Source: Terriglobus roseus
GTDB taxonomy: Bacteria; Acidobacteriota; Terriglobia; Terriglobales; Acidobacteriaceae
Direction: 5' to 3'
DNA: 64,000 nucleotides
Assembly: GCF_900105625.1 (NCBI RefSeq)
Contig: NZ_FNSD01000001.1
Span: 1,054,001-1,118,000, forward strand
Positions 1 through 64,000 of the stretch are shown one piece after another; within the stretch, counting starts at the first letter, position 1; every line of letters starts with the position of its first letter. The notes under the pieces were generated by a model. That model did no database searches. It was not told where the DNA came from and saw nothing but the letters and a program-made list of their open reading frames with translations. A program made the position numbers and the translations under genes.

Positions 1-2101
1 CATGCAGGCTGTAGCTGTAAAGGCCATCCACGTTGATGGAAAGGTTGTTGTTGATCTGTCGTGAGTAGCCCGCCGAGTACTGCTGTGCGTAAGGATTCTG
101 GAAATTCGGCGCCATGAAGCTGACCGTCGGCTTGTTCGTGGTGCAGAACTGCGCCGCCGTTCGACCGCCGAAAGGGTCGGGGTAGTTCGGGTTGCTGATG
201 GAGATGGAGCAGCTCAGGAGGTTCCGGGCTTCCGAGAAATTCTGCAACGTCTGAATGTTGTTGTAGTAGATTCCGTAGCCAGCACGGACCACGTCGCGGG
301 ACTTCCCTGTGATGTCCCACACAAAGCCGATGCGCGGAGCGAAGTTGTTGCTATCTCCGCGAGCTTTGTTGTTATTGATGAACGGGATTGCAGCCTGCGC
401 AGCGGTGTAGTTCAGGTGCTCGTTGAATGATCCGAATTGACGCTCCCACCGAAGTCCCAGGTTGATCGTAAAGCGGCGGGAAAACTTCCACTCGTCCTCT
501 GCGTATAAGCCGAGCGGCGTGGTTGGGATCTTGGTCGAAAGGAATGGGATGGTCTGCGTGTAAGACGTGGGGTTCCGCAGAGCCGCGATCGTCGCTGCAT
601 TTTTCGGATCGAAGGCCTGGTCCGTCGCGAAGGTCCACGTTCCGTTGTAGTTGCTCGCGGAACCATCCGTGAAGGGGATGTAACTGAGATCGAAGCCCGT
701 CTTAAAGGTGTGTTGTCCACGAACATAGGACACGCTGTCCAGTAACTGGAAGCGACGTTCGACGCCTGTGTCTGCGTACCCGAATCCGTAGCTGAAGGTC
801 GGGAAGACATACGAGGTCTGCAGACTGGTGAGCACCTGCTGCGAGTAGTTGCCAGGATCGGTGGGGATCGGCGCATTCGGCGGCCCGAGTTGGTACGAGG
901 CATAGGCGTACTGGAAACGAAGATCATTCACCAGCCGCGGCGACAGGGTGTAGGTATGCCCCACCACGATGGACTGACGCGGAATCTGTCCGTTGTAGCA
1001 GTTGCGAACTGTTCGACCACCGCAACCCTGGTAGCTGAGCAAGTTCCACTCCTGCGCATAACGCACAAACATCGACTGACGATCGGTCAGGATGTGATCG
1101 ACACGTCCCGTCAGCATCTGGTCGTGACTTGGCTTATCGAAGATGCCGTCATTCGCGGCATACAACGCAGAGCCAGTGGCGATGGTGTACGTCTCCCGCG
1201 TCTGTGTCCGTTCGAAAGCCGCGTAGAAGTGGGTACGGTCTTTCAGAATAGGCCCGCCAATGTCCGCACCAAATTGATTCCGATTGAAGTCGGGGTTGGT
1301 GGTCTGGTTGTACTTGGGCACATTGATGAACTTGTTGCGGAAGAGTTCGAAGCCTTCGCCATGAAAGCGGTTCGTTCCACTCTTTGTCGCAACCGAGATC
1401 AGGCCGCCCATCGACAAACCATACTCCGCCGGATACTGCGTGATATTCACCTTGAATTCCTGCACGCCGCCCTGCGGAAAGTTCTGACGAGGCTCGCCCA
1501 TCTCCGCGAAGACATTCGAGACACCATCCACGACAAAGCCATTGGTGTAATAACCAGATCCGCCGCCAATCTGCACGTTGTTATAGAACGAGCGCGAACC
1601 ATCCTGGCTGGTGCCTGGAACAAGCAGAGCAAGATTCAGATACTGACGGGTGTTGACCGGCAGCTTGTCGATCTCTTCCTGGGTGACAACGCCACCAACC
1701 GAATTGCTTTCCGTATTGATCTGCGGCGAATAACCGTCGACCTGCACCGTCTCCGAAGCGCTGCCCGCCACCAGCGTCACGTCCTGCGTGAGATGGCCAT
1801 CGAGGTTGATGATCAGATTCGCGACGTTGGTCGACGTAAAACCCGGTGCAGAGACCTCGAGACGGTAGCGCCCTGGCTGTACCTGTTGGAAGCGGTAGTT
1901 ACCCTCTCCAGAGCTGACCAGCTTGCTGCTGACACCCGTGTCGGTATTGACCAGCGTGATCGCTGCACTCGGAATATTTGCTCCGGAAGCATCGTGCACT
2001 GATCCGGTGATATCACCGAGCGTGCTTTGTGCAGACACAGTTGCAACGGCGGACAGCAGAAGAAGGGACGAGAAGACCTTCGAGCCAGAACATGGGCGCA
2101 T
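1..2101 (-). CDS. Oar-like TonB-dependent receptor, 3' end outside window
   Basis: Outer-membrane receptor for energy-dependent uptake of an unknown, probably large, substrate. The ATG at 2101-2099 follows a GGAGG ribosome site by a few bases. The first residues (MRPCSGSKVFSSLLLLSAV) form a signal peptide ending near VSAQS. Residues about 26-105 form a carboxypeptidase-regulatory-like beta-sandwich (GDITGSVHDASGANIPSA, then QPGRYRLEVSAPGF). A plug domain follows (KLPVNTRQYLNLALLVPG, then the EFKVNITQYPAEYGLSMGG region) and then barrel repeats rich in aromatic residues and Asn. About 700 residues are visible; relatives have about 1,050-1,200, so the C-terminal barrel is cut off by the window edge. 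It is divergent from a GntR regulator and has a near-consensus promoter at 2175-2203. The substrate is not deducible. Confidence 0.9.
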   Translation of the reverse strand, partial: MRPCSGSKVFSSLLLLSAVATVSAQSTLGDITGSVHDASGANIPSAAITLVNTDTGVSSKLVSSGEGNYRFQQVQPGRYRLEVSAPGFTSTNVANLIINLDGHLTQDVTLVAGSASETVQVDGYSPQINTESNSVGGVVTQEEIDKLPVNTRQYLNLALLVPGTSQDGSRSFYNNVQIGGGSGYYTNGFVVDGVSNVFAEMGEPRQNFPQGGVQEFKVNITQYPAEYGLSMGGLISVATKSGTNRFHGEGFELFRNKFINVPKYNQTTNPDFNRNQFGADIGGPILKDRTHFYAAFERTQTRETYTIATGSALYAANDGIFDKPSHDQMLTGRVDHILTDRQSMFVRYAQEWNLLSYQGCGGRTVRNCYNGQIPRQSIVVGHTYTLSPRLVNDLRFQYAYASYQLGPPNAPIPTDPGNYSQQVLTSLQTSYVFPTFSYGFGYADTGVERRFQLLDSVSYVRGQHTFKTGFDLSYIPFTDGSASNYNGTWTFATDQAFDPKNAATIAALRNPTSYTQTIPFLSTKIPTTPLGLYAEDEWKFSRRFTINLGLRWERQFGSFNEHLNYTAAQAAIPFINNNKARGDSNNFAPRIGFVWDITGKSRDVVRAGYGIYYNNIQTLQNFSEARNLLSCSISISNPNYPDPFGGRTAAQFCTTNKPTVSFMAPNFQNPYAQQYSAGYSRQINNNLSINVDGLYSYSLH

Positions 2102-2174
2102 AGCTTCCTCCGACGCAACCGCCGATCCTGCCGGTCGCGCCACGATTCACGTGTTTTTCACTGCGGGTTCTCTG

Positions 2175-2203
2175 CTTATATCTTTTGATTTATTTTCTGT
2201 CAA
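2175..2203 (-). promoter_or_regulatory. sigma-70-type promoter of receptor 1
   Basis: Read on the minus strand, TTGACA (2203-2198) and TATAAG (2180-2175) are separated by exactly 17 bases of AT-rich spacer. This is close to consensus. It would start transcription near 2168, leaving a leader of about 67 bases before the receptor ATG. Confidence 0.7.
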
Positions 2204-2317
2204 CGCATTTGTTGCGCGGCCGCATGAGTAGACATATCCGTTGATTTAGGCTTCTTTTGCGGCCACAAGCGCTTTGCTGTTGACCGTGCCCCATCCCTGC
2301 ACGCAGAATGTGCGAGA

Positions 2318-2327
2318 TTGTATACAA
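2318..2327. promoter_or_regulatory. candidate GntR/FCD operator TTGTATACAA
   Basis: A perfect 10-bp palindrome lies immediately upstream of the preferred start of the GntR gene. GntR-family FCD regulators typically bind short palindromes of the T-G-T-N-A-C-A kind, and TTGTATACAA fits. The inner TATACA could also act as a -10 element, so binding here would repress the regulator and perhaps the hydantoinase genes behind it. Function is inferred. Confidence 0.55.
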
Positions 2328-2349
2328 CTGCAAATCGGAGGAGGCCGCG

Positions 2350-3054
2350 TTGACTGAGGCTCTCAGAATCTACAGCCTGATGCGAAATGACATCATCAGT
2401 TGCGACCTGGTCCCCGGCGCTGCCGTGTCGGAGGCAGAACTATGCACGCGCTACAAGGTGAGCCGGACGCCGGTTCGCGAAGCCTGCCGGCGCCTTCAGG
2501 AAGAAGGCCTGCTGCAGATTGTTCCCTTCCGCGGTTATTTCATTTCCCCGCTCACCACGGAAGAATATCGAAGCCTCAACGAGATGCAGCTTGTACTGGA
2601 TCCTGCCGCGGCCGCAATGGCTGCCGAGCGTGCATCCGACGAGCAAATCGCCAACATAGAACGATGGGCCAATTACATCTACTATGCCGGCGAGAAGAAG
2701 AGTTACGAGACCTTCCTGGAATGGAATCGCAACTTCCACATTGAGATCGCGCAGGCAAGCGGTAACGAGATCATGGTGGAGATGACCGTGAATCTGCAGA
2801 CGCGGCTCATTCGCTACTTCTACCTGGTGATCTCCATGGCAAGTTACGGCAAGGAGCTGGTGGAAGAGCACCAGGCCATGATGCGGGCCATTCGTGCGCG
2901 CAAGCCGGCGGATGCAAGGGATCGCGCTACCGAACACGTCATTCGCACGATGGAGCGCACGTCCCTGATTCGAATTCCGCAGGGCGGCTTCCGGGGTGAT
3001 CCTCGTCCCACGACGTCAATCCGCGTACGAGCAGAACGTCGTTCGATCGACTGA
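2350..3054 (+). CDS. GntR-family (FadR/FCD) transcriptional regulator
   Basis: One-component regulator. An N-terminal winged helix (VSEAELCTRYKVSRTPVREA, with the classic SRTPVREA recognition helix) is followed by a helical FCD ligand-binding domain from about residue 75 to 215. That domain has the usual metal or acid-binding His/Asp pattern (FHIEIAQASGN; EEHQAMMRAI). I prefer the TTG at 2350: GGAGGAGG at 2337-2344 sits five bases before it. An in-frame ATG at 2308 lacks a ribosome site and would place the TTGTATACAA palindrome inside the gene. The protein would have 234 residues, normal for the family. It lies 56 bases upstream of the hydantoinase pair on the same strand and is divergent from receptor 1, so it may control both. 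Confidence 0.88.
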   Translation: MTEALRIYSLMRNDIISCDLVPGAAVSEAELCTRYKVSRTPVREACRRLQEEGLLQIVPFRGYFISPLTTEEYRSLNEMQLVLDPAAAAMAAERASDEQIANIERWANYIYYAGEKKSYETFLEWNRNFHIEIAQASGNEIMVEMTVNLQTRLIRYFYLVISMASYGKELVEEHQAMMRAIRARKPADARDRATEHVIRTMERTSLIRIPQGGFRGDPRPTTSIRVRAERRSID

Positions 3055-3110
3055 ATGTATGGCATGGCCTATCTACGCTGATATTTTCGAAACGACAGGA
3101 GCAGCAAGCA

Positions 3111-5090
3111 TTGCGAGTTGCAATTGATAGTGGTGGCACCTTCACCGACTGTGTCTATCTCTCGGCAGACGGCGAGGTTAAGGTTCTTAAGGTCTTTTCG
3201 ACGCCCGCAGATCCCGGCAAGGCAGTACTGGACGCGGTGAAAGAGGTGGCCGTAAGTTCCATTAGCCCTGAGGTCCGGCACGGCACGACGGTGGGCACGA
3301 ACGCCATCCTGGAACGGAAGGGTGCGAGAGTCGCGTTTGTCACAACGGCGGGCTTTGAAGACACCATCGCCATCGGACGTCAGGCTCGGACCAGCCTCTA
3401 CGATTGGTTTCGCTCTCCGCTGCCACCTGTCGTTCCAAAGGGACTGCGCTTCGGAGTCGCGGAACGTGTCTCTGCAGAGGGAGAAATCCTTCGCTCGCCT
3501 TCCGCAGAGTCCCTTGCGAGCTTACGCGAGGCCATCGCAGATAGTGGTGCGGAATCCGTCGCGATCTCCCTGCTCTTCTCGTTTACCAATCCCCAAAACG
3601 AACAGGCCGTGGCAGAAGCTTTGAAGCCACTGGGTCTGCCGGTCTCCGTATCCCACCAGATCCTGCCGGAGTTTCGGGAGTTCGAGCGCGGCTCTACGGT
3701 GGTGACGAATGCTTACCTCGCACCGAAGGTGAGCACTTACCTTAATCGGCTCGAGACTGAGATTGGCAACGCGTTTCAGGCTGGGACGGTCGACGTGATG
3801 CAAAGCTCCGGCGGCATCATCGCCGCGTCCATCGCTGCCGAAGAGCCGGTGCGCACAGTTCTTTCGGGACCGGCAGGCGGCGTGATCGGCGCCTACCGGC
3901 TTGCACAGTTGGCGGGCTTCGCCAAGATCATCGCCTTCGATATGGGCGGCACATCCACGGATGTTTCTCTGATGGATGCCGCAGAAGGCGGTCCGCGGAC
4001 CACAAGCGATTCGGTGGTCTCGGAAATGCCAATCAGCGTCCCGATGCTGGATATTCATACCGTCGGTGCTGGCGGCGGATCGATCGCGCGCTTCGACCAA
4101 GGGGGCGCTTTGCGTGTTGGTCCGGAATCTGCAGGATCTCTTCCTGGGCCGATCTGCTATGGGAAGGGTTCTCTCCCCACCGTGACCGACGCCAACCTGA
4201 CGCTGGGTCGACTTGATCCGGATCTGTTTCTCGGCGGTAAGATCCGCCTGGACGACGCGCGCACGCTGCAGTTGATGGATGCATCGCGCGGGCCGCTGGA
4301 GAGTGCCGAACAATTTGCCGCGGGTGTAGTCCTGCTGGCAGAGACCGCAATGGAAAAGGCGATTCGAGTGATCTCCATCGAACGCGGTTACGACCCACGG
4401 GAGTTTACGCTGGTGAGTTTCGGCGGAGCAGGACCGCTGCACGCCTGTTCCATGGCGCGCTCACTTCGGATCCCGCGGGTCTTTGTCCCACGCATGCCAG
4501 GTGCGCTTTCGGCGCTGGGAATCCTGATGGCGGACACCGTCCGCGACTATAGCCGGACCGTGATGCTGAACGTCACAGACGACACCTCGCTCGCCGCGAG
4601 TTTTTCCGAGTTGGAGCAGCGTGCGCTGGATGAGCTGTTGGCAAGCGGATCGACAGGTGACTTGAAGCGCAGCATTGACCTTCGTTACGCAGGTCAGGGC
4701 TATGAGTTGAGTGTGCCTTTCGGCAAACGGCATCTGGACGACTTCCACGCGCTGCACCAGAAACGCTACGGTTACAGCAACGTTGAGACCGCAGTGGAAG
4801 TAGTGAATGTGCGCGTTCGCGTTACCGTGCCCAATGCGCCGGTGCATCTAGCAACACAGACATCGGTTCCCGGCGACGGTGCGCAGGCGATTCTGAAGAT
4901 GCGCCGTATGTACTTTGACGGTGCGTGGCATGACAGCACCGTGTACCAGCGCGAACTACTCCGTGCGGGGGATACATTCTCGGGCCCGGCACTGATCGCG
5001 GAGTACAGTTCGACCACCGTGCTGCCGCCGCGCTGCACGGCTTTGGTGGATATATATGGCAACTTGGTCATCGAGGTAGATGCAGCATGA
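3111..5090 (+). CDS. hydantoinase/oxoprolinase A-type subunit (HyuA-like)
   Basis: ATP-dependent amidohydrolase-type subunit of the HyuA/5-oxoprolinase/acetone carboxylase superfamily, which opens a cyclic amide or carboxylates a ketone together with a B subunit. The phosphate-binding start DSGGTFTDC (residues 6-14), the DMGGTSTDVSLMD motif in the middle and the VSFGGAGPLHAC motif mark the actin-like ATPase fold. At 659 residues it is of normal length. The start is TTG at 3111, with an AGGAG ribosome site about eight bases upstream. It overlaps the B subunit by four bases (ATGA), indicating translational coupling. The true substrate (hydantoin, oxoproline or other) cannot be told from sequence. 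Confidence 0.9.
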   Translation: MRVAIDSGGTFTDCVYLSADGEVKVLKVFSTPADPGKAVLDAVKEVAVSSISPEVRHGTTVGTNAILERKGARVAFVTTAGFEDTIAIGRQARTSLYDWFRSPLPPVVPKGLRFGVAERVSAEGEILRSPSAESLASLREAIADSGAESVAISLLFSFTNPQNEQAVAEALKPLGLPVSVSHQILPEFREFERGSTVVTNAYLAPKVSTYLNRLETEIGNAFQAGTVDVMQSSGGIIAASIAAEEPVRTVLSGPAGGVIGAYRLAQLAGFAKIIAFDMGGTSTDVSLMDAAEGGPRTTSDSVVSEMPISVPMLDIHTVGAGGGSIARFDQGGALRVGPESAGSLPGPICYGKGSLPTVTDANLTLGRLDPDLFLGGKIRLDDARTLQLMDASRGPLESAEQFAAGVVLLAETAMEKAIRVISIERGYDPREFTLVSFGGAGPLHACSMARSLRIPRVFVPRMPGALSALGILMADTVRDYSRTVMLNVTDDTSLAASFSELEQRALDELLASGSTGDLKRSIDLRYAGQGYELSVPFGKRHLDDFHALHQKRYGYSNVETAVEVVNVRVRVTVPNAPVHLATQTSVPGDGAQAILKMRRMYFDGAWHDSTVYQRELLRAGDTFSGPALIAEYSSTTVLPPRCTALVDIYGNLVIEVDAA

Positions 5091-6703
5091 GTACCAGTGA
5101 GTTAGTCCCCCCCGTCGCTGCCATTCCGTCGGCCATCGATCCGATCGAATTAGCGATCTTCAAAAGCGCTACGCACTCCATTGCGGAAGAGATGGGCGCC
5201 GCACTGCGCCGTACTTCGTTCTCGCCCAACATCAAGGAGCGGCGCGACTATTCATGCGCAGTGTTTGATGGCGAGGGTAGCGTGATTGCCATGGGCGACC
5301 ACATGCCCGTTCATCTTGGCTCGATGCCGATGTCCGTAAGAGCTGTCATGAATGCGATGACACTGCGACCGGGGGATGTCGCAATCCTGAATGACCCGTA
5401 CGCTGGCGGAACCCACCTGCCAGACATCACACTTGTGCTGGGAGTGTTTCCAGATGCCCTGAGTGACGGCCCCCTGATGTACGTTGCAGTCCGTGCGCAT
5501 CACGCGGACGTGGGAGGACTTTATCCAGGCTCAATGGGCCTCTGCCGCGAGATCTACCAGGAAGGTCTGCGCATTCCCCCAGTCCTAATCGTTCGAAACG
5601 GCGAGATGGAACGGTCTATCTTGCAATTGATCTTGCACAACGTGCGAACGCCCGAGGAGCGCGAGGGCGATCTTCTTTCGCAGATAGGCGCCTGCCGAGT
5701 GGGCGAATTACGCGTGCTGGAACTTGTGGAGAAGTTCGGCGCAACGCGAGTCCGTCAGCTTTCCGCCGAGCTGCTTGATTACTCCGAGCGGCTGATGCGT
5801 GCGCAGTTTGCCATGTGCGAATCCGGAACGTATACCGCTGAAGACTTTCTCGACAACGACGGCTTCCATGACGAGCCGATCCCCATTCGCGTCTCCATCA
5901 CGTTGGATCGTGAGACTCGAAGTGCAAGCGTGAGCTTCGCCGGAAGCCATCCGCAGGTGCAGAGCAGCATTAACGCGGTGTACGCGATCACATACTCCGC
6001 TGTGTACTACGTCATGCGTTGCTTGCTGCCCGATGATGCCCCGGCCACCGCGGGTCTGATGCGCCCCATCACCGTCACGACGGAACGTGCCAGCATTGTC
6101 GACGCCGTTCTCCCTGCACCGGTTGCTGGCGGCAACGTGGAAACATCGCAACGGATCGTTGACGTGCTGTTGCGTGCACTGGCGAAGGCCATGCCCGAAC
6201 GAGTCCCCGCAGCGAGTTCCGGAACAATGAACAACCTGACCATCGGTGGAGTTGATCTTCGCACCGGAAAGCCATTTGCTTACTACGAGACGATCGCCGG
6301 TGGCATGGGCGCACGTCCGACTGCTGATGGTGTCTCCGGCATTCACACGCACATGACCAACTCACTGAATACTCCCGTTGAAGCGCTCGAATATGCCTAT
6401 CCTTTCCGTGTCCACCGCTATGGATACCGCGAAGGCTCTGGAGGTAAAGGGCAATTCAAAGGCGGCGACGGCATCGTTCGCGAGATCGAACTCCTTTCGC
6501 CTTCCACCATCACCTTACTAACTGACCGGCGAAAGTTCGCTCCTTACGGGCTTCAAGGTGGCGACGACGGAGCCACCGGGCTCTCCTTCCATATCACCCC
6601 ATCGGGCGAAGAGATACTGGCGGCGAAGTGCAGTCTGGCGGCAGCAACCGGAGATCGCATTCGCATCGAAAGCCCTGGCGGTGGCGGGTGGGGAAAAGTC
6701 TGA
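5087..6703 (+). CDS. hydantoinase/oxoprolinase B-type subunit (HyuB-like)
   Basis: Partner of the upstream HyuA-like subunit. Family signatures are visible: EEMGAALRRTSFSPNIKERRD near residue 35, the GDHMPVHLGSMP motif, NDPYAGGTHLPDITL, and the C-terminal RYGYREGSGGKGQFKGGDG segment followed by SPGGGGWG at the end. The 538-residue length is typical. The start codon overlaps the stop of the A subunit. The order regulator, A and B, with the A-B overlap, points to one catabolic operon. Confidence 0.9.
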   Translation: MSTSELVPPVAAIPSAIDPIELAIFKSATHSIAEEMGAALRRTSFSPNIKERRDYSCAVFDGEGSVIAMGDHMPVHLGSMPMSVRAVMNAMTLRPGDVAILNDPYAGGTHLPDITLVLGVFPDALSDGPLMYVAVRAHHADVGGLYPGSMGLCREIYQEGLRIPPVLIVRNGEMERSILQLILHNVRTPEEREGDLLSQIGACRVGELRVLELVEKFGATRVRQLSAELLDYSERLMRAQFAMCESGTYTAEDFLDNDGFHDEPIPIRVSITLDRETRSASVSFAGSHPQVQSSINAVYAITYSAVYYVMRCLLPDDAPATAGLMRPITVTTERASIVDAVLPAPVAGGNVETSQRIVDVLLRALAKAMPERVPAASSGTMNNLTIGGVDLRTGKPFAYYETIAGGMGARPTADGVSGIHTHMTNSLNTPVEALEYAYPFRVHRYGYREGSGGKGQFKGGDGIVREIELLSPSTITLLTDRRKFAPYGLQGGDDGATGLSFHITPSGEEILAAKCSLAAATGDRIRIESPGGGGWGKV

Positions 6704-6743
6704 CTCGAGACTGCCCAACCCACTCTCTCCAACAGCAACGACT

Positions 6744-7082
6744 TCAGACTATCGGCGGGATCGCAGTCGATCTCCACCGACCGGGTGTTTTTCCAGTGCT
6801 TTGCTTGAAAGACCGCATGAAGTGGTACTTGCTGGAGAATGCCATTCTTGTGGCCATTTCCCGGATACTGAGCGGAGTTTCGAGGAGCCACTTTTTAGTG
6901 ACCGCAATGCGCTCCTGCTGGATGTACTCTGCGGGAGGCATCCCGACTTCCCGTGAAAACGCACGCTTCGCCCTCAGCCTGGGGCTCTCGACAGGCACAG
7001 TCGGAAAAGCAACCCGCCCGAACGAGGTGGAGACACCGCACTTGTTGGGCTCGAGTTGCGACTTGCTGCACGGGTCTTTCAC
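6744..7082 (-). pseudogene. AraC/XylS-type regulator remnant (C-terminal HTH only)
   Basis: The translated frame contains the second half of an AraC DNA-binding domain: AFSREVGMPPAEYIQQER, then LSIREMATRMAFSSKYHFMR and SFKQSTGKTPGRWR. The first helix-turn-helix is degenerate and no effector domain precedes it. Only about 112 residues are open, against 250-330 in family members. Upstream sequence on the same strand to 7331 shows no recognisable continuation. I read it as a decayed gene; a short functional protein is less likely. The surrounding 6704-7331 otherwise holds only a small inverted repeat (CGCCTC/GAGGCG, 7287-7301) ahead of the next gene. Confidence 0.65.
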
Positions 7083-7331
7083 GTCATGAAGTCTCCCCCT
7101 AAAATTGCGATCTGCGCAATTCGCCCCAGGCGGACGACGGATGGGTCATTTGGAAAACTGTTCTAACTCCACGAACAACGCCTGGGTGAAGCCATTGTGC
7201 TCGCACGCAGCGGCTGCGCCCTTTTCGTCGAGGCGGCTCGATCAGCAGTCATCATCGGTGTCTGAAATGTAAACTGGACCACTCTTCGCCTCACGGAGGC
7301 GGCTGAACAGCGACTATGAGGCGCACTGAAT

Positions 7332-8498
7332 ATGATGGGCCGCTTCCGCTCTCTCTTTTCTTCCGGCGTTCTCCCCGAAGAAGTTCTCGGCGAACTGGTC
7401 GACCTCACGTTTACCTCTGTTCTCCCCATCGTCGTCATGGGATCGATTACGACAGGTGCCGCGATCCTGATCGGAGCTTCCAGGCCCGGAATCGTCTTCC
7501 CTGCTCTGGCGGCGCTCGCTCTCTTCATCTCCGCACTCCGCATCCTGCTGCTCCTCGCATACCGTCGCCGTCGTCGAGGGCTCCCGCTGGCTTACGCAGA
7601 GGTCAAGCAGTGGCAACGACGCTACGCGATTGGCAGTTACAGCTACGCCGCGCTACTGGGTACGCTGAACTTCATCGCGCTCCGACACGACGACTCGCAA
7701 ACCGCAATGCTCAGCACCGGTCTGCTCTTTGGCTACTGCGCCGGGCTGGTGGCACGAAACTCGATTCGTCCGGCGATCTGCCTTGGCAGCATGGCCCTGG
7801 CAGTCATCCCGACGGTGGTTGGATTGGCCGCGCATTTCGACCATCACGGCTTCCATCGTGCGGCGTATGTAGGGCAGGCAGTCCTGATCCTTGTCTTCGC
7901 ACTCACCTCCGTCGAGACGGTTGCGCATCAGTACTCCACCACCATCAAGCAGCTTGTTACGAAACGCGTGCTGGCCAGCATGGTTCGTCAGGATGATCTC
8001 ACCGGCATGCCCAATCGCCTCTCACTCCGCGACCGCTTCGAAGCGGACATCGTGGAAGCGGGTAGCACCGGAAATCTAATCGCCGTTCACGCACTTGATC
8101 TCGACCGGTTCAAGCAGGTGAATGATGGCTTTGGTCACCCAACCGGCGACGCGCTATTGCAGGCAGTCGCCAAGCGTCTCCGCAACACGCTGAAGCCACG
8201 CGATACCGCGGTCCGCATGGGCGGCGATGAGTTTGTATTGGTGCAAACAGGCATCAACCGGGCCGATGAGGCGCGTGCTCTCGCGCATCGCGTCCTGCTC
8301 ACGCTGAGCCAGCCCTACACTCTGAGCGCTCACGAGGTACACATCGGAGTCAGCATCGGTATCGCCCTGCTGCCGAACGATGGCATGGTTCTGGACGTTC
8401 TGCTCGATCGCGCGGATGCTGCCCTGTACAAAGCAAAGCGCGAAGGCCGTAACCGTATCGCATTCTGGAGTGACGATCCGTCGCGAAAGATGGCGTGA
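7332..8498 (+). CDS. membrane-bound diguanylate cyclase (GGDEF)
   Basis: Makes the second messenger c-di-GMP from two GTP. Residues about 25-200 hold some six hydrophobic segments of an MHYT/MASE-like membrane sensor region. A GGDEF domain occupies about 215-380 (DDLTGMPNRLSLRDR; DLDRFKQVNDGFGHPTGD; intact GGDEF at 297-301; GVSIGIALLPNDG; DAALYKAKREGRNR). All catalytic motifs are intact, so it should be active. The inhibitory I-site, normally R-x-x-D five residues before GGDEF, reads KPRD at 288-291, so product inhibition may be weaker. It stands alone and is convergent with the next gene. The signal sensed is unknown. Confidence 0.92.
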   Translation: MMGRFRSLFSSGVLPEEVLGELVDLTFTSVLPIVVMGSITTGAAILIGASRPGIVFPALAALALFISALRILLLLAYRRRRRGLPLAYAEVKQWQRRYAIGSYSYAALLGTLNFIALRHDDSQTAMLSTGLLFGYCAGLVARNSIRPAICLGSMALAVIPTVVGLAAHFDHHGFHRAAYVGQAVLILVFALTSVETVAHQYSTTIKQLVTKRVLASMVRQDDLTGMPNRLSLRDRFEADIVEAGSTGNLIAVHALDLDRFKQVNDGFGHPTGDALLQAVAKRLRNTLKPRDTAVRMGGDEFVLVQTGINRADEARALAHRVLLTLSQPYTLSAHEVHIGVSIGIALLPNDGMVLDVLLDRADAALYKAKREGRNRIAFWSDDPSRKMA

Positions 8499-8588
8499 AC
8501 CGATGCTGCCTATGCCCAAAGGAACAATGATGGGACTGTCATATTCAGCAGTCGGGCCACTTCTCGGCGCACCTTTCGCAGACGCAGC

Positions 8589-8615
8589 GGTCCCGCGTCT
8601 TACAACCGCGGGACC
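8589..8615. terminator. bidirectional hairpin between convergent genes
   Basis: GGTCCCGCG (8589-8597) and CGCGGGACC (8607-8615) form a perfect nine-base-pair stem with a nine-base loop. It lies between the stop codons of the diguanylate cyclase and the convergent glycosidase. There is no clear T-run, so termination is inferred from position and stem strength. Confidence 0.55.
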
Positions 8616-8638
8616 TGCATTCCTATCAACGGCAGGGG

Positions 8639-10132
8639 TCAATTCCCTACCGTAACGACGGCCACTTCGAACGGCTCAAGTGAAAGGCTGGAGCCATGGG
8701 TATTGGCCGTGGCAGGCGGCTTGTCTCCGGTGGAGGGCGCAATGTAGGCGACGGATTGCACGGATGATCCCGCAGGCAGATTCACTGTCGCGGCAATTTG
8801 GCGCTTGTTGATGACGAGGATCTTCCGTCCCTTCGTCGTGTCGAACGCCTGTATCGCAACCGCGTGATTGCCGCCCGACGTTGAGACCAGTCTGTCGCCG
8901 GGACCAAGGTTGTCCTTTAGCAGTTTCATGGTCCAAAAGCGCGCGTTCGGTTCTGAGGTGTTGTAATTCATCATCGATACGCTGGGGTACTGCGTGGGAT
9001 AGCCCACCAGTTGCGATTCACCGATTACGTCCACGCCGAACTTGGCTGCCTCTTCATAGAGATAGGCGTACATTGCGCTGGCAAGATTCCAATAGAGCGG
9101 CGGCTCAGGCGGCGTCTTTTCCCCATGATTGCTCTTGTCATCGTTTGGGAGTATCACCCCCAGTTCATCCAGATCGGTCTTCGTTGCGGGTGACAATTCA
9201 TGCTTCAACTGCTCGATGTAGCGTGCGGTATGCAGGAAACCATCAGCCTGGTCGAAGAAGGTGAACTGCATCGCGTCGAAAGGTTCGTCTGCTGGTGGCG
9301 ATGCGTAAAAGTGATAGGTCACGAAGTCAATCGACGCTCCCGGTGCGTGGTTCTTTGGATCCAGGAAGTAGCGGTACATCTCGCCGTGGGTAGCTGGCGC
9401 GGCAGAAGCACAAGCCATGAACTTGAGGTCGGGATCGACCTTACGCATCTCGGCTGAGACGACGTCGTAGAACTTTGTGTACTCCTGCGGTGTCCAGTGG
9501 TGCTCGAAATCGATTTCGTTCAGCAGCTCCCAGTAAGCGAACTTGTAGTGGTACTTGCTCGCGTGAAACTTGCCGTTTTCATCGGTGAAGCCGCCCTTCT
9601 CATACCAGGAGAGAAGGCGTGCGTAGTATGCGGCTGCTTCCTTATACGTGGGATCTTTGATCTCCGTACCCTGGGTATAGTCCCAGTAAACCTGGTTCGG
9701 ATCCTTCGGATACGTCACCGGCTTGTCGGTCTTCCACAACCATGCGGGCATCGTGCTGAAGTTCATGATGACGCTGTGGCCGTTCTGCGCTTTCATCAGG
9801 TCTTCCACCATGGGGTCGAGCAATGTGAAGTCCCATGATGTCTTGTCGGCGGTCGGTGGCTCCAGCTCAGCAACACCCAGCCTTGGATACGGCAACCACG
9901 GGACGTAGCGAACGTAATCAGCGCCCGCTGTCGAAATCGCTTTGAACGTTCCGTCGTGCATCTTCGCGCCGCGTTCCAGCATTGGATTCACAACGACCTG
10001 GTAGCTCGCGGTAGAACGCGATGTGGTGACGACCCTTCCCCAATCGACTTTCACATTGACAGCGCTCTGCTGTGCAGATGCCAGCGCGGGCGAGAGGGCC
10101 AGACCCAGTGCGAGAGTAAGGATTTGCTTCAT
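8639..10132 (-). CDS. secreted GH39-like glycoside hydrolase
   Basis: Probable exported retaining glycosidase related to family 39 (beta-xylosidase/alpha-L-iduronidase type). MKQILTLALGLALSPALASAQ is a Sec signal peptide. The start at 10132 has GGAGG five bases upstream and is preferred to an in-frame start seven codons earlier. The TIM-barrel motif WELLNEID carries the likely acid/base Glu206 (NE pair), and TDLDELGV carries a candidate nucleophile Glu323. The C-terminal 90 residues look like the beta-sandwich common in this clan. It is 497 residues long. It lies 54 bases downstream of an arabinose/fucose isomerase-like gene, so a pentose- or deoxyhexose-containing polysaccharide or glycoside is a reasonable substrate guess. 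Confidence 0.82.
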   Translation of the reverse strand: MKQILTLALGLALSPALASAQQSAVNVKVDWGRVVTTSRSTASYQVVVNPMLERGAKMHDGTFKAISTAGADYVRYVPWLPYPRLGVAELEPPTADKTSWDFTLLDPMVEDLMKAQNGHSVIMNFSTMPAWLWKTDKPVTYPKDPNQVYWDYTQGTEIKDPTYKEAAAYYARLLSWYEKGGFTDENGKFHASKYHYKFAYWELLNEIDFEHHWTPQEYTKFYDVVSAEMRKVDPDLKFMACASAAPATHGEMYRYFLDPKNHAPGASIDFVTYHFYASPPADEPFDAMQFTFFDQADGFLHTARYIEQLKHELSPATKTDLDELGVILPNDDKSNHGEKTPPEPPLYWNLASAMYAYLYEEAAKFGVDVIGESQLVGYPTQYPSVSMMNYNTSEPNARFWTMKLLKDNLGPGDRLVSTSGGNHAVAIQAFDTTKGRKILVINKRQIAATVNLPAGSSVQSVAYIAPSTGDKPPATANTHGSSLSLEPFEVAVVTVGN

Positions 10133-10186
10133 GTAGTTCCTCCGTTCGCGCACTGATGCACGCGACTGATGAATGATGTGGAGCGT

Positions 10187-11644
10187 TCAGCAGACCTGGT
10201 GAAAGTTCAATCCCATCAGGTCTGCAATCTTTTGAAGTTGGCTTGCTCGCCGGCCGATCCCGACCGCGCAATGATGTGCCGGACCACGCGCGTTCCACTC
10301 TTCCGAGAAGCGCCGTGCGCCAATCGGAAAGCGGTAGCGTGAGTTTGTATTGCCAATCTCGAGGATGGGGCCGGGAACGCTCTCTCCTTCCGCGACCAGC
10401 AGGGAGAAGCCGCGCTGCTTATCCTCCACCACCGAAAGCAGGGTGACCGGGCCATGTTTGACTGCCATCTCCACGGAGAGACCGCGCCCCACCTTGCCGT
10501 GATACACGCGCAGAGGACGCACACGGATTCGGTCCTGCGCAATATGCATGTGACCGGGGCCATCGTGCCCCATCAGCACCAGGTCTTCCAGAAAGTCCAT
10601 GGCGTAGTACTCCGTGAAGGATCCACCCGCACCAAGCTCGTCAAGGATCTTCATCGCAAGAACGTTCTTCACTTCATACTCGCCCGCGACGGGTGTCCCT
10701 GTGCCAGTAAGCATCGACGTGCCGAGGATGATGGAACTCATCGTGTTCTCGTTTTCCGCGATGCCCGAACCCATGTAGTAGTAGGCCAGCATGTCGAGCG
10801 ACTTCTCACTCACCATTCGCTCCAGCGCGACAGCAGTGGCAGCGGCACGCGTGAGTTCGTCCAGGGCGCAATCTTCATCGACCGCAAAGAAACGATGGAT
10901 CTGCAGCACCTTCCGTTCTGTCTCTTCCGGCGTCACCTCACGCCGCAGGGCGCTGAGGTAATCGACCTCCAGCATCTCAATGACTGTGCCGAAGCGCCCG
11001 CTCACCTGTGCGAGGTCCGTCGCGATATCGAGCATGCCGCCGTAATAATGGCCCATCAACCCGAGACGGCTGTGTGCCATTGTCTTCACGACTTCTGCAG
11101 CCTTCAGCCACTCCTCCAGGGTGTTCCAGCACTCGGGATCGCGCTCTAACATCCCGGTGACTTGATAGAACGGTATATCCAGGCGCCGTAGGACGTTTGC
11201 AATCTCTGGCACGGGGCAGGCTGCGCAGTAGGCAAGCCATTCGCCCGTCATTGCGGTGCGGTCGCCCATGCCGTTGAACTTCACATAATCAATCGCAGCC
11301 TCGGGAACAAGGTTCAACAGAATCACTGGCACCTTGGCTCGTTGAATCACTGGCAGCACGGTTGCTGAAAGCGTGTAGGTCGTAACGTAGATCAGGAGGA
11401 TGTCGATGTCCTCTGTGCGGCAGGCGTGGCCGGCCTGGATCGCCTTCTCCGTCGAGTCCACAAGTCCCAGCGAGACGACCGAGCGCGCAGTACCGGCGAC
11501 CTTCTGCTGCACAACTTGCAGATAGCCTTCAAGGCGTTCCTTCAGCCCCTCAAACTGTGGCCAATAGGCGTCCAGGCCCAGGCCGATAAGGCCGATACGA
11601 AGCTGCGAATCAAAGGTCTGCAAAGTCATCTCCTCCATGACCAT
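10187..11644 (-). CDS. L-arabinose/L-fucose isomerase-family protein
   Basis: Likely cytoplasmic metal-dependent aldose-ketose isomerase of the AraA/FucI-like superfamily. The protein opens with IGLIGLGLDAYWPQF. The C-terminal half has the metal-site pattern of AraA: a Glu in GEYEVKN, a Glu in SFTEYYAMDF, a His in LMGHDGPGH and a His in GPAHHCAVG. Length is about 480, as in AraA. The frame is open to 11851, but the first 69 codons are not protein-like. Starts at 11644, 11638 or 11629 are possible; the GGAGG available overlaps the first codons and fits 11629 best, so the exact start is uncertain. It probably forms an operon with the GH39-like gene behind it. Confidence 0.82.
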   Translation of the reverse strand: MVMEEMTLQTFDSQLRIGLIGLGLDAYWPQFEGLKERLEGYLQVVQQKVAGTARSVVSLGLVDSTEKAIQAGHACRTEDIDILLIYVTTYTLSATVLPVIQRAKVPVILLNLVPEAAIDYVKFNGMGDRTAMTGEWLAYCAACPVPEIANVLRRLDIPFYQVTGMLERDPECWNTLEEWLKAAEVVKTMAHSRLGLMGHYYGGMLDIATDLAQVSGRFGTVIEMLEVDYLSALRREVTPEETERKVLQIHRFFAVDEDCALDELTRAAATAVALERMVSEKSLDMLAYYYMGSGIAENENTMSSIILGTSMLTGTGTPVAGEYEVKNVLAMKILDELGAGGSFTEYYAMDFLEDLVLMGHDGPGHMHIAQDRIRVRPLRVYHGKVGRGLSVEMAVKHGPVTLLSVVEDKQRGFSLLVAEGESVPGPILEIGNTNSRYRFPIGARRFSEEWNARGPAHHCAVGIGRRASQLQKIADLMGLNFHQVC

Positions 11645-11740
11645 CGTGCATGAACCGCCATGCGATGAGCTTTCCGCTGTGCGGTCAATCGATGGATCGC
11701 AAGTGCCACAATTCATATCAGGTCCAGTCCACGAGGGTAA

Positions 11741-11772
11741 AAGGGCGGTGGGATGAACAACTACATCCCACC
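11741..11772 (-). terminator. intrinsic terminator of receptor 2
   Basis: On the minus strand a perfect nine-base-pair stem (GGTGGGATG/CATCCCACC, plus-strand positions 11747-11755 and 11764-11772, eight-base loop) is followed by GCCCTTTT. It lies directly after the stop codon of receptor 2 and before the isomerase gene, so the two are separate transcription units. Confidence 0.75.
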
Positions 11773-11786
11773 TTGAGGCGAGCGAT

Positions 11787-14700
11787 TTAGAACTCGAAGC
11801 GTCCGCCGAGTTGCACGATGCGGGCTGCACGTGTTGACGTGATCGCGCCAAAGCCCGGTCCGAGTGAAGTACTCGCAGAGCCGAATTGCGTGTGGTTAAA
11901 GATGTTGAACGCTTCGAAGCGCAGCTGGAACTTCGCCCTCTCCGCGAGGCTCAACGACTTGAACAGGCTGGCATCCCAGTTCTGGAAGCCAGGCTGCTGC
12001 AGCGAATTTCGCCCTGCATTGCCCGGTGTTCCGAACGTTGGCTGCGCGAAGGCCGCGGCGTTGAACCACTGTAACGGCGTGCTTCGACCGGCGCGTGGAT
12101 TACCGACGAGATTCGGACGAGACTGGCTGAAGTCACCAATGTTCAGGTTGTCGCCAGAGAGTGTTGGTGTGCTGTACTGACCGCTGCTGAAGCTGGTGAT
12201 GCCATTGAGTTGCCAGCCTCCGACGACATAGTCCAGGGCAAGCGGAGCACGCGACAGAAAGCGCTGACCGCGTCCGAAGGGCAACTGAAGCGCGTAGCTG
12301 ATGACGAGGCGATTGGGAACGTTGTAGTCCGACACGCCACGGTCATAACGGAAGAAGTCACGCGACAAGGCAGAGAAATCATCCGTGATGCCGATATCGA
12401 TTGCCTTTGAAAACGTATAGGCAACAAGGAATGAATTGCCGTGGCTCATCCGCTTCTCAAGCTTCGCCGTCAGCGCGTTGTAGTTCGATCGGCCGTAGTT
12501 GCTGCTGACGAGGATGAAGCCGTATTGCGGGAAGGCTATGCGCGATGACAGTGGAACGGTACCGGTGGTATCGATCGCTCCGATATTGGCGTTCTTACGT
12601 TGTGCCAGCTTTTGACCGCTGGAACCCGCGTACTCCAGCTCCAGTAGAAAGTCCTTCGCGAACGACTGCTGAATGTCGAGACCCCACTGATTGATGTACG
12701 AGGTGCGATTGTTCTGGTCGAGCGTGAAGATATTTGCGTGGGGCGGTGGGAAGCTGTTAGAGACACCCGCGAACGGATTGAAGATGGAGACTGGCGTGGT
12801 GGAGCTGGGTGTGTTGCTCTGCGAGGTATAGAAGGGACTGCCCTGATTCTTGAACTGCTCTTCGTTGAAGTTGTCGGTGGCATAGTACGTACCCGCGCCT
12901 CCGCGCACGACAGTGTTCTGCAGAAATCCTGGTCTCCAGGCGAAGCCTACGCGGGGCGCAAAGTTGTTGTAATCGGGCTTGACGATCGACCGGCGAATGG
13001 ACGTGCCTGCGTACTGAAATTGGCCCGTCGTGGTATCAAAAAACTGACTTCGATTCCGCGATTCGATCGGCGGTCCGGCGTACTCATAACGCAGGCCAAG
13101 GTTGAGAGTGAGCGACGGGAGAACCTTCCAGTTGTTTTGGGAGTAGAGGCCGTAGTAAGCCGTATGCAGGTACTGTGTCGAGTCGCCCTGGGCAGCGGTG
13201 ATCTCGTACGGCTGGCCCAGCAGAAAGTCACTGAGTCCAAGACTGCTGACGCGCTTGCCCGAAGCATCGCGAACGGAGTAGCCATTGCTATAGGACAGCG
13301 TGGGATTCGATGCGAAGTCCGTGATCTGCGTGAAATTCTCGTGGATGTACTGCACGCCGTTCATGGAGGTCAGCTTGCCGTGCGTCCACGTAACATTGTC
13401 CGAGACCTGGTAATACTTGTCGTCGGCCCCGATCACCTCAGCAATCGAACCGACGGGACCAAAGCCCGCGATGCCAAAGATCGGCACACCGTACGTCGCG
13501 GCGTCTGCGGAGTTGGCATAGGGCAAGCCGAACAACACACCAGCGTAGTTCGGCCCATAGGCGCTCTCCGCATTGCGGAAGGTCGCGGAGTCGTTCACAC
13601 CAAAGCGGAACTCATTCACCAGAGTGGGGGTGAACGTGTGCAGGTACGTCGCGGTCCATAAGTGATCGTTCAATGGAACGCTGGTCCCTCCGAGCGGATT
13701 GATCGCGGGATTGAAAAGATTGTCATTGCTGTTGGACCAGGTCGCGTAGATGCTGTCGCGCTCCGAAAAGCGATGATCCAGGCGAACGTTGTACTGGTTG
13801 ATGATCTGATTCGATCGCGGCGTCGCAATGGTATTGAAGCCTGGAAACGCAGCACCGCCTGCCGCGAGCACATTAGGTCCGGGAATGAACTGTAAAGCCT
13901 TTTGCGCCGTGGGATCAAGCTGGGCTTTGGGAATCACATTGCCCGCGAAGGGCTGACCCGTGAGCGGATTCAGGATGTCAACGCACTTGATGGAGGCTCT
14001 GTTTGCCGCGCAGAACGGCGAGGAAGTCGGGATGAGTCCGGTGCCTGCGCTGTCATCTGCGAGATTGCCCTGAAGCTGCGCGACCGACGGATAGAGAGAC
14101 GTCAGCGTCTGCCCCTGGATGAGCCGGAAGCCCTCGTAGTTGAACATGAAAAACGTGCGGTTGCGGCCGTTGTAAACCTTTGGAAACCACACCGGTCCGC
14201 TAAAGGTGCCGCCAAAATTGTTCTGGTTCAGCGCCGGCTGTGAGATGGCCGCCTGCTTCGCAAAGTAGGTGCTCGCCGCATAGGCGCGATTGCGATTCAG
14301 TTCAAAGAGCACAAGGTGAAATGGGTTCGCACCGGAGAGGATCTCAGTATTGATGATGGAGGCAGCATGGCCGAACTCCGCACCGAACGTGGTGCGCTGC
14401 ACGCGGAACTCCTGAATGGCATCAACCGATGGCCGTATACCGGTGTTGCCGAAGCGCGAGTTGCGTGTCTCGATGCCATTTACCAGGAAGCTGGTGTCGC
14501 TCTCACGCAGCCCCGCAAGTGAGACCGTGGTATCGCTGCGGCCCGTCCACGTAGTCGCCGGGGAATTGCCCGCGCCGATGGGTGCAGCGCCTGTCGTGAG
14601 CTGCGTCAACTGCATGAAGTTGCGACCGTTGAGGGGCAACGTCTGGATGCTGTTTTGATTGATGACCTGCCCGACTGCCGCGCTTTCGGAATTGAGCAGC

Positions 14701-15143
14701 GCAGCCTCGCTCGCGGAGACAGTCACCGATTCACTGCTTGCACCGATCTGCATATGAACGTCGAGGTTCACGCGCTGCCCGATGACGACCGTGATGTTAT
14801 CAAGCTGCGTCGCTCGGAAGCCCTCATGCGCCACGACCAGCTTGTAGTTACCGGGCTTTAGGGAGCTGAAGACAGCAAGACCGTTTCCATCGGTTGCCAG
14901 GTGCATTTGCTGGCCCGTATCCACACGCGTCAAAGTCAGGTCTGCATTCGGAATGGTGCCGCCGGTAGGATCGGTGACCGCGGAGATGATGTCACCCGTG
15001 ATGGACTGTGCGAGACATGTCTGCGTAGCAAACAGAGCGAGGAGACCCGCAAGTAGCGCAGGCCTCTGAAGCCCCTCCAAGCCGCTGAATAGCCTCCTCC
15101 GGGCGGGCTCTTTTTTTGCGCTGCATGGTTGAAGTTGAAACAT
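11787..15143 (-). CDS. Oar-like TonB-dependent receptor 2
   Basis: A full-length 1,118-residue outer-membrane receptor. AGGAGG stands six bases before the ATG. The leader is long; hydrophobic LLAGLLALFATQTCLAQ ends near residue 46. A carboxypeptidase-regulatory-like domain follows (SAVTDPTGGTIPNADLTLTR; LKPGNYKLVVAHEGF), then the plug with LPLNGRNFMQLTQL and EFRVQRTTFGAEFGHAAS. The barrel ends in VQLGGRFEF, with the terminal Phe typical of outer-membrane proteins recognised by BamA. It is divergent from an IclR-HTH/sugar-binding hybrid regulator, which suggests a sugar ligand. It is closed by its own terminator. Confidence 0.93.
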   Translation of the reverse strand: MFQLQPCSAKKEPARRRLFSGLEGLQRPALLAGLLALFATQTCLAQSITGDIISAVTDPTGGTIPNADLTLTRVDTGQQMHLATDGNGLAVFSSLKPGNYKLVVAHEGFRATQLDNITVVIGQRVNLDVHMQIGASSESVTVSASEAALLNSESAAVGQVINQNSIQTLPLNGRNFMQLTQLTTGAAPIGAGNSPATTWTGRSDTTVSLAGLRESDTSFLVNGIETRNSRFGNTGIRPSVDAIQEFRVQRTTFGAEFGHAASIINTEILSGANPFHLVLFELNRNRAYAASTYFAKQAAISQPALNQNNFGGTFSGPVWFPKVYNGRNRTFFMFNYEGFRLIQGQTLTSLYPSVAQLQGNLADDSAGTGLIPTSSPFCAANRASIKCVDILNPLTGQPFAGNVIPKAQLDPTAQKALQFIPGPNVLAAGGAAFPGFNTIATPRSNQIINQYNVRLDHRFSERDSIYATWSNSNDNLFNPAINPLGGTSVPLNDHLWTATYLHTFTPTLVNEFRFGVNDSATFRNAESAYGPNYAGVLFGLPYANSADAATYGVPIFGIAGFGPVGSIAEVIGADDKYYQVSDNVTWTHGKLTSMNGVQYIHENFTQITDFASNPTLSYSNGYSVRDASGKRVSSLGLSDFLLGQPYEITAAQGDSTQYLHTAYYGLYSQNNWKVLPSLTLNLGLRYEYAGPPIESRNRSQFFDTTTGQFQYAGTSIRRSIVKPDYNNFAPRVGFAWRPGFLQNTVVRGGAGTYYATDNFNEEQFKNQGSPFYTSQSNTPSSTTPVSIFNPFAGVSNSFPPPHANIFTLDQNNRTSYINQWGLDIQQSFAKDFLLELEYAGSSGQKLAQRKNANIGAIDTTGTVPLSSRIAFPQYGFILVSSNYGRSNYNALTAKLEKRMSHGNSFLVAYTFSKAIDIGITDDFSALSRDFFRYDRGVSDYNVPNRLVISYALQLPFGRGQRFLSRAPLALDYVVGGWQLNGITSFSSGQYSTPTLSGDNLNIGDFSQSRPNLVGNPRAGRSTPLQWFNAAAFAQPTFGTPGNAGRNSLQQPGFQNWDASLFKSLSLAERAKFQLRFEAFNIFNHTQFGSASTSLGPGFGAITSTRAARIVQLGGRFEF

Positions 15144-15163
15144 GATGCCTCCTGAAGCTCAGG

Positions 15164-15198
15164 GGCCGCCGAAGGCGTTACCTCTGAGAATGGCGGCC
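15164..15198 (-). promoter_or_regulatory. leader hairpin of receptor 2
   Basis: GGCCGCC (15164-15170) and GGCGGCC (15192-15198) can pair across a 21-base loop, ending about 20 bases before the receptor start codon on the minus strand. The loop contains GGTAACG (minus strand). This could affect translation or be chance; it is only a structural observation. Confidence 0.3.
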
Positions 15199-15248
15199 AT
15201 CCTAGCCATGCTGCAGCAGAGCATTCAAAGAGAAACCTGGGCCTGGGC

Positions 15249-15301
15249 TGATTTCACCCAGCGAAATCACGCCAAGGCAAGAAGCCCTGATAAACGCGTT
15301 T
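15249..15301. promoter_or_regulatory. candidate operators in the receptor 2/regulator divergent region
   Basis: There are two palindromes: TGATTTC (15249-15255) with GAAATCA (15263-15269), and a perfect CG-centred AAACGCGTTT (15292-15301). Both lie between the divergent starts at 15143 and 15369, where a regulator would be expected to bind. CG-centred palindromes are typical of LacI-type operators, while the local regulator has an IclR-type HTH, so which site it uses is open. Confidence 0.4.
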
Positions 15302-15368
15302 TGATTGAGGTTGGCCTTCGGTATTGACTAGCGACCGTCACTGCGTGGTATTTTGCGGTGCGAAAGAG

Positions 15369-16532
15369 ATGCAAGCCATGCCCGTCCCATCCACTCCACG
15401 CACTCCCCAAATCCACTCCGTGGTGCGGGCCTGCGAGATTCTGAAATATCTACAACAATGCACGGACGATGTAAGTCTCGACATCGTGTGCCGCAACACA
15501 CAAATGCCGCGACCCAGTGCGTACCGACTGCTGACCACGCTCGTGAGCTGCGGCATGGTGGAACGCGTCTCCAAGAACTGCTATCGGCCTCTGCGTGCCG
15601 CACGCAGCAAGCGTCTGCGCATCGGCTACGCATCGCAAACGGAAGAGTTTTCGTTCTCTCGACTGGTCTCTGACAGCATTCGCAGCGCGGCTTATCGAGC
15701 CGGCGTCGACCTCTTGGTGCTGGATAATCACTGCTCGCCGAAGGCAGCCATTCGTAACGCGGGCATCTTCGTGCGAGAGCGTATGGATCTCGTCATTGAA
15801 TTCCAAACCAATCATCAGAGCGCGTCGCTCGTTGCTGCGCGCATTCTGGAAGCTGGCATACCGCTGATCGCGATCGAGGTTCCGCATCCGGGCGCAACCT
15901 ACTACGGTGCGGATAACTACCGGGCAGGTGTCCTGGGCGGCCGCGCACTGGGCAAGGCCTGCCTGCAGGAGTGGAAGGGACGCGTCGACGAGATAGTGCT
16001 GATGGAGCTTCCCACGGCAGGACCGCTACCCCGCTCTCGCATGACCGCAACGCTTGCCGGCCTGCGCGAAGTGCTGCCGCGTTTTCCGGATGAGAATGCG
16101 ATCTTCCTGGATGGCAAGGGGCGCTTTGAGGACAGCCTCGCGGCGATGCGCAAGCACCTTGGCAAGACACGCGCAAAGAAGATCCTGCTGGCAGCGCTGA
16201 ACGATCCAAGCTGCCTGGGAGCACTGCAGGCGTTTGAGGAATGTGGACGTCCGCAGGACTGCTTGGCTGTTGGACAGAACGCGAGCATCGAAGCGCGTCG
16301 CGAGATGCGGAGGCCGAACTCCCGACTGATCGGATCGGTCGGGTATTTCCCTGAGAAGTACGGCGACTCCGTGATGCAACTCGCGATGGACGTGGTCGAA
16401 CATCGAGAAGTGCCATCCGCGACCTTCGTCAAGCATCGGTTGATTCACGCGGGCAACGTCAATAGTGCATATCCCAACGATTTGGAGATCGGATCCGCAG
16501 ATACCGATTCTTTGCTCTACAGCAAGCGCTGA
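15369..16532 (+). CDS. IclR-type HTH fused to a periplasmic-binding-protein sugar-sensing domain
   Basis: A transcriptional regulator of mixed architecture. Residues about 15-75 match the IclR winged helix (SVVRACEILKYLQQ; DIVCRNTQMPRPSAYRLLTTL; CGMVERVSKNCYR). From about residue 82 (KRLRIGYASQTEEFSFSRL) to 370 the sequence is a type-1 periplasmic-binding fold, as in LacI effector domains and RbsB (MDLVIEFQTN; IPLIAIEVPHPGATYYGADNY; KILLAALNDPSCLGALQAF). Classic IclR proteins carry a different effector domain, and LacI proteins a different HTH. The frame opens at 15324, but protein-like sequence begins near 15369; ATG 15369 or 15378 is likely. It is divergent from receptor 2, so it probably senses a sugar delivered by that system. 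Confidence 0.85.
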   Translation: MQAMPVPSTPRTPQIHSVVRACEILKYLQQCTDDVSLDIVCRNTQMPRPSAYRLLTTLVSCGMVERVSKNCYRPLRAARSKRLRIGYASQTEEFSFSRLVSDSIRSAAYRAGVDLLVLDNHCSPKAAIRNAGIFVRERMDLVIEFQTNHQSASLVAARILEAGIPLIAIEVPHPGATYYGADNYRAGVLGGRALGKACLQEWKGRVDEIVLMELPTAGPLPRSRMTATLAGLREVLPRFPDENAIFLDGKGRFEDSLAAMRKHLGKTRAKKILLAALNDPSCLGALQAFEECGRPQDCLAVGQNASIEARREMRRPNSRLIGSVGYFPEKYGDSVMQLAMDVVEHREVPSATFVKHRLIHAGNVNSAYPNDLEIGSADTDSLLYSKR

Positions 16533-16565
16533 TTCCGCAAAATCAGCGGGCGCAGCATCGCCCGC
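16527..16565. terminator. overlapping alternative hairpins between convergent genes
   Basis: CGCTGATT (16527-16534)/AATCAGCG (16541-16548) and GCGGGCG (16546-16552)/CGCCCGC (16559-16565) are both perfect stems with six-base loops. They share three bases, so only one can form at a time. They lie between the regulator stop at 16532 and the convergent hydrolase stop at 16591. The second is followed by GCTTTG on the plus strand. They are probably a bidirectional terminator. Confidence 0.6.
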
Positions 16566-16590
16566 GCTTTGTGGTCAAACAGCCCCCTGC

Positions 16591-17934
16591 CTACCAGAGC
16601 AGATCGACGATCGACAGATTGCGCTGGAAGTCCATGGATGGCCGTGCATAGATTGTCTCAGTCCGCAGCTGCACCTTCACACCGTCACTGCCAGACACGT
16701 GCGCGACAAAGTTGTCACGCACCGGTAGCCCCGTCGGCTCTTCCGGGACAGGCTTGCCATTCATTAAGACAGGGTCCCTCTCCTTTGAGAAGTAGCCATC
16801 TGGACGGGCAATCGTCAGGTGTGACGTTCCCTTCGCTGCGTCCTCAGTGGCGGGCACAAGACGCAAATTTAGCAGGTTCGTCGAGCGGAGCAGAGGAGCC
16901 TTGAAATACGAAATGGTGCGACCGGCCGAAGTTAACGCGAACTCATATTCCACGTTTGAATCCAGCGTCACTGGCCCCCACGCGCCGTCGGCACCGGTCG
17001 TCGTCTCATAGGCGGTCCCCGCGCGGTTTGCACTGCCGGGAGCAAGTGCATAGACCGTTAGACGTACATCTGCCACGCCAATGTTCGTTGCAGCATGTGC
17101 CCCAAAGCCTGTCACCAATCCGCTGACGGTCACCTTTGCCTGGGGTGTCACCTTCAAAGTCGCCGGTGGGTGACCGTTCAGGAAACGATACATCTCCGCA
17201 AACGCGGCTGGAGAGAACGCGAGCTCGCGATGGTCCGCGTTGGGAACGACAATGTTCGTCGCACCTTTCAGCGCTGGCCCCTCGTACGTGACTCCCGTCT
17301 GTTGCGCCAGACCGCTGGCGCGACCATCGGGTTGCGCATACTTGTCCAACGTGTCGCTGCGTAACGTCAGCATACGGACGCCGTCCACCACCTCTGAACC
17401 GCCGTTCAATGCAGTCAGGAATCGGCCGCCACCGTTGAATTCCCCATCGAGGCCCGTGGTGGTGACCATGACTCCATGGTTCGGCGTGCCGCACAGAATC
17501 GCCGCAGACACCACTGCGCTGCCACCGGCATTCCGCAGGTAATTGCGGATGGTGAGGCCACCGCGGCTGCTGCCAATGAGCACAACCTTGTGGGCGTGTG
17601 TCTTCAGCAGAACACGCGTCACAAAAGCGCTCAGTTCACTCGCGGCATCCACGGTCGAAGAACGGTCCGGCTCAGAGACGGTGTCTGCTGTGCGTGCGGA
17701 CGGGTTGGTAAAGCGAACCGAGAACAAACGGTCCGCGGCATAACCATTGGATTCGAAAAGCCATGTGATGCCAATCCACTTGGCTGCATCGTCACCGTTG
17801 CCGTGGACGAACACAATTGGTTCAGCTGGCACCGAAGCAGCCCCGGCCTGTGCGCGTGAAGACACGAAACAGGCCAGGACAGCAGCCATAGCAAACAGAA
17901 GTGCGCGGGTGCGCGTGATCAAAGATCCGTTCAT
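16591..17934 (-). CDS. secreted alpha/beta-hydrolase (lipase-like) with C-terminal beta domain
   Basis: A probable exported esterase or lipase. A signal peptide (residues 1-30, ending SSRAQA) precedes a catalytic domain with oxyanion motif HGNG (44-47), nucleophile elbow GSSRG with Ser123, and probable catalytic His235 in PNADHRELAF. From about residue 250 to 447 it is rich in Thr and Val, with carboxypeptidase-regulatory-like features (VSGLVTGFGAHAATNIGVADV), perhaps a binding module. The ATG follows the stop codon of receptor 3 by one base, so the two are translationally coupled. This suggests the enzyme processes a ligand brought to or released at the same receptor. Confidence 0.85.
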   Translation of the reverse strand: MNGSLITRTRALLFAMAAVLACFVSSRAQAGAASVPAEPIVFVHGNGDDAAKWIGITWLFESNGYAADRLFSVRFTNPSARTADTVSEPDRSSTVDAASELSAFVTRVLLKTHAHKVVLIGSSRGGLTIRNYLRNAGGSAVVSAAILCGTPNHGVMVTTTGLDGEFNGGGRFLTALNGGSEVVDGVRMLTLRSDTLDKYAQPDGRASGLAQQTGVTYEGPALKGATNIVVPNADHRELAFSPAAFAEMYRFLNGHPPATLKVTPQAKVTVSGLVTGFGAHAATNIGVADVRLTVYALAPGSANRAGTAYETTTGADGAWGPVTLDSNVEYEFALTSAGRTISYFKAPLLRSTNLLNLRLVPATEDAAKGTSHLTIARPDGYFSKERDPVLMNGKPVPEEPTGLPVRDNFVAHVSGSDGVKVQLRTETIYARPSMDFQRNLSIVDLLW

Positions 17935-17935
17935 C

Positions 17936-20900
17936 TTAGAAAGACACCTTCAGCGCAAACTGCAGCTGACGTTGCGGGTAAGTGGAAGAGATGCGGCCAA
18001 ACGTTGTGTTGGAGATATTACCGTCCGGCGCGGTGAAGTTGGAATGGTTGAACAGATTAAACGCTTCCGCGCGGAACTGTCCCTGAATGCCCTCATGAAT
18101 CGGAATTCGCTTAGAAACACCCAGATCCGTCTGGTAATACGCATAGCCACGGAAGCTGTTCCGGCGGGCGTTGCCGAAGGGTGCATAGTACTGCGGTACG
18201 GATACGTTCGCGGCATTCAGGTACGTGAGCGGCGTGCGTGCTGCACCTGTATTGACCGGGTTACCCAGAACGTTGGGCCGCGACGCATTGCGTCCCAGCA
18301 CGCTGATGACAGGTACCACCTGCTGCTGCGCGTTCGGCGTGTAGGTCAGTGTTACCGGCTCCCCGGAGCGTGCGTTGATGATGGTATTGGCTTCCCATCC
18401 GCCCACAAGGCCACCAACCATACCGCGAGTGTTTCCCAGAAAGCGACGGCCAGGACCAAAGGGTAGTTGATAGACAATGCTGGTCACGTTGTTAACAGGC
18501 CGATCAACGTTGGAGATACCGTAGTCGGCTGCGACATTATTCACATCCTGCACCGCGGTGTTGTTGCCGTTGTTGTTATCAAAGGCTTGTGACGCCACAT
18601 CCATTGCCTTGGACCACGTGAAGCTGTTCAGGAAGAAGAGGCCGTTGGCCGAACTCTTCTGCACACGCGCCTGCAGGCTGTTGTAGTTGCCGTAGCCATA
18701 CGGCAGCGTGGCAGCGATAGAGCTGTACGCCTGGTTGGGACGACGCAGTTCCACATTGGTGTTCTCACCCACGGCATTAGGGCGGGCCTGATTGATGTCG
18801 TTGATGATGATCAGATTGCCCGAGTTATTGCCGACATAGGCCAGATCCAGCATCCACTGCGATGGCAACTGTTGCTGGACGGAAGCGTAATAGCTGCCGA
18901 CATGCACCGAAGGTGAGTCTGCCGGGATGTACTGCACCGTGCTGCTGCGCGGATCGAAATTGGCGGAGGAAGCGAAGCCATCGGGATAACCCGCCTGCGT
19001 GTTGCGGAAGGTGGGCGACGTTGGGCTCGACTGCGTCACGGTCGCCAGCACAAAGCGCGGGCCGTTATACGCCAGATAGCTGGTGCCGGTGCGGTTGAAG
19101 TTGCTGTAGGTGTCGCCATAGCCAGCATGCACTACCGTGCCAGTGCGTGGCTGCCACGCGATACCAACTCGCGGGGCCAGGTTGTTGGTGTCCATGTGTA
19201 CCAGGCCGCGGTCATAGATGGAACCGCTTTTCGCCAGGATGATGGAGTTGGTCGGTGGGTTGTAGTTCGAGAGCAGGTTGTCACGCTCATAGAAGGGCGT
19301 CACCAGTTCATAGCGCAGACCAAGGTTCAGCGTTACGGCAGGGGTCACCTTCCAGTCGTCCTGCACGTAGGCAAAGCCCGACTGCTGGCGATGATGCACG
19401 AGACCCGGATTGACAAGCTGGTACTGGCTGCGAGCGCCGAACAGGAAGTCTGCGAGGCTGTAGAGCGCCTGGTTGGTCGTGGTGAGTGAGGCGCCCGCCG
19501 GTGCGGAGAACAGACCGGAGTAGACGTCACGTCCGAGGATCGGATTCACGTCCAGCGTCTCTACACCGAGCCACTGGTATTCCAGGCCAGCCTTCAATGT
19601 CTGGCGGCCGAGCACGCGGGTGTAGTTCACCTTGGGGTCATACAGCGTGGGGTGCTGAAACTGTGGACTGGTCGCCTGGCGGCCAAGCGCGCTGAAGCCA
19701 AGCAGTGTCTCCGACGAGATGCCGCCGGTATATAGCGGATCCGTGGGCAGGCCGCCGATGCCGAACAAGGTCTGCATGCTGGGGCCACCGGCCAGTGGGG
19801 GTGCCTTACCTGCGTCAGAGTGCGAATAGCCCATGCGGACTTCGAGCAGGTTGTTTGCGTTGATGGTCCACGTCAGACCACCTGCGATGGAGCGGATGGG
19901 CACGATCTGCGAACCGTTTCCGTTACCTCCCGCAACGCCGGGGATGATGCCGGGATCGAAGACATTGAATGCGCTCTGACTGTACCGGCCAAAGACACGC
20001 ACGTTGCTGGAGAAGTAATGGTCGATCTTGACGTCGCCCTTGTTGCGGAAATCCTGAATGCGATAAAGCGTGGTGAAGTTGTTTGAGATGCCGGCGCTCG
20101 TGGGTGTGGGCAACGTGGCAAGTGCACCGCTGGCGAAGCGGATAATATCAGCGGCAGGGATAACGCCGTTGGCATAGACCACGCCGGTGAACGGATTCTT
20201 CACCGGGATGCCAAGCTGACCGAGACGCTGCGCTACCGTGGGCAGCGAAGCAAACGCGACGGACGAACTGACCTCGCGATAGCCTTCGTAGTCTGCAAAG
20301 AAGAAGCTCTCGTCGCGCCAGATAGGTCCACCGAAGGTGCCGCCGAACTGGTTGCGGTTGAGGCGCGGCTTACCAGCCGCAGACTTGAAGTAGCCCGCGG
20401 CATTTAACGATGTGTTGCGGAAGTACTCCCACACGCTGCCGTGGAAGGCATTGGTGCCGCTGCGCAGGCTGGCGTTGACAGTGGCGCCACCGGCGCGGCC
20501 AAACTCGGCACTGGCATTGTTCGTCACGGCGCGGAACTCTGCGATGGCGTCTGGCGGAGGCTGTACGACCTGGTTAGAGAGGCCCTGGTTCGATGTGCCG
20601 AAGTAGTTGTTATCGATGCCGTCGAGAAGGAAGTTATTGGCGGTGCTGCGCAGGCCGTTTACGTTGAACGATCCTTCCCTCAGCGAACTGCTGCTGCCAT
20701 ACGAGCTGGGGGAGCGAACGACGCCGGTGCTGAGGAACACAAGTTCGGAGTACGCACGGCCGTTCAACGGCAGTTCGCGAATCTCTTCGGTGTTGATGGT
20801 TTGTCCGCGGTCCGAGGTGTCGGTCTGCAACTGCGCGGCTTCTGCGGTCACCGTCACGGCAGTCTGCACCTCGCCGGGCGCGAGGCGAACATCCACACGC

Positions 20901-21199
20901 TGGCGTGCGCCAATGGTCAGCTCAAACGCGCTGGCTGAGAACTTGCCGAAGCCGGACTTGTCAGCGCTCAGCTCATACCGGCCGAGGGGCACGGAGGGGA
21001 ATGTAAACTCGCCGCTGGATGTCGTCGTCGTAGTGAAGACGATACCCTTGTTTACTTCGCGGATTGTGACATGAGCATCCGGGATATAGGCGCCACTGGG
21101 GTCAATTGCCGTCCCCAGAACCGATCCAGTATCGAACTGGGCGCTACAAAGAGCGGGATGCACGAAGAGGCAGACCAAGGGAATCAGAAGTTTGCGCAT
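17936..21199 (-). CDS. Oar-like TonB-dependent receptor 3
   Basis: A 1,087-residue outer-membrane receptor. A short signal peptide ends near CSAQF. A regulatory-like beta domain follows (GSVLGTAIDPSGAYIPDAHV; VPLGRYELSADKSGFG). The plug has LPLNGRAYSELVFLSTGVV and EFRAVTNNASAEFGRAGGA. The barrel ends in QLQFALKVSF. It is followed one base later by the alpha/beta-hydrolase and is divergent from a TetR regulator. The intergenic region carries a TetR-style palindrome and a CCGGTAACG motif (minus strand, 21241-21233). It is the first gene of a two-gene operon. Substrate unknown; the linked esterase suggests an acylated or ester-containing compound. Confidence 0.92.
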   Translation of the reverse strand: MRKLLIPLVCLFVHPALCSAQFDTGSVLGTAIDPSGAYIPDAHVTIREVNKGIVFTTTTTSSGEFTFPSVPLGRYELSADKSGFGKFSASAFELTIGARQRVDVRLAPGEVQTAVTVTAEAAQLQTDTSDRGQTINTEEIRELPLNGRAYSELVFLSTGVVRSPSSYGSSSSLREGSFNVNGLRSTANNFLLDGIDNNYFGTSNQGLSNQVVQPPPDAIAEFRAVTNNASAEFGRAGGATVNASLRSGTNAFHGSVWEYFRNTSLNAAGYFKSAAGKPRLNRNQFGGTFGGPIWRDESFFFADYEGYREVSSSVAFASLPTVAQRLGQLGIPVKNPFTGVVYANGVIPAADIIRFASGALATLPTPTSAGISNNFTTLYRIQDFRNKGDVKIDHYFSSNVRVFGRYSQSAFNVFDPGIIPGVAGGNGNGSQIVPIRSIAGGLTWTINANNLLEVRMGYSHSDAGKAPPLAGGPSMQTLFGIGGLPTDPLYTGGISSETLLGFSALGRQATSPQFQHPTLYDPKVNYTRVLGRQTLKAGLEYQWLGVETLDVNPILGRDVYSGLFSAPAGASLTTTNQALYSLADFLFGARSQYQLVNPGLVHHRQQSGFAYVQDDWKVTPAVTLNLGLRYELVTPFYERDNLLSNYNPPTNSIILAKSGSIYDRGLVHMDTNNLAPRVGIAWQPRTGTVVHAGYGDTYSNFNRTGTSYLAYNGPRFVLATVTQSSPTSPTFRNTQAGYPDGFASSANFDPRSSTVQYIPADSPSVHVGSYYASVQQQLPSQWMLDLAYVGNNSGNLIIINDINQARPNAVGENTNVELRRPNQAYSSIAATLPYGYGNYNSLQARVQKSSANGLFFLNSFTWSKAMDVASQAFDNNNGNNTAVQDVNNVAADYGISNVDRPVNNVTSIVYQLPFGPGRRFLGNTRGMVGGLVGGWEANTIINARSGEPVTLTYTPNAQQQVVPVISVLGRNASRPNVLGNPVNTGAARTPLTYLNAANVSVPQYYAPFGNARRNSFRGYAYYQTDLGVSKRIPIHEGIQGQFRAEAFNLFNHSNFTAPDGNISNTTFGRISSTYPQRQLQFALKVSF

Positions 21200-21262
21200 G
21201 AAGCGGAATCTAGCCGCGGAGAATCAATGGAGCGTTACCGGACCGTGACAGAACGAAAAAGA

Positions 21263-21278
21263 GTGAGTAATCACTTAC
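21263..21278. promoter_or_regulatory. candidate TetR operator
   Basis: The half-sites GTGAGT (21263-21268) and ACTTAC (21273-21278) are inverted repeats with five of six positions matching across a four-base centre; an overlapping AGTGA/TCACT pair is perfect. The site lies between the divergent receptor 3 (start 21199) and TetR gene (start 21351), the usual place for a TetR-family operator. Confidence 0.55.
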
Positions 21279-21350
21279 CGCACGAATGGAACGCCTTGCT
21301 ATGGCTTGCTTCCTATCCAACGCTTATGTTTTGCTGGAATTCCGTGGCCT

Positions 21351-21947
21351 ATGAAGAACGCTGAACGTCGCACGAGCCTCATTGAAGCTGCCAGGACGCT
21401 GTTCGCGGAACGTGGCTTCCATGGCACCACAACGAAGCAGGTCGCAGCCGCGGCAGGCGTCACGGAATCGCTTATCTTCAGGCACTTCGAGAACAAGGAG
21501 TCGCTCTATCACGCGGTGATTGACGATTACGTGGAGCGCTCCCGCCGCCCGGATTGGCATGACGAGATCCGTGCCTGCATGGCGGCAAACTCCGACGCCG
21601 ACTTGATCCGCGCCCTCGTCGCATATGTCATCGGGGCCTACCGAGGCCATCCTGTGATGCAGCGACTCGTTCTCTTCGCAATCCTTGAGGGGTATCACAA
21701 GGAGGCGGACCGAGCATGCCACCTCCCCAAGGCACTGCAAAAAGAGGTCATCGCCTACTTCAAGCGACGACAGGAAGAGGGAGCGCTGCAGCCAATGAAC
21801 CCCGCCGCGGTGTTCCACATCATCTTCGGCATGGCCAGGAGCTACGCCATAGGCAAGTACTGCTACAAGCTGAAAGAGGTCGCCATCTCCGACGACGAAG
21901 CTACCGAGGCCTTCTCGCAGTTCGCGATTCGCGCTGTCATGAAGTAA
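21351..21947 (+). CDS. TetR/AcrR-family regulator
   Basis: A 198-residue repressor-type regulator. The N-terminal HTH is textbook: RRTSLIEAARTLFAERGFHG, TTTKQVAAAAGVTESLIFRH, FENKESLYHAVI. The C-terminal helical domain (60-198) is the ligand pocket. I chose ATG 21351, where homology begins, although no strong ribosome site is visible; an upstream in-frame start at 21306 would add 15 unlikely residues. It is divergent from the receptor 3/hydrolase operon across an intergenic palindrome, so it likely represses that operon and itself. Inducer unknown. Confidence 0.88.
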   Translation: MKNAERRTSLIEAARTLFAERGFHGTTTKQVAAAAGVTESLIFRHFENKESLYHAVIDDYVERSRRPDWHDEIRACMAANSDADLIRALVAYVIGAYRGHPVMQRLVLFAILEGYHKEADRACHLPKALQKEVIAYFKRRQEEGALQPMNPAAVFHIIFGMARSYAIGKYCYKLKEVAISDDEATEAFSQFAIRAVMK

Positions 21948-22057
21948 GACCTGCGTCAGGTGGCTGACAGTTGCGACACCGGCAGCTAGTTCTCGCTGAT
22001 AAAGTTCTCTTTTAGAGCCTTACCGGCAGGCTGACTCTTAGCGAATCGACAAAGTGT

Positions 22058-25030
22058 ATGGTTGCAAATCCTTCTGCGAACTCGTGGGTAGGCAGCTATA
22101 TCCTGTGGTGTCTTGTGGTGCTCCTGCCGAGCAGCACTCAAGCTCAATATCGGTTCACACAGTGGACCGCTGAGTCCGGTTTACCGCAAAGCAGCGTGCG
22201 CGGTATGGTGCAGACACCCGATGGTTATCTCTGGGTCGCTACGCTCAACGGTCTGGCTCGCTTTGACGGAGTACGCTTTCAGGTCTACGACAAGAGCAAT
22301 ACGCCCGGGATAACTTCCAGCCGCTTCATGGCCATGGTTCCCGGTCCCGGTGATGAACTCTGGTTGGTAAGTGAAGACCACAATATCATCCGCGTCCATA
22401 GCGGACAGTTTTCTCCTGTGGGCGAAAGTCACGGCGTTTTACCCCATTCCGTAAATGCTGTCACCGCGGATCATGGTCGCGTATGGGTTCTTTCCGACAC
22501 CCACGTAGCGGAATGGAATAGGTCGACAGAACAGTTCGAACGCGCAGACTTCAGTACGAACGACCTCCAGTTCCATTCCCTTCGCTGGTATGGGACAGGG
22601 TTCTGGGCGCAGCGTGACCGTCGTCTCATTTGTTTCAACCGAGGCCGCCTCCTGAATTTCATGATGCCGCGAGGCGCGGATGCCACCCGGATCACCGGCG
22701 TCGTGGTGAATGCGCAGGACGCTGGATGGGTCGGAACAAGCGACGGTCGACTGGCTCGGCTTAGCGATAAGCCGGGCCGCTTGACGCGTGAAGCTCAAAG
22801 CTTTGCCCTGCACGGTCTGTCCAAAACTGAGGACTGGCGAGTTGAGATCATTCCTCCTCGTTTTGAACGGCGGATACACTTGCCAATCGACGGCGTCGAT
22901 CATCTCCTTCAGCTCACAGCCATCCAGGCAGACGATGAAGACAACATTTGGGTCGGCACTGAGGGCCAGGGCCTCTATCGGATCCAGCGCCAACAGAGCA
23001 AAGTGCTTTCCAAGGCCCAGGGACTCGCCAGCGACAATACCTATCCTGTGCTGCATGCGCGCTCTGGAGAGATATGGGCAGGCAGTTGGCCAGACGGCGT
23101 CTCCGAAATTCGCGACGGTGTAGTCGTGCATACCTTCAGCACCGCTCAGGGCATCCCGGGCCTGGTCACTTCATTGTTTGAAGATCAAGCTGGCGTCCTG
23201 TGGATTGGTACCCACGGTGGGATTCGTACGTTGGTGAACGGACGTGTCACCAATCCCGCTATTGATCTGCAGGGCCAGTCAGCAGCACAGGTGATCCATC
23301 AGGCCCCTGACGGAGCCATGCTCTTCGGAACTGGCGATGGACTGACCGTAACAAGGGATCATGTCAACCACCAACTAACTGTAAAGGATGGTCTCACCAC
23401 CAACGACGTTCGTGTCATCCTGACAGACCGCAAAGGCGATCTCTGGATTGGTGGATACGGTGGACTCACGCGCCTCCACGGAACGCAGATCACTCGCTGG
23501 ACAGAGAAGGATGGACTTCCCAGCGACAACATCCGCAGCATTCTGGAAGACTTTTTGGGATTCATCTGGGTTGGGACATACGATGGCGGCATAGGCTGGT
23601 TCCGCAACGGCAAGTGGATCATCTTCAACAAGCGTAAAGGTCTGTTCGATAACGGGGCCTTCCAGATATTGGAAGATGCCAGAAGTCGGTTCTGGATCAG
23701 TTCGAATCGCGGAATCTACCGCGTTGACCGCGCGCAGCTTGCCGGAGTGGCCGATGGCAAGGAGACCATGATCACCTACGTTGCCTACGGCCGTGCCGAC
23801 GGCATGGTGAGCGTCGAGTGCAACGGCGGATTATGGCCTGCGGGTGCAAAAGATGAGGAAGGAAGGCTCTGGTTCCCAACGCAGGTTGGGATCGCCATAA
23901 TCGATCCTCAAAAGGTCTCGGTGATCAGCTCCCCACCTCGGGTGGTGGTGGAAGACACACGCATCGATGGCCAGCTGCAACACCCGGCAAAGACCATCAC
24001 GCTCAAACCAGCACAGACAAGCGTCGAAATTGCATACACGGCGCTAAGCCTCACCAAGCCCGAACAAATCACCTTCCGTTACAAATTGAACGGTGTGGAT
24101 AAGGACTGGCAGGAAGTCGGCTTTCGGCGCATAGCGTATTACACACACCTTCCCCCGGGCCGCTATACATTTCAAGTCCTCGCTCGCAACAGTGATGGCG
24201 TATCCAGCTTGAACACCGCCGAATTAAAGCTTGTAGTCGTGCCTATCTTCTACCGTCGCCCATGGTTTCTCTCTACCGCTCTCTTTCTCGTTTTGTCGCT
24301 CCTCACCTCTGCCTGGCGCCGACGCGTTAAACAGCTAAAGCAGGCACAGATGCGACTCCAGAATTTCTCAGGACAACTGATCGCTTCGCAGGAAAGTGAA
24401 CGCAGGAGAATTGCAGCGGAACTTCACGACAGTCTCGGTCAGAGATTGATCATCATCCATAACCTCGCACTCTTTCTCCTGCGTTCCAAGGGAAAGGTCC
24501 GTACGGAGGAGGAAAAACGCGCAACGATGGAAGAGATCAGCGGAGAAGCTTCCGCAGCCATCGAAGAAACGCGCTCCATCTCGTACGCATTGCGTCCCTT
24601 TCAACTGGATCGTCTTGGTCTGACCCGCGCCATACGGGCGCTCTGCACAACCGCTGCGAAAGCCTCCGACATACAGCTCTCGAACGATCTGGCAAATATC
24701 GATGATGCATTCGCGGAAGATCTCCACATCCATCTCTATCGAATCGTGCAGGAAGGCCTGAACAATGTCCTCAAGCATTCCATGGCAACCACAGCCGAAG
24801 TGAAGATTCTCCGCAGCGATCATCAGGTAACAATCAGCATCCAGGACGATGGCCGTGGGATGCCCGAAAAGCCGCGTACGCCCGAGCCGGGAGAGGGAGG
24901 GTTCGGAATCAGCGGCATGCGCGAACGCGTGACCCTCCTCAGCGGATCCATGCAGGTGGAAAGTGATGCAGGCATTGGTACTCTGGTGACGATCCTGCTA
25001 CCCATTGCGAGAGCCACTCATCATGAGTGA
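22058..25030 (+). CDS. hybrid-type sensor histidine kinase with Reg_prop propeller
   Basis: A membrane sensor kinase of 990 residues. The signal peptide (to about residue 29) leads to a large periplasmic region of propeller repeats, each with a D-G-x-x-W-V/I-G-T signature (DGYLWVATLNGLARFDG; DNIWVGTEGQGLYRI; GVLWIGTHGGIRTL; GDLWIGGYGGLTRL; GFIWVGTYDGGIGWF). A Y_Y_Y domain follows (about 650-725: FRYKLNGVDKDWQEVG, LPPGRYTFQVLARN), then one membrane helix (about 730-748). The cytoplasmic part has a HisKA_3 box (SERRRIAAELHDSLGQR, phospho-acceptor His790), an N box (VQEGLNNVLKHS), and ATP-lid motifs DDGRGMP and GGFGISGMRERV. It overlaps the response regulator by eight bases, so they form a pair. 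No receiver domain is fused to it. Confidence 0.93.
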   Translation: MVANPSANSWVGSYILWCLVVLLPSSTQAQYRFTQWTAESGLPQSSVRGMVQTPDGYLWVATLNGLARFDGVRFQVYDKSNTPGITSSRFMAMVPGPGDELWLVSEDHNIIRVHSGQFSPVGESHGVLPHSVNAVTADHGRVWVLSDTHVAEWNRSTEQFERADFSTNDLQFHSLRWYGTGFWAQRDRRLICFNRGRLLNFMMPRGADATRITGVVVNAQDAGWVGTSDGRLARLSDKPGRLTREAQSFALHGLSKTEDWRVEIIPPRFERRIHLPIDGVDHLLQLTAIQADDEDNIWVGTEGQGLYRIQRQQSKVLSKAQGLASDNTYPVLHARSGEIWAGSWPDGVSEIRDGVVVHTFSTAQGIPGLVTSLFEDQAGVLWIGTHGGIRTLVNGRVTNPAIDLQGQSAAQVIHQAPDGAMLFGTGDGLTVTRDHVNHQLTVKDGLTTNDVRVILTDRKGDLWIGGYGGLTRLHGTQITRWTEKDGLPSDNIRSILEDFLGFIWVGTYDGGIGWFRNGKWIIFNKRKGLFDNGAFQILEDARSRFWISSNRGIYRVDRAQLAGVADGKETMITYVAYGRADGMVSVECNGGLWPAGAKDEEGRLWFPTQVGIAIIDPQKVSVISSPPRVVVEDTRIDGQLQHPAKTITLKPAQTSVEIAYTALSLTKPEQITFRYKLNGVDKDWQEVGFRRIAYYTHLPPGRYTFQVLARNSDGVSSLNTAELKLVVVPIFYRRPWFLSTALFLVLSLLTSAWRRRVKQLKQAQMRLQNFSGQLIASQESERRRIAAELHDSLGQRLIIIHNLALFLLRSKGKVRTEEEKRATMEEISGEASAAIEETRSISYALRPFQLDRLGLTRAIRALCTTAAKASDIQLSNDLANIDDAFAEDLHIHLYRIVQEGLNNVLKHSMATTAEVKILRSDHQVTISIQDDGRGMPEKPRTPEPGEGGFGISGMRERVTLLSGSMQVESDAGIGTLVTILLPIARATHHE

Positions 25031-25682
25031 GATCATCCAGATTCTTCTAGCCGACGATCACCCTGTTGTTCGTCGTGGCCTGAGGGCTGCGCTCGAAGAC
25101 GATGAAAGACTACAGGTCATCGCCGAAGCCGCTGACGGAAATGAAGCGCTGCGTCAAATGGAAGCACTCAACCCGTCCGTGGCAGTCCTCGATATCGACA
25201 TGCCAGGAATGAATGGATTAGCAGTCGCTCGTGAGGCCTTGCAGAAGAAGCTGCCCACGCGCATCATCTTTATGACGTTTCATGCGGATGAAGACCTGAT
25301 GCGCGCCGCCATGGAAAGTGGCGGTCAGGGTTATCTTCTCAAAGGAAGTGAGACTGACGAAGTGTGCGCTGCCATCCACGCGGTCCACGCAGGTAGAACG
25401 TATATCGGTTCCACAATGGCAGCCGTGCTTCTCACTCAGGCCTCTCAAAGGAGAGACGTCCCTTCAAGCCTCAAACTCCTCACGCCAACCGAAAGAAAGA
25501 TTTTGCGCTTGATTGCAGACGGCCTGTCGAGCAAAGAGATCGGCGACGCACTCAGTATCCATTACCGCACGGTTGAAAATCATCGCACCAATATGTGCCG
25601 CAAGCTCGAAGTAGAAGGCGCAAACGCGCTAGCGCGATTTGCGTTGCATCACAGAGCCGTCTTGCAGGAGCGCCTGCTCTGA
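25023..25682 (+). CDS. NarL/FixJ-type response regulator (LuxR HTH)
   Basis: Partner of the preceding kinase. The receiver domain has the acidic pair in LLADDHPVVRRGL, phospho-acceptor Asp57 in VLDIDMPGMNG, Thr in FMTFHAD and Lys in GYLLKGSE. A linker leads to a LuxR-type HTH (LTPTERKILRLIADGLSSKE, then YRTVENHRTNMCRKL). The ATG at 25023 lies inside the end of the kinase gene and fits homology better than the in-frame codon at 25005. It is 219 residues. Targets are unknown; the large secreted protein at 26474 is a nearby candidate. Confidence 0.92.
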   Translation: MSEIIQILLADDHPVVRRGLRAALEDDERLQVIAEAADGNEALRQMEALNPSVAVLDIDMPGMNGLAVAREALQKKLPTRIIFMTFHADEDLMRAAMESGGQGYLLKGSETDEVCAAIHAVHAGRTYIGSTMAAVLLTQASQRRDVPSSLKLLTPTERKILRLIADGLSSKEIGDALSIHYRTVENHRTNMCRKLEVEGANALARFALHHRAVLQERLL

Positions 25683-25878
25683 ATTGCTCAGCCCTGTCTG
25701 GCAGATATCATCCGTGGACTACAGTCGCACCCATAGTTCCGAAGGAACGCACATCCGTGTGGAACCACACGGGACATTCGGCACTTCCACATACATCGCG
25801 CATGTAGCGAATTGGATTCTGATACGGCATGGGTTCACTTGCATCGACAATGTGCGGAAGGCAGGCACACACAGCACC

Positions 25879-26229
25879 ATGAAGGTTCTGATAGTGGAAG
25901 ACAACCCCGCCGTCCGCAGGCTGATTCGTCTCGCGATCTCAGACGTGGCGGACGAAATAGCTGAGCGGGCAGATGGATCCGATGCCTTGCAGGCGTACGA
26001 AGAACATCACCCGGATGTTGTGTTGATGGATGTGAAGATGTCGCGCATGGATGGTCTCGTGGCGACACGCCAGGTGCTTCAGTTTCATCCGACGGCACGC
26101 ATTGTCATCGTGACCGACTATGATGACGATGGGTTACGCACTGCAGCCAGCGAGGCCGGTGCGTGCGGCTATGTGCTGAAGAACGACCTCATGTTGCTGG
26201 AAGCATTCCTCAGTCATCTCACTTGCTGA
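25879..26229 (+). CDS. stand-alone CheY-like receiver
   Basis: A 116-residue single-domain response regulator with no output domain. It has an acidic pair in VEDNPAVRRL, phospho-acceptor Asp51 in VVLMDVKMSRMDG, Thr in IVIVTDYDDD and Lys in CGYVLKND, so it should be phosphorylatable. The frame is open well upstream of 25879 but is not protein-like there. It lies 196 bases after the LuxR-type regulator on the same strand. It may compete for phosphate from the same kinase, act as a phosphate sink, or signal by protein contact. Confidence 0.82.
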   Translation: MKVLIVEDNPAVRRLIRLAISDVADEIAERADGSDALQAYEEHHPDVVLMDVKMSRMDGLVATRQVLQFHPTARIVIVTDYDDDGLRTAASEAGACGYVLKNDLMLLEAFLSHLTC

Positions 26230-26473
26230 AGACAGCGCTCCTCTGCAATCCTTCCGTTCCGCGAACGACTGTCCTGTACATCAATCAACATGATCCCTCG
26301 AAGTGTTCCGCGCTACGACGCGGCGTGATGCGTCGCGCATTTCAGAGTCCTGCTGACCATGCGGAACCACATAGTTAGTGTATGTAGTGCCACACTGCTT
26401 CCTGTGTAGCCACACGGATGTTCTTCATCGCCCGCAATACCTAATATCGCGGGCAAGGAGCTCACGCATCCCA

Positions 26474-29400
26474 ATGAACTTTCGTATAGCAGCCACCATT
26501 GATTTAGTCCCCTGCTTGGCGATAGCACTGATCACGTCATGCGTGCCCATGCTTCGCGCGCAATCGTCGAGCAGAACTACCACCCTCGACTCCCCTCGAG
26601 TGACCAATCAATGGAACCAGGACGGCTCCGCAACGATCCACGTGGGCCTGCCAAAATCCACACAATCCGACGCGATCCGGTTCGTACTGAATGGCAAGAA
26701 CGTAGCGGAGCGTTTTGTGCGCTCAGGTTGCAACCAGAACATCTGCGAAGACGCCACCCTGACCGCCAACGATGGCCTGCGCACAACGAAGAATTTACTT
26801 GCAGTCATTGCGGAAGGAGGTGTTAGTGCACGCCTGCGCTTCGACGGTGCTATGAACACCCGCAGCACAGTCGTGCTCACAGGGCATAGTGCCGGCATCT
26901 CCGCAACGGGTCTGCAAGCTCCGCAAGCGGCAACAGCTACTGCAACTGCACTCTTACCGACGGTCACCATGCGCACCGCGTACACAGGCGGCTGGAATGG
27001 AGCCATCGATGCGGCGCATCCATGGCTCATTGTTGGCAGCCAATACTTCCCCAACGTGCAGCCCTCCGGCTGTGGCGGATCAGGTGTACCCTCCAGTCGC
27101 TATCTTGTCATCGTTCTTGACCGGCAGACGCTCACCGAAAAGACAAACGCCCCGCAGTCTTCTCCGCAGTGTTTCAACGATGCAGTATCCCTCAAGACCT
27201 ACCTTGGCACACTGGACAGCAGCGATTTGGCGATAGCTGGAACCACCTTTCAACACGATGCCGATGCCAACGTGGACTTCACACCAATCGGCGGTTCTGC
27301 TTGGACAGGACAACCTGGCACTACAGGCTATCCTGCAGGCATGTTAGCGATTGGTGCGGGCGGAGCGGCCAGGGGCTCCGCTTATGAAGGCTATTACACG
27401 CATGATCCAGGCAACCAGGCAGTGTTGCCTTTCGCATACGGAACCGTGCAGGAAGATGCTTACGGAAATTACAACTTTCAATCCTCTGAGGTAGTGGAAT
27501 ACACGGTTTCGCCGAACGATCCGGGGTTTCTCACCCCCAGTAAGACAAGTGCGATCAATGTCTCCGTTCCTACACAGTTTCCAAGCGGCAACCCGAACAT
27601 CACCAGCTACACCTACACCCCGCCCGCAGGTACAAACGGATACTGGTTGCTGTCGCTCTCCCGCTACTCCCTAAATACATATCCTTACGCCTGCGCACAA
27701 ACTGGTACTTCAACCGACGGCCATGTTCAGTACGTGGTTCAATGTGGAACGTTTTATCCTACGGGCAGTTCCGATCCCGCAACCTCCGATGCAGCCTATA
27801 CTCAACTCGCAACGGACTTAGGCAGCATCAATGCATGGCAACTTGCCTTCCTCACGACGGTTGGCCAGGCCGCTTACGGTGGATCGAACAACAGTTGGTG
27901 GAACGTTGCCGGATGGCAGGGCTACAACCAGGCGATGAATGGTTTCGCGAAGTTCTCCGCAGCGCTCGATGCGTTGAATGGAACATCCCGGCTCACACAG
28001 TCTCTGCTCTCCCCTGCATCCGCTTATACATTCGTCACTTCTAAAGGAGCCGGCGGTCCTTTGAACGGCAGCGCCATTGAATCTACCACCGTGCTCTCGG
28101 CCCAGGGACAGACTGGCTTGATTCACGGCATTCTGCAACGAAATCTCAATGGGCTATTTCTCCCACAGCAAACGAATCAGGAGACAGCGGACACTTTCAC
28201 ACTGAAGGGCGGCATCAACAGTCCTGAATTCAAGCTGACGGAAGTCGCCATGGCACAGCCAGTCGACTGGCCTTCCACCAATCTCACCACACAACTTCCC
28301 GGCACAGACTCCATCAGCGGTCAGCTTGGCGCCTATAAGTACTTCAGTTACGTCCTGCTGAAAAACGTCTATCTACCAAGCCTGACGGGAAGCCATCTGG
28401 ACGATCTGCATTATTTTTTCCCAAGCTCACTCAACACCTCCATCAATTACCACTATTACGATCCAAACGTGATTCTCTGGCCCGGCGGCAACCCCATTGG
28501 ACCGTATGTGTTGCCATGCTCGTCGGTCAACGGAAACACCTGCACAGTCAATCTGCTGGCCAACGAAACCGTTTCTTTCACTGAGAACGATTTCCTTGCG
28601 ATGCGTCAGCAACTCTCGACAGAAATCCATGATTTGACCGACACGCTGCAGTACATGATCACCGGCTCCACCAACATGAAAGACATCATCTCCGGTGGCA
28701 ATTCCAATGTGGGCCTGGCGCTGACCGGCGCGGCCTCGACTATCCTCGGCTCCAAACTGGTGCCAGTTCCGCCGACCACGAAGGTCACCACAAGCTGGCA
28801 AAGTATCGTCTCCATGATTGGTGGAGTGGCCTCACTCGCCTCTGCAATCCCTGGACTTGGAGAAGTCGCCGGAATCGCACAGCTTGGCACTGATGCGGCC
28901 AAAATATTTGGTGGATCATCCAGTGCGATTGGCGGTGTGCTTGGCATGGCATCCGGAGCCGGGGGAATTACCTCATCCACCACCAGTTCCGTGCTTCCAA
29001 GTTCGTTCTCAAAATTTGCGACGACGGTGGGCCAGCTTGCGAATGGCAGCATGCAGAGTCAGCTGAGCGTCGGCTTCGATACCATGACCGACAGCATCGT
29101 CTCCGATTGGGGCCGTATCTCCACCATTGGCCCTATGGTGATGGATACCAACAACACCACCTTCTTTGCGCCGAACCAGGTACAACAGAGCGTCGCGGTA
29201 GCAGCTCTGACACAGGCGGCATCGCGCAACTTCTACCTAGCGCTCATGCCCAGCTTCTACTACGTTCATGCTTGGAGAGGTGTATGGGGAGACTCCACAA
29301 CACCAGCCAACAACATCCCCGATATGGGTTATCTGTATAACAGCGATATCCCGGTCGAATACTACTGCAATGCGTATTATCTGGATCCGCAGCAGAATAG

Positions 29401-30595
29401 TGGCACCAGTATGGCAGGGCTGGGAACAATCACCCCGTACGCCAGCGTGTACTATCCGGCGCTGCTGGGAATTGGACAATACTTCGGTAATGACCGCTCG
29501 TCCACTCCAATCGACTACTACGTCCTTGCGGGTGCAACGACTGGCGGAGGATCAGACGATCCAAGAATTCAGGTGATCGATCCCACGTTAGCGGCGAACC
29601 TTTTCTCCACATCGGGATTGAATCTACCCCTTGACGAATTTGTTCACGTGAACGGCCCAATGGCCGGAAGCACCACCTGGATCGATGCCTCGACAAATAA
29701 TCCCGCATCCCACCAGGCCAGAACAACCTGCGCTTCGCACCTTTATGAAGCGGATGTTTCCAACCCGGAAGAAAACAGCTCCGTCAGCGCGACGCCACCC
29801 CTTGGCATCATCACGACCACCACGCTCTCGGTTCCATCCTCCATCGTTGCAGGAACGGGCGCGGTATTGACCGCCACGATCACCGCAAACAACGCACGCC
29901 TGAACGTTGGCAGTGTGTACTTCCTCGACAAAGGAGTGATACTCAGTACGGTTCCGGTCGACAACACGGGGACCGCTACCGTCACCTGGCCCAGCCTCGC
30001 GCTTGGCTCACACGCCCTTCAAGCGAAGTACATCGCCAACGGCAACTACAACACCTCCTCGTCCTCCATCGCTACAGTCGGTGTCTATTCCGCCGCTCCG
30101 GATCTTTCCCTCTCGATCGGAGCAGGTTCGCTGTCGGTCCCCGTGGGACATTCATCTTCTGTAGGGATACAGATGACTTCCCTGTATGGCCTCTCAGGAA
30201 TGGTCAGCCTAAGCTGCACCGGGCTGCCCGCTAATGTGACATGTGTCTTCAATCCGAAGACTGTGCAGATCCTTTCGAATGGCATTGCAACTTCGGCTCT
30301 GACGTTAACGCGCGCAGCCGCAATACCCGCCGGCCTACCGTTGGGCGTCAATCGCTGGACGCTGCTCCTTATGCCCATTTCGCTTGGGCTGCTATGGTCG
30401 ATACGCAGACGCCGCTCGGCTCTACGCGGGGTGGTTCTCGTGCTCCTGATTATGCTCGGAATCGGAAGCACAACCGGATGCAGTGGCAGCAGCAGCAACA
30501 CAACGACCCAGCCGACCGAACCTCAAACCATCCTGGTAAGTGCCACCGTAGGTTCGATGTCAAAGACCATCCCACTCGTTTTGAGTCTGCAATAA
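26474..30595 (+). CDS. large secreted protein of unknown function with Ig-like domain and membrane C-terminus
   Basis: I do not recognise the main body. The start at 26474 gives a signal peptide (MNFRIAATIDLV to PMLRAQ). AAGGAG lies 13 bases upstream, and an in-frame ATG at 26378 would add 32 residues without a signal sequence. Of 1,373 residues, about 170-400 contain RYLVIVLDRQTL and a Cys-containing segment faintly like an ILEI-type fold. About 745-840 is a Gly/Ala/Ser-rich amphipathic stretch (SMIGGVASLASAIPGLGEV; GGSSSAIGGVLGMASGAGG). About 1,110-1,205 is a bacterial Ig-like repeat (TTLSVPSSIVAGTGAVLTAT). Near 1,292-1,337 two hydrophobic segments flank an Arg cluster (IRRRRS) and end in STTGCSGS, a tail arrangement I recall from Acidobacteria surface proteins. 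It is followed by a weak hairpin. Confidence 0.85.
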   Translation: MNFRIAATIDLVPCLAIALITSCVPMLRAQSSSRTTTLDSPRVTNQWNQDGSATIHVGLPKSTQSDAIRFVLNGKNVAERFVRSGCNQNICEDATLTANDGLRTTKNLLAVIAEGGVSARLRFDGAMNTRSTVVLTGHSAGISATGLQAPQAATATATALLPTVTMRTAYTGGWNGAIDAAHPWLIVGSQYFPNVQPSGCGGSGVPSSRYLVIVLDRQTLTEKTNAPQSSPQCFNDAVSLKTYLGTLDSSDLAIAGTTFQHDADANVDFTPIGGSAWTGQPGTTGYPAGMLAIGAGGAARGSAYEGYYTHDPGNQAVLPFAYGTVQEDAYGNYNFQSSEVVEYTVSPNDPGFLTPSKTSAINVSVPTQFPSGNPNITSYTYTPPAGTNGYWLLSLSRYSLNTYPYACAQTGTSTDGHVQYVVQCGTFYPTGSSDPATSDAAYTQLATDLGSINAWQLAFLTTVGQAAYGGSNNSWWNVAGWQGYNQAMNGFAKFSAALDALNGTSRLTQSLLSPASAYTFVTSKGAGGPLNGSAIESTTVLSAQGQTGLIHGILQRNLNGLFLPQQTNQETADTFTLKGGINSPEFKLTEVAMAQPVDWPSTNLTTQLPGTDSISGQLGAYKYFSYVLLKNVYLPSLTGSHLDDLHYFFPSSLNTSINYHYYDPNVILWPGGNPIGPYVLPCSSVNGNTCTVNLLANETVSFTENDFLAMRQQLSTEIHDLTDTLQYMITGSTNMKDIISGGNSNVGLALTGAASTILGSKLVPVPPTTKVTTSWQSIVSMIGGVASLASAIPGLGEVAGIAQLGTDAAKIFGGSSSAIGGVLGMASGAGGITSSTTSSVLPSSFSKFATTVGQLANGSMQSQLSVGFDTMTDSIVSDWGRISTIGPMVMDTNNTTFFAPNQVQQSVAVAALTQAASRNFYLALMPSFYYVHAWRGVWGDSTTPANNIPDMGYLYNSDIPVEYYCNAYYLDPQQNSGTSMAGLGTITPYASVYYPALLGIGQYFGNDRSSTPIDYYVLAGATTGGGSDDPRIQVIDPTLAANLFSTSGLNLPLDEFVHVNGPMAGSTTWIDASTNNPASHQARTTCASHLYEADVSNPEENSSVSATPPLGIITTTTLSVPSSIVAGTGAVLTATITANNARLNVGSVYFLDKGVILSTVPVDNTGTATVTWPSLALGSHALQAKYIANGNYNTSSSSIATVGVYSAAPDLSLSIGAGSLSVPVGHSSSVGIQMTSLYGLSGMVSLSCTGLPANVTCVFNPKTVQILSNGIATSALTLTRAAAIPAGLPLGVNRWTLLLMPISLGLLWSIRRRRSALRGVVLVLLIMLGIGSTTGCSGSSSNTTTQPTEPQTILVSATVGSMSKTIPLVLSLQ

Positions 30596-30616
30596 GACGA
30601 TCGCTTTTCGGTCGTC
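30596..30616 (+). terminator. weak hairpin after the large secreted protein
   Basis: GACGATC (30596-30602) pairs with GGTCGTC (30610-30616), seven pairs including one G-T, with a T-rich loop. It comes directly after the stop codon. There is no T-run after the stem, so termination is uncertain. Confidence 0.35.
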
Positions 30617-31089
30617 AGACAATCACCTGACATGCGATTGCGGCTGCGTCGAGGAAGCATCGACTCGCGTAGATATCCAGGTGTCCGACGTGAAACCGCT
30701 TGAGGCGCAGCGGGGAACATTGCGTTACATAAAGGCTGATCCCGATGCCGGTGACCTTACCAAGGTAAAAGTCGACACACTTGAATCTGTTCGAACGCAC
30801 ACCAATCAGAGGACGCAATGGACCTGGTCTTCGCAGAGGGTCAAGCCTCAACTAGCCGATGCGTATAGCAATTGCAGAGAAGCTTGCTCGTGGCGCGAGT
30901 CTGCACAGCTGTCGCCTGGGGCACAGCAGGGCTAATGGCCGCTAGCCGCCGATCAGCCCGTAGTTGCAGGACTCCAGTAGCACAGCCACTTCATTTGCAG
31001 TGCGGCGCCAATAGCAAACAAAGATGCTTTCACCGCTTCTTCATACCAGCTCGACGAGATGAGGCTACTTTTTGGGCACCAATGTCTCA
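30617..31089. other. 473 bp without a convincing gene
   Basis: I found no open frame here with protein-like composition and a ribosome site. A plus-strand frame at 30681-30935 (starting GTG) has a mildly protein-like middle (YIKADPDAGDLTKVKVDTLE) but turns into low-quality sequence after 30820. It may be a decayed gene fragment or chance. No repeat or RNA signature is evident. Confidence 0.4.
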
Positions 31090-31290
31090 TCACTTCATAA
31101 AACGTATGACGATCCAGAGCACTCCTGCCAGGATGACGGCTACGACACCGACATATAGAAGTCGCATATCGCTGCCCGACGGCGCATAGCCTGACACCAA
31201 GCATCCCTGCAGTTGAGATGCGGTAAGTAGTGCTAAAACGGAGATTGCTAGACGAACGGTAGTGCGCTCACTACGAATCAACGACTTCAC
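31090..31290 (-). CDS. small membrane lipoprotein-like protein (66 aa)
   Basis: The translation looks designed: a basic start (MKSLIRSERTTVR), a hydrophobic segment LAISVLALLTAS, then LQGC, which fits a lipobox with Cys30. A short polar part and a second hydrophobic helix (LLYVGVVAVILAGVLWIVI) end in RFMK. It would be an inner- or outer-membrane anchored peptide. The start is GTG and the ribosome site is poor, which lowers confidence. It has no family I recognise and is divergent from the AT-hook gene. Confidence 0.5.
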   Translation of the reverse strand: MKSLIRSERTTVRLAISVLALLTASQLQGCLVSGYAPSGSDMRLLYVGVVAVILAGVLWIVIRFMK

Positions 31291-31396
31291 CTGTCTGAGT
31301 AGGAGCCTCTTTCGGGGTCAGCAGATGTACGATCAGGCCGCAAAGAGTTGGCTCCGCAAGTGTCGGACACACAAAGCGGTCATCTAAAATGACGAA

Positions 31397-31669
31397 ATGA
31401 ATACCAATGAAATCCTCTCCGCGATTGATGCTGAAATTAGCAAGCTCCAGCAGGCCCGTTCTATCCTGAGTGGCTATTCCGTTCCGATGGCCTTAAGGCG
31501 TGGTCCTGGACGCCCCAAGAAGACAGCGACCGCACCGCAGAAAGCTGCAACGGCTCCGCAGGTCAAGGTTGTGAAGCGTGGCATGAGCGCTGAGGGTAAG
31601 GCGCGCATTGCTGCTGCGCAGAAGAAGCGTTGGGCTGCAGCAAAGAAATTAGCAAAAACAGCCGCGTAA
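31397..31669 (+). CDS. small AT-hook protein with Lys/Ala-rich tail
   Basis: Ninety residues. An N-terminal helix (NEILSAIDAEISKLQQARSIL) is followed by the AT-hook-like core RRGPGRPKK (about residues 34-42), which binds the minor groove of AT-rich DNA in known AT-hook proteins. An Ala/Pro/Lys linker leads to GMSAEGKARIAAAQKKRWAA, a motif I have seen repeated in small proteins of this bacterial group. Basic and soluble, it is probably a nucleoid-associated or accessory DNA-binding protein; this is inferred from composition. No strong ribosome site precedes the ATG. Confidence 0.75.
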   Translation: MNTNEILSAIDAEISKLQQARSILSGYSVPMALRRGPGRPKKTATAPQKAATAPQVKVVKRGMSAEGKARIAAAQKKRWAAAKKLAKTAA

Positions 31670-31678
31670 ACAGGAAAG

Positions 31679-31784
31679 CCCCGGTCCAATGACACGTGTG
31701 CGTCAAAGAACCGGGGTCACTCGTCTAGGGATTTCAATAAGACTGCCCGGCACGCTAGCACAATCGCGAGTTACGGTGCCGGGC
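31679..31784. terminator. two hairpins between convergent genes
   Basis: CCCCGGT (31679-31685)/ACCGGGG (31710-31716), with an inner TGAC/GTCA stem, is followed by GCCCGGCAC (31745-31753)/GTGCCGGGC (31776-31784). Both stems are perfect. They lie between the stops of the AT-hook gene (31669) and the lectin gene (31806), so they are most likely transcription stops for the two directions. Confidence 0.5.
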
Positions 31785-31805
31785 CACATCAATTACCATC
31801 CCGCC

Positions 31806-34800
31806 TTATTGGGCGCTCCCCACCACAAGCTTCCAGCTTTCGATCGTCAGCGCTGTGGTCAGTTGGCCGGTGCCGGCCGTGAAGCCATAGAAGGCGGTGT
31901 TGCCGCCAAGCATTGCTGGCAGATTGACCACCTTCGACCAGGTCGACGTCGCACCACTCTGCGGGTCCGTGAGGACTAAAGTGAGCGTTGTGCCGTCATA
32001 AACGATATCTGCCTTCACATGAAGCGCGTTGAGGATATTCACATTTGTGGGGACTGAGTACGTCGGATCTGTCAGCGAGACTCCAGCGGGGTAGAGTCCG
32101 GTCGAGTTTGCGCCTTCACCGTTGTTGTCAAAGAAATCAAACTTCAATGCAACGCTGTTCGGAATGAGGTAGAACCCAAGCTCGCCTCCGAAGTACCCTA
32201 TCGCGCTGGAGCTGGAACGCTGCAGCGCGAACGTGAAGCCATCCGCTGGCTCATTCCCCAGAGAATCATTGGTGAATGTGAACGTCGAATGGAAGCTATT
32301 GATGTCGAAAGGGCTGGGCGTCCAAACCGATGCTGCCTTGTTCTGAGCCGTAGGCACCGTCTGCACGTTCTGGGTCAGACTCAGCGCGGTACCGCCCTGG
32401 ATGTACGCTGTTCCGTTAAGCAATAGACCCACGTTCTCAAAGCGCGCTGCCGTGTCAATCGAGACCGTGCCCGGCTTGTAAGACCAGTTGAGTATCTCGA
32501 TCGTCGACGTAAGGCCGCCCGTAGCTCCGGTGAAGCCGACATAGGCTCGGTTCGCACCGATCGATCCGGGGATATCCATGACATTCCGATAGCTCGCGCT
32601 TGCGCCGGTTGCCATGTCAGTGAGCAGCAGATTCAACGTGTAACCGTCGTACGCCACGTCGGCGCGCATAATGTGTCCTGTCAGCAGGGACACACTCGAA
32701 GGCAACACCATCCCGGGACCGGTGAGCGTATTGCCCGCGGTGTAGACACCGATCGAGTTTGCACCTTCGCCCCTGTTATCGAAAAGGTCGAACTTCAGGG
32801 CCACGCTGCTCGGAATGAAGTTGTAGCCGAGTTCCCCGCCTGCGGATCCCAACGCCGTGGGTGCGGCGTTCTGAAAGGTCAGCGTGAAGCCGTCCGCTTC
32901 TGGATCGGTGATCTGGAAATCGAAGCTGGTAGTAAAGCTTCCCATGTAGAGCGGTTCCGGGCTCCATGCAGACCCTGCTTCGTACTGCTTGCCATCTGTC
33001 AGGCGAAGCTTGTTTCCGTTGAACGCCGCAGAGCCATTCAGGTGAAGACCCAGGGCGGGTGTGAAGCCGTCAGAGGAGGTGGATAGGATGTCTGACCGGA
33101 GGGTGACTGTGTTGCTTGTCAGGTTTGTGAGACCGTCCGGGCTATAGAGCGCGGAGAACACGTGCTGGCCGGCCCCCGGCAGCATCACGTTGGAGAGCGT
33201 TGCGGTGGCTGTGCTGGTCGCACTCGCGAGAAGGGTACTGGAGCCTGTGACAACGTCAAGCAGACCGTCGCTCTTCAGATCAGCAGAGGCTACCTCGCCG
33301 CCGCTCGAAGTGAGGGTGAACGGTCCAATGCTCGGATCCGCCGCGAATTTGCCACTTCCATCGCCGAAGAGGAAGAAGACCGTGCCAGGCCCGCTATATA
33401 CAGAGAAGTCCAGCTTGCCGTCCCCATTGAAATCACCGATCGCAAAGGCGGAGGGAGCATAACTTCCGGCAGTTACGTCCAAAGCTGGCTGGAAAGTACC
33501 ATCACCAACCCCCAGGTTGACAAAAAGCGCGGTGGTAGCCCCGGTTGGGCGGGCAGAGATCGTTGGAATATAGGCCAGATCTGTAACCCCGTCCCCGTTG
33601 AAGTCTGCCGGGATTATGTTGTCTGGATTCAGCCCGTCGTGGGGTACCGGCTTGAAGGGCTGGAAAGTGCGATCACCGTTGCTCAACAAAACCAGCAAAT
33701 TTGGCACGTTGTTGAAGGTCGATGCAACGATATCGTCGATTCCGTCGCCATTGAAATCCGCAGTCGCGAAGTTGCCGAAAGGAAATTGCGTATTGAGCGA
33801 ACCGGCTGAGAGAAAGGGCTGCCGGAACGTACCGTCGCCGTTGCCAAAAGCCAGGGACACACTTCCCCCAGAGAAGAAAGCGTAATCAGCATTTCCGTCG
33901 TGGTCATAGTCTCCCGTAATAGCAGCGGAGCTACCGTTCGGGAGCTGGGTCTGGGTGAAGGTCCCGTCCCCCTTGCCCAGGAGCAGAATATTCGACTCGA
34001 TCACATCGAAATTACCGTCCGCGTTGAAGTCAGCGACCATAGGACTTCCCGAATCGGACGTGAGTACAGCGACAGGAGCTTTGAATGTGCCGTCTCCGTT
34101 GCCGAGAGCCAGCGAGAGCACCTTGCTTGAACTGTTGCTGGAACTCTTAATCGAGAGCAGATCGGGTGCGCCGTCGTTATTGAAGTCGAAAAGGGAAAGA
34201 GATGTATTGGGAATTGGCGTGGTTCCCTGTACGTAGTTCAGATTCTGCGAAGGACCTGCGACCAGCGGCACGGTCCCAATGGCAGAGGGCGTAGGCCCGT
34301 TGGGCCCGTACAGGTCCTGGAAGGTGACGGATCCCGCAGGGATGGACAAGGTGTTTGCAGTGATCTTCGCAGTCAACGTGTACGGTGGCGTCTGATTCGC
34401 CGGATAGTCTTGTCGGGTCAAGCTGAACGCGTAGGTCGGAGGAACGCTGGGGTTCGAGGACGGCGTCACGGCCAGCATCTGGACGACAGACTGGCTCATA
34501 CTGCCCAGCCCTGTGAACCCTGCGAACTTCGCTGTCAGAGCGTGCGAACCTGCGCCGAAACGGGTACGGATCACCGCGCGTCCGACGGGGCCGGAGCCAT
34601 TGGTAATGATCTGGCCCGTACCGATAAGGCGTGCGCCGTCGTAGAAGCGCACCAGTCCACGTGGAATCGTGTTATTCGACGAATCGGTAACCTGCGCCGT
34701 CAGCGTCTCGGTTGTGCCCGCCGCAATGGTACCCGGCGAAGAGAGTGTGAAGATGGTCGTTGTTTGCGCCTTGCCCTGCACCGTGCAAGCGAAAGGCAGA

Positions 34801-34850
34801 ACGAAAGCGGGGAGGAGACAGCAAAGGAAAGCGGAAGACGTGCGTCGCAT
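31806..34850 (-). CDS. secreted FG-GAP propeller protein with two L-type lectin domains
   Basis: A 1,014-residue exported carbohydrate-binding protein. A signal peptide (MRRTSSAFLCCLLPAFVLPF, ending near QGKAQ) is followed by one or two Ig-like repeats (about 30-210: SSPGTIAAGTTETLTAQVTD). Seven FG-GAP/VCBS-type repeats run from about 220 to 525, recognisable by D-F-N-x-D-G-x-x-D loops (FDFNNDGAPD, ADFNADGNFD, GDYDHDGNAD, ADFNGDGIDD, ADFNGDGVTD, GDFNGDGKLD, ADLKSDGLLD). Seven such repeats would close a beta-propeller. Residues about 594-793 and 798-1006 are two related L-type (legume-like) lectin domains, each with a GFTLTFQ or GFTFALQ strand and a KFDxFDNxGEGANS metal-loop-like segment. There is no catalytic domain, so it is probably a surface or secreted glycan binder. 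Confidence 0.85.
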   Translation of the reverse strand: MRRTSSAFLCCLLPAFVLPFACTVQGKAQTTTIFTLSSPGTIAAGTTETLTAQVTDSSNNTIPRGLVRFYDGARLIGTGQIITNGSGPVGRAVIRTRFGAGSHALTAKFAGFTGLGSMSQSVVQMLAVTPSSNPSVPPTYAFSLTRQDYPANQTPPYTLTAKITANTLSIPAGSVTFQDLYGPNGPTPSAIGTVPLVAGPSQNLNYVQGTTPIPNTSLSLFDFNNDGAPDLLSIKSSSNSSSKVLSLALGNGDGTFKAPVAVLTSDSGSPMVADFNADGNFDVIESNILLLGKGDGTFTQTQLPNGSSAAITGDYDHDGNADYAFFSGGSVSLAFGNGDGTFRQPFLSAGSLNTQFPFGNFATADFNGDGIDDIVASTFNNVPNLLVLLSNGDRTFQPFKPVPHDGLNPDNIIPADFNGDGVTDLAYIPTISARPTGATTALFVNLGVGDGTFQPALDVTAGSYAPSAFAIGDFNGDGKLDFSVYSGPGTVFFLFGDGSGKFAADPSIGPFTLTSSGGEVASADLKSDGLLDVVTGSSTLLASATSTATATLSNVMLPGAGQHVFSALYSPDGLTNLTSNTVTLRSDILSTSSDGFTPALGLHLNGSAAFNGNKLRLTDGKQYEAGSAWSPEPLYMGSFTTSFDFQITDPEADGFTLTFQNAAPTALGSAGGELGYNFIPSSVALKFDLFDNRGEGANSIGVYTAGNTLTGPGMVLPSSVSLLTGHIMRADVAYDGYTLNLLLTDMATGASASYRNVMDIPGSIGANRAYVGFTGATGGLTSTIEILNWSYKPGTVSIDTAARFENVGLLLNGTAYIQGGTALSLTQNVQTVPTAQNKAASVWTPSPFDINSFHSTFTFTNDSLGNEPADGFTFALQRSSSSAIGYFGGELGFYLIPNSVALKFDFFDNNGEGANSTGLYPAGVSLTDPTYSVPTNVNILNALHVKADIVYDGTTLTLVLTDPQSGATSTWSKVVNLPAMLGGNTAFYGFTAGTGQLTTALTIESWKLVVGSAQ

Positions 34851-35343
34851 GAAGAGTCTTGATTCCAGGGGCAGTCGAAGAACAAAGTGGGATCGCCGAA
34901 TGGCGAGGTAACTTGACGTTAAGTAGGTAGATCGCATGGTCCTGAATCGTGCCGATCAGGATATATCCCAACGGCGCCAATTACATGAAGCAGGCAATTC
35001 CCTATTGCAGGGCAGCATAGTAATGAGATTAAAGTGTGTAAGCAAGAGTCGCCCCACTTGTTAATCGCAACCGGTTCGGAAGACGGTTACCCCTGATGAC
35101 TCGGGATGACTGCCTGAGCATATACACCCTTATGCCGAACGACAAATGGCGCGAAAATAAGTACCCACCTAAAGCACAGAGCTAACGGGTTACAGCAAGC
35201 GCCTCGCGGCTTCTGCAAAATCGGTTTTCGGAATACGTAATTAGCCATGGCGTAATGACCCTGCAACGCACGCTGGTTCAGCGCCGATCGTCGAACCAGC
35301 GATTGAGAAACGTAAAGTGGCGGTACAGGATTTGAGAAACGAA
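34851..35343. other. 493 bp intergenic region with one inverted repeat
   Basis: This is the divergent region between the lectin protein and the SGNH hydrolase; no gene is visible. It contains CGCTGGTTC (35271-35279) and GAACCAGCG (35293-35301), a perfect nine-base inverted repeat with a 13-base spacer ending about 40 bases before the hydrolase start. That position suits an operator or a leader hairpin. Confidence 0.45.
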
Positions 35344-36033
35344 ATGGGCTCTTGGGGAAAGCTATTACTGCTCTGTTTATTTGTCTCAAACACCGGGAGC
35401 GTATGGGCGGCAGTCGTTTGCAACGCGGGCTTTGCGGGTGAAAATAGCGCGCAGATCCTGATGCGACTGCCGCAGGCGCTCGCCGACTGCGGCGCACCCA
35501 CTGAAGTTGTGATCTTCGTCGGCATGAATGATGCCGTGAATGAAAAGCGCTTCCTTACGCCTTTGCAGACAGCGGAAGCCGTGCAGCAAATGCTGCAGGT
35601 GATCGGCGCAGCGCACGCAAAGGCGCTGGTCGTAACCGTACATGCGCCCGACGAGGTCCGGTTGATGCAGCGGCATTCCCCTGGCGCGTTCGGGGGGTTA
35701 ACCCCGGCAGAGCGTATCGACGCGACAAATCGTGCCCTACGGAAGGCAGCGCAGCGTGGCGGTGCAGACATCGTGGATTTCCATGCTGCACTCGCGCTTG
35801 CAGGCGGGGCCTCGACCAGTCAAAGTACGGATGGCGTTCACCTCACGCAGACGGGATATCGTCTGCTGGCCAAGACCGTCGCAGCAGCTTTACCTCGGGA
35901 GGTATCCGGCAGAGTTCTGTGCCTGGGAGACAGCCTCACCTTCGGTACGGGTGTTCGAGCGGCAGGTGAACCGGACGCGGGGTCCGAAAGCTATCCACAG
36001 CAGCTGAAGGCGATACTGAACGGCGCCTTGTGA
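35344..36033 (+). CDS. secreted SGNH/GDSL-type hydrolase with circularly permuted motif order
   Basis: Probable exported esterase or deacetylase. A signal peptide (MGSWGKLLLLCLFVSNTGSV, cut near WA) is followed directly by what is normally block II (NAGFAGENS, residues 27-35). Then come block III (GMND, 60-63) and block V (DGVH with Asp163 and His166), and only at the end block I, GDSL with nucleophile Ser197 (LCLGDSLTFGTGV), running to ESYPQQLKAIL. In ordinary SGNH hydrolases GDSL lies at the N-terminus and leads into NAGxxG. Joining this protein's C-terminus to its mature N-terminus would recreate the normal order. It has 229 residues and all four catalytic blocks are intact. It ends 22 bases before the membrane regulator at 36056, so the two are probably co-transcribed. 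Confidence 0.82.
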   Translation: MGSWGKLLLLCLFVSNTGSVWAAVVCNAGFAGENSAQILMRLPQALADCGAPTEVVIFVGMNDAVNEKRFLTPLQTAEAVQQMLQVIGAAHAKALVVTVHAPDEVRLMQRHSPGAFGGLTPAERIDATNRALRKAAQRGGADIVDFHAALALAGGASTSQSTDGVHLTQTGYRLLAKTVAAALPREVSGRVLCLGDSLTFGTGVRAAGEPDAGSESYPQQLKAILNGAL

Positions 36034-36055
36034 GTGGTTTTCTCGCTCCGTTAGA

Positions 36056-37357
36056 ATGCCGCGCATGGCTGTAATGCTGGTGCCCGCCGAGACTGAGCGA
36101 GAAACAGAACCAGGTGTGAAGGAGTCGCTTGCGCGGATGCTGGCGAGTCCTCAGTTCGCTCGCGCCGAGACTCAGCGTCGCCTGCTCCACTACCTATGGG
36201 AACGCCGGCACGACGCAATCAGTGAATATGCGATTGCCACGGAGGCGCTGGGGCGCAACAGCAACTTCGATTCGAACAGTGATGCCTCGGTCCGCGTACA
36301 GATCTCTCGCCTGCGACGGAAACTGAAGGACTACTACCTCGAGACAGGCGAAGCGGAACTGCTGGCGATACCCACGGGAACGCATCAGCTCACGGTGCTT
36401 GAACGTCAACCCCTCGAAGTGCCGGTCGAAGCGAGAGTGCTTCCTCCCCTTTCCGCTTCAGACTGGGTGCGTGCGCGTGTACTACCGTTGCTGGTCTGCC
36501 TGTGTCTCGTGCTGGCGGTCGCCCTCGGAACGACTTCGATCTTCCTTGTCCGGCAGATTCGAAAGTCACATGCGCTGGCGGCGCAGGCGCCGGCGACCCC
36601 AAATGCGTTCTGGCTGAGCTTCCTTGCTGGCGATGCGCCGATTCGGATCGTGCTGCCCACACCGGTGTTCTTCAACTTCAAGAACTATCCGTCGCTAAGA
36701 CTGCGCTCCACCGAGGTCAACGATTTCGGTGCGGCGGCGCAGAATCCGGAACTGAAGGCAGTCATCGCGAAGATGGGTCCGGTCGGACTCGAACAGTCTT
36801 ATACCGTAACCTGGGACACACTCGCGGCGATCCAAATCGCACGATACCTGGACCGCATCGGCGAAGGCAAGCGAGTGTCGTTTCAAGTGACACGGGACTC
36901 CTCGCTGCTGTCGCTGGAACAGGCCAACGTGATCGTGCTGGGCACCGACCACACACTGCAGCCCATGCACGAATACATGGAGAGCATGAATTTCACGCTG
37001 ATTCCAGGCGAAGAGCGTGTCCTGAACGCACGGCCTGAGGGAAACGAACCCAAGGCCTACGTACGCCAATTACAAGGTGAGGAGAGGCATATCGAACCCT
37101 CAATCATTGCGGTCATGCCGGGGCGAGCGCCGGGCCTGAAGGTACTGATGCTGGAGTCTCGCGATACCTCCGGCATGGTCTCCCTGCTGGCTTCGAACGC
37201 CGGTTCGCACGCCGTTGAAGAAATGTGGCGGGCACATGGCTCCCCGCAGTTCTTCGAAATGGTTGTGATGACCGAAATGGAAGTCCATACGCCGCTGCGT
37301 AGCTGGCCCGTCACCATGCACGCATATACCAAGGTGGCTCCCTCAAAGACCCTGTAA
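36056..37357 (+). CDS. membrane-anchored winged-helix regulator A
   Basis: A one-component transmembrane regulator with topology like CadC/ToxR. Residues about 22-115 form the cytoplasmic DNA-binding-like domain (ARMLASPQFARAETQRRLLH; YAIATEALGRNSNFDSNSD; VRVQISRLRRKLKDYY; LLAIPTGTHQLTV). One membrane helix spans 142-165. The C-terminal part (about 175-433) is extracytoplasmic and unassigned, with NVIVLGTDHTL near the middle. It shares layout and motifs with two other proteins here (44404-45762 and 59929-61155). It is preceded closely by the SGNH hydrolase and followed by a FAD oxidoreductase and receptor 4, which it may control. The start codon is uncertain (ATG at 36056, 36065 or 36074); no strong ribosome site is seen. 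Confidence 0.75.
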   Translation: MPRMAVMLVPAETERETEPGVKESLARMLASPQFARAETQRRLLHYLWERRHDAISEYAIATEALGRNSNFDSNSDASVRVQISRLRRKLKDYYLETGEAELLAIPTGTHQLTVLERQPLEVPVEARVLPPLSASDWVRARVLPLLVCLCLVLAVALGTTSIFLVRQIRKSHALAAQAPATPNAFWLSFLAGDAPIRIVLPTPVFFNFKNYPSLRLRSTEVNDFGAAAQNPELKAVIAKMGPVGLEQSYTVTWDTLAAIQIARYLDRIGEGKRVSFQVTRDSSLLSLEQANVIVLGTDHTLQPMHEYMESMNFTLIPGEERVLNARPEGNEPKAYVRQLQGEERHIEPSIIAVMPGRAPGLKVLMLESRDTSGMVSLLASNAGSHAVEEMWRAHGSPQFFEMVVMTEMEVHTPLRSWPVTMHAYTKVAPSKTL

Positions 37358-37374
37358 CGGGCCGTAACATACGG
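37351..37374 (+). promoter_or_regulatory. GTAAC direct repeat ahead of the FAD oxidoreductase
   Basis: GTAAC occurs at 37354-37358 (overlapping the stop of regulator A) and 37364-37368, ten bases apart. The second copy lies in a small perfect inverted repeat CCGTA/TACGG (37362-37374). Similar spacing is seen ahead of receptor 4 and the 59749 operon. It is a candidate binding site for regulator A. Confidence 0.35.
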
Positions 37375-37419
37375 CTGGAAACTGTTCTGCCGGGGTGAGT
37401 CCATGGCAGCATCGGGCTC

Positions 37420-39054
37420 ATGATGCGATCTCTGCGCTTCCTCCTGGTCCCAGCCCTCTTCGCCGCAGCTACACCAGCCTTAACAGCCGCTCCACGACCA
37501 ACCTCAGCAGACCTCGTGGTCTACGGCGGCACTGCCTCCGGTGTCATGACGGCGTACTCCGCCGCGAAGCAAGGTCTCCGCGTCGTCCTGCTTGAGCCGA
37601 CAGGCCACCTGGGTGGCATGGTCACCGGGGGCCTCTCCGCAACGGACTACGCATACTTCGGCATCATCGGCGGGTACACCCGCGAGTTCTATCGCCAGGC
37701 AGCCGAGCACTATGGCACGCATGATCTGCTTCACCCGACAGACTGGCTCTCGGAGCCGAAGGTCGGCGAAGCCATCTTCAACGCATGGCTCAAGACCGCC
37801 AATGTCGAGGTCCATCTCAACGAGCGCCTCAAGGAGAAAGGTGGCGTAGAAATGAGCGGAAAGCAGTTGACCGCCCTGGTCACCGAGGACGGCAAGCACT
37901 GGACTGGCAAGGTCTTTGCAGATTGCAGCTATGAGGGTGATGTGATGTCCTCCGCCCACGTGAGTTACACGGTAGGGCGCGAAGGCATGGATGCTTTCGG
38001 CGAAAGTCTTGCCGGCGTTCGTCCTGAAACGCCAAAGCACCAGTTTCTCTTCCCCACCAATGTCTACGACGATCAGCACAAGCTGCTACCAGAGGTCGAC
38101 CCCGGCCCGCTGAAAGCCGGTGGCAGCGCGGACAAGAAGGTGCAGGCCTATAACTTCCGCCTGATCCTTACGGATGACAGCGCGAACAGGATGCCGTGGA
38201 CCAAGCCCACAGGCTATGACGCCGCGCGCTTCGCGCTTCTGGCTCGCTACCTGAAAGACTATAAGGCGCACACCGGCCACGATCCGGTACTTCGCACGGT
38301 GACGAACCCCGTCTGCTTTGCCAACCACAAGTGCGATTTCAATAACAACGGAGCCTTCTCCACCGACTACCTGGGCAAGAGCTGGTCGTACCCCGATGCC
38401 AGCTACGCCGAACGCAGACGCATCTGGAACGACCACGTGCTCTATACGCAGTCGTTTTTCTACTTCCTGGCGACGGACCCGTCCGTGCCACAGTCCCTGC
38501 GGGACGACGCCAATAAGTGGGGCCGCGCGAAGGATGAGTTCACTGACACGGACGGATGGCCGCGTCAGCTCTACATCCGCGAGGGTCGTCGTATGACGGG
38601 TGCCTACATCATGCGCCAGGCCGATCTACAGACGGAGCGCACGAAGCCCGACTCGATTGCCATGGGGTCATACAACAGCGACTCGCACAACGTACAGCGT
38701 GTCGCCATGCCCGACGGCACCGCCTTCAACGAAGGGGATGTCCAGGTGGCGGTGCAGCCCTATGAGATCAGCTTCCGGGCCATTCTGCCAAGACCCGGCG
38801 AGGCGACAAACCTGCTTGTCCCAGTGTGTCTTTCGGCCTCACACGTTGCTTACTCCTCGGTCCGCATGGAGCCGCAGTACATGATGATTGGCCAGGCCGC
38901 GGGCGTCGCCGCTTCTTTGGCGATCAAGGGCAAGGAACCAGTGCAGCAGGTTCCTATCGATCAATTACAGGCAATTCTGAGGCGCGATAAGTCCATCCTC
39001 CATCTGGACCAGCAGGAGCCGCACGCCGTCTCGCGCATCCATCCCGAGCCGTAA
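37420..39054 (+). CDS. secreted FAD-dependent oxidoreductase
   Basis: A 544-residue exported flavoprotein of the FAD_oxidored type often found in polysaccharide-use loci. The signal peptide (residues 1-24, ending LTAAP) is followed by a Rossmann dinucleotide-binding start (DLVVYGGTASGVMTAYSAAK, GGTASG at 36-41) and EPTGHLGGMVTGGLS. A second FAD contact, FADCSYEGDV, follows near residue 170, and C-terminal IGQAAGVAASLA near 495-505. The substrate is not evident. It lies between regulator A and receptor 4 on the same strand, 63 bases after the former, so it probably belongs to the same module. The ATG at 37420 or the next codon is the start. Confidence 0.86.
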   Translation: MMRSLRFLLVPALFAAATPALTAAPRPTSADLVVYGGTASGVMTAYSAAKQGLRVVLLEPTGHLGGMVTGGLSATDYAYFGIIGGYTREFYRQAAEHYGTHDLLHPTDWLSEPKVGEAIFNAWLKTANVEVHLNERLKEKGGVEMSGKQLTALVTEDGKHWTGKVFADCSYEGDVMSSAHVSYTVGREGMDAFGESLAGVRPETPKHQFLFPTNVYDDQHKLLPEVDPGPLKAGGSADKKVQAYNFRLILTDDSANRMPWTKPTGYDAARFALLARYLKDYKAHTGHDPVLRTVTNPVCFANHKCDFNNNGAFSTDYLGKSWSYPDASYAERRRIWNDHVLYTQSFFYFLATDPSVPQSLRDDANKWGRAKDEFTDTDGWPRQLYIREGRRMTGAYIMRQADLQTERTKPDSIAMGSYNSDSHNVQRVAMPDGTAFNEGDVQVAVQPYEISFRAILPRPGEATNLLVPVCLSASHVAYSSVRMEPQYMMIGQAAGVAASLAIKGKEPVQQVPIDQLQAILRRDKSILHLDQQEPHAVSRIHPEP

Positions 39055-39070
39055 GTCATTCATTTCTTTG

Positions 39071-39115
39071 ACCGGTAACGTAACGTAACAGCTTGGAACT
39101 GGACTACCGTAGACT
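39071..39115 (+). promoter_or_regulatory. triple GTAAC repeat and weak -10 ahead of receptor 4
   Basis: Three head-to-tail GTAAC copies lie at 39075-39089, preceded by CCG. The 11-mer CCGGTAACGTA (39072-39082) recurs exactly at 59871-59881. A TAGACT resembling a -10 element lies at 39110-39115, with no good -35 between. That arrangement suits an activator-dependent promoter for receptor 4. Regulator A is the obvious candidate activator; this is inference. Confidence 0.45.
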
Positions 39116-39191
39116 CACCCCGCACACTCGCCTGTCGAAAGCCGGAAGTGTTCCCATCCGTTACGAACGCTTCCGGCTCTTTGAGGCCACC

Positions 39192-42100
39192 ATGAACCAT
39201 TTTGCAGTCCGCAGATCTTTCCGACACCTATTTCTCTGCTTGACCATGCTCCTGGCCGCTCTTCCGCGCGGCAGTGCACAGGTCGCCAACGGATCCATCA
39301 CGGGCCGGCTGACCGACAGCACCACAGCCGTGGTACCAGACGCAGACGTGACCCTCACGAGGACGGAGACTGGCCTCGTTCTCCATGGCAAGGCCAACGG
39401 CGATGGCATCTACACCTTCCCCGGTCTGCAGACCGGAACCTACCGCGTCACGGTCGCGCAGGCAGGCTTTAAGAAGGCCGAATCCACTGTGACGCTCGCC
39501 GTCGGCCAGGCCGCCCAGATCGACCTGACACTCGCAATTGGCAGCAGTACCGAAACGGTGACCGTGCAGGCCGCGGCAGGCGAGCAGCTCAACACTGACA
39601 ACTCGACGCTGAGCTACACGGTAGGCGCCCGCCAGGTCAGCGAGCTTCCCCTCAACGGCCGCAACCCCTACGCGCTGGCGCAACTGAGCCCGGGCATCAA
39701 TCCCGGCGGCAGCTTCGGTACCGGTGTCAGCACAACACGCGGAGCACTGGTCGCCGCAGCTACGAACAACTTCTCATCGAACGGCGGTGTGTCCGGCAAC
39801 AACGAGATTCTGATCGACGGCATCTCGGTCACACTCTGCTGCCAGGGCCAGCCAGCCCTGACGCCCAGCGCGGAAGTCGTCGATCAATTCAAGGTCATCA
39901 CTTCAAACCCCGGTGCGCAGTTTGGCCGGTCCAGCGGCGGCTTCCTGAACATCGTGACGAAGAGCGGCGCAAATCGGATTCACGGAACCCTGTATGACTT
40001 CCTTCGCAACGACAAGCTGGACGCTGCGAATTTCTTCCAGAAGCGCTCCGGCATCTATCCGCTTGCCAATCATGCGGACTTCCGATTCCCGCATCGTTAT
40101 AACCAGTTCGGAGGCTTCGTCAGCGGCCCCGTCTTCATCCCGAAAATCTACAACGGCAAGGACAAGACCTTCTTCACCTTCGGGTATGAAGGCCAGCGGA
40201 ATCTTACGTACGCTGCGCAGATCCTTACTGTGCCGACCGCGCTGATGCGCAAAGGTATCTTCACGGAGAACGGCGCCAACCTGGTCTATGACCCGTACAG
40301 CACCACGCAGGTGGGCAACAACTACAACCGCACACCGCTGCCCGCAGGCTGTAACGCCAACGGCTGCTTTGGCACGGGCCAGGGCGTGACCACGCTGAAC
40401 CCTCTCGCGGTAAAGCTGCTATCGCTCTATCCTCTGCCGAACGGTCCGGGACTGACGAACAATTACACTTTTGCGCAGCCAACCTCGGATGTGGACGACC
40501 AGTACAACTTCCGCATCGACCATAACTTCTCCGCGGCAAATCGCATGTTTCTCCGCGGCACTCGCGGCACGAACTCGCACAATGAAAACGACCTGCTCAA
40601 CGGCGCGTTCAGCGGAACGAACAGCATTCACCAGGTTATCTCCGGCTACCTGTTCGCTGCCAGTGATAGCTGGACCATTTCGCCTTCCATGCTGCTGCAG
40701 GTTACCTACGGCTTTGCTGCGCAACGGAACATCCAGCTGCCTGGCAACTACACTGTCCCCGCAGGCACGTTTGGCTTCTCCTCCAACTTCCAATCGGAAC
40801 AACAGACCACAGGCACGCCGGTCGTCAGCGTCAGCGGCTTTCAGCAGATCGGCAATGCCACAAACTCGAATCAGTGGAGCCATTACACGCACAGCCTTGT
40901 GCCGTTCCTGGTGTGGCAACTTGGAAAACACAGCATGACGATCGGCTATGAAGGCCGCCTGATCAACGAGATGGAACAGGGCTACGGAAATCCCCTGGGC
41001 AACCTGACGTTTGACTCCACGCTGACGCGCGGTGCGAATGCTGCAAACGGTGTCTCGGGCAACCCGGCACAGTTCGATACGATTGCCGCGCTGCTCCTGG
41101 GCGTGCCGACAAACACTACGCTGCAGCGGCAGGCGACGCTTGCGTTGCAGCAGTGGTATCACGCGATCTACGCGCAGGATGACTGGCGCATTCGCAACAA
41201 CCTCACGCTGAACCTTGGTCTACGCTACGACCGCGATCAGGCGTTCACAGACCGTCACAATGCGTGGGCGGCGCTGAACCTGCAAGCTGCCAATCCGTTG
41301 TCTACAACGGCGCTACCCTTCACCGGCGGTGCGCAGTACGTCGGAGCCAACGGCAATCCCCGCAACTTCTGGAATAACTACAACAAGTTCGGGCCGCGCA
41401 TCGGCTTTGCCTATACTCCGAATCCCACGACCGTTGTGCGCGGAGGTTTCGACGTGCTGTATCTGCCGTCGACGCAGCGCATCTACGGTGGCACCGCAAT
41501 TGGCTACTCGCAGACCACGCAGCAGACCTACACCTACACACAGCGTCCCACCACGCTGATCGACAATCCTCTGCCCTCGGGCGTCCTTCTGCCCGCAGGT
41601 TCTGCGGCAGGCGTGCAGGTCGGCACCGGCAGCAGCGTCTCCGGCCTGCTCTACAAGAACCCGCAGCCGTACTACTCTCAGTGGAACATCGGTGTCGAGC
41701 AGCAGATCAACAGCGGTATCGTGCTGCACCTGAACTATGCCGGCAGCAAGGGAACACACCTGCCCATCGGCTATCGACCGAACGATCTGCAGCCGCGCTA
41801 TTGGGGTGCTGTTGGCGATCCCGGTAATGCGCAGTCGGCCTACCTTACCGCGCTTGTTCCGAACCCGCTCTTCGGTCAACCGGGCGTGAGTGGGACATTG
41901 GCAACGCCGACCGTGCAGCGGCAGCAGTTGCTCGCGGCCTACCCGCAGTACGGCCCAAACACCGGGCTGTCCAACGGTTCGCTCAACGTCCTACAGGACG
42001 ACATCGCATCGTCCACCTATCATGCCTTCCAGGCCTTCGTGACGATGCGTACGTCGAACCTGTCCGCCATCGTCAGCTACACCTGGTCTAAGCTGCTTGG

Positions 42101-42779
42101 TAACACGACGGATATCACCACCGGTGGCTTCAATGCCAATGGCCAACCAGGCGTGCAGAACTTCTACCGCTATGACCTTGAGCGCTCCGTGCAGCCCACG
42201 GACATCCCGCAACGCATCGTCGGCAACCTGAACTACACACTCCCCTTCGGCCATGGTCAGAAGTTTGGCGCCAACCTTCCCGGATGGGCCAACCAGGCTG
42301 TTGGTGGATGGAAGTTAAACTTCATAGGTTTCATTCAAAGCGGATACGCGCTGGGCATTACGCAAACAGGTGGTGCGGCGTACTCAGGCGGTCGGCCAAG
42401 CTTCGTCCCTGGTATCAATCCGCTGACATCGGGTGGCATTCACCAGAGACTCGGCGGCGGAGCAGCCTTGGGACAGACGCAGGGCTTCTTCAATCCGGCC
42501 GCATTCCGACTGTCGCAGGCATTTGAACTCGGCAACGTGCCGCGCTCCTCCGGCCTGATGCGCGGACCACGCGGCTTCCAGGACGACATCTCGGCGATCA
42601 AGGATTTCCCAATCCACGATACGGTTGCACTGCAGTTCCGGCTGGAAGCCTTCAATCTACTGAACCGCGTGCAGTTTGGTCTGCCAAACCAGCAATTCAA
42701 CTCCGCGACATTCGGACAGATTACTTCCCAGTACAACTTGCCTCGTAACGTGCAGGTTGCACTGAAACTGAACTTTTAG
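39192..42779 (+). CDS. Oar-like TonB-dependent receptor 4
   Basis: A 1,195-residue outer-membrane receptor. The ATG at 39192 has GAGG eight bases upstream; the frame is open to 39093, but those codons are not protein-like. The signal peptide ends near PRGSAQ. The regulatory-like domain (GSITGRLTDSTTAVVPDADV; LQTGTYRVTVAQAGF) precedes a plug with LPLNGRNPYALAQLSPGI, the Cys-containing ISVTLCCQGQPAL, and QFKVITSNPGAQFGRSSGG. The barrel ends VQVALKLNF. A terminator follows at once. It is the last gene of a module with the SGNH hydrolase, regulator A and the FAD oxidoreductase. Confidence 0.93.
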   Translation: MNHFAVRRSFRHLFLCLTMLLAALPRGSAQVANGSITGRLTDSTTAVVPDADVTLTRTETGLVLHGKANGDGIYTFPGLQTGTYRVTVAQAGFKKAESTVTLAVGQAAQIDLTLAIGSSTETVTVQAAAGEQLNTDNSTLSYTVGARQVSELPLNGRNPYALAQLSPGINPGGSFGTGVSTTRGALVAAATNNFSSNGGVSGNNEILIDGISVTLCCQGQPALTPSAEVVDQFKVITSNPGAQFGRSSGGFLNIVTKSGANRIHGTLYDFLRNDKLDAANFFQKRSGIYPLANHADFRFPHRYNQFGGFVSGPVFIPKIYNGKDKTFFTFGYEGQRNLTYAAQILTVPTALMRKGIFTENGANLVYDPYSTTQVGNNYNRTPLPAGCNANGCFGTGQGVTTLNPLAVKLLSLYPLPNGPGLTNNYTFAQPTSDVDDQYNFRIDHNFSAANRMFLRGTRGTNSHNENDLLNGAFSGTNSIHQVISGYLFAASDSWTISPSMLLQVTYGFAAQRNIQLPGNYTVPAGTFGFSSNFQSEQQTTGTPVVSVSGFQQIGNATNSNQWSHYTHSLVPFLVWQLGKHSMTIGYEGRLINEMEQGYGNPLGNLTFDSTLTRGANAANGVSGNPAQFDTIAALLLGVPTNTTLQRQATLALQQWYHAIYAQDDWRIRNNLTLNLGLRYDRDQAFTDRHNAWAALNLQAANPLSTTALPFTGGAQYVGANGNPRNFWNNYNKFGPRIGFAYTPNPTTVVRGGFDVLYLPSTQRIYGGTAIGYSQTTQQTYTYTQRPTTLIDNPLPSGVLLPAGSAAGVQVGTGSSVSGLLYKNPQPYYSQWNIGVEQQINSGIVLHLNYAGSKGTHLPIGYRPNDLQPRYWGAVGDPGNAQSAYLTALVPNPLFGQPGVSGTLATPTVQRQQLLAAYPQYGPNTGLSNGSLNVLQDDIASSTYHAFQAFVTMRTSNLSAIVSYTWSKLLGNTTDITTGGFNANGQPGVQNFYRYDLERSVQPTDIPQRIVGNLNYTLPFGHGQKFGANLPGWANQAVGGWKLNFIGFIQSGYALGITQTGGAAYSGGRPSFVPGINPLTSGGIHQRLGGGAALGQTQGFFNPAAFRLSQAFELGNVPRSSGLMRGPRGFQDDISAIKDFPIHDTVALQFRLEAFNLLNRVQFGLPNQQFNSATFGQITSQYNLPRNVQVALKLNF

Positions 42780-42805
42780 AGAGGTCGCTAAAGACCGTGC
42801 AAAAC

Positions 42806-42832
42806 CGAGCGGGCTAGACCTGCTCGCGTTTT
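42806..42832 (+). terminator. intrinsic terminator of receptor 4
   Basis: CGAGCGGG (42806-42813) pairs with CCTGCTCG (42819-42826) with a five-base loop and one G-T pair, followed by CGTTTTC. It lies 27 bases after the receptor stop codon. Confidence 0.75.
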
Positions 42833-42897
42833 CACATGTGAGAGAGTAGCCCGTTGATTCAGGGAGTCCGCGTGCATCCGCGTTAGAGAACATTTTC

Positions 42898-44109
42898 TTA
42901 CGAACGAAAAAACACCCTGCGCACCGCATCAAGATAAGCTGCGCCGTTTTGCGTGTCCGGCTCAAGATAGCTGCCTTCGGTCCATTCGTTCCACGAATTG
43001 AGCGTGATCAACCGCTTCCCTTCAGGCAGCTTCGACATTGCAAACTCCTTTGCAGAACGCAACGACTCCTCAAAGTCCCGCGGCGTATTGTTAACGACCA
43101 CCGACGTGAATGGATACCCGCTCACGCGAAAGTTGTCCGTCTGGCATGTGCGTGGCGATGCATCCCAGCCCACCGTGACGTTCGGGAAGTATGGGCAGCC
43201 CAACTCCGCCGCGGCGTGATCTCGGTACCTTTCGTACTGCTGCCGCACGTCCGCATACTCTGTCGTCAACTTACTCGCAAGCTGTGCATGATGAATCCAC
43301 ACGTAGGACGTTGTGCTGTCCACATGCAACTGTTTCAGCAATTCGGGCAGGTTCTTCACGTCCGCTTCGCCGGGCAATAGCTTCACGCCCCACGTCACTG
43401 CATTTATGTGGACACCCTGGAAGCCTGCCGCTATCGCCTTCTGCCGTAGCACATCCAGCGAGGCTGCCGCCTGCGACACGCCTCCCATCCCCTGGACGAA
43501 ACGAAACATCTCATAGAGTGAGAAGTAAGGTTTGCCGCCGATCTTCAAATATGAAGGGTGCCGGAACAACTCCACCACTCGATCACACATTGCATCGAAT
43601 GCTTTCCGCGACACGCCACCGTGATACTGCACATCTCCAGAGCTATCCAGCTTCGCAGGATGCAGATCGATCCAATCATGGTTCGCCCACATCAGTGCAA
43701 ACTTCACATCCTGAGCGTTCTCTGCTTTCAGGTACCCTTCGTCCAGCGCTCGGTTGAGAAACGGCCCGTCCTCATACCAATACCAATCGAAGATCAGCGC
43801 ATCCACACCGTGATCCTTCGCCGCAGCAATCTTCTTCTTGAAGACCTCCGGCGCCGCCTCGTCGCCGTAACCCCACACTGGCACCTTCGGTTGATGGTGC
43901 CCCGGAAACTTCGGCTGTGCCGCCTTCACCAGGTTCCATTCCGTCCATCCCGCGCCGTGTGCCTTCTCATTTCGTGGATCGACATGAAAGTTGCCAAAGT
44001 AATACGCTGCAACGACGATGTCATCGTCTGGCCTCGGCGCCAGTCCTGAAGCGCTCCCTGCGTTCAGCAATACCGCACCGGCTCCGACGATAAAATCACG
44101 GCGATCCAT
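42898..44109 (-). CDS. exported GH99-like (WbsX-type) protein
   Basis: A 403-residue protein. The ATG at 44109 has AGGAGA six bases upstream; an open frame continues upstream but is not protein-like. The N-terminus MDRRDFIVGAGAVLLNAG looks like a Tat signal. The body matches the GH99-like/WbsX fold: VVAAYYFGNFHVDP, GAGWTEWNLVKAAQPKFPGH, DHGVDALIFDWYWYEDGPFL, FALMWANHDW, and the C-terminal NSWNEWTEGSYLEPD. Family members act on or near mannose- or rhamnose-containing glycans; activity here is unproven. It is divergent from regulator B across about 300 bases, which suggests control by it. Confidence 0.8.
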   Translation of the reverse strand: MDRRDFIVGAGAVLLNAGSASGLAPRPDDDIVVAAYYFGNFHVDPRNEKAHGAGWTEWNLVKAAQPKFPGHHQPKVPVWGYGDEAAPEVFKKKIAAAKDHGVDALIFDWYWYEDGPFLNRALDEGYLKAENAQDVKFALMWANHDWIDLHPAKLDSSGDVQYHGGVSRKAFDAMCDRVVELFRHPSYLKIGGKPYFSLYEMFRFVQGMGGVSQAAASLDVLRQKAIAAGFQGVHINAVTWGVKLLPGEADVKNLPELLKQLHVDSTTSYVWIHHAQLASKLTTEYADVRQQYERYRDHAAAELGCPYFPNVTVGWDASPRTCQTDNFRVSGYPFTSVVVNNTPRDFEESLRSAKEFAMSKLPEGKRLITLNSWNEWTEGSYLEPDTQNGAAYLDAVRRVFFRS

Positions 44110-44403
44110 AGTTCTCCTGACTTCGTTCTCAACTTTCTCCGGAGCACCCTTGGCCCGTGAATCCGTTGCTGCGATTCCTACAAAACCAATGACCTCCGAC
44201 CGGGCGGCAACCAGAGGCTGCGAGACGGACGTCGGCGTGACAGAGCGAATGCCATTCCATCCTCGTCTCGCCGCCGCACGTGCTGTCAATGTCCAGCAGG
44301 AACGGTGCAGGTGCGGTGCGGTATCATTGCTCCTCTAAGAAGGCTTCCGCGTCTTGTGGTCGCGCGAATGCGTCGTTCCAGGGACGGGAACTTGAGGTGT
44401 GCA

Positions 44404-45762
44404 ATGCTTGCCGTAAATGAACTGGACACCACCGGCGAGCAGTCACTCGAAACGCAGGAGCGCATCGCCCAGGCTCTCGATCACATCTTGCGCAGTCCCA
44501 GATTCAAAGACAGCCAGCAGCTCCAGAGCCTCCTCCGCTACGTTGTCGACGAATCCGTTAAGGGCAATGAAGACGGGTTGAAAGAGCGCATAATCGGCAT
44601 CTACGTCTTCGGCCGGCGCCCCGACTATGACACCACCGGCGATCCGATCGTTCGCTCCCGCATGGGCCTTCTTCGCAAACGACTCGCGCAGTATTATGAA
44701 AGCGACGAAGGCGACGAAGCGCCCATTCAGATTGTTATCCCAAACGGGACCTACCGGCCCGCTTTTATCCTCCGTCCACTTGCCAAGGAGTCGCGGAGAG
44801 AGACAGCCCCCGCAGAAACAGTGTTCGTGCCCGCAGCGATCCCGCTGGAGGCGATGAGCGCCGCACCAACATTTAGCGCTCCCGCCCCCGTCGTGGCCGT
44901 CGCCGACTCCACCAGTGTCGTCTTGTCCTACCCGAAGAGAAACCCGCTCTTGAAGGCCGCGATCGCTGCGGTCGTCTTCGCGCTCGTCGCATCCGGAATC
45001 TGGTGGTCCTTGGTGCGGCCGCAAAGAAATTTACTGGAAGCGCTGTGGTCGCCGATCATCAGTGGAAAGCAGCCCATCTACATCTACACCGGAACCATGC
45101 CGGTCTACGAACCGGGCTCGCCGCCCGACGAGGCCTCCTCCCCCACTGACCTCTACTGGCCCATCCGCGTCCCGGACGCGCCTCCCGTGGATCTGCCGGA
45201 GACCGGCCCCGAGCGCGTGTATTCCTACGGCGAAGGCATGCTCACGGGTTCCGTCTACGCAGATGTCCGCGTCGCTGCATTCCTCTATAAGTACAACCGC
45301 ACGCCAGTCCTGCGCACCGGCCCCAACCTGCCCTACATGGACCTCAAAGGATCGCCCCTTATCCTCATAGGCTCATTCGACAACTACTGGACCCGCGTCA
45401 TGAACGAAAGCCTTCCCTTTTACTTCGACCGCGGCTTCGGGATTCGCGAACGCGACGGCACGCATCGCCGCTGGTACAACCCCCTGAAGGCCGAGATGAC
45501 CCCGCGAATGATGGATGACTACGCCCTCATCTTCCGCGTAATGGACTCCAAGGCTGGCGCCCCCGTCCTCGCCATCGCTGGACTTTCCACTTGCGGCACA
45601 CATGCCGCCGCCGACTTCGTCACCGACCCGACGCAGAAGAACACCCTCGCGAACATCTCTCGCGCCGATCTCAAGAGCAAAAATATCGAACTCGTCCTTC
45701 ACACTTCCCTGGTGAAATGCGCTCCCACCTCCGTCGAGATCATCGCCAGCAAGGTCTGGTAG
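44404..45762 (+). CDS. membrane-anchored winged-helix regulator B
   Basis: A 452-residue relative of the proteins at 36056 and 59929. Cytoplasmic residues about 18-125 carry the shared domain: LDHILRSPRFKDSQQLQSLL, LKERIIGIYVFGRRPDYDT, DPIVRSRMGLLRKRLAQYY, IQIVIPNGTYRPAF. A Pro/Ala/Val linker leads to one membrane helix (183-204). The outer domain has PLILIGSFDNYWTRVMNESL, DYALIFRVMDSKAGAPVLAI and CGTHAAADFVTD, which line up with regulator C. I chose ATG 44404 because GAGGTG lies five bases before it. It sits between a divergent GH99-like gene and receptor 5, whose promoter has an 11-bp tandem repeat. The ligand is unknown. Confidence 0.78.
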   Translation: MLAVNELDTTGEQSLETQERIAQALDHILRSPRFKDSQQLQSLLRYVVDESVKGNEDGLKERIIGIYVFGRRPDYDTTGDPIVRSRMGLLRKRLAQYYESDEGDEAPIQIVIPNGTYRPAFILRPLAKESRRETAPAETVFVPAAIPLEAMSAAPTFSAPAPVVAVADSTSVVLSYPKRNPLLKAAIAAVVFALVASGIWWSLVRPQRNLLEALWSPIISGKQPIYIYTGTMPVYEPGSPPDEASSPTDLYWPIRVPDAPPVDLPETGPERVYSYGEGMLTGSVYADVRVAAFLYKYNRTPVLRTGPNLPYMDLKGSPLILIGSFDNYWTRVMNESLPFYFDRGFGIRERDGTHRRWYNPLKAEMTPRMMDDYALIFRVMDSKAGAPVLAIAGLSTCGTHAAADFVTDPTQKNTLANISRADLKSKNIELVLHTSLVKCAPTSVEIIASKVW

Positions 45763-45887
45763 CCAGCACGCACGACATCGGGCCCCAAAGACAGTCGGCT
45801 ACTCAAAGTGCCCGGAACGCGACGGGCAAATGAGCCAGGCCACTAGTCGATGGAATTTTCCGCTGGAAAGTTGACTGTACGCACCGC

Positions 45888-45909
45888 ACCGTACCTACAC
45901 CATACCTAC
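45888..45909 (+). promoter_or_regulatory. 11-bp tandem repeat upstream of receptor 5 promoter
   Basis: ACCGTACCTAC (45888-45898) is followed with no gap by ACCATACCTAC (45899-45909), ten of eleven bases identical. A weaker copy (8 of 11) lies at 45874-45884. The pair ends six bases before the -35 element. OmpR/PhoB-type winged-helix activators use 11-bp direct repeats placed this way, so this is a good candidate site for regulator B. Confidence 0.55.
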
Positions 45910-45915
45910 CCGTCG

Positions 45916-45943
45916 TTGACAGCCGTTTCCGCCAAACCATAGT
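45916..45943 (+). promoter_or_regulatory. sigma-70-type promoter of receptor 5
   Basis: TTGACA (45916-45921) matches the consensus -35, and CATAGT (45938-45943) is a moderate -10 after 16 bases. The 11-bp direct repeats abut it upstream. Transcription would start near 45950, giving a leader of about 50 bases. Confidence 0.55.
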
Positions 45944-46000
45944 TGTGAGTCCTCGTACGTGCGGGTTTCACAAATGGAATTTTGGGGAGAAGTCAGAGAC

Positions 46001-49000
46001 ATGGGTACTAAATCACTTCAAGAGAACATGCCGACACCGGCAGATCGGCATCGGGAGGCACTCCGGGTACGGAACGCAGGCCAGAAGCAAGCGGCGCTTG
46101 CCGGCTTTGTGCTTCCAGCGCTGCTTTCGACTATCGCCGTAATGACAGTTCCGGCGCGGCAGGCACATGCCCAGACAAACCTTGCCACGATCACCGGAAC
46201 CGTTACCGACGCCGGCGGGGGCGGCCTTCCCAACGCCAGCGTCAGCATCCAAAACACCGACACCACCGCCGTCCGTGTCGTTATGACCGATGCGAATGGT
46301 TTCTACACCGCGCCCTCACTCACGGTCGGCAATTACAAGATCACCGTATCTGCCCCGGGCTTCGCCACGGCCGTGCAGCAGGCAGCCCTTAGTCTTGGCG
46401 GACTCAGCCAGAACATCCAGATGAAGGTTGGCAACGTTTCCGAGCAAGTCACAGTATCGGCGACCTCGGGCGCCGTAGCCCTGCAGACTGAGAGCCATGA
46501 CCTCGCCACCTCGGTCGACAGCGTGCAGCTGACTACCCTGCCCAACGGTAGCCGCAGCATCCTCAGCATCGCCACACTCGGCCCAGCCGCCCAGGCCGGC
46601 ACCGATGCCAGCACTTCCGCGGGCGACCAGAGTTTCTACCAGCAGACCAGCAATGCCGTCATCCTCTCTGGCCTCGGGCCCAACCAGACGCAGTTCCTGC
46701 AGGACGGTATTGACAACACCAACCTCCTCACCCAGACCGCAAACATCCTGGCCTCAGTCGAAGCAGCGAAAGAAGTCAACACAACCTACAGCAACGCCCC
46801 CGCTATCTTCCGGCAGCCGGCTATCGTCAACGCCATCACCAAGAGCGGCTCCAATTCCTTCCATGGCACCGTCTACGACTTCCTCCAGAACGACGCAGCA
46901 AATGCGAAGAACTACTTCGCCACCACGAAGCCGCCGGTCCGCTACAACCTCTTCGGTGGCAACCTTGGTGGTCCTATCTTCAAGAACAGGATTTTCGGCT
47001 TCTTCGACTACTCAGGCCTGCGCAGCCATTCGTCCAGCCTCTCCCAGAACCGCGTGCCAACCGCCGCCGAGCGGTCGGGTGACTTCTCTGCTGACCCAGT
47101 GATCTACAACCCCGCCACCTACAACTCGGCAACGGGCACGTCCCAGCCGTTTGCTAATAACAAAATCCCCACACTCAGCGCGTTTGCCCAGTTATGGCTC
47201 CAGAACTATCCGCTTCCCAACGCTCCGCTCGTCAACAACATCAACTACCGAACGAACTTAGCGTCCGTCAGCAACTACGACGAATACCTCGCCCGCGGTG
47301 ACTGGAACGTCTCCTCAAAAAATCAGCTTTTCGGCACCGTCGCACGCTTCTCCAGTTCGGGTGGGGCCAACACGATTACGCCCGGACTCTTCGGTATCAG
47401 CGTGCCCCTGACCGGTACCAACGCCTCCATCACCGATACGCAGATCATCAATGACCATCTCGTCAACGCGCTCAAGATCGGCTACAACCGCAGTAACCTG
47501 TTCCGCACACAGCAGGGACTCGGCGCTAAGAACTACGCGAACTTCTACGGCCTCAATAACCTCAATCCTTCCCTGAGCATCTCCACCCCGCCCGCTATCG
47601 GCGTGAACAACTACACCTCGCTCGGCGATCCCTATTCGCCGCAGGGTGCCATCCAAAACCGCTACCAGTTCGCCGACCAGGTCACTTGGACCCGAGGCAA
47701 TCACACCATCACCTTCGGTGGGGAGTTCATCCGCGTCCAGTTCAACGGCACGTGGGTCGTCACCAACAACGGCAACTACAACTTCGACGGATCAGCGACC
47801 TCGCAATACGTCGCTGGCAAGCGCAGTTCCACCAATCAGGGCAACGCTCTCGCCGACTTAGAACTCGGTTTCCCCAACACTGGCAGCGGTCTCGTCGGTA
47901 CCTCGGCCGGTGCTTTTCGAGAGTTCGACGTCTCCGGCTTCCTGCAGGATGACTGGCGCGCAACGCCGCGACTCACGCTCAACATTGGACTGCGGTATGA
48001 CTACGTCAATCCGCCTACGGACAAGAACAATCGCGGCGCACTCTACTCGCTCGCCACTAACTCCAACCGCCCCGGGTCATGGAACGCCAACTATGGTGAC
48101 TTCGGCCCGCGTGTCGGCTTCTCCTACAAGGCCAGCAACAGCACCGCTATCCGAGGCGGCTACGGCATCTACTACGCTCCCATCCTTTACAACAATCTGC
48201 AGTTCATGCTGCTTTATTCACCAAACGTCGTAGCACAGAGCTACAGCCTGAACATCGCAACGCCCAGGAATATCCAGGACTTGTTCATCGCCAACCCGCC
48301 ATCGGTTCCGGGGCAGGGCGGCTACTCTATCAATCCGACGCTCAAGGACACCTCGACACAGGAGTGGAATCTCGACGTCGAGCGCACGCTCGGCAGCAGC
48401 ACCATGCTCACCGTGCAATACCTCGGCAATGTCACACGTCACCAGTCCGCACGCGCCGATCTCAACCAACCCATCGCATTTTCGCCGGGCAACACTACTG
48501 GCAAGCTCGACGTGCGGCCTTTCCCAAACGCAGGCCCCATTGACGGCCAGCTCAACGCTTACAGTGCGAACTACAACGCCCTCGGTGTAAAGCTTGACCG
48601 CAAGCTTTCGCATGATTTCCAGGTACTCGTGGCCTACACCTATCAGAAGGCGCTGAACGTGATTGACGGCGACAACAGCAACCAGCAAAACCTGTACCGG
48701 CCCAGTCTTACCTATGGTCCCGCCAGCTTCAATCGGAAGCACGACATCAACATAAGCCCCATCTATTACCTGCCATTCGGCCCCGGCAAGCGCTTCCTCA
48801 ACTCCAACAACATCTTCAACCGTGAGATCGTCGGTGGGTGGGAACTTGCGGGCCTGCAGTACTTTGCGTCGGGCCAGCCAATCAGTGTGACCGCGAACAA
48901 AAACGCTGATACAAGCCCCTATGGGAACGTCTATGCCAATCTCACCTGCAGCAGTCCGACCGCCAACTTCCACCGCACGCGCTTCAACATCTTCAATCCT

Positions 49001-49273
49001 GGTTGCTTCGCACAGCCTGCCAACGGGCAGTATGGCACCACGCGCTCAGTCGGCTCGCAACCCATGATCTTCCAGACAAACTTGTCCGCAATTAAGAACT
49101 TCCAGATCTACGGCGAACACCAACTACAATTCCGCGCTGAAGCTTTCAACCTCTTCAACCACCCACTCTTCAGCACGGGCGGCGGTGGCGTCACTTCCCC
49201 AACACTGGGCGTGGCCACGTCGCAATCCAATAGCCCACGCAGCATGCAGTTCGCACTCCGCTACTCCTTCTGA
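46001..49273 (+). CDS. Oar-like TonB-dependent receptor 5
   Basis: A 1,090-residue outer-membrane receptor. I prefer ATG 46001 with GGGGAG upstream; in-frame starts at 45959 and 45974 are possible. The N-terminus has about 30 polar residues before the hydrophobic segment GFVLPALLSTIAVMTV, with a cleavage-like AHAQ. The regulatory-like domain (ATITGTVTDAGGGGLPNASV; LTVGNYKITVSAPGF) and plug (LPNGSRSILSIATLGP; LQDGIDNTNLLTQ) follow. The barrel ends MQFALRYSF. It is controlled by a promoter with 11-bp repeats next to regulator B. Confidence 0.92.
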   Translation: MGTKSLQENMPTPADRHREALRVRNAGQKQAALAGFVLPALLSTIAVMTVPARQAHAQTNLATITGTVTDAGGGGLPNASVSIQNTDTTAVRVVMTDANGFYTAPSLTVGNYKITVSAPGFATAVQQAALSLGGLSQNIQMKVGNVSEQVTVSATSGAVALQTESHDLATSVDSVQLTTLPNGSRSILSIATLGPAAQAGTDASTSAGDQSFYQQTSNAVILSGLGPNQTQFLQDGIDNTNLLTQTANILASVEAAKEVNTTYSNAPAIFRQPAIVNAITKSGSNSFHGTVYDFLQNDAANAKNYFATTKPPVRYNLFGGNLGGPIFKNRIFGFFDYSGLRSHSSSLSQNRVPTAAERSGDFSADPVIYNPATYNSATGTSQPFANNKIPTLSAFAQLWLQNYPLPNAPLVNNINYRTNLASVSNYDEYLARGDWNVSSKNQLFGTVARFSSSGGANTITPGLFGISVPLTGTNASITDTQIINDHLVNALKIGYNRSNLFRTQQGLGAKNYANFYGLNNLNPSLSISTPPAIGVNNYTSLGDPYSPQGAIQNRYQFADQVTWTRGNHTITFGGEFIRVQFNGTWVVTNNGNYNFDGSATSQYVAGKRSSTNQGNALADLELGFPNTGSGLVGTSAGAFREFDVSGFLQDDWRATPRLTLNIGLRYDYVNPPTDKNNRGALYSLATNSNRPGSWNANYGDFGPRVGFSYKASNSTAIRGGYGIYYAPILYNNLQFMLLYSPNVVAQSYSLNIATPRNIQDLFIANPPSVPGQGGYSINPTLKDTSTQEWNLDVERTLGSSTMLTVQYLGNVTRHQSARADLNQPIAFSPGNTTGKLDVRPFPNAGPIDGQLNAYSANYNALGVKLDRKLSHDFQVLVAYTYQKALNVIDGDNSNQQNLYRPSLTYGPASFNRKHDINISPIYYLPFGPGKRFLNSNNIFNREIVGGWELAGLQYFASGQPISVTANKNADTSPYGNVYANLTCSSPTANFHRTRFNIFNPGCFAQPANGQYGTTRSVGSQPMIFQTNLSAIKNFQIYGEHQLQFRAEAFNLFNHPLFSTGGGGVTSPTLGVATSQSNSPRSMQFALRYSF

Positions 49274-49360
49274 CTCACGCTGCAAAGAGCCAGCCAACAC
49301 TGCGAGCTCCTTGCAGTGTGTCGTAGCGAAGCCTTGGTGCGGCTTGAAACGAGCCATGAC

Positions 49361-49395
49361 CGATTGCCAATCGATGTACCGATGATTGGCAATCG
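49361..49395. terminator. strong hairpin between convergent genes
   Basis: CGATTGCCAATC (49361-49372) and GATTGGCAATCG (49384-49395) form a perfect 12-bp stem with an 11-base loop. Each arm is itself nearly palindromic. It lies between the convergent stops of receptor 5 (49273) and the TetR gene (49515). There is no T-run, so it may be a Rho-assisted stop or an RNA-stabilising structure. Confidence 0.5.
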
Positions 49396-49514
49396 CTGGC
49401 TGCATCGACGATGGTTTACGTGGCTTCACGACGCACAGCAATCCACGCTCTTCCGCATGCTCGCAACGAACAACGACCAATCCACGCACTGCAGCTTCGA
49501 TCATGCCAAAGGAC

Positions 49515-50126
49515 TCAGCGCTCGAATTCGCTGTTTCGGGGCTTCATAAGCACCGTATCCAGAATCAATTCCAGAGCCTTCTGCGCGTGCAGCAACGGTT
49601 CCTTGCGCCGCTCAAGCCGGCTCAGCATCACGGCGCCCTCTAGTGAAGTCATCACCGTGTTCGCCAGCCAGGCTACATCCGCGTCAGCGGCCAACTCACC
49701 CGCAGCAATCGCCAGCTCCAGGATCGAAACGATACGGTCACGCCAGGCTTTGAACGCTTCGCGCACCAGCCCGCGTAGCCTCTCATTGCCATCGTCCGCA
49801 TCAATTGCCGTGTTCATCAGCGGACAACCACCCGCCACCGCTGAAGGTGTATGAACGAAACGTGCAATCAGAGCGCGCAGCGTTTCCATCGGGCTCTCAC
49901 CTTGCGGCACACCTGACGTGCGCAGCTTAACGGAAGCTTCCACCGAGTAACGGAACGAGGCCTCCGCAATCTCTTCCTTGCTCGAAAAGTGTCGGTAGAT
50001 GCCGCCCTTTTCGAGCCCCGTTGCCTCCATGATGTCGCTCATGCTGCACCCATGGAAGCCACGTCGATTGAAGAGGGGCGCTGCCCGTTCAATGATCGTC
50101 TGCCGCGTTTCTTCACCTTTGGTCAT
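49515..50126 (-). CDS. TetR/AcrR-family regulator of the MFS exporter
   Basis: A 203-residue repressor. The HTH is clear: RQTIIERAAPLFNRRGFHGC, SMSDIMEATGLEKGGIYRHF, SSKEEIAEASF. The C-terminal part has the ALIARFVHTPSAVAGGCPLMNTA region seen in TetR proteins of the YcdC/AcrR-like group linked to efflux. It is divergent from a DHA2 exporter over 105 bases that contain a long palindrome, so it most likely represses the exporter and itself until a toxic compound binds. Inducer unknown. Confidence 0.9.
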   Translation of the reverse strand: MTKGEETRQTIIERAAPLFNRRGFHGCSMSDIMEATGLEKGGIYRHFSSKEEIAEASFRYSVEASVKLRTSGVPQGESPMETLRALIARFVHTPSAVAGGCPLMNTAIDADDGNERLRGLVREAFKAWRDRIVSILELAIAAGELAADADVAWLANTVMTSLEGAVMLSRLERRKEPLLHAQKALELILDTVLMKPRNSEFER

Positions 50127-50190
50127 CAGTCCTCAAGCATACCGCGCATTATTTTTGAACCCTGCGTGCCGCGACAAGAATCAGATGCAT

Positions 50191-50214
50191 AAAAGCGACC
50201 GTTCGGTTTCTTTT
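50191..50214. promoter_or_regulatory. candidate TetR operator ahead of the exporter
   Basis: This is an imperfect 24-bp palindrome centred at 50202/50203: outer arms AAAAG/CTTTT, inner arms ACCG/CGGT, with 18 of 24 bases symmetric. It overlaps the region just before the exporter ribosome site (AAGGAG) and lies between the two divergent genes, as expected for a shared operator. Confidence 0.55.
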
Positions 50215-50231
50215 AAAGGAGCTATCGAGAC

Positions 50232-51821
50232 GTGAGTGGAGCAACGCGACAAGCTATCAATCCTTGGGTCATCGCCCTCACCGTCACCATTGCCACCTTC
50301 ATGGAGTTGCTTGACACCTCGATTGCAAACGTTTCCTTGCCATACATTGCTGGTGGCCTCGGACGCTCCTTTGATGAAGTCACCTGGATACTCACCACGT
50401 ACCTGGTTGCAAACGCCGTCGTCCTGCCAATGTCCGCATGGCTTTCGCGCGTCTTCGGGCGAAAAAACTACTATATGGCCTGTGTCGCGCTCTTTACGAT
50501 CACTAGCTTCTTCTGCGGCATCGCGCCAACACTCGGAGTCATGCTCATGGCCCGTGTGCTGCAAGGTATCGGCGGAGGAGGCCTGGCGCCAGTCGAACAA
50601 GCTATCCTCGTCGATACGTTCCCACCCGCGCAGCGAGCCAGTGCATTTGCGCTCTACACGATAGCCATCGTCACCGCACCCGCCATCGGCCCGGTCCTCG
50701 GCGGCTGGATCACCGATAACTACAACTGGCGCTGGGTCTTCTTCATTAACATTCCGGTTGGTATTCTTTCGCTGCTCCTTACCAACCGCTTCGTGCACGA
50801 CCCCGACTCCTTTCAGAAGGAACGGAACTCTGTTCGCATAAACGGCAGGCTCAATATCGACGGCATCGGAATCGCACTCGTCGGTGTCGGTTCCGCCGCA
50901 CTCGAGATTCTCCTCGATCGCGGCCAGATCGAAGACTGGTTCGGCTCTACCTTTATCTGCTGGTGCGCTTTCATCGGCATCTCCTGTCTTACTGCTGCCG
51001 TCTGGTGGGAACTGCGCACACCGGACCCGATCATCGATTTCCGTCTGTTGAAGGTACGTAACTTTGCTATCGCGAATGTCTTCTACTTTGTCTTCGGGAT
51101 CGGCCTCTTTGCATCAACGACAATGATCCCGCAGATCCTGCAGTCTCTGTATGGCTACCGCGCTATCGACGCCGGATTGGTGCTCGGCCCCGGTGCCTTC
51201 GTCATTACGTGTCTCGCTCCGGTCGGCGCGCAGCTCGTGCAACGCGGCATCATCAAGCCAAAGAACCTGCTCTTCGGCGCAGTTCTCACCGTGGGCTACG
51301 CCTTCCTCCACTACAGCCACTTCAACCTGCAGACCGACTATAAGCACTACGCCCTGGCCCGTGCCTTACAAGGCCTTGGCTACGCCTTCTTCTTCGTACC
51401 ACTCTCCGTCATTGCCTACTCGCAGCTCTCGCCGGCGCAGAATAACAAAGCGTCGTCGCTGACGAACTTCTTTCGAAACTGGGGTGGCAGCTTCGGCATT
51501 GCCTTTGTCACCACCATGTCCGAGCGTCGGCAGGACTTCCACCAGGACCGTATGGCTGCCAACCTGACCGACTCGTCACTCAGCCTTCACCAATCCATTC
51601 AAAGCACTGCCACCTATCTCCAGGCCCACGGCTACGCTGCAGCCGACAGCATCGCAGCCGCGACCTCGCGCTACTATGACCAGCTCTACGCCCAAACCAG
51701 GCTACTGGCCTTTATGGACTGCTTCCACCTCATGGGCGTCCTCACATTGGTAGCCGCTCCACTCGTCCTATTCACCGCAGGTCTCAAATCTGGCGCCAAA
51801 GCTCCAGAGGGCGGCCACTGA
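50232..51821 (+). CDS. DHA2-family (EmrB/QacA-type) MFS exporter
   Basis: A 529-residue inner-membrane drug:proton antiporter with about 14 hydrophobic helices. Family motifs: TFMELLDTSIANVSLPYIAG (motif D1), WILTTYLVANAVVLPMSAWL, LSRVFGRKNYY (motif A-like), LQGIGGGGLAPVEQAIL, and APAIGPVLGGWITDNYNWRW (motif C). The start is GTG at 50232 with AAGGAG ten bases upstream. The TetR gene is divergent. EmrB-type pumps usually work with a membrane-fusion partner, but none is encoded next to it here. Confidence 0.93.
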   Translation: MSGATRQAINPWVIALTVTIATFMELLDTSIANVSLPYIAGGLGRSFDEVTWILTTYLVANAVVLPMSAWLSRVFGRKNYYMACVALFTITSFFCGIAPTLGVMLMARVLQGIGGGGLAPVEQAILVDTFPPAQRASAFALYTIAIVTAPAIGPVLGGWITDNYNWRWVFFINIPVGILSLLLTNRFVHDPDSFQKERNSVRINGRLNIDGIGIALVGVGSAALEILLDRGQIEDWFGSTFICWCAFIGISCLTAAVWWELRTPDPIIDFRLLKVRNFAIANVFYFVFGIGLFASTTMIPQILQSLYGYRAIDAGLVLGPGAFVITCLAPVGAQLVQRGIIKPKNLLFGAVLTVGYAFLHYSHFNLQTDYKHYALARALQGLGYAFFFVPLSVIAYSQLSPAQNNKASSLTNFFRNWGGSFGIAFVTTMSERRQDFHQDRMAANLTDSSLSLHQSIQSTATYLQAHGYAAADSIAAATSRYYDQLYAQTRLLAFMDCFHLMGVLTLVAAPLVLFTAGLKSGAKAPEGGH

Positions 51822-51976
51822 TCCGATCTCTTCGCTCGGGAGAAAAACACCGCAACACTTCGCGTCCGCGAGTCCCCGGCCAGGCCTACCTGATGATTCC
51901 GCAGGACGAGGAAGGTCGCCAGATGGATCGGCGAGTTCTTACTGAGTGACCCAGGACCTCTGCGTCTGTATCGGAA

Positions 51977-52717
51977 CTAGCGACGCTCGGCCCAAGCTGC
52001 GGGATTCGATAGTTCCCGTGCCTCGGTCTTGTGAAGCTGTCGCACTAGACGTTGTGAAGCGGAGTAGCACGAGCATGCCCGGCCAATCAGACCCTCCCGA
52101 TCCTGAATCCATAACCGGCCTCGGCGGTAGTCAATGAGGCCGCCCGTCTTCAGCGCTGCTGCAGCGAGATTGAGTGAGGACCTCTGGACACCGAGGATCG
52201 AAGACAGAGCCATCTGAGTCATTGCGAAGGTCTGAGACCCTAGTTGATCAGCAAGGCTCAGAAGCCACATCGCGAGCCGCTGATCGATTCCATGCAGCCT
52301 GTTGCAGGCGGAGATCTGGTCGTGGATTGCCAGTTGGTACTGGAGGTGGTCGAGAATGAGTGCTCGGACCGCCGAATCGCGCTCGAAGAGTTGCCGCATC
52401 CTCTCGAGGGGAATGCAATAGCTCGCACCAGCCGTCACTGCCACACACCTGGCTGAAGAGGTCCGATGTCCCAACAGGGCAAAGCAATTGGCAACATCCT
52501 CAACCCCTAATAATCCGACCGCTACTGCTTCAGCTTCTTCTGTGGTCACCATCTGGGCGGCAACCACGCCGACTGGAAAGAAGACATTTCGTGGCACCGC
52601 ATGGGCCCTGGAAAGAGCATGACCTAAAGGAATGTGAACGCATCGTGCCTCTGCAAGGAGTGCTGCGCGAACCTCTTCAGGAGCGCAGTCAAGGAGCCGG
52701 TTACCGGTAACAGTCAT
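51977..52717 (-). CDS. Crp/Fnr-family regulator
   Basis: A 246-residue regulator. The N-terminal half resembles a cyclic-nucleotide-binding beta-roll (VFFPVGVVAAQMVTTEEAEA; VEDVANCFALLGH) but lacks the conserved Arg/Ser phosphate cassette of true Crp, so the effector is unlikely to be cAMP. A dimer helix follows (MRQLFERDSAVRALILDHL), then an HTH of the subgroup with AMTQMALSSILGVQRSSLNL and LIDYRRGRLWIQDREGL. The ATG follows GGCGGG. The first codons contain a perfect palindrome GTTACCGGTAAC. It is flanked by gene-poor sequence; targets are unknown. Confidence 0.85.
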   Translation of the reverse strand: MTVTGNRLLDCAPEEVRAALLAEARCVHIPLGHALSRAHAVPRNVFFPVGVVAAQMVTTEEAEAVAVGLLGVEDVANCFALLGHRTSSARCVAVTAGASYCIPLERMRQLFERDSAVRALILDHLQYQLAIHDQISACNRLHGIDQRLAMWLLSLADQLGSQTFAMTQMALSSILGVQRSSLNLAAAALKTGGLIDYRRGRLWIQDREGLIGRACSCYSASQRLVRQLHKTEARELSNPAAWAERR

Positions 52718-53098
52718 CCCGCCTTAGAGCTTCAAAAACGGAGAAGAGTTTCATGGCGAACGCGCTTGGTAGAAAAAGCTCTGACTTTGGAAGTGAGCAG
52801 GGGCGGGCTACGGCAACACCGTTCTCGAGGCTGCGTCGGACAGTGTCGAGCATCTATTGCGAAAGTGGAAGCTCCCCCCTAAGTCAACTCACGCATCGGC
52901 TTGCTTCCGTCAGTCGCCTAACGCCTACAGTTGCATATTGTCGTTGAAGAGTGCTACCGCTGCGAGTAGCATGACGACGCTTTCCTGTCTCCAATCGCAG
53001 CTGTCTCCTGAAGCGCTACAACCTGGAGCTTTGACTCATAGGTTGTATCTGTTTCCCCGGCTTTCAGTGGAACTACAACGAATCCTCTGAGGATGACA
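52718..53098. other. 381 bp without a convincing gene
   Basis: The divergent region between the Crp/Fnr regulator and the beta-helix protein. Short open frames here (such as 52753-52947) have random-looking composition and no ribosome sites. I see no RNA gene or strong repeat. It must hold the promoters of both neighbours, but no clear -35/-10 pair stood out. Confidence 0.5.
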
Positions 53099-54370
53099 AT
53101 GAAGTTTCTGAGCTATGCTCTTGCAGGCACCATCGCCCTTTCGTGCGGTCTTACCGCAGCTGCTACGACCCTCTGCGTAACAGTCAGTGGGGGCGGTTGC
53201 TATCACCACATCGGCGCTGCTATCGCTGCGGCAAACCCCGGCGACACTGTCGTGATTGTGCAAGGTACTTTCCACGAAGAAGTGATTATTAATAAGCCGC
53301 TATCGCTTACTTCAATTGACAATGGTGTCATCGATGCGAGTGGTTTTACCAACGGCGTGTTCATCGATGGGATGAGCAATCCCGGGCTCGCCTCAGTCCA
53401 TATCTCCAAACTGACGATCAAGAACGCCAAGCACGAGGGCGTCCTGGTGCTGAACGCGTCCTATGTGAGCGTGTCCGACAACACGGTGAAAAACAACAAC
53501 ACGTCACTCGCAGGTGGCAATTGCCCCGATCTGCCAACCTATGAACCAGGCGAAGCGCAAGACTGTGGTGAAGGCATCCACTTACAAGCGGTCGATCACA
53601 GTATCGTCACCAACAATACCGTCACAGGGAACGCCGGTGGCATTCTCATCTCCGACGACAGCGGCCCCACACACGACAACCTGATCAGCTTTAATGACGT
53701 GCACGACAATCCGAATGCCTGCGGCATCACCATGGCGTCGCACGTGCCCGCACCGAGCACGGGAGCAGCACTACCCTTCGGGGTTTATCACAACACGGTG
53801 TTCGGCAATCGCTCTCTGCGCAATGGTGCAGGCATCGGCGGTGGCGCGGGCTTTGGTATCTTCGCCTCGATCCCGGGGGCAAAGACGTATGGCAACGTGG
53901 TGGTAAGTAACTTCGCCAAGGACAATGGCCACCCCGGCATCGCCATGCACGCCCACGCACCGGAGCAGCAACTGAGTGACAACATGCTCGTGGGCAACAC
54001 GCTGATCGGCAACGGCGCCGACACGGGCGACGCAGCGACGGCGGCTCCCACAGGCATCAATGTGTTCTCCGGCGTTCCCACCACCAATGCCAGCGGCAAC
54101 ATTCTTTCGGCAAACACCATGCTGGACGAAGGGATCGATGTCGCCGTGAAGAATACCCAGGCTGTCACGGTGCAATTTAACAATCTGCTGGGCAAAGGCA
54201 TTGGCGTCGCCAACCTTGGTACGGGCGCCGTCGACGCAACCAACAACTGGTGGGGTTGCATCTTCGGACCAACACTTGCTCCAGCCATTTGTTCGAAGAC
54301 CTCGGGCGCGGTCTCCTCCTTGCCGTGGCTGCTACAACCAGCCAAGATCGAGCCTGGCTTCTGGAAATGA
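53099..54370 (+). CDS. secreted right-handed beta-helix protein
   Basis: A 423-residue exported protein. ATG 53099 has GAGG six bases upstream; the ATG two codons earlier overlaps this site. The signal peptide is MKFLSYALAGTIALSCGLTA. The mature start TLCVTVSGGGCYHHIGAAI and the IAAANPGDTVVIVQGTFHEE segment are typical of NosD/pectate-lyase-like solenoids. Repeating coils follow, marked by N-x-V/I steps (VSDNTVKNNNT, VTNNTVTGNAG, YGNVVVSNFAKDNG, LVGNTLIGNG). It ends with NNWWGCIFGP, common at the end of such folds. No catalytic residues could be assigned, so polysaccharide binding or cleavage is only a possibility. Confidence 0.85.
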   Translation: MKFLSYALAGTIALSCGLTAAATTLCVTVSGGGCYHHIGAAIAAANPGDTVVIVQGTFHEEVIINKPLSLTSIDNGVIDASGFTNGVFIDGMSNPGLASVHISKLTIKNAKHEGVLVLNASYVSVSDNTVKNNNTSLAGGNCPDLPTYEPGEAQDCGEGIHLQAVDHSIVTNNTVTGNAGGILISDDSGPTHDNLISFNDVHDNPNACGITMASHVPAPSTGAALPFGVYHNTVFGNRSLRNGAGIGGGAGFGIFASIPGAKTYGNVVVSNFAKDNGHPGIAMHAHAPEQQLSDNMLVGNTLIGNGADTGDAATAAPTGINVFSGVPTTNASGNILSANTMLDEGIDVAVKNTQAVTVQFNNLLGKGIGVANLGTGAVDATNNWWGCIFGPTLAPAICSKTSGAVSSLPWLLQPAKIEPGFWK

Positions 54371-54593
54371 GCAGATGCGGACTGGGTCGTTGCCAGCACC
54401 AATGCCGACTGCCGTCAGCCGTATTGGCCAGACTCCATGCTCTTCGGCGACTCGACTGGCGGAACGCGAGTGGCCGGCCGGAGCGCCTGGTCGCTCTCGC
54501 GCTTCAGCGAGCGCCATAGACAGTCCAGGCAAAGCGATTGCGGTATGCATGTTGCCTCAAAACGTGCGCCGAATCCGGCAAGGAGAGCAGGAC

Positions 54594-55544
54594 CTAGTTC
54601 AGCTTCTTTACTGAGACGGCCCGCACCCACAAATCGCCAGTGGCTTCGGATTCAATGCCGATCTTGCCTGAGCTTCGGAAGAACCGACTGTCGTTGTCGA
54701 TCATTTGTGTGACCATGTGTCCGTTAAGGAAGATCGACGTTGAGTGGCCGAGAGCGACAACGACAAACTGGTTCCAGTCATCCTTGTGAAACCAGGAGTC
54801 AAGTACGTCTTTAGTGGCAATTTGCGCGAGTGACTTCACACCGTCAGAATCTGCATAGAGCGCGTACCCGGGACGGGCGATGATGCCGCGGCCGCCCTGC
54901 TCGTAGTTCATACCGCTGAAGTTATTGTTACGGTCAAAGTCCACCTGTGGTCCGGCCATATCCCACTTAGCCTGGGACGCACGAGTTGGGGCGATACCAG
55001 GATTTGCGCAGGCGGGCGGACGTCCTGGAGCCATGCTGGTCCCTGCTTGCCCCGTAAAGCCGCTGGGTGGCACACCACCGGCAGGGCGTTGCCGAGCAGG
55101 AAAGCGGGTTCCCGCAGCAGCAGGGTCCGCAGCAATGTAGCTGCGGAATTGCATGCCACCGTTGATGTTGCCCGTACCCTTCATCTCATATTTCAATATG
55201 AAGTCGCCATACTCACCCGTGTCCGTAATTGCGTACACCGTTCCGGTGGGCTTCTCACAAGTAGCGGCGATGTGGATGGCCCCATCCTGGATATCCCAAA
55301 GCCCCTTATCGAAGTCCCATCCCTTCAGGCTTCCGTCGAATAGGGACGTAAATCCGTTATTGTCCGCGAAGTCAAAGGCCGCCGGGCCGCGTCGTGCAGG
55401 GCTTTGAGGTCCCGTACCCTGGGCCGTGGCTGGTGTAGCTGCAGTCTGGCCATTCGAGGCAGGTGTCTGCGCAATGGCGGACATCAGGCTCATGAGCAGC
55501 AGGCTTGTGCCAAGCATGACGCGGCGTTTTCCAAGCAAGTCCAT
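54594..55544 (-). CDS. secreted DUF1080 (3-keto-disaccharide hydrolase-like) protein
   Basis: A 316-residue exported protein. ATG 55544 has AGGAG nine bases upstream; upstream codons in frame are not protein-like. A signal segment (RRVMLGTSLLLMSLMSAIAQ) and an Ala/Thr/Pro linker precede the concanavalin-like DUF1080 fold: NNGFTSLFDGSLKGWDFDKG, YGDFILKYEMKGTGNINGGM, GPQVDFDRNNNFSGMNYEQG, WFHKDDWNQFVVVALGHSTS, IFLNGHMVTQMIDND, GKIGIESEATGDLWVR. Some relatives hydrolyse 3-keto-glycosides. A Pro/Gly-rich insert near 155-200 is unusual. It is the last gene of the operon starting at 59749. Confidence 0.83.
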   Translation of the reverse strand: MDLLGKRRVMLGTSLLLMSLMSAIAQTPASNGQTAATPATAQGTGPQSPARRGPAAFDFADNNGFTSLFDGSLKGWDFDKGLWDIQDGAIHIAATCEKPTGTVYAITDTGEYGDFILKYEMKGTGNINGGMQFRSYIAADPAAAGTRFPARQRPAGGVPPSGFTGQAGTSMAPGRPPACANPGIAPTRASQAKWDMAGPQVDFDRNNNFSGMNYEQGGRGIIARPGYALYADSDGVKSLAQIATKDVLDSWFHKDDWNQFVVVALGHSTSIFLNGHMVTQMIDNDSRFFRSSGKIGIESEATGDLWVRAVSVKKLN

Positions 55545-55601
55545 TGATCGTTTCTCCTGTTCGTGCCGGCGTGTTTCCAAAGTTCTACCCACTCCATGAG
55601 A

Positions 55602-56549
55602 TCAAAGGGGAAGCTTGAAGACACGATGGCCGTTAAGCCAGACAAGTTGGTGAAAGAGTTCCGGTGTGGTGTTCGCTTTCAGTGTTGTGAGCGTCTCGCG
55701 CGCAACGCACTTACCCGCGAGGCGGGCGGCGCCGGGATTACCCTGCTGCGAGATCCCCGCTCCATGTCCATCGCTGCAAGCGCAATCGCTGCCGAAGATC
55801 AGCTTGGTGCGATGCCGCCTCAGAAAGTCAGCGGTGAAAGACGGATCGCGAGTGAGAGCGTTGTTGCCAGAGTTAGCCGAGAGATCACCGAACAGGTTCG
55901 GATAATCCGAAAGCCACCGATCCGTGAGTCCGCCTCGGATGATTGGTGTACGAGGATAGTCGATGTCGTTCGCATAATCCGCACTGACGTTGGCCCAGAA
56001 GGCATCGCAGTGCCCGATGAACTTTGTCTTCGGGTATGCCTTCAGGATCTTGTCGAACCGTTTGAAGCCCGTGTTGAACACGCCTTCTGTGGGCGTATGC
56101 GGAACTTCCTGGAAGTGCAGCGTGATGGGAACGTTCAGTTCGGCAGCGGCGGCATAGATGCGACGCATCTCAGGGCCATCGGCTTCGACGTGATACTTGA
56201 TCTCTCCTATGCCGTGCGCTCCCGCTTTCACCGCGGTGGTGAATAACTGTACCGCCTCCGCAGCAGTAACATCGGTGCCCACTGCGTATCCTGCAAAGCG
56301 CGTTGGTTCCTGAGCGATGAAGCGCTTTGCGTCATCGGCGCTTTGCAATCGCGTAAGCAGATACGCAGCCTGACAGCCCGCGCCGTTGAGGTGAGCGAGA
56401 TTTGCTTCGATGGTCGGTCGCTGATGGAAGTGACAATCAAGAACGGGAGAGCCCCACTCCGACGCCGAACCGGTTGCCTGCGCATGCACTACGCGGGCAG
56501 TGGCTACTGTAATCATCGTGCCAACAAAAGATCTACGATCCATCTTCAT
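55602..56549 (-). CDS. exported amidohydrolase (Amidohydro_2, TIM barrel)
   Basis: A 315-residue metal-dependent hydrolase or decarboxylase type. The Tat-like start is MKMDRRSFVGTMITVATARV, cut near VHAQ. The metal ligands of the family are visible: His-x-His in LDCHFHQRP (near 38-43), Lys/His in IGEIKYHVE, His in PITLHFQEVPH, His in FIGHCDAFW and Asp in FGSDCACSDG. It lies 24 bases behind the carboxylesterase and 57 bases ahead of DUF1080. Possible roles include ring-cleavage products or lactone opening. The substrate is unknown. Confidence 0.82.
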   Translation of the reverse strand: MKMDRRSFVGTMITVATARVVHAQATGSASEWGSPVLDCHFHQRPTIEANLAHLNGAGCQAAYLLTRLQSADDAKRFIAQEPTRFAGYAVGTDVTAAEAVQLFTTAVKAGAHGIGEIKYHVEADGPEMRRIYAAAAELNVPITLHFQEVPHTPTEGVFNTGFKRFDKILKAYPKTKFIGHCDAFWANVSADYANDIDYPRTPIIRGGLTDRWLSDYPNLFGDLSANSGNNALTRDPSFTADFLRRHRTKLIFGSDCACSDGHGAGISQQGNPGAARLAGKCVARETLTTLKANTTPELFHQLVWLNGHRVFKLPL

Positions 56550-56573
56550 GGGATCTTCTTTCCAATGACTTTT

Positions 56574-58289
56574 CTACGTTTTCGTTACTGCGTCGATTCG
56601 ATCCCACACCTTGCGTTCCAAGGGATCCGGGTCGTTGATGACCTTACACTCCGCGTCGATCATCATGGTCGGACGCGCCTTATCGTTGTAAGCCGGCCAT
56701 GCGGGTTGTCCCTTTGCAGACGGGTGGCCCGTGCGGGCAAACGTACTCCAGAACTCGCTCATGTTGTGCGCTGCCTGCACACTGCTCGGGCTGGTGTCGC
56801 CCATCGGACTGCCGGCCTGCGGAGTTGCCGCGTTGGCCGGGCGTGGCTGCACGTTGTTGAACTTGTAGGCAATCTCTGCCGCGTGTGCAGCGCCCATCTT
56901 GTGCTGCGTGCCGGGGATCAACCGATCGGACTCATGCCGGAAGACGTACATGTATACGGGAGCTCCGTGCTGCGCGAACTTGCGTTCTGCAATCGTCCGC
57001 TCGCCGATACCTGCGAAGCGAGCCGTGGTAATCGCAACGTACAAGTCCGCCGGTGAAGCTTCCGGCCGGCTCATCTTATACGCCTCTAAAACCGGACCTG
57101 CATTTTCGCCCAGGTCTTTCTCCAACCGCGCGCGAAGCGCAGCATCATCCATCTCGTAGATGTCTGTAGAGCGGCTTTGCGCAAAGAAGAAGTTCATCTC
57201 ATCGTGGTTGTAACCCACGATGAGCGGCTTGCTCCTGGAGATGTCCGGAGCCTTGGGGTCGAACGGATGATTGGGCAGAATGACACCGTCCAGGACCGGA
57301 CCGAACCCACCGGGGACCGGGTTGCCCGTCATGCCTTTGCTACCGCCGCCCTGGGTCAGTGGTCCCGAGCGCTGCTTCCCCAGTTCCACCTGCACTTCGA
57401 CCAGCTTCTCTGCGGGCACGTCCAACAGCTTCCGCCAGTCGGCCTTTTCGATTCCCAGTTGCTTCAACACCATGAGCGTTGTTTCCGCAGCCGAATCGCG
57501 TGGGTAGATGCGGATGCCCGGACCACTCTCAATAGAAGCTTTGTTGAAGTATGGCGCCGCAGAAGGCATCGCGTAGAGCGCCGAGGTCTTGCCACCACCG
57601 CCGCTTTCGCCAAAAATCATGACGTTGTTTGGATCTCCGCCAAACGCAGCGATGTTGTCATGCACCCACTTCAGTCCGTCGCGAATGTCCGTGACACCCT
57701 GGTTGCCGGTATATTCCACCCCGCCGAGATCGCCAAGATAGAGATAGCCCATCAGGCCAAGGCGATGATTCGTAGCGACGACCACCACATCCCAGGTCCG
57801 TGCGAGATTGCCTCCATCCTGGTAGCTCGCGCCACCAGACCCTGTGGTGAAGCCACCGCCGTGGCTGTAAAACATGACCGGGCGCTTGCGGCCATCTGCC
57901 GCCGGCGTCCATACATTCAGGAAGAGACACTCCTCAGATGGTGCAGGTTCGTTACCGCGCGACGTGCGTCCCGGTTGGAGCGATGGCGCTCCGAGCTGTA
58001 CTGCGTCGCGCACTCCCTCCCAGGGCGACAGAGGTGGGGCTGCTTTGAACCGGTTGGCACCCGAGACCGAACCTGCATACGGGATGCCTCGAAACGTCGT
58101 AAGTTTGTTCCCTTGCATTCCGCGCAGTCGACCGTAGACGGTCTTTACTTCAACGGTCGAGGGAGCAGTGTCTACTGCTTGAGCCGCAGCTTTGGCAAGG
58201 GCTGACGTTGCCAGCAACGCCGCGGAAGCTTGCGTCAGGAACTGGCGACGATTGATGCTGTCTGGATGAAAACCTCTAGTGAATGTCAC
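56574..58289 (-). CDS. exported type-B carboxylesterase
   Basis: A 571-residue alpha/beta-hydrolase. A Tat-type signal (SINRRQFLTQASAALLATSA) ends near AAAQA. The catalytic layout is typical: oxyanion HGGGF (143-147), EECLFLNVWTP, nucleophile elbow GESGG with Ser229 in MIFGESGGGGKTSAL, and a probable catalytic His in MGAAHAAEIAYKFN. Ester bonds of a glycan, glycolipid or plant acyl compound are plausible targets. It lies 53 bases after the ceramidase-like gene. Confidence 0.88.
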   Translation of the reverse strand: MTFTRGFHPDSINRRQFLTQASAALLATSALAKAAAQAVDTAPSTVEVKTVYGRLRGMQGNKLTTFRGIPYAGSVSGANRFKAAPPLSPWEGVRDAVQLGAPSLQPGRTSRGNEPAPSEECLFLNVWTPAADGRKRPVMFYSHGGGFTTGSGGASYQDGGNLARTWDVVVVATNHRLGLMGYLYLGDLGGVEYTGNQGVTDIRDGLKWVHDNIAAFGGDPNNVMIFGESGGGGKTSALYAMPSAAPYFNKASIESGPGIRIYPRDSAAETTLMVLKQLGIEKADWRKLLDVPAEKLVEVQVELGKQRSGPLTQGGGSKGMTGNPVPGGFGPVLDGVILPNHPFDPKAPDISRSKPLIVGYNHDEMNFFFAQSRSTDIYEMDDAALRARLEKDLGENAGPVLEAYKMSRPEASPADLYVAITTARFAGIGERTIAERKFAQHGAPVYMYVFRHESDRLIPGTQHKMGAAHAAEIAYKFNNVQPRPANAATPQAGSPMGDTSPSSVQAAHNMSEFWSTFARTGHPSAKGQPAWPAYNDKARPTMMIDAECKVINDPDPLERKVWDRIDAVTKT

Positions 58290-58342
58290 GGTCCTGTCTT
58301 CCTCATCGGCTTGACTATTGCAATTGGAGGGTTGTGAATGCC

Positions 58343-59749
58343 TTATTCCCCGGACTTCTTCATCAACGAAATCGCCGCATCGACGATCTTGTCTTCAGCG
58401 CAGCCCGGCTTTAGCCTCGACCCGATCACCTGGAAAGAAAGATGGCTGTATGCATCGTCGGAGTAGATATAACCGGAGTTAGCCCCTCCATTCGTCAGGG
58501 TAGAGATGATGACCTTGCTGGCCGGTGCGTACTGCTTCAGCTTGAGCCCGATGTTTGTGTAGACCTCTCCGTTGACACCCGTAACGTAGATGTCGCCGAT
58601 GCGAAGCAAGCTGACTTTCAGGTTTACGTCCGCACCGTCTTTGTAAGGCGGCATGGCATTCTCGCGGACCGGATTCTCCCGATCCTGCCGATCACGACCG
58701 GGACAAGTGAAGTCTGACTGGCCACCCCAGATGCGCGCATTCGCCGTGGGATGGATATCATGCCGCATCAAGTAAAGGGTCTTCTCTGCCAGAAGCGTGC
58801 CCATCATGGTCACATCCGCGCTCACGCGATCGATCGCCCGGTGGTAGCCCGCAAGATTCTCCGCTGCTACCTCCTTCATACCGGAGTTCGCCGTGGCGGC
58901 ATTGAAGCCGGGAGCAGCGGACGGCGGTGGCGGCGGTGGAGCGCCAATCTTCTCCGTGAAGTTTTCCGCACCGTTGCGTGTCGAAGAGAGGAAGTTTTCC
59001 TTGAGCGCGGGGTTCTGGTCGCCGGATGTCCCCTGCGTAAAGAGGGCGACCGTCTTGCCATCAAAGTGGGACTCAAGAGCGCGTGATGCCTCCCCCGGGA
59101 AGTCGGCGCTGATCACGCCGGAGAGGTAGAAGTTGATCGGGTGCATGGCGTAATTGATGTACACCGCAATGGGCACGAAGTCCGCGCCAATGAACTCGAC
59201 CACCGAGAGTGTCTTGTCTGAGACGCCCTGGGGGTTGGGTTCTTGTCTCCACTCCAGCTTGCTGTTGAACAGGTCGCGATTCACATTCAAGTCGACGGTC
59301 GTCCGCCCGTAGCCCACCGTCGCGGGGGCCAGCTTCGCCTTGGCGTCGGTCGCGGACTTCACGATGGCATCCACAATGGTCTGCGTGCCGGGATTCCCGG
59401 AAAGACCGTTGGTCGATCCGCTGTGCGTGTGCGTTGCGGAGATGAGGATGTTGCTCGCCGGGCATCCGGTCGCCGCCGCAACTTTCGGCACAGCAGCGGT
59501 ATAGGCATCCAGCCGGACGGCACCCTGGTCCATCGCAACAATGGCTGCGCAGGTTTCGCCCGACGCAACGACAATGGCTCGCACAAAGAGGTGATCGCGA
59601 ATGCTATCGGTCTTGACCGTGAGGTCCGTAGGCTTCGGTGTAATGTCGACCATCGCCGCACCTGCGCGTAGTGTGGGCGTCTGAGCGAAGGAGAGACTGG
59701 CGGCGAGCGGTAGGGTGGCTGCGAGTAACTTCAGCGAGCGGGTATGCAT
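58343..59749 (-). CDS. secreted neutral/alkaline ceramidase-like hydrolase
   Basis: A 468-residue exported protein. ATG 59749 is preferred; the frame upstream to 59896 is not protein-like. The signal peptide (LKLLAATLPLAASLSFAQT) is followed by a neutral-ceramidase N-domain: AGAAMVDITPKP, FVRAIVVASGETCAAIVAMD, the zinc-type SATHTHSG motif, and AVYINYAMHPINFYL. SGDQNPA and a polyproline loop lie in the middle. True bacterial ceramidases are about 650 residues and have a C-terminal Ig-like domain that is missing here, so amidase or another acyl-amide activity is possible. It is the first gene of the four-enzyme operon. Confidence 0.82.
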   Translation of the reverse strand: MHTRSLKLLAATLPLAASLSFAQTPTLRAGAAMVDITPKPTDLTVKTDSIRDHLFVRAIVVASGETCAAIVAMDQGAVRLDAYTAAVPKVAAATGCPASNILISATHTHSGSTNGLSGNPGTQTIVDAIVKSATDAKAKLAPATVGYGRTTVDLNVNRDLFNSKLEWRQEPNPQGVSDKTLSVVEFIGADFVPIAVYINYAMHPINFYLSGVISADFPGEASRALESHFDGKTVALFTQGTSGDQNPALKENFLSSTRNGAENFTEKIGAPPPPPPSAAPGFNAATANSGMKEVAAENLAGYHRAIDRVSADVTMMGTLLAEKTLYLMRHDIHPTANARIWGGQSDFTCPGRDRQDRENPVRENAMPPYKDGADVNLKVSLLRIGDIYVTGVNGEVYTNIGLKLKQYAPASKVIISTLTNGGANSGYIYSDDAYSHLSFQVIGSRLKPGCAEDKIVDAAISLMKKSGE

Positions 59750-59867
59750 GCGATGAGGGCCTCTCAAAGAGAACGCTCGCAGGGAATCCAAAACTCGGCG
59801 AAAGTTATGGATACGCCCTTGCAAGTTTCGCAAGCCTAATCGCGATGCATTCTGTCGGAAAGGTTCT

Positions 59868-59889
59868 GTTCCGGTAACGTACCTGTAAT
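59868..59889 (-). promoter_or_regulatory. 11-bp tandem repeat upstream of the four-enzyme operon
   Basis: On the minus strand ATTACAGGTAC is followed directly by GTTACCGGAAC, eight of eleven bases the same. The plus strand at 59871-59881 reads CCGGTAACGTA, identical to a stretch ahead of receptor 4. It lies between the end of regulator C and the start of the ceramidase-like gene, so it is a candidate site for regulator C. Confidence 0.5.
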
Positions 59890-59928
59890 TTCTCAATGGA
59901 TTGTTAGAGATAGCTCCCTAACAATCAC

Positions 59929-61155
59929 TTACCAGAATGCAGCACGGACAATACTCGTGTGACCGGGCACCCCACCGACGACGTCGGTTCCGAGCACCAG
60001 TTCGAAGTTGCCGCCCTTCCAGCCCCTGGGAGCAAGATGCACAATCTCGGCCGTTCGCTCCTGCGCACTCACATAGTCAGCGGCGGCCTGGGTGCTCATC
60101 GGTCCCACACCCGCGACGACAAGCACAGGGCCATCCGTCACCTGCGATTGGAACCGTGCGACCACGCTGTAATCGACAAAGATCTTGTCCCGGGGTAATG
60201 AGAAGTCAACGGTCCCCACACGGCTCCCCGTCGCTCGTTCCACGATGCACTTACAGTCGAGCGGACCAAAGCGGAATGGCAATTCCTGCGTCATCCGAAG
60301 AGCCCAATTGTTGTTGTATGCCCCAAACAGAATGACCGGGCGGTTCTGCAGGTCCGCGAGCGTGATCCGAGTGGCCTCCCGCAGACTGCAGCTGCCGCCG
60401 ACCCTCGTAAGAGCCGAGCAAACGGCAACGGCAGAGGTAGCCCCCTCGATCGTCACGGCATCATCGGATCGGAAGATGTCCTGACCGAGCGGCAATGTCA
60501 CGGATTGCGTTGCGTCCGCCTGGGGTAACTGGCCAAGCACCACGATCGTCGGGCTGGGAGCGCTAATCCCGCGGAAAAAGGGTGAGACCGTCCTTGCGCG
60601 CCAATAAGCACCTCCGATCAGGCCGACTACCAGGAAGCCGAGGACTCCGACGATCAGAGAAAAACGCGAGCGGCTCATCATCCGAGGACTTCCGGCGACA
60701 GGAGGATCCGCGGGTTGCGACAAGACTGGCGGTGCCGCCGAAATCAGCGGAGGGACTTCTGCGGCGCGTGACTGAGACGATTCAATCTCTGCGAATCGGA
60801 ACTCCACGCAGTAGCTGCCAAGCGGCAGAGAAATCCGGACAGCGCTGTTTTGCGCAAGCGATGCGTAGTGTTGCGCGAGCCGTTTCCGAACCTCGCCAGC
60901 CGCCATCCGCACCACCGGATCGGCGCTGGTTTCGTAGCCAGGCTCGCGTCCGAACACATCCACTCCAAGCTGGCGCTCGCGTAACTGTTCCACCTGTCCC
61001 GAAAGTGTCATCCGGACACAGTGCTCCAACATGAGCGAAAATCGTCGGCTACTGCGAAACGGACTGTTGGCAAGAATGGATCCAAGCTCCACCAGGATCG
61101 CTTGCTCTTGCTCTTTAGAAAACTTCTCGCACGGTGTTGAAAGCTGACTGGGCAT
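59929..61155 (-). CDS. membrane-anchored winged-helix regulator C
   Basis: A 408-residue relative of regulators A and B. Residues about 15-122 have the shared DNA-binding-like domain (LGSILANSPFRSSRRFSLML; LRERQLGVDVFGREPGYETS; DPVVRMAAGEVRKRLAQHY; VRISLPLGSYCVEF). One membrane helix spans about 165-185. The outer domain matches B: PVILFGAYNNNWALRMTQEL, FVDYSVVARFQSQVTDGPVL, STQAAADYVSAQ and NFELVLGTDVV near the end. It sits upstream of the four-enzyme operon on the same strand, with a tandem 11-bp repeat between them, and downstream of a LytS/LytTR pair. Confidence 0.78.
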   Translation of the reverse strand: MPSQLSTPCEKFSKEQEQAILVELGSILANSPFRSSRRFSLMLEHCVRMTLSGQVEQLRERQLGVDVFGREPGYETSADPVVRMAAGEVRKRLAQHYASLAQNSAVRISLPLGSYCVEFRFAEIESSQSRAAEVPPLISAAPPVLSQPADPPVAGSPRMMSRSRFSLIVGVLGFLVVGLIGGAYWRARTVSPFFRGISAPSPTIVVLGQLPQADATQSVTLPLGQDIFRSDDAVTIEGATSAVAVCSALTRVGGSCSLREATRITLADLQNRPVILFGAYNNNWALRMTQELPFRFGPLDCKCIVERATGSRVGTVDFSLPRDKIFVDYSVVARFQSQVTDGPVLVVAGVGPMSTQAAADYVSAQERTAEIVHLAPRGWKGGNFELVLGTDVVGGVPGHTSIVRAAFW

Positions 61156-61408
61156 GGTCTTTAGTCCGTGCCGATTCTACCGCTTGTGCAACGTAATTCT
61201 TGGACGATCGAGGCGCGTTGCAATCAGACCCCGGGGTTGACAGGACCGAGTTCAAGTCGCGCCACACGGGCGAGCGAGACTGCCAGTGGTCACGATTCGC
61301 AGATGGCTTTCAACGGCAGTATGAGTCCGTATTCCGCGACATCCTGGGCGCAGCTTATGTATGTGACTCGCCAACCGGGGACGACGTCCGTGAAATTTGA
61401 ACTTCTTT

Positions 61409-62152
61409 TCAGCTCCGTATCAGTTTCTGTATGCCGTCGCGATACTGCCGTCCCGTGCCAAAGCGAGTTCCGTCACTGAGCTCAAGTTCGTAGACGCCAC
61501 CTGCCACCGGAAACAATGCTGCAACGCGTGAGAGATTCACGATGCGTTGGCGGTGGATACGTAAGAACCGCTGCGGATCCAGGCGGTGTTCCAGGCCTGA
61601 CAGCGTTTCGCCCAGTACAAAGGTCTTTGCCCCGCAGTGGAGCACCGCATAGTTGTTTGCCGATTCGATCCAGTCGATGGAGTCGACCGGGACAAGATCG
61701 ATGCGCTCCTCGTTCCGAACGACGAGTCGTTGTAGCCAAGGTGCTGCGTGATTGCTGAGGAGGCTCTCCAGCCGATGGAGCATGGAAGCAGGTTGTGTAA
61801 GTTGCGACTGCACCTTCTCGATGCTGGCGCGAAGCCGAAGATCGTCAAACGGCTTGAGCAGGTAATCGACGGCGCTGCATTCGAAGGCCTGAACTGCGTA
61901 TTGGTCGTACGCCGTAATGAAGATAACCGCCGGCATGGCCGCCGGGCCGATGGTTCGCACAACATCGAATCCGGTCCCATCCGGCAATTGAATGTCGAGC
62001 AGCACCAGGTCGATCTTCATACGCTGAAGGGCATCGACAGCTTCCGCAACGGAGCCGCACTCGCCCGCCACCTCCACTTGCGGGATCGCCCGGACATCGT
62101 CGCGGATGCCGGACCGGATGAGGTGCTCGTCTTCAACGATCAGCAGTCGCAC
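61409..62152 (-). CDS. LytTR-family response regulator
   Basis: A 247-residue regulator. Receiver: LLIVEDEHLIRSG, phospho-acceptor Asp53 in VLLDIQLPDGTGF, Thr in FITAYDQYAV, Lys in DYLLKPFDD. A LytTR DNA-binding domain (about 140-245: LVVRNEERIDLVPVDSIDWI; ANNYAVLHCGAKTFVLGETL; FLRIHRQRIVNLSRV) recognises DNA through beta-strand loops. The start is GTG at 62152 with GGGAGGAG five bases upstream, inside the end of the kinase gene (20-base overlap), so the two are translationally coupled. Confidence 0.93.
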   Translation of the reverse strand: MRLLIVEDEHLIRSGIRDDVRAIPQVEVAGECGSVAEAVDALQRMKIDLVLLDIQLPDGTGFDVVRTIGPAAMPAVIFITAYDQYAVQAFECSAVDYLLKPFDDLRLRASIEKVQSQLTQPASMLHRLESLLSNHAAPWLQRLVVRNEERIDLVPVDSIDWIESANNYAVLHCGAKTFVLGETLSGLEHRLDPQRFLRIHRQRIVNLSRVAALFPVAGGVYELELSDGTRFGTGRQYRDGIQKLIRS

Positions 62153-63311
62153 GTTGCTCCTCCCGTGAGTTCACGGTCTCGCGATCCTCTCGGAACGGGA
62201 TCTCAATCAGGACTTCGGTGCCCCGTGGCTCAGCACCCCGGATGGTGATCGAGTGATCACCGGGATACATGCGTTCGAGTCGCTCGCGCGTGGAACTGAG
62301 TCCGATGCCAATCCGGTGGATCTTTGTCTGCTTCTCGAATCCCGTTCCGTTGTCGCTCACCAGCAGACGCAGTTGTTTGCCCCCTGCGCTTACCTGCACA
62401 CGAATGACGCCGTCATGCCGCACATCGCGCATGCCGTGAATGACAGCGTTCTCGACGAGGGGCTGCAGAAGGAAGGTTGGCAACAAGCCTGCCTCTGCGT
62501 TGCGGTCCACGTCGATCTCGAAGTCCAGCCGGTCGCCGAAGCGCATCTTCTCCAGTGCGATGTAATGCCGAAGCAGCGCAATTTCGTCCGCCACAGTCGT
62601 CTCAGCACCGGAGTCTGTTCGTAGCACCGCACGTAAGAGGTCGCCGAGCTTTGCCAGCATCCGGCTTGCAACGACAGGGTCCTGGCGCGTGAGCACCGAG
62701 ATGTTCTGCAGGCTGTTAAAGAGGAAGTGCGGGTTCAGCTTCGCCCGCAGCACCTCAAGTTGAGCCTGGTTCAGACTCGCCTCCAACAGGCTTTTCTCCA
62801 GGCCCAGTTGTACTGCCTTATGTTTCTGCTGCTGCAACTGGTAGAAAGCCCGTATGGAGTAGGAAGCACCAACGCTGAGCCAGAAGAAGAACTCCCCAAT
62901 CGCCAGCTCGTAGAACGAGAAGCTTTTAAAGCGCGCCCATGGAAACGGGCGGCCAGAGAGCCAGAGTGCGCCGGCGAAGGAGAAACGCATCAAGGGTGCT
63001 GCGACAACACAGACGGGTATGCTCGCGAGCGCCAGCTTTGCCGTGTGGCTGAGCCACTGTTCGCGGCCGAGCGGAAGATGGCGCTCCAAGCGGAAGGCGA
63101 TCGCTGAGAACACTCCCCATGGCATGAAGCATGCGATGTAAGCGATCCAGAAGATGAAGTCGCTACGATTGGCAGCAGGCGACGTCAGGAAGCCACGAAG
63201 GGATCCGACCGCTCCGATGAGCGCCCAGATGAGCGTGAGGGTACCGACACCGGGATAGCGGACGTGATCCGCATCCGTCGACGTTCTCGTTAAGGGTTCG
63301 CGCTCTGCCAA
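62133..63311 (-). CDS. LytS/YehU-type sensor histidine kinase
   Basis: A 392-residue membrane kinase. Four hydrophobic segments lie between about 22 and 150 (LIWALIGAVGSL; FIFWIAYIACFMPWGVFSAI; LASIPVCVVAAPLM; ELAIGEFFFWLSVGAS), followed by a coiled-coil-like linker. The His_kinase box LRAKLNPHFLFNSLQNIS carries His195. The ATPase part has LLQPLVENAVIHGMRD, VSDNGTGF and GIGLSSTRERLERMY. The start is TTG at 63311 after a GGGAG site. There is no extracellular sensor domain, so the signal is probably sensed in the membrane. Confidence 0.92.
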   Translation of the reverse strand: MAEREPLTRTSTDADHVRYPGVGTLTLIWALIGAVGSLRGFLTSPAANRSDFIFWIAYIACFMPWGVFSAIAFRLERHLPLGREQWLSHTAKLALASIPVCVVAAPLMRFSFAGALWLSGRPFPWARFKSFSFYELAIGEFFFWLSVGASYSIRAFYQLQQQKHKAVQLGLEKSLLEASLNQAQLEVLRAKLNPHFLFNSLQNISVLTRQDPVVASRMLAKLGDLLRAVLRTDSGAETTVADEIALLRHYIALEKMRFGDRLDFEIDVDRNAEAGLLPTFLLQPLVENAVIHGMRDVRHDGVIRVQVSAGGKQLRLLVSDNGTGFEKQTKIHRIGIGLSSTRERLERMYPGDHSITIRGAEPRGTEVLIEIPFREDRETVNSREEQRATADR

Positions 63312-63627
63312 GTGATCCGCTCCCGCATCAGCTCAATCGCCCACGCTCGTTGGAGCGCTCGTCTTTACCATGATGCAGCTTTTCACCGAAACGAAACGAA
63401 TCACTTTGGTGAACACACCCTCGTCACGGGCGAACAGCACCTCGTGGCTGACGAACTGCCCGGACGACGCGCAACGGTTCCCCCGGCTCGCTGAGGCGTT
63501 GACCCGTCAAAACAGTCAGTTCGCCAAGTTCTGGCAGACTCAATCGACTCCTGAGCGCACACTTGCATTCGTCGGGAGTATTCGCAGAAATCTCTCACTC
63601 GCCGATGAAGCAACGGAGCGGAGAAAT
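63312..63627 (+). other. 316 bp leader region with an open in-frame extension
   Basis: The divergent region between the LytS-type kinase and the sugar dehydrogenase. A frame starting ATG at 63370 runs without a stop into the dehydrogenase gene (86 extra codons). Its middle part is somewhat protein-like (SQFAKFWQTQSTPERTLAF), but the signal peptide begins only at 63628. No promoter pair or RNA signature was evident. Confidence 0.4.
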
Positions 63628-64000
63628 ATGGCTAAGTCACGCTTGGTGAATCGAGTCGTTTGGGGATTGGGGCTGACTGTCGCGGTCGCTACCACGGCAG
63701 CAGCTCAGACTGCGCCGAAAGCACTTACAGCTCGGCTCTCTGACTTTGTGGAGATGCCGCTTACAGGTCACGACGCTCGGTCTCAGCCGGCGCGGATCAA
63801 CTTCCTGGTTGAAGAACCTGGACAGAATCGACTCTTCGTCAGCGACTCAAGCGGTCCTCTCTACATTCTGGATAAGAAGACACACCAACCGGTCGTCTAC
63901 CTGGACTTCGACGGTTCAGGCAACGGTAAGGGTCTGTTCCCACGGTTCATCGCGGACTTCAGTTTTGCAAGCGGACTGCTGGGATTCACCTTTGATCCCG
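63628..64000 (+). CDS. PQQ-type sugar/sorbosone dehydrogenase family protein, 3' end outside window
   Basis: The first 124 residues are visible. The ATG follows GGAG. The start MAKSRLVNRVVWGLGLTVAV, cut near AAAQT, is a Sec signal. The mature part matches the first propeller blades of the GSDH/soluble glucose dehydrogenase-like family: INFLVEEPGQNRLFVSDSSG, LYILDKKTHQPVVYLDF and SGLLGFTFDP, the last equivalent to the GLLGLAFHPDF family motif. It would oxidise a sugar or polyol in the periplasm if PQQ is available. The catalytic residues lie beyond the window. Confidence 0.8.
   Translation, partial: MAKSRLVNRVVWGLGLTVAVATTAAAQTAPKALTARLSDFVEMPLTGHDARSQPARINFLVEEPGQNRLFVSDSSGPLYILDKKTHQPVVYLDFDGSGNGKGLFPRFIADFSFASGLLGFTFDP

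Follow-up and report, generated by a model that had tools for sequence, protein, structure and literature searches.

A circularly permuted SGNH/GDSL protein of Terriglobus roseus and its relatives in a second bacterial phylum

SGNH hydrolases rank among the commonest esterases, and their conserved sequence blocks normally follow one another as I-II-III-V. In the stretch of 64,000 nucleotides analysed here (the window), which belongs to the soil bacterium Terriglobus roseus, an ORF of 229 amino acids plus stop codon (35344..36033, forward strand) presents these blocks in the order II-III-V-I, and the question is whether it represents a broken gene or an intact enzyme with a rearranged chain. 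Since this permuted protein is encoded by members of two bacterial phyla, often as a neighbour of enzymes that break down sugars or in one polypeptide with them, the gene belongs to a real, apparently undescribed enzyme family and is not a broken gene. We consider it likely that the product is an intact, secreted, circularly permuted SGNH hydrolase, which would remove O-acetyl or other small acyl groups from a polysaccharide. As for the family as a whole, the balance tips slightly towards an old and undescribed SGNH lineage that was opened at the alpha-1/beta-2 loop, spread over at least two phyla and became built into glycan-degrading multidomain enzymes.

Block order and rotation of the sequence

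The ORF, which like all features described in this paragraph lies on the forward strand, begins with a probable signal peptide (MGSWGKLLLLCLFVSNTGSVWA, residues 1-22, 35344..35409), a hydrophobic stretch with an A-x-A-like end that directly precedes strand beta-2; an in-frame GTG at 35317 is an alternative start, which would add nine residues. It is followed by block II (NAGFAGENS, residues 27-35, 35422..35448) with the oxyanion-hole residue Gly32, block III (GMND, residues 60-63, 35521..35532) with the oxyanion-hole residue Asn62, and block V (DGVH, residues 163-166, 35830..35841) with the catalytic Asp163 and His166. Only then come beta-1 (residues 190-195, 35911..35928), the N-terminal strand of the usual fold, and block I (GDSLT, residues 195-199, with GDSL at 195-198; 35926..35940), whose nucleophile Ser197 follows the His of block V at a distance of 31 residues. 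The stop codon lies only four residues past helix alpha-1 (residues 213-225, 35980..36018), which usually leads into block II. The order and coordinates of the blocks given in a preliminary description of this DNA proved to be exact, and its remark that all four catalytic blocks are retained is borne out by the invariance of the catalytic residues in all 46 proteins discussed below.

When compared with Pfam PF13472 (cut-off 32.9 bits), the native window protein is matched in two stretches, the best of which aligns residues 24-174 with profile positions 35-178 at 73.9 bits. Profile tools display an ordinary partial GDSL match without block I, and members of the family risk being taken for truncated or inactive proteins. 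In a search proposed in the preliminary description, the rotated sequence yielded one complete match in place of the split one, covering profile positions 1-178 of 178 at 87.1 bits. An HMM of canonical-order SGNH proteins is likewise matched by the native sequence in pieces (34-188, then 2-31). The C-terminus of the protein falls at about position 31 of this HMM and the N-terminus at about position 34, so that nearly nothing is missing at the junction, and the expectation that end-to-start joining would restore the usual order was confirmed. Among 208 rotations scored with the canonical HMM, the maximum (122.0 bits, native 88.0) was obtained with the cut immediately ahead of the block I strand, and none of 500 shufflings of the C-terminal segment (last 40 residues) matched the real rotated score (mean 89.6, maximum 96.0). 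As this HMM was built partly from sequences fetched by a GDSL-containing pattern, the Pfam result serves as the independent test. The optimal cut lies just ahead of beta-1 in 17 of 17 Acidobacteriota proteins, with a gain of ∼24-36 bits over the native order, and before block I in all 29 proteins tested from the phylum that contains the Lentisphaerae. Judged from its sequence, the window protein is a permuted variant of the SGNH/GDSL hydrolase superfamily; apart from the rotation scans, the circular permutation originally proposed is supported by the orthologs, the invariant catalytic residues, the selection and the structure models presented below.

Members in two phyla

Within the Acidobacteriota, the permuted gene was found once per genome in 11 of 19 genomes of the Terriglobus group and in 6 of 62 of the sister genus. 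The 16 further proteins share the block order of the window protein, their ends agree within a few residues, and the 17 members form a single clade (97/99 in the first tree, 100/100 in the tree with all 46 proteins). The region of block I is the best-conserved part of the molecule: its mean pairwise identity is 65%, whereas blocks II-V reach 51% and the signal region 27%. Its dN/dS ranges from 0 to 0.24 in the close pairs where it could be estimated, and the region is under purifying selection.

An unexpected full-length permuted match (E 2.8e-46) was encountered in Lentisphaerae bacterium RIFOXYA12_64_32 (genome of L007). A search of 388 genomes of the same phylum revealed 38 with matches, mostly full-length (E down to 1e-51), a single genome holding as many as four. 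Of the 30 loci read, 29 carry both pieces in permuted order. In the remaining locus (L158), a TAG codon interrupts the frame between blocks V and I. In the ortholog comparison suggested in the preliminary description, the permuted order is retained in 17 Acidobacteriota and 29 second-phylum proteins, and the canonical order I-II-III-V is absent from every one of them. Gly32, Asn62, Asp163, His166 and Ser197 are invariant across all 46, as are Cys193, Thr199, Tyr217, Pro218 and Leu221. Cys193 (35920-35922) is situated two residues ahead of GDSL. A few second-phylum members (e.g. L175, L176, L179) seemingly lack a signal peptide, hence not every member works extracellularly. In three others (L183, L186, L187), ∼350 to 1,300 residues with no Pfam match stand ahead of the permuted domain.

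Related enzymes, gene neighbours and probable activity

The canonical PF13472 proteins, such as the Enterococcus lipase/acylhydrolase 1YZF, E. coli TesA (1IVN) and yeast isoamyl acetate esterase (3MIL), share with the permuted family the blocks, the catalytic residues and the fold over residues 18-188, but in these proteins beta-1, the nucleophile and alpha-1 are found at the N-terminal end of the domain, whereas in the permuted family they are C-terminal. The same fold and catalytic residues, again in canonical order, are seen in the SGNH carbohydrate acetylesterases AlAXEase (7DDY), Axe2 (3W7V) and the Bacteroides sialate O-acetylesterase 6NJC, where the likeness would extend to the activity and glycan context proposed for the permuted enzyme.

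The glycan-enzyme fusions and neighbouring genes point to carbohydrate work. In some genomes of the second phylum, the permuted domain forms one protein with DUF6259, GH30C and CBM_4_9, with a GH36 melibiase and NPCBM, or with CBM_4_9, and the permuted gene is adjoined by genes for GH38, a sulfatase or a PF12831 oxidoreductase. Fusion to glycoside hydrolases and carbohydrate-binding domains is typical of degradation. In the window, the permuted gene is followed on the same strand, at a distance of 22 bp, by a gene for a winged-helix regulator with a membrane segment (F2, Trans_reg_C, 36056..37357), and then by those for an FAD-dependent oxidoreductase (F3, PF12831, 37420..39054) and a TonB-dependent outer-membrane receptor (F1, PF25183 with CarboxypepD_reg, 39093..42779, true start perhaps the ATG at 39192). 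This set, as far as the contig extends, adjoins the permuted gene in 13 of 17 genomes and is located at a different place in the remaining four. The regulator was detected in 17/17 genomes with the permuted gene and in 0/64 without it (Terriglobus and its sister genus; thresholds E 1e-50 and 1e-100), one of the 17 copies being cut by a contig end and the counts being non-independent, as the genomes are related.

Considering these sequence data, the members of the family are probably active carbohydrate esterases, and the window protein would be a secreted O-acetylesterase. The fusions and neighbours suggest that it would most likely remove O-acetyl or other small acyl groups from polysaccharides of plant or microbial origin. 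As part of glycan uptake, it would cleave them in the periplasm or extracellularly, acting in one process with the regulator, the FAD oxidoreductase and the TonB receptor, which are inherited together with its gene. Two further neighbours may be mentioned. Upstream of the permuted gene in the window, in divergent orientation, a gene (31806-34937, reverse strand) encodes a secreted protein of 1043 amino acids with Big_3_5, several FG-GAP repeats and two legume-type lectin domains. In one other genome, genes for a sulfatase and a formylglycine-generating enzyme (L057:4535-6946) are located directly upstream of the permuted gene.

Circular permutation has been described for AlgX and AlgJ (H-S-G-Y), in which Tyr replaces the block III Asn (PMC4148444), and PatB1 (PMC9487903, a review) and WssI (PMC10302187) have been added to the permuted SGNH proteins; all of those described are O-acetyltransferases (PMC4148444, PMC9487903, PMC10302187). 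AlgX, AlgJ and WssI (ALGX, PF16822) and PatB1 (DHHW family) resemble the window family in being exported, polysaccharide-acting proteins with a permuted SGNH-like fold. However, they follow the order V-I-II-III (H-S-G-Y or similar), opened between blocks III and V, whereas the chain of the window family is opened between I and II; they also show GTSYS or KDS in block I, DxH in block V and a replaced block III Asn (PMC4148444, PMC9487903, PMC10302187). Unlike AlgX and AlgJ, the permuted family retains GDSL/GDSI, GxND and a DGVH-type DxxH. Against the Pfam ALGX model, the window protein scores 15.0 bits, below the gathering score of 26.5; the best ALGX score among the matches listed for permuted members is 20.6, and the matches stop short of block I. 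One member, listed by its E-value only, stands at E 1.7e-5. Because of the position of the cut and the retained canonical motifs, along with the sub-threshold score, membership in the AlgX family was rejected.

Even so, the precedent of these transferases raises the possibility that the window protein acts like AlgX, AlgJ or an SGNH partner of AT3 and adds acetyl to a polysaccharide instead of removing it. In one genome, the permuted gene is immediately followed by a gene for an Acyl_transf_3 membrane acyltransferase (L050:7264-8478), a possible acyl-transfer partner, and some members display weak, sub-threshold similarity to the Pfam ALGX and SGNH (AT3-fused) models. On the other hand, the canonical esterase blocks including the block III Asn are intact in 46/46 proteins, the other loci with annotated neighbours revealed no MBOAT/AT3 gene, the fusion partners are glycoside hydrolases and carbohydrate-binding domains, and the ALGX scores listed are all under the cut-off, which makes a transferase seem rather unlikely.

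The preliminary description had noted that no family with this block order was known. This holds for the order itself, as no description of II-III-V-I appeared in the literature searched on permuted SGNH/GDSL proteins, a search that lay mostly outside subscription journals; the permuted SGNH fold as such, however, was already known from AlgX, AlgJ, PatB1 and WssI. Should the view of an old, undescribed lineage spread over at least two phyla be correct, the permuted proteins would make up a carbohydrate-esterase family of their own and a natural test of the effect of permutation on folding order and active-site access. The described permuted forms open elsewhere and have altered motifs, so that in them chain order is confounded with the loss of the oxyanion Asn. 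Since every canonical block is retained in the window family, it offers a direct test of how chain order by itself influences folding, access of the substrate and fusion to other domains.

Predicted fold and origin of the permutation

AlphaFold modelling with 20 rows (window protein, L005 and canonical fragments) resulted in a pLDDT of 82.1 and a pTM of 0.81; with two rows only (window protein and L005, no canonical fragments), the values were 69.5 and 0.71. Both models contain a strand at residues 190-194/195 and a helix up to residue 225, which correspond to the expected beta-1 and alpha-1. The signal-peptide region (residues 1-20) is predicted with low confidence, and the loop 199-208 past the nucleophile has a pLDDT below 50 in the 20-row model. 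Residues ∼18-188 of the model match solved SGNH enzymes with Z 12-17 (up to 16.9) over about 150-170 residues, Z being 14-17 for esterases that include the acetylxylan esterases 7ddy and Axe2; structure searches align in chain order, so that the match covers this part, and block I is placed by predicted secondary structure only. In the SGNH sheet, beta-1 is the sole neighbour of beta-2. As beta-2 is predicted as a strand, pairing of the two is implied, and according to the models the window protein has the alpha/beta/alpha SGNH fold.

In such a molecule, the old N- and C-termini would be joined via a short linker, the block V helix leading through about eight residues into beta-1, and the new termini would be opened within the loop between alpha-1 and beta-2. 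After removal of the signal peptide, the mature protein would start with beta-2, while the C-terminal beta-1 (with Ser197) and alpha-1 would pack back into the middle of the sheet. We infer that this packing would give the usual Ser197-His166-Asp163 triad and Gly32/Asn62 oxyanion hole, and with them serine-esterase chemistry. The nucleophile is carried on the last 40 residues of the chain, which could also swap, block I of one chain completing the active site of the next in a dimer or oligomer whose assembly would be needed for activity. Yet the linker from the block V helix to beta-1 has only about eight residues and the end-to-start joining is seamless, as is expected of single-chain closure, and the monomer models reach a pTM of 0.71-0.81; a swap seems quite improbable. 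It seems harder still to believe that the fold has been kept for a binding or structural role, because the five catalytic positions are invariant in 46/46 proteins and few other positions are so.

With regard to the origin of the closed, single-chain enzyme favoured here, duplication followed by trimming is the usual route to circular permutation, and a tandem duplication that was subsequently trimmed is a possible source of the permuted SGNH gene. The genome of the window itself contains one ORF of 514 amino acids with two tandem canonical SGNH matches (L072/L073, G000:C1:4106598-4107845), an arrangement of the type that could give rise to such a permutation. A relic in decay, which the preliminary description had offered as an alternative, or one half of a two-domain SGNH protein that a frameshift has split would suit the same route and the same tandem ORF, but can be practically dismissed, since the order is common to 46 proteins in two phyla under purifying selection and no remnant SGNH domain lies around any of the 17 Acidobacteriota loci. 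A six-frame search of these neighbourhoods detected no second SGNH piece near the gene; the sole other SGNH gene is a separate, complete canonical one, 6 kb away in L057.

A search of 300 genomes from the same bacterial family, with an E-value limit of 1e-27, gave no close ortholog of canonical order that might represent the immediate ancestor. In a tree of permuted and canonical proteins, a canonical clade is placed weakly inside the permuted members (81/51), and all permuted proteins form one clade in 13% of the bootstrap trees. An origin from phages or plasmids was rejected as well: their matches cover the II-V part of SGNH proteins, with no permuted member among them. Canonical-order proteins of IMG/VR viral contigs (L077-L097) possess a block I (ILCLGDSLTYGARDxYGRSYPAELGKIL) which strikingly resembles its counterpart in the permuted family, down to the Cys ahead of GDS, although the pattern used to fetch them includes this motif.
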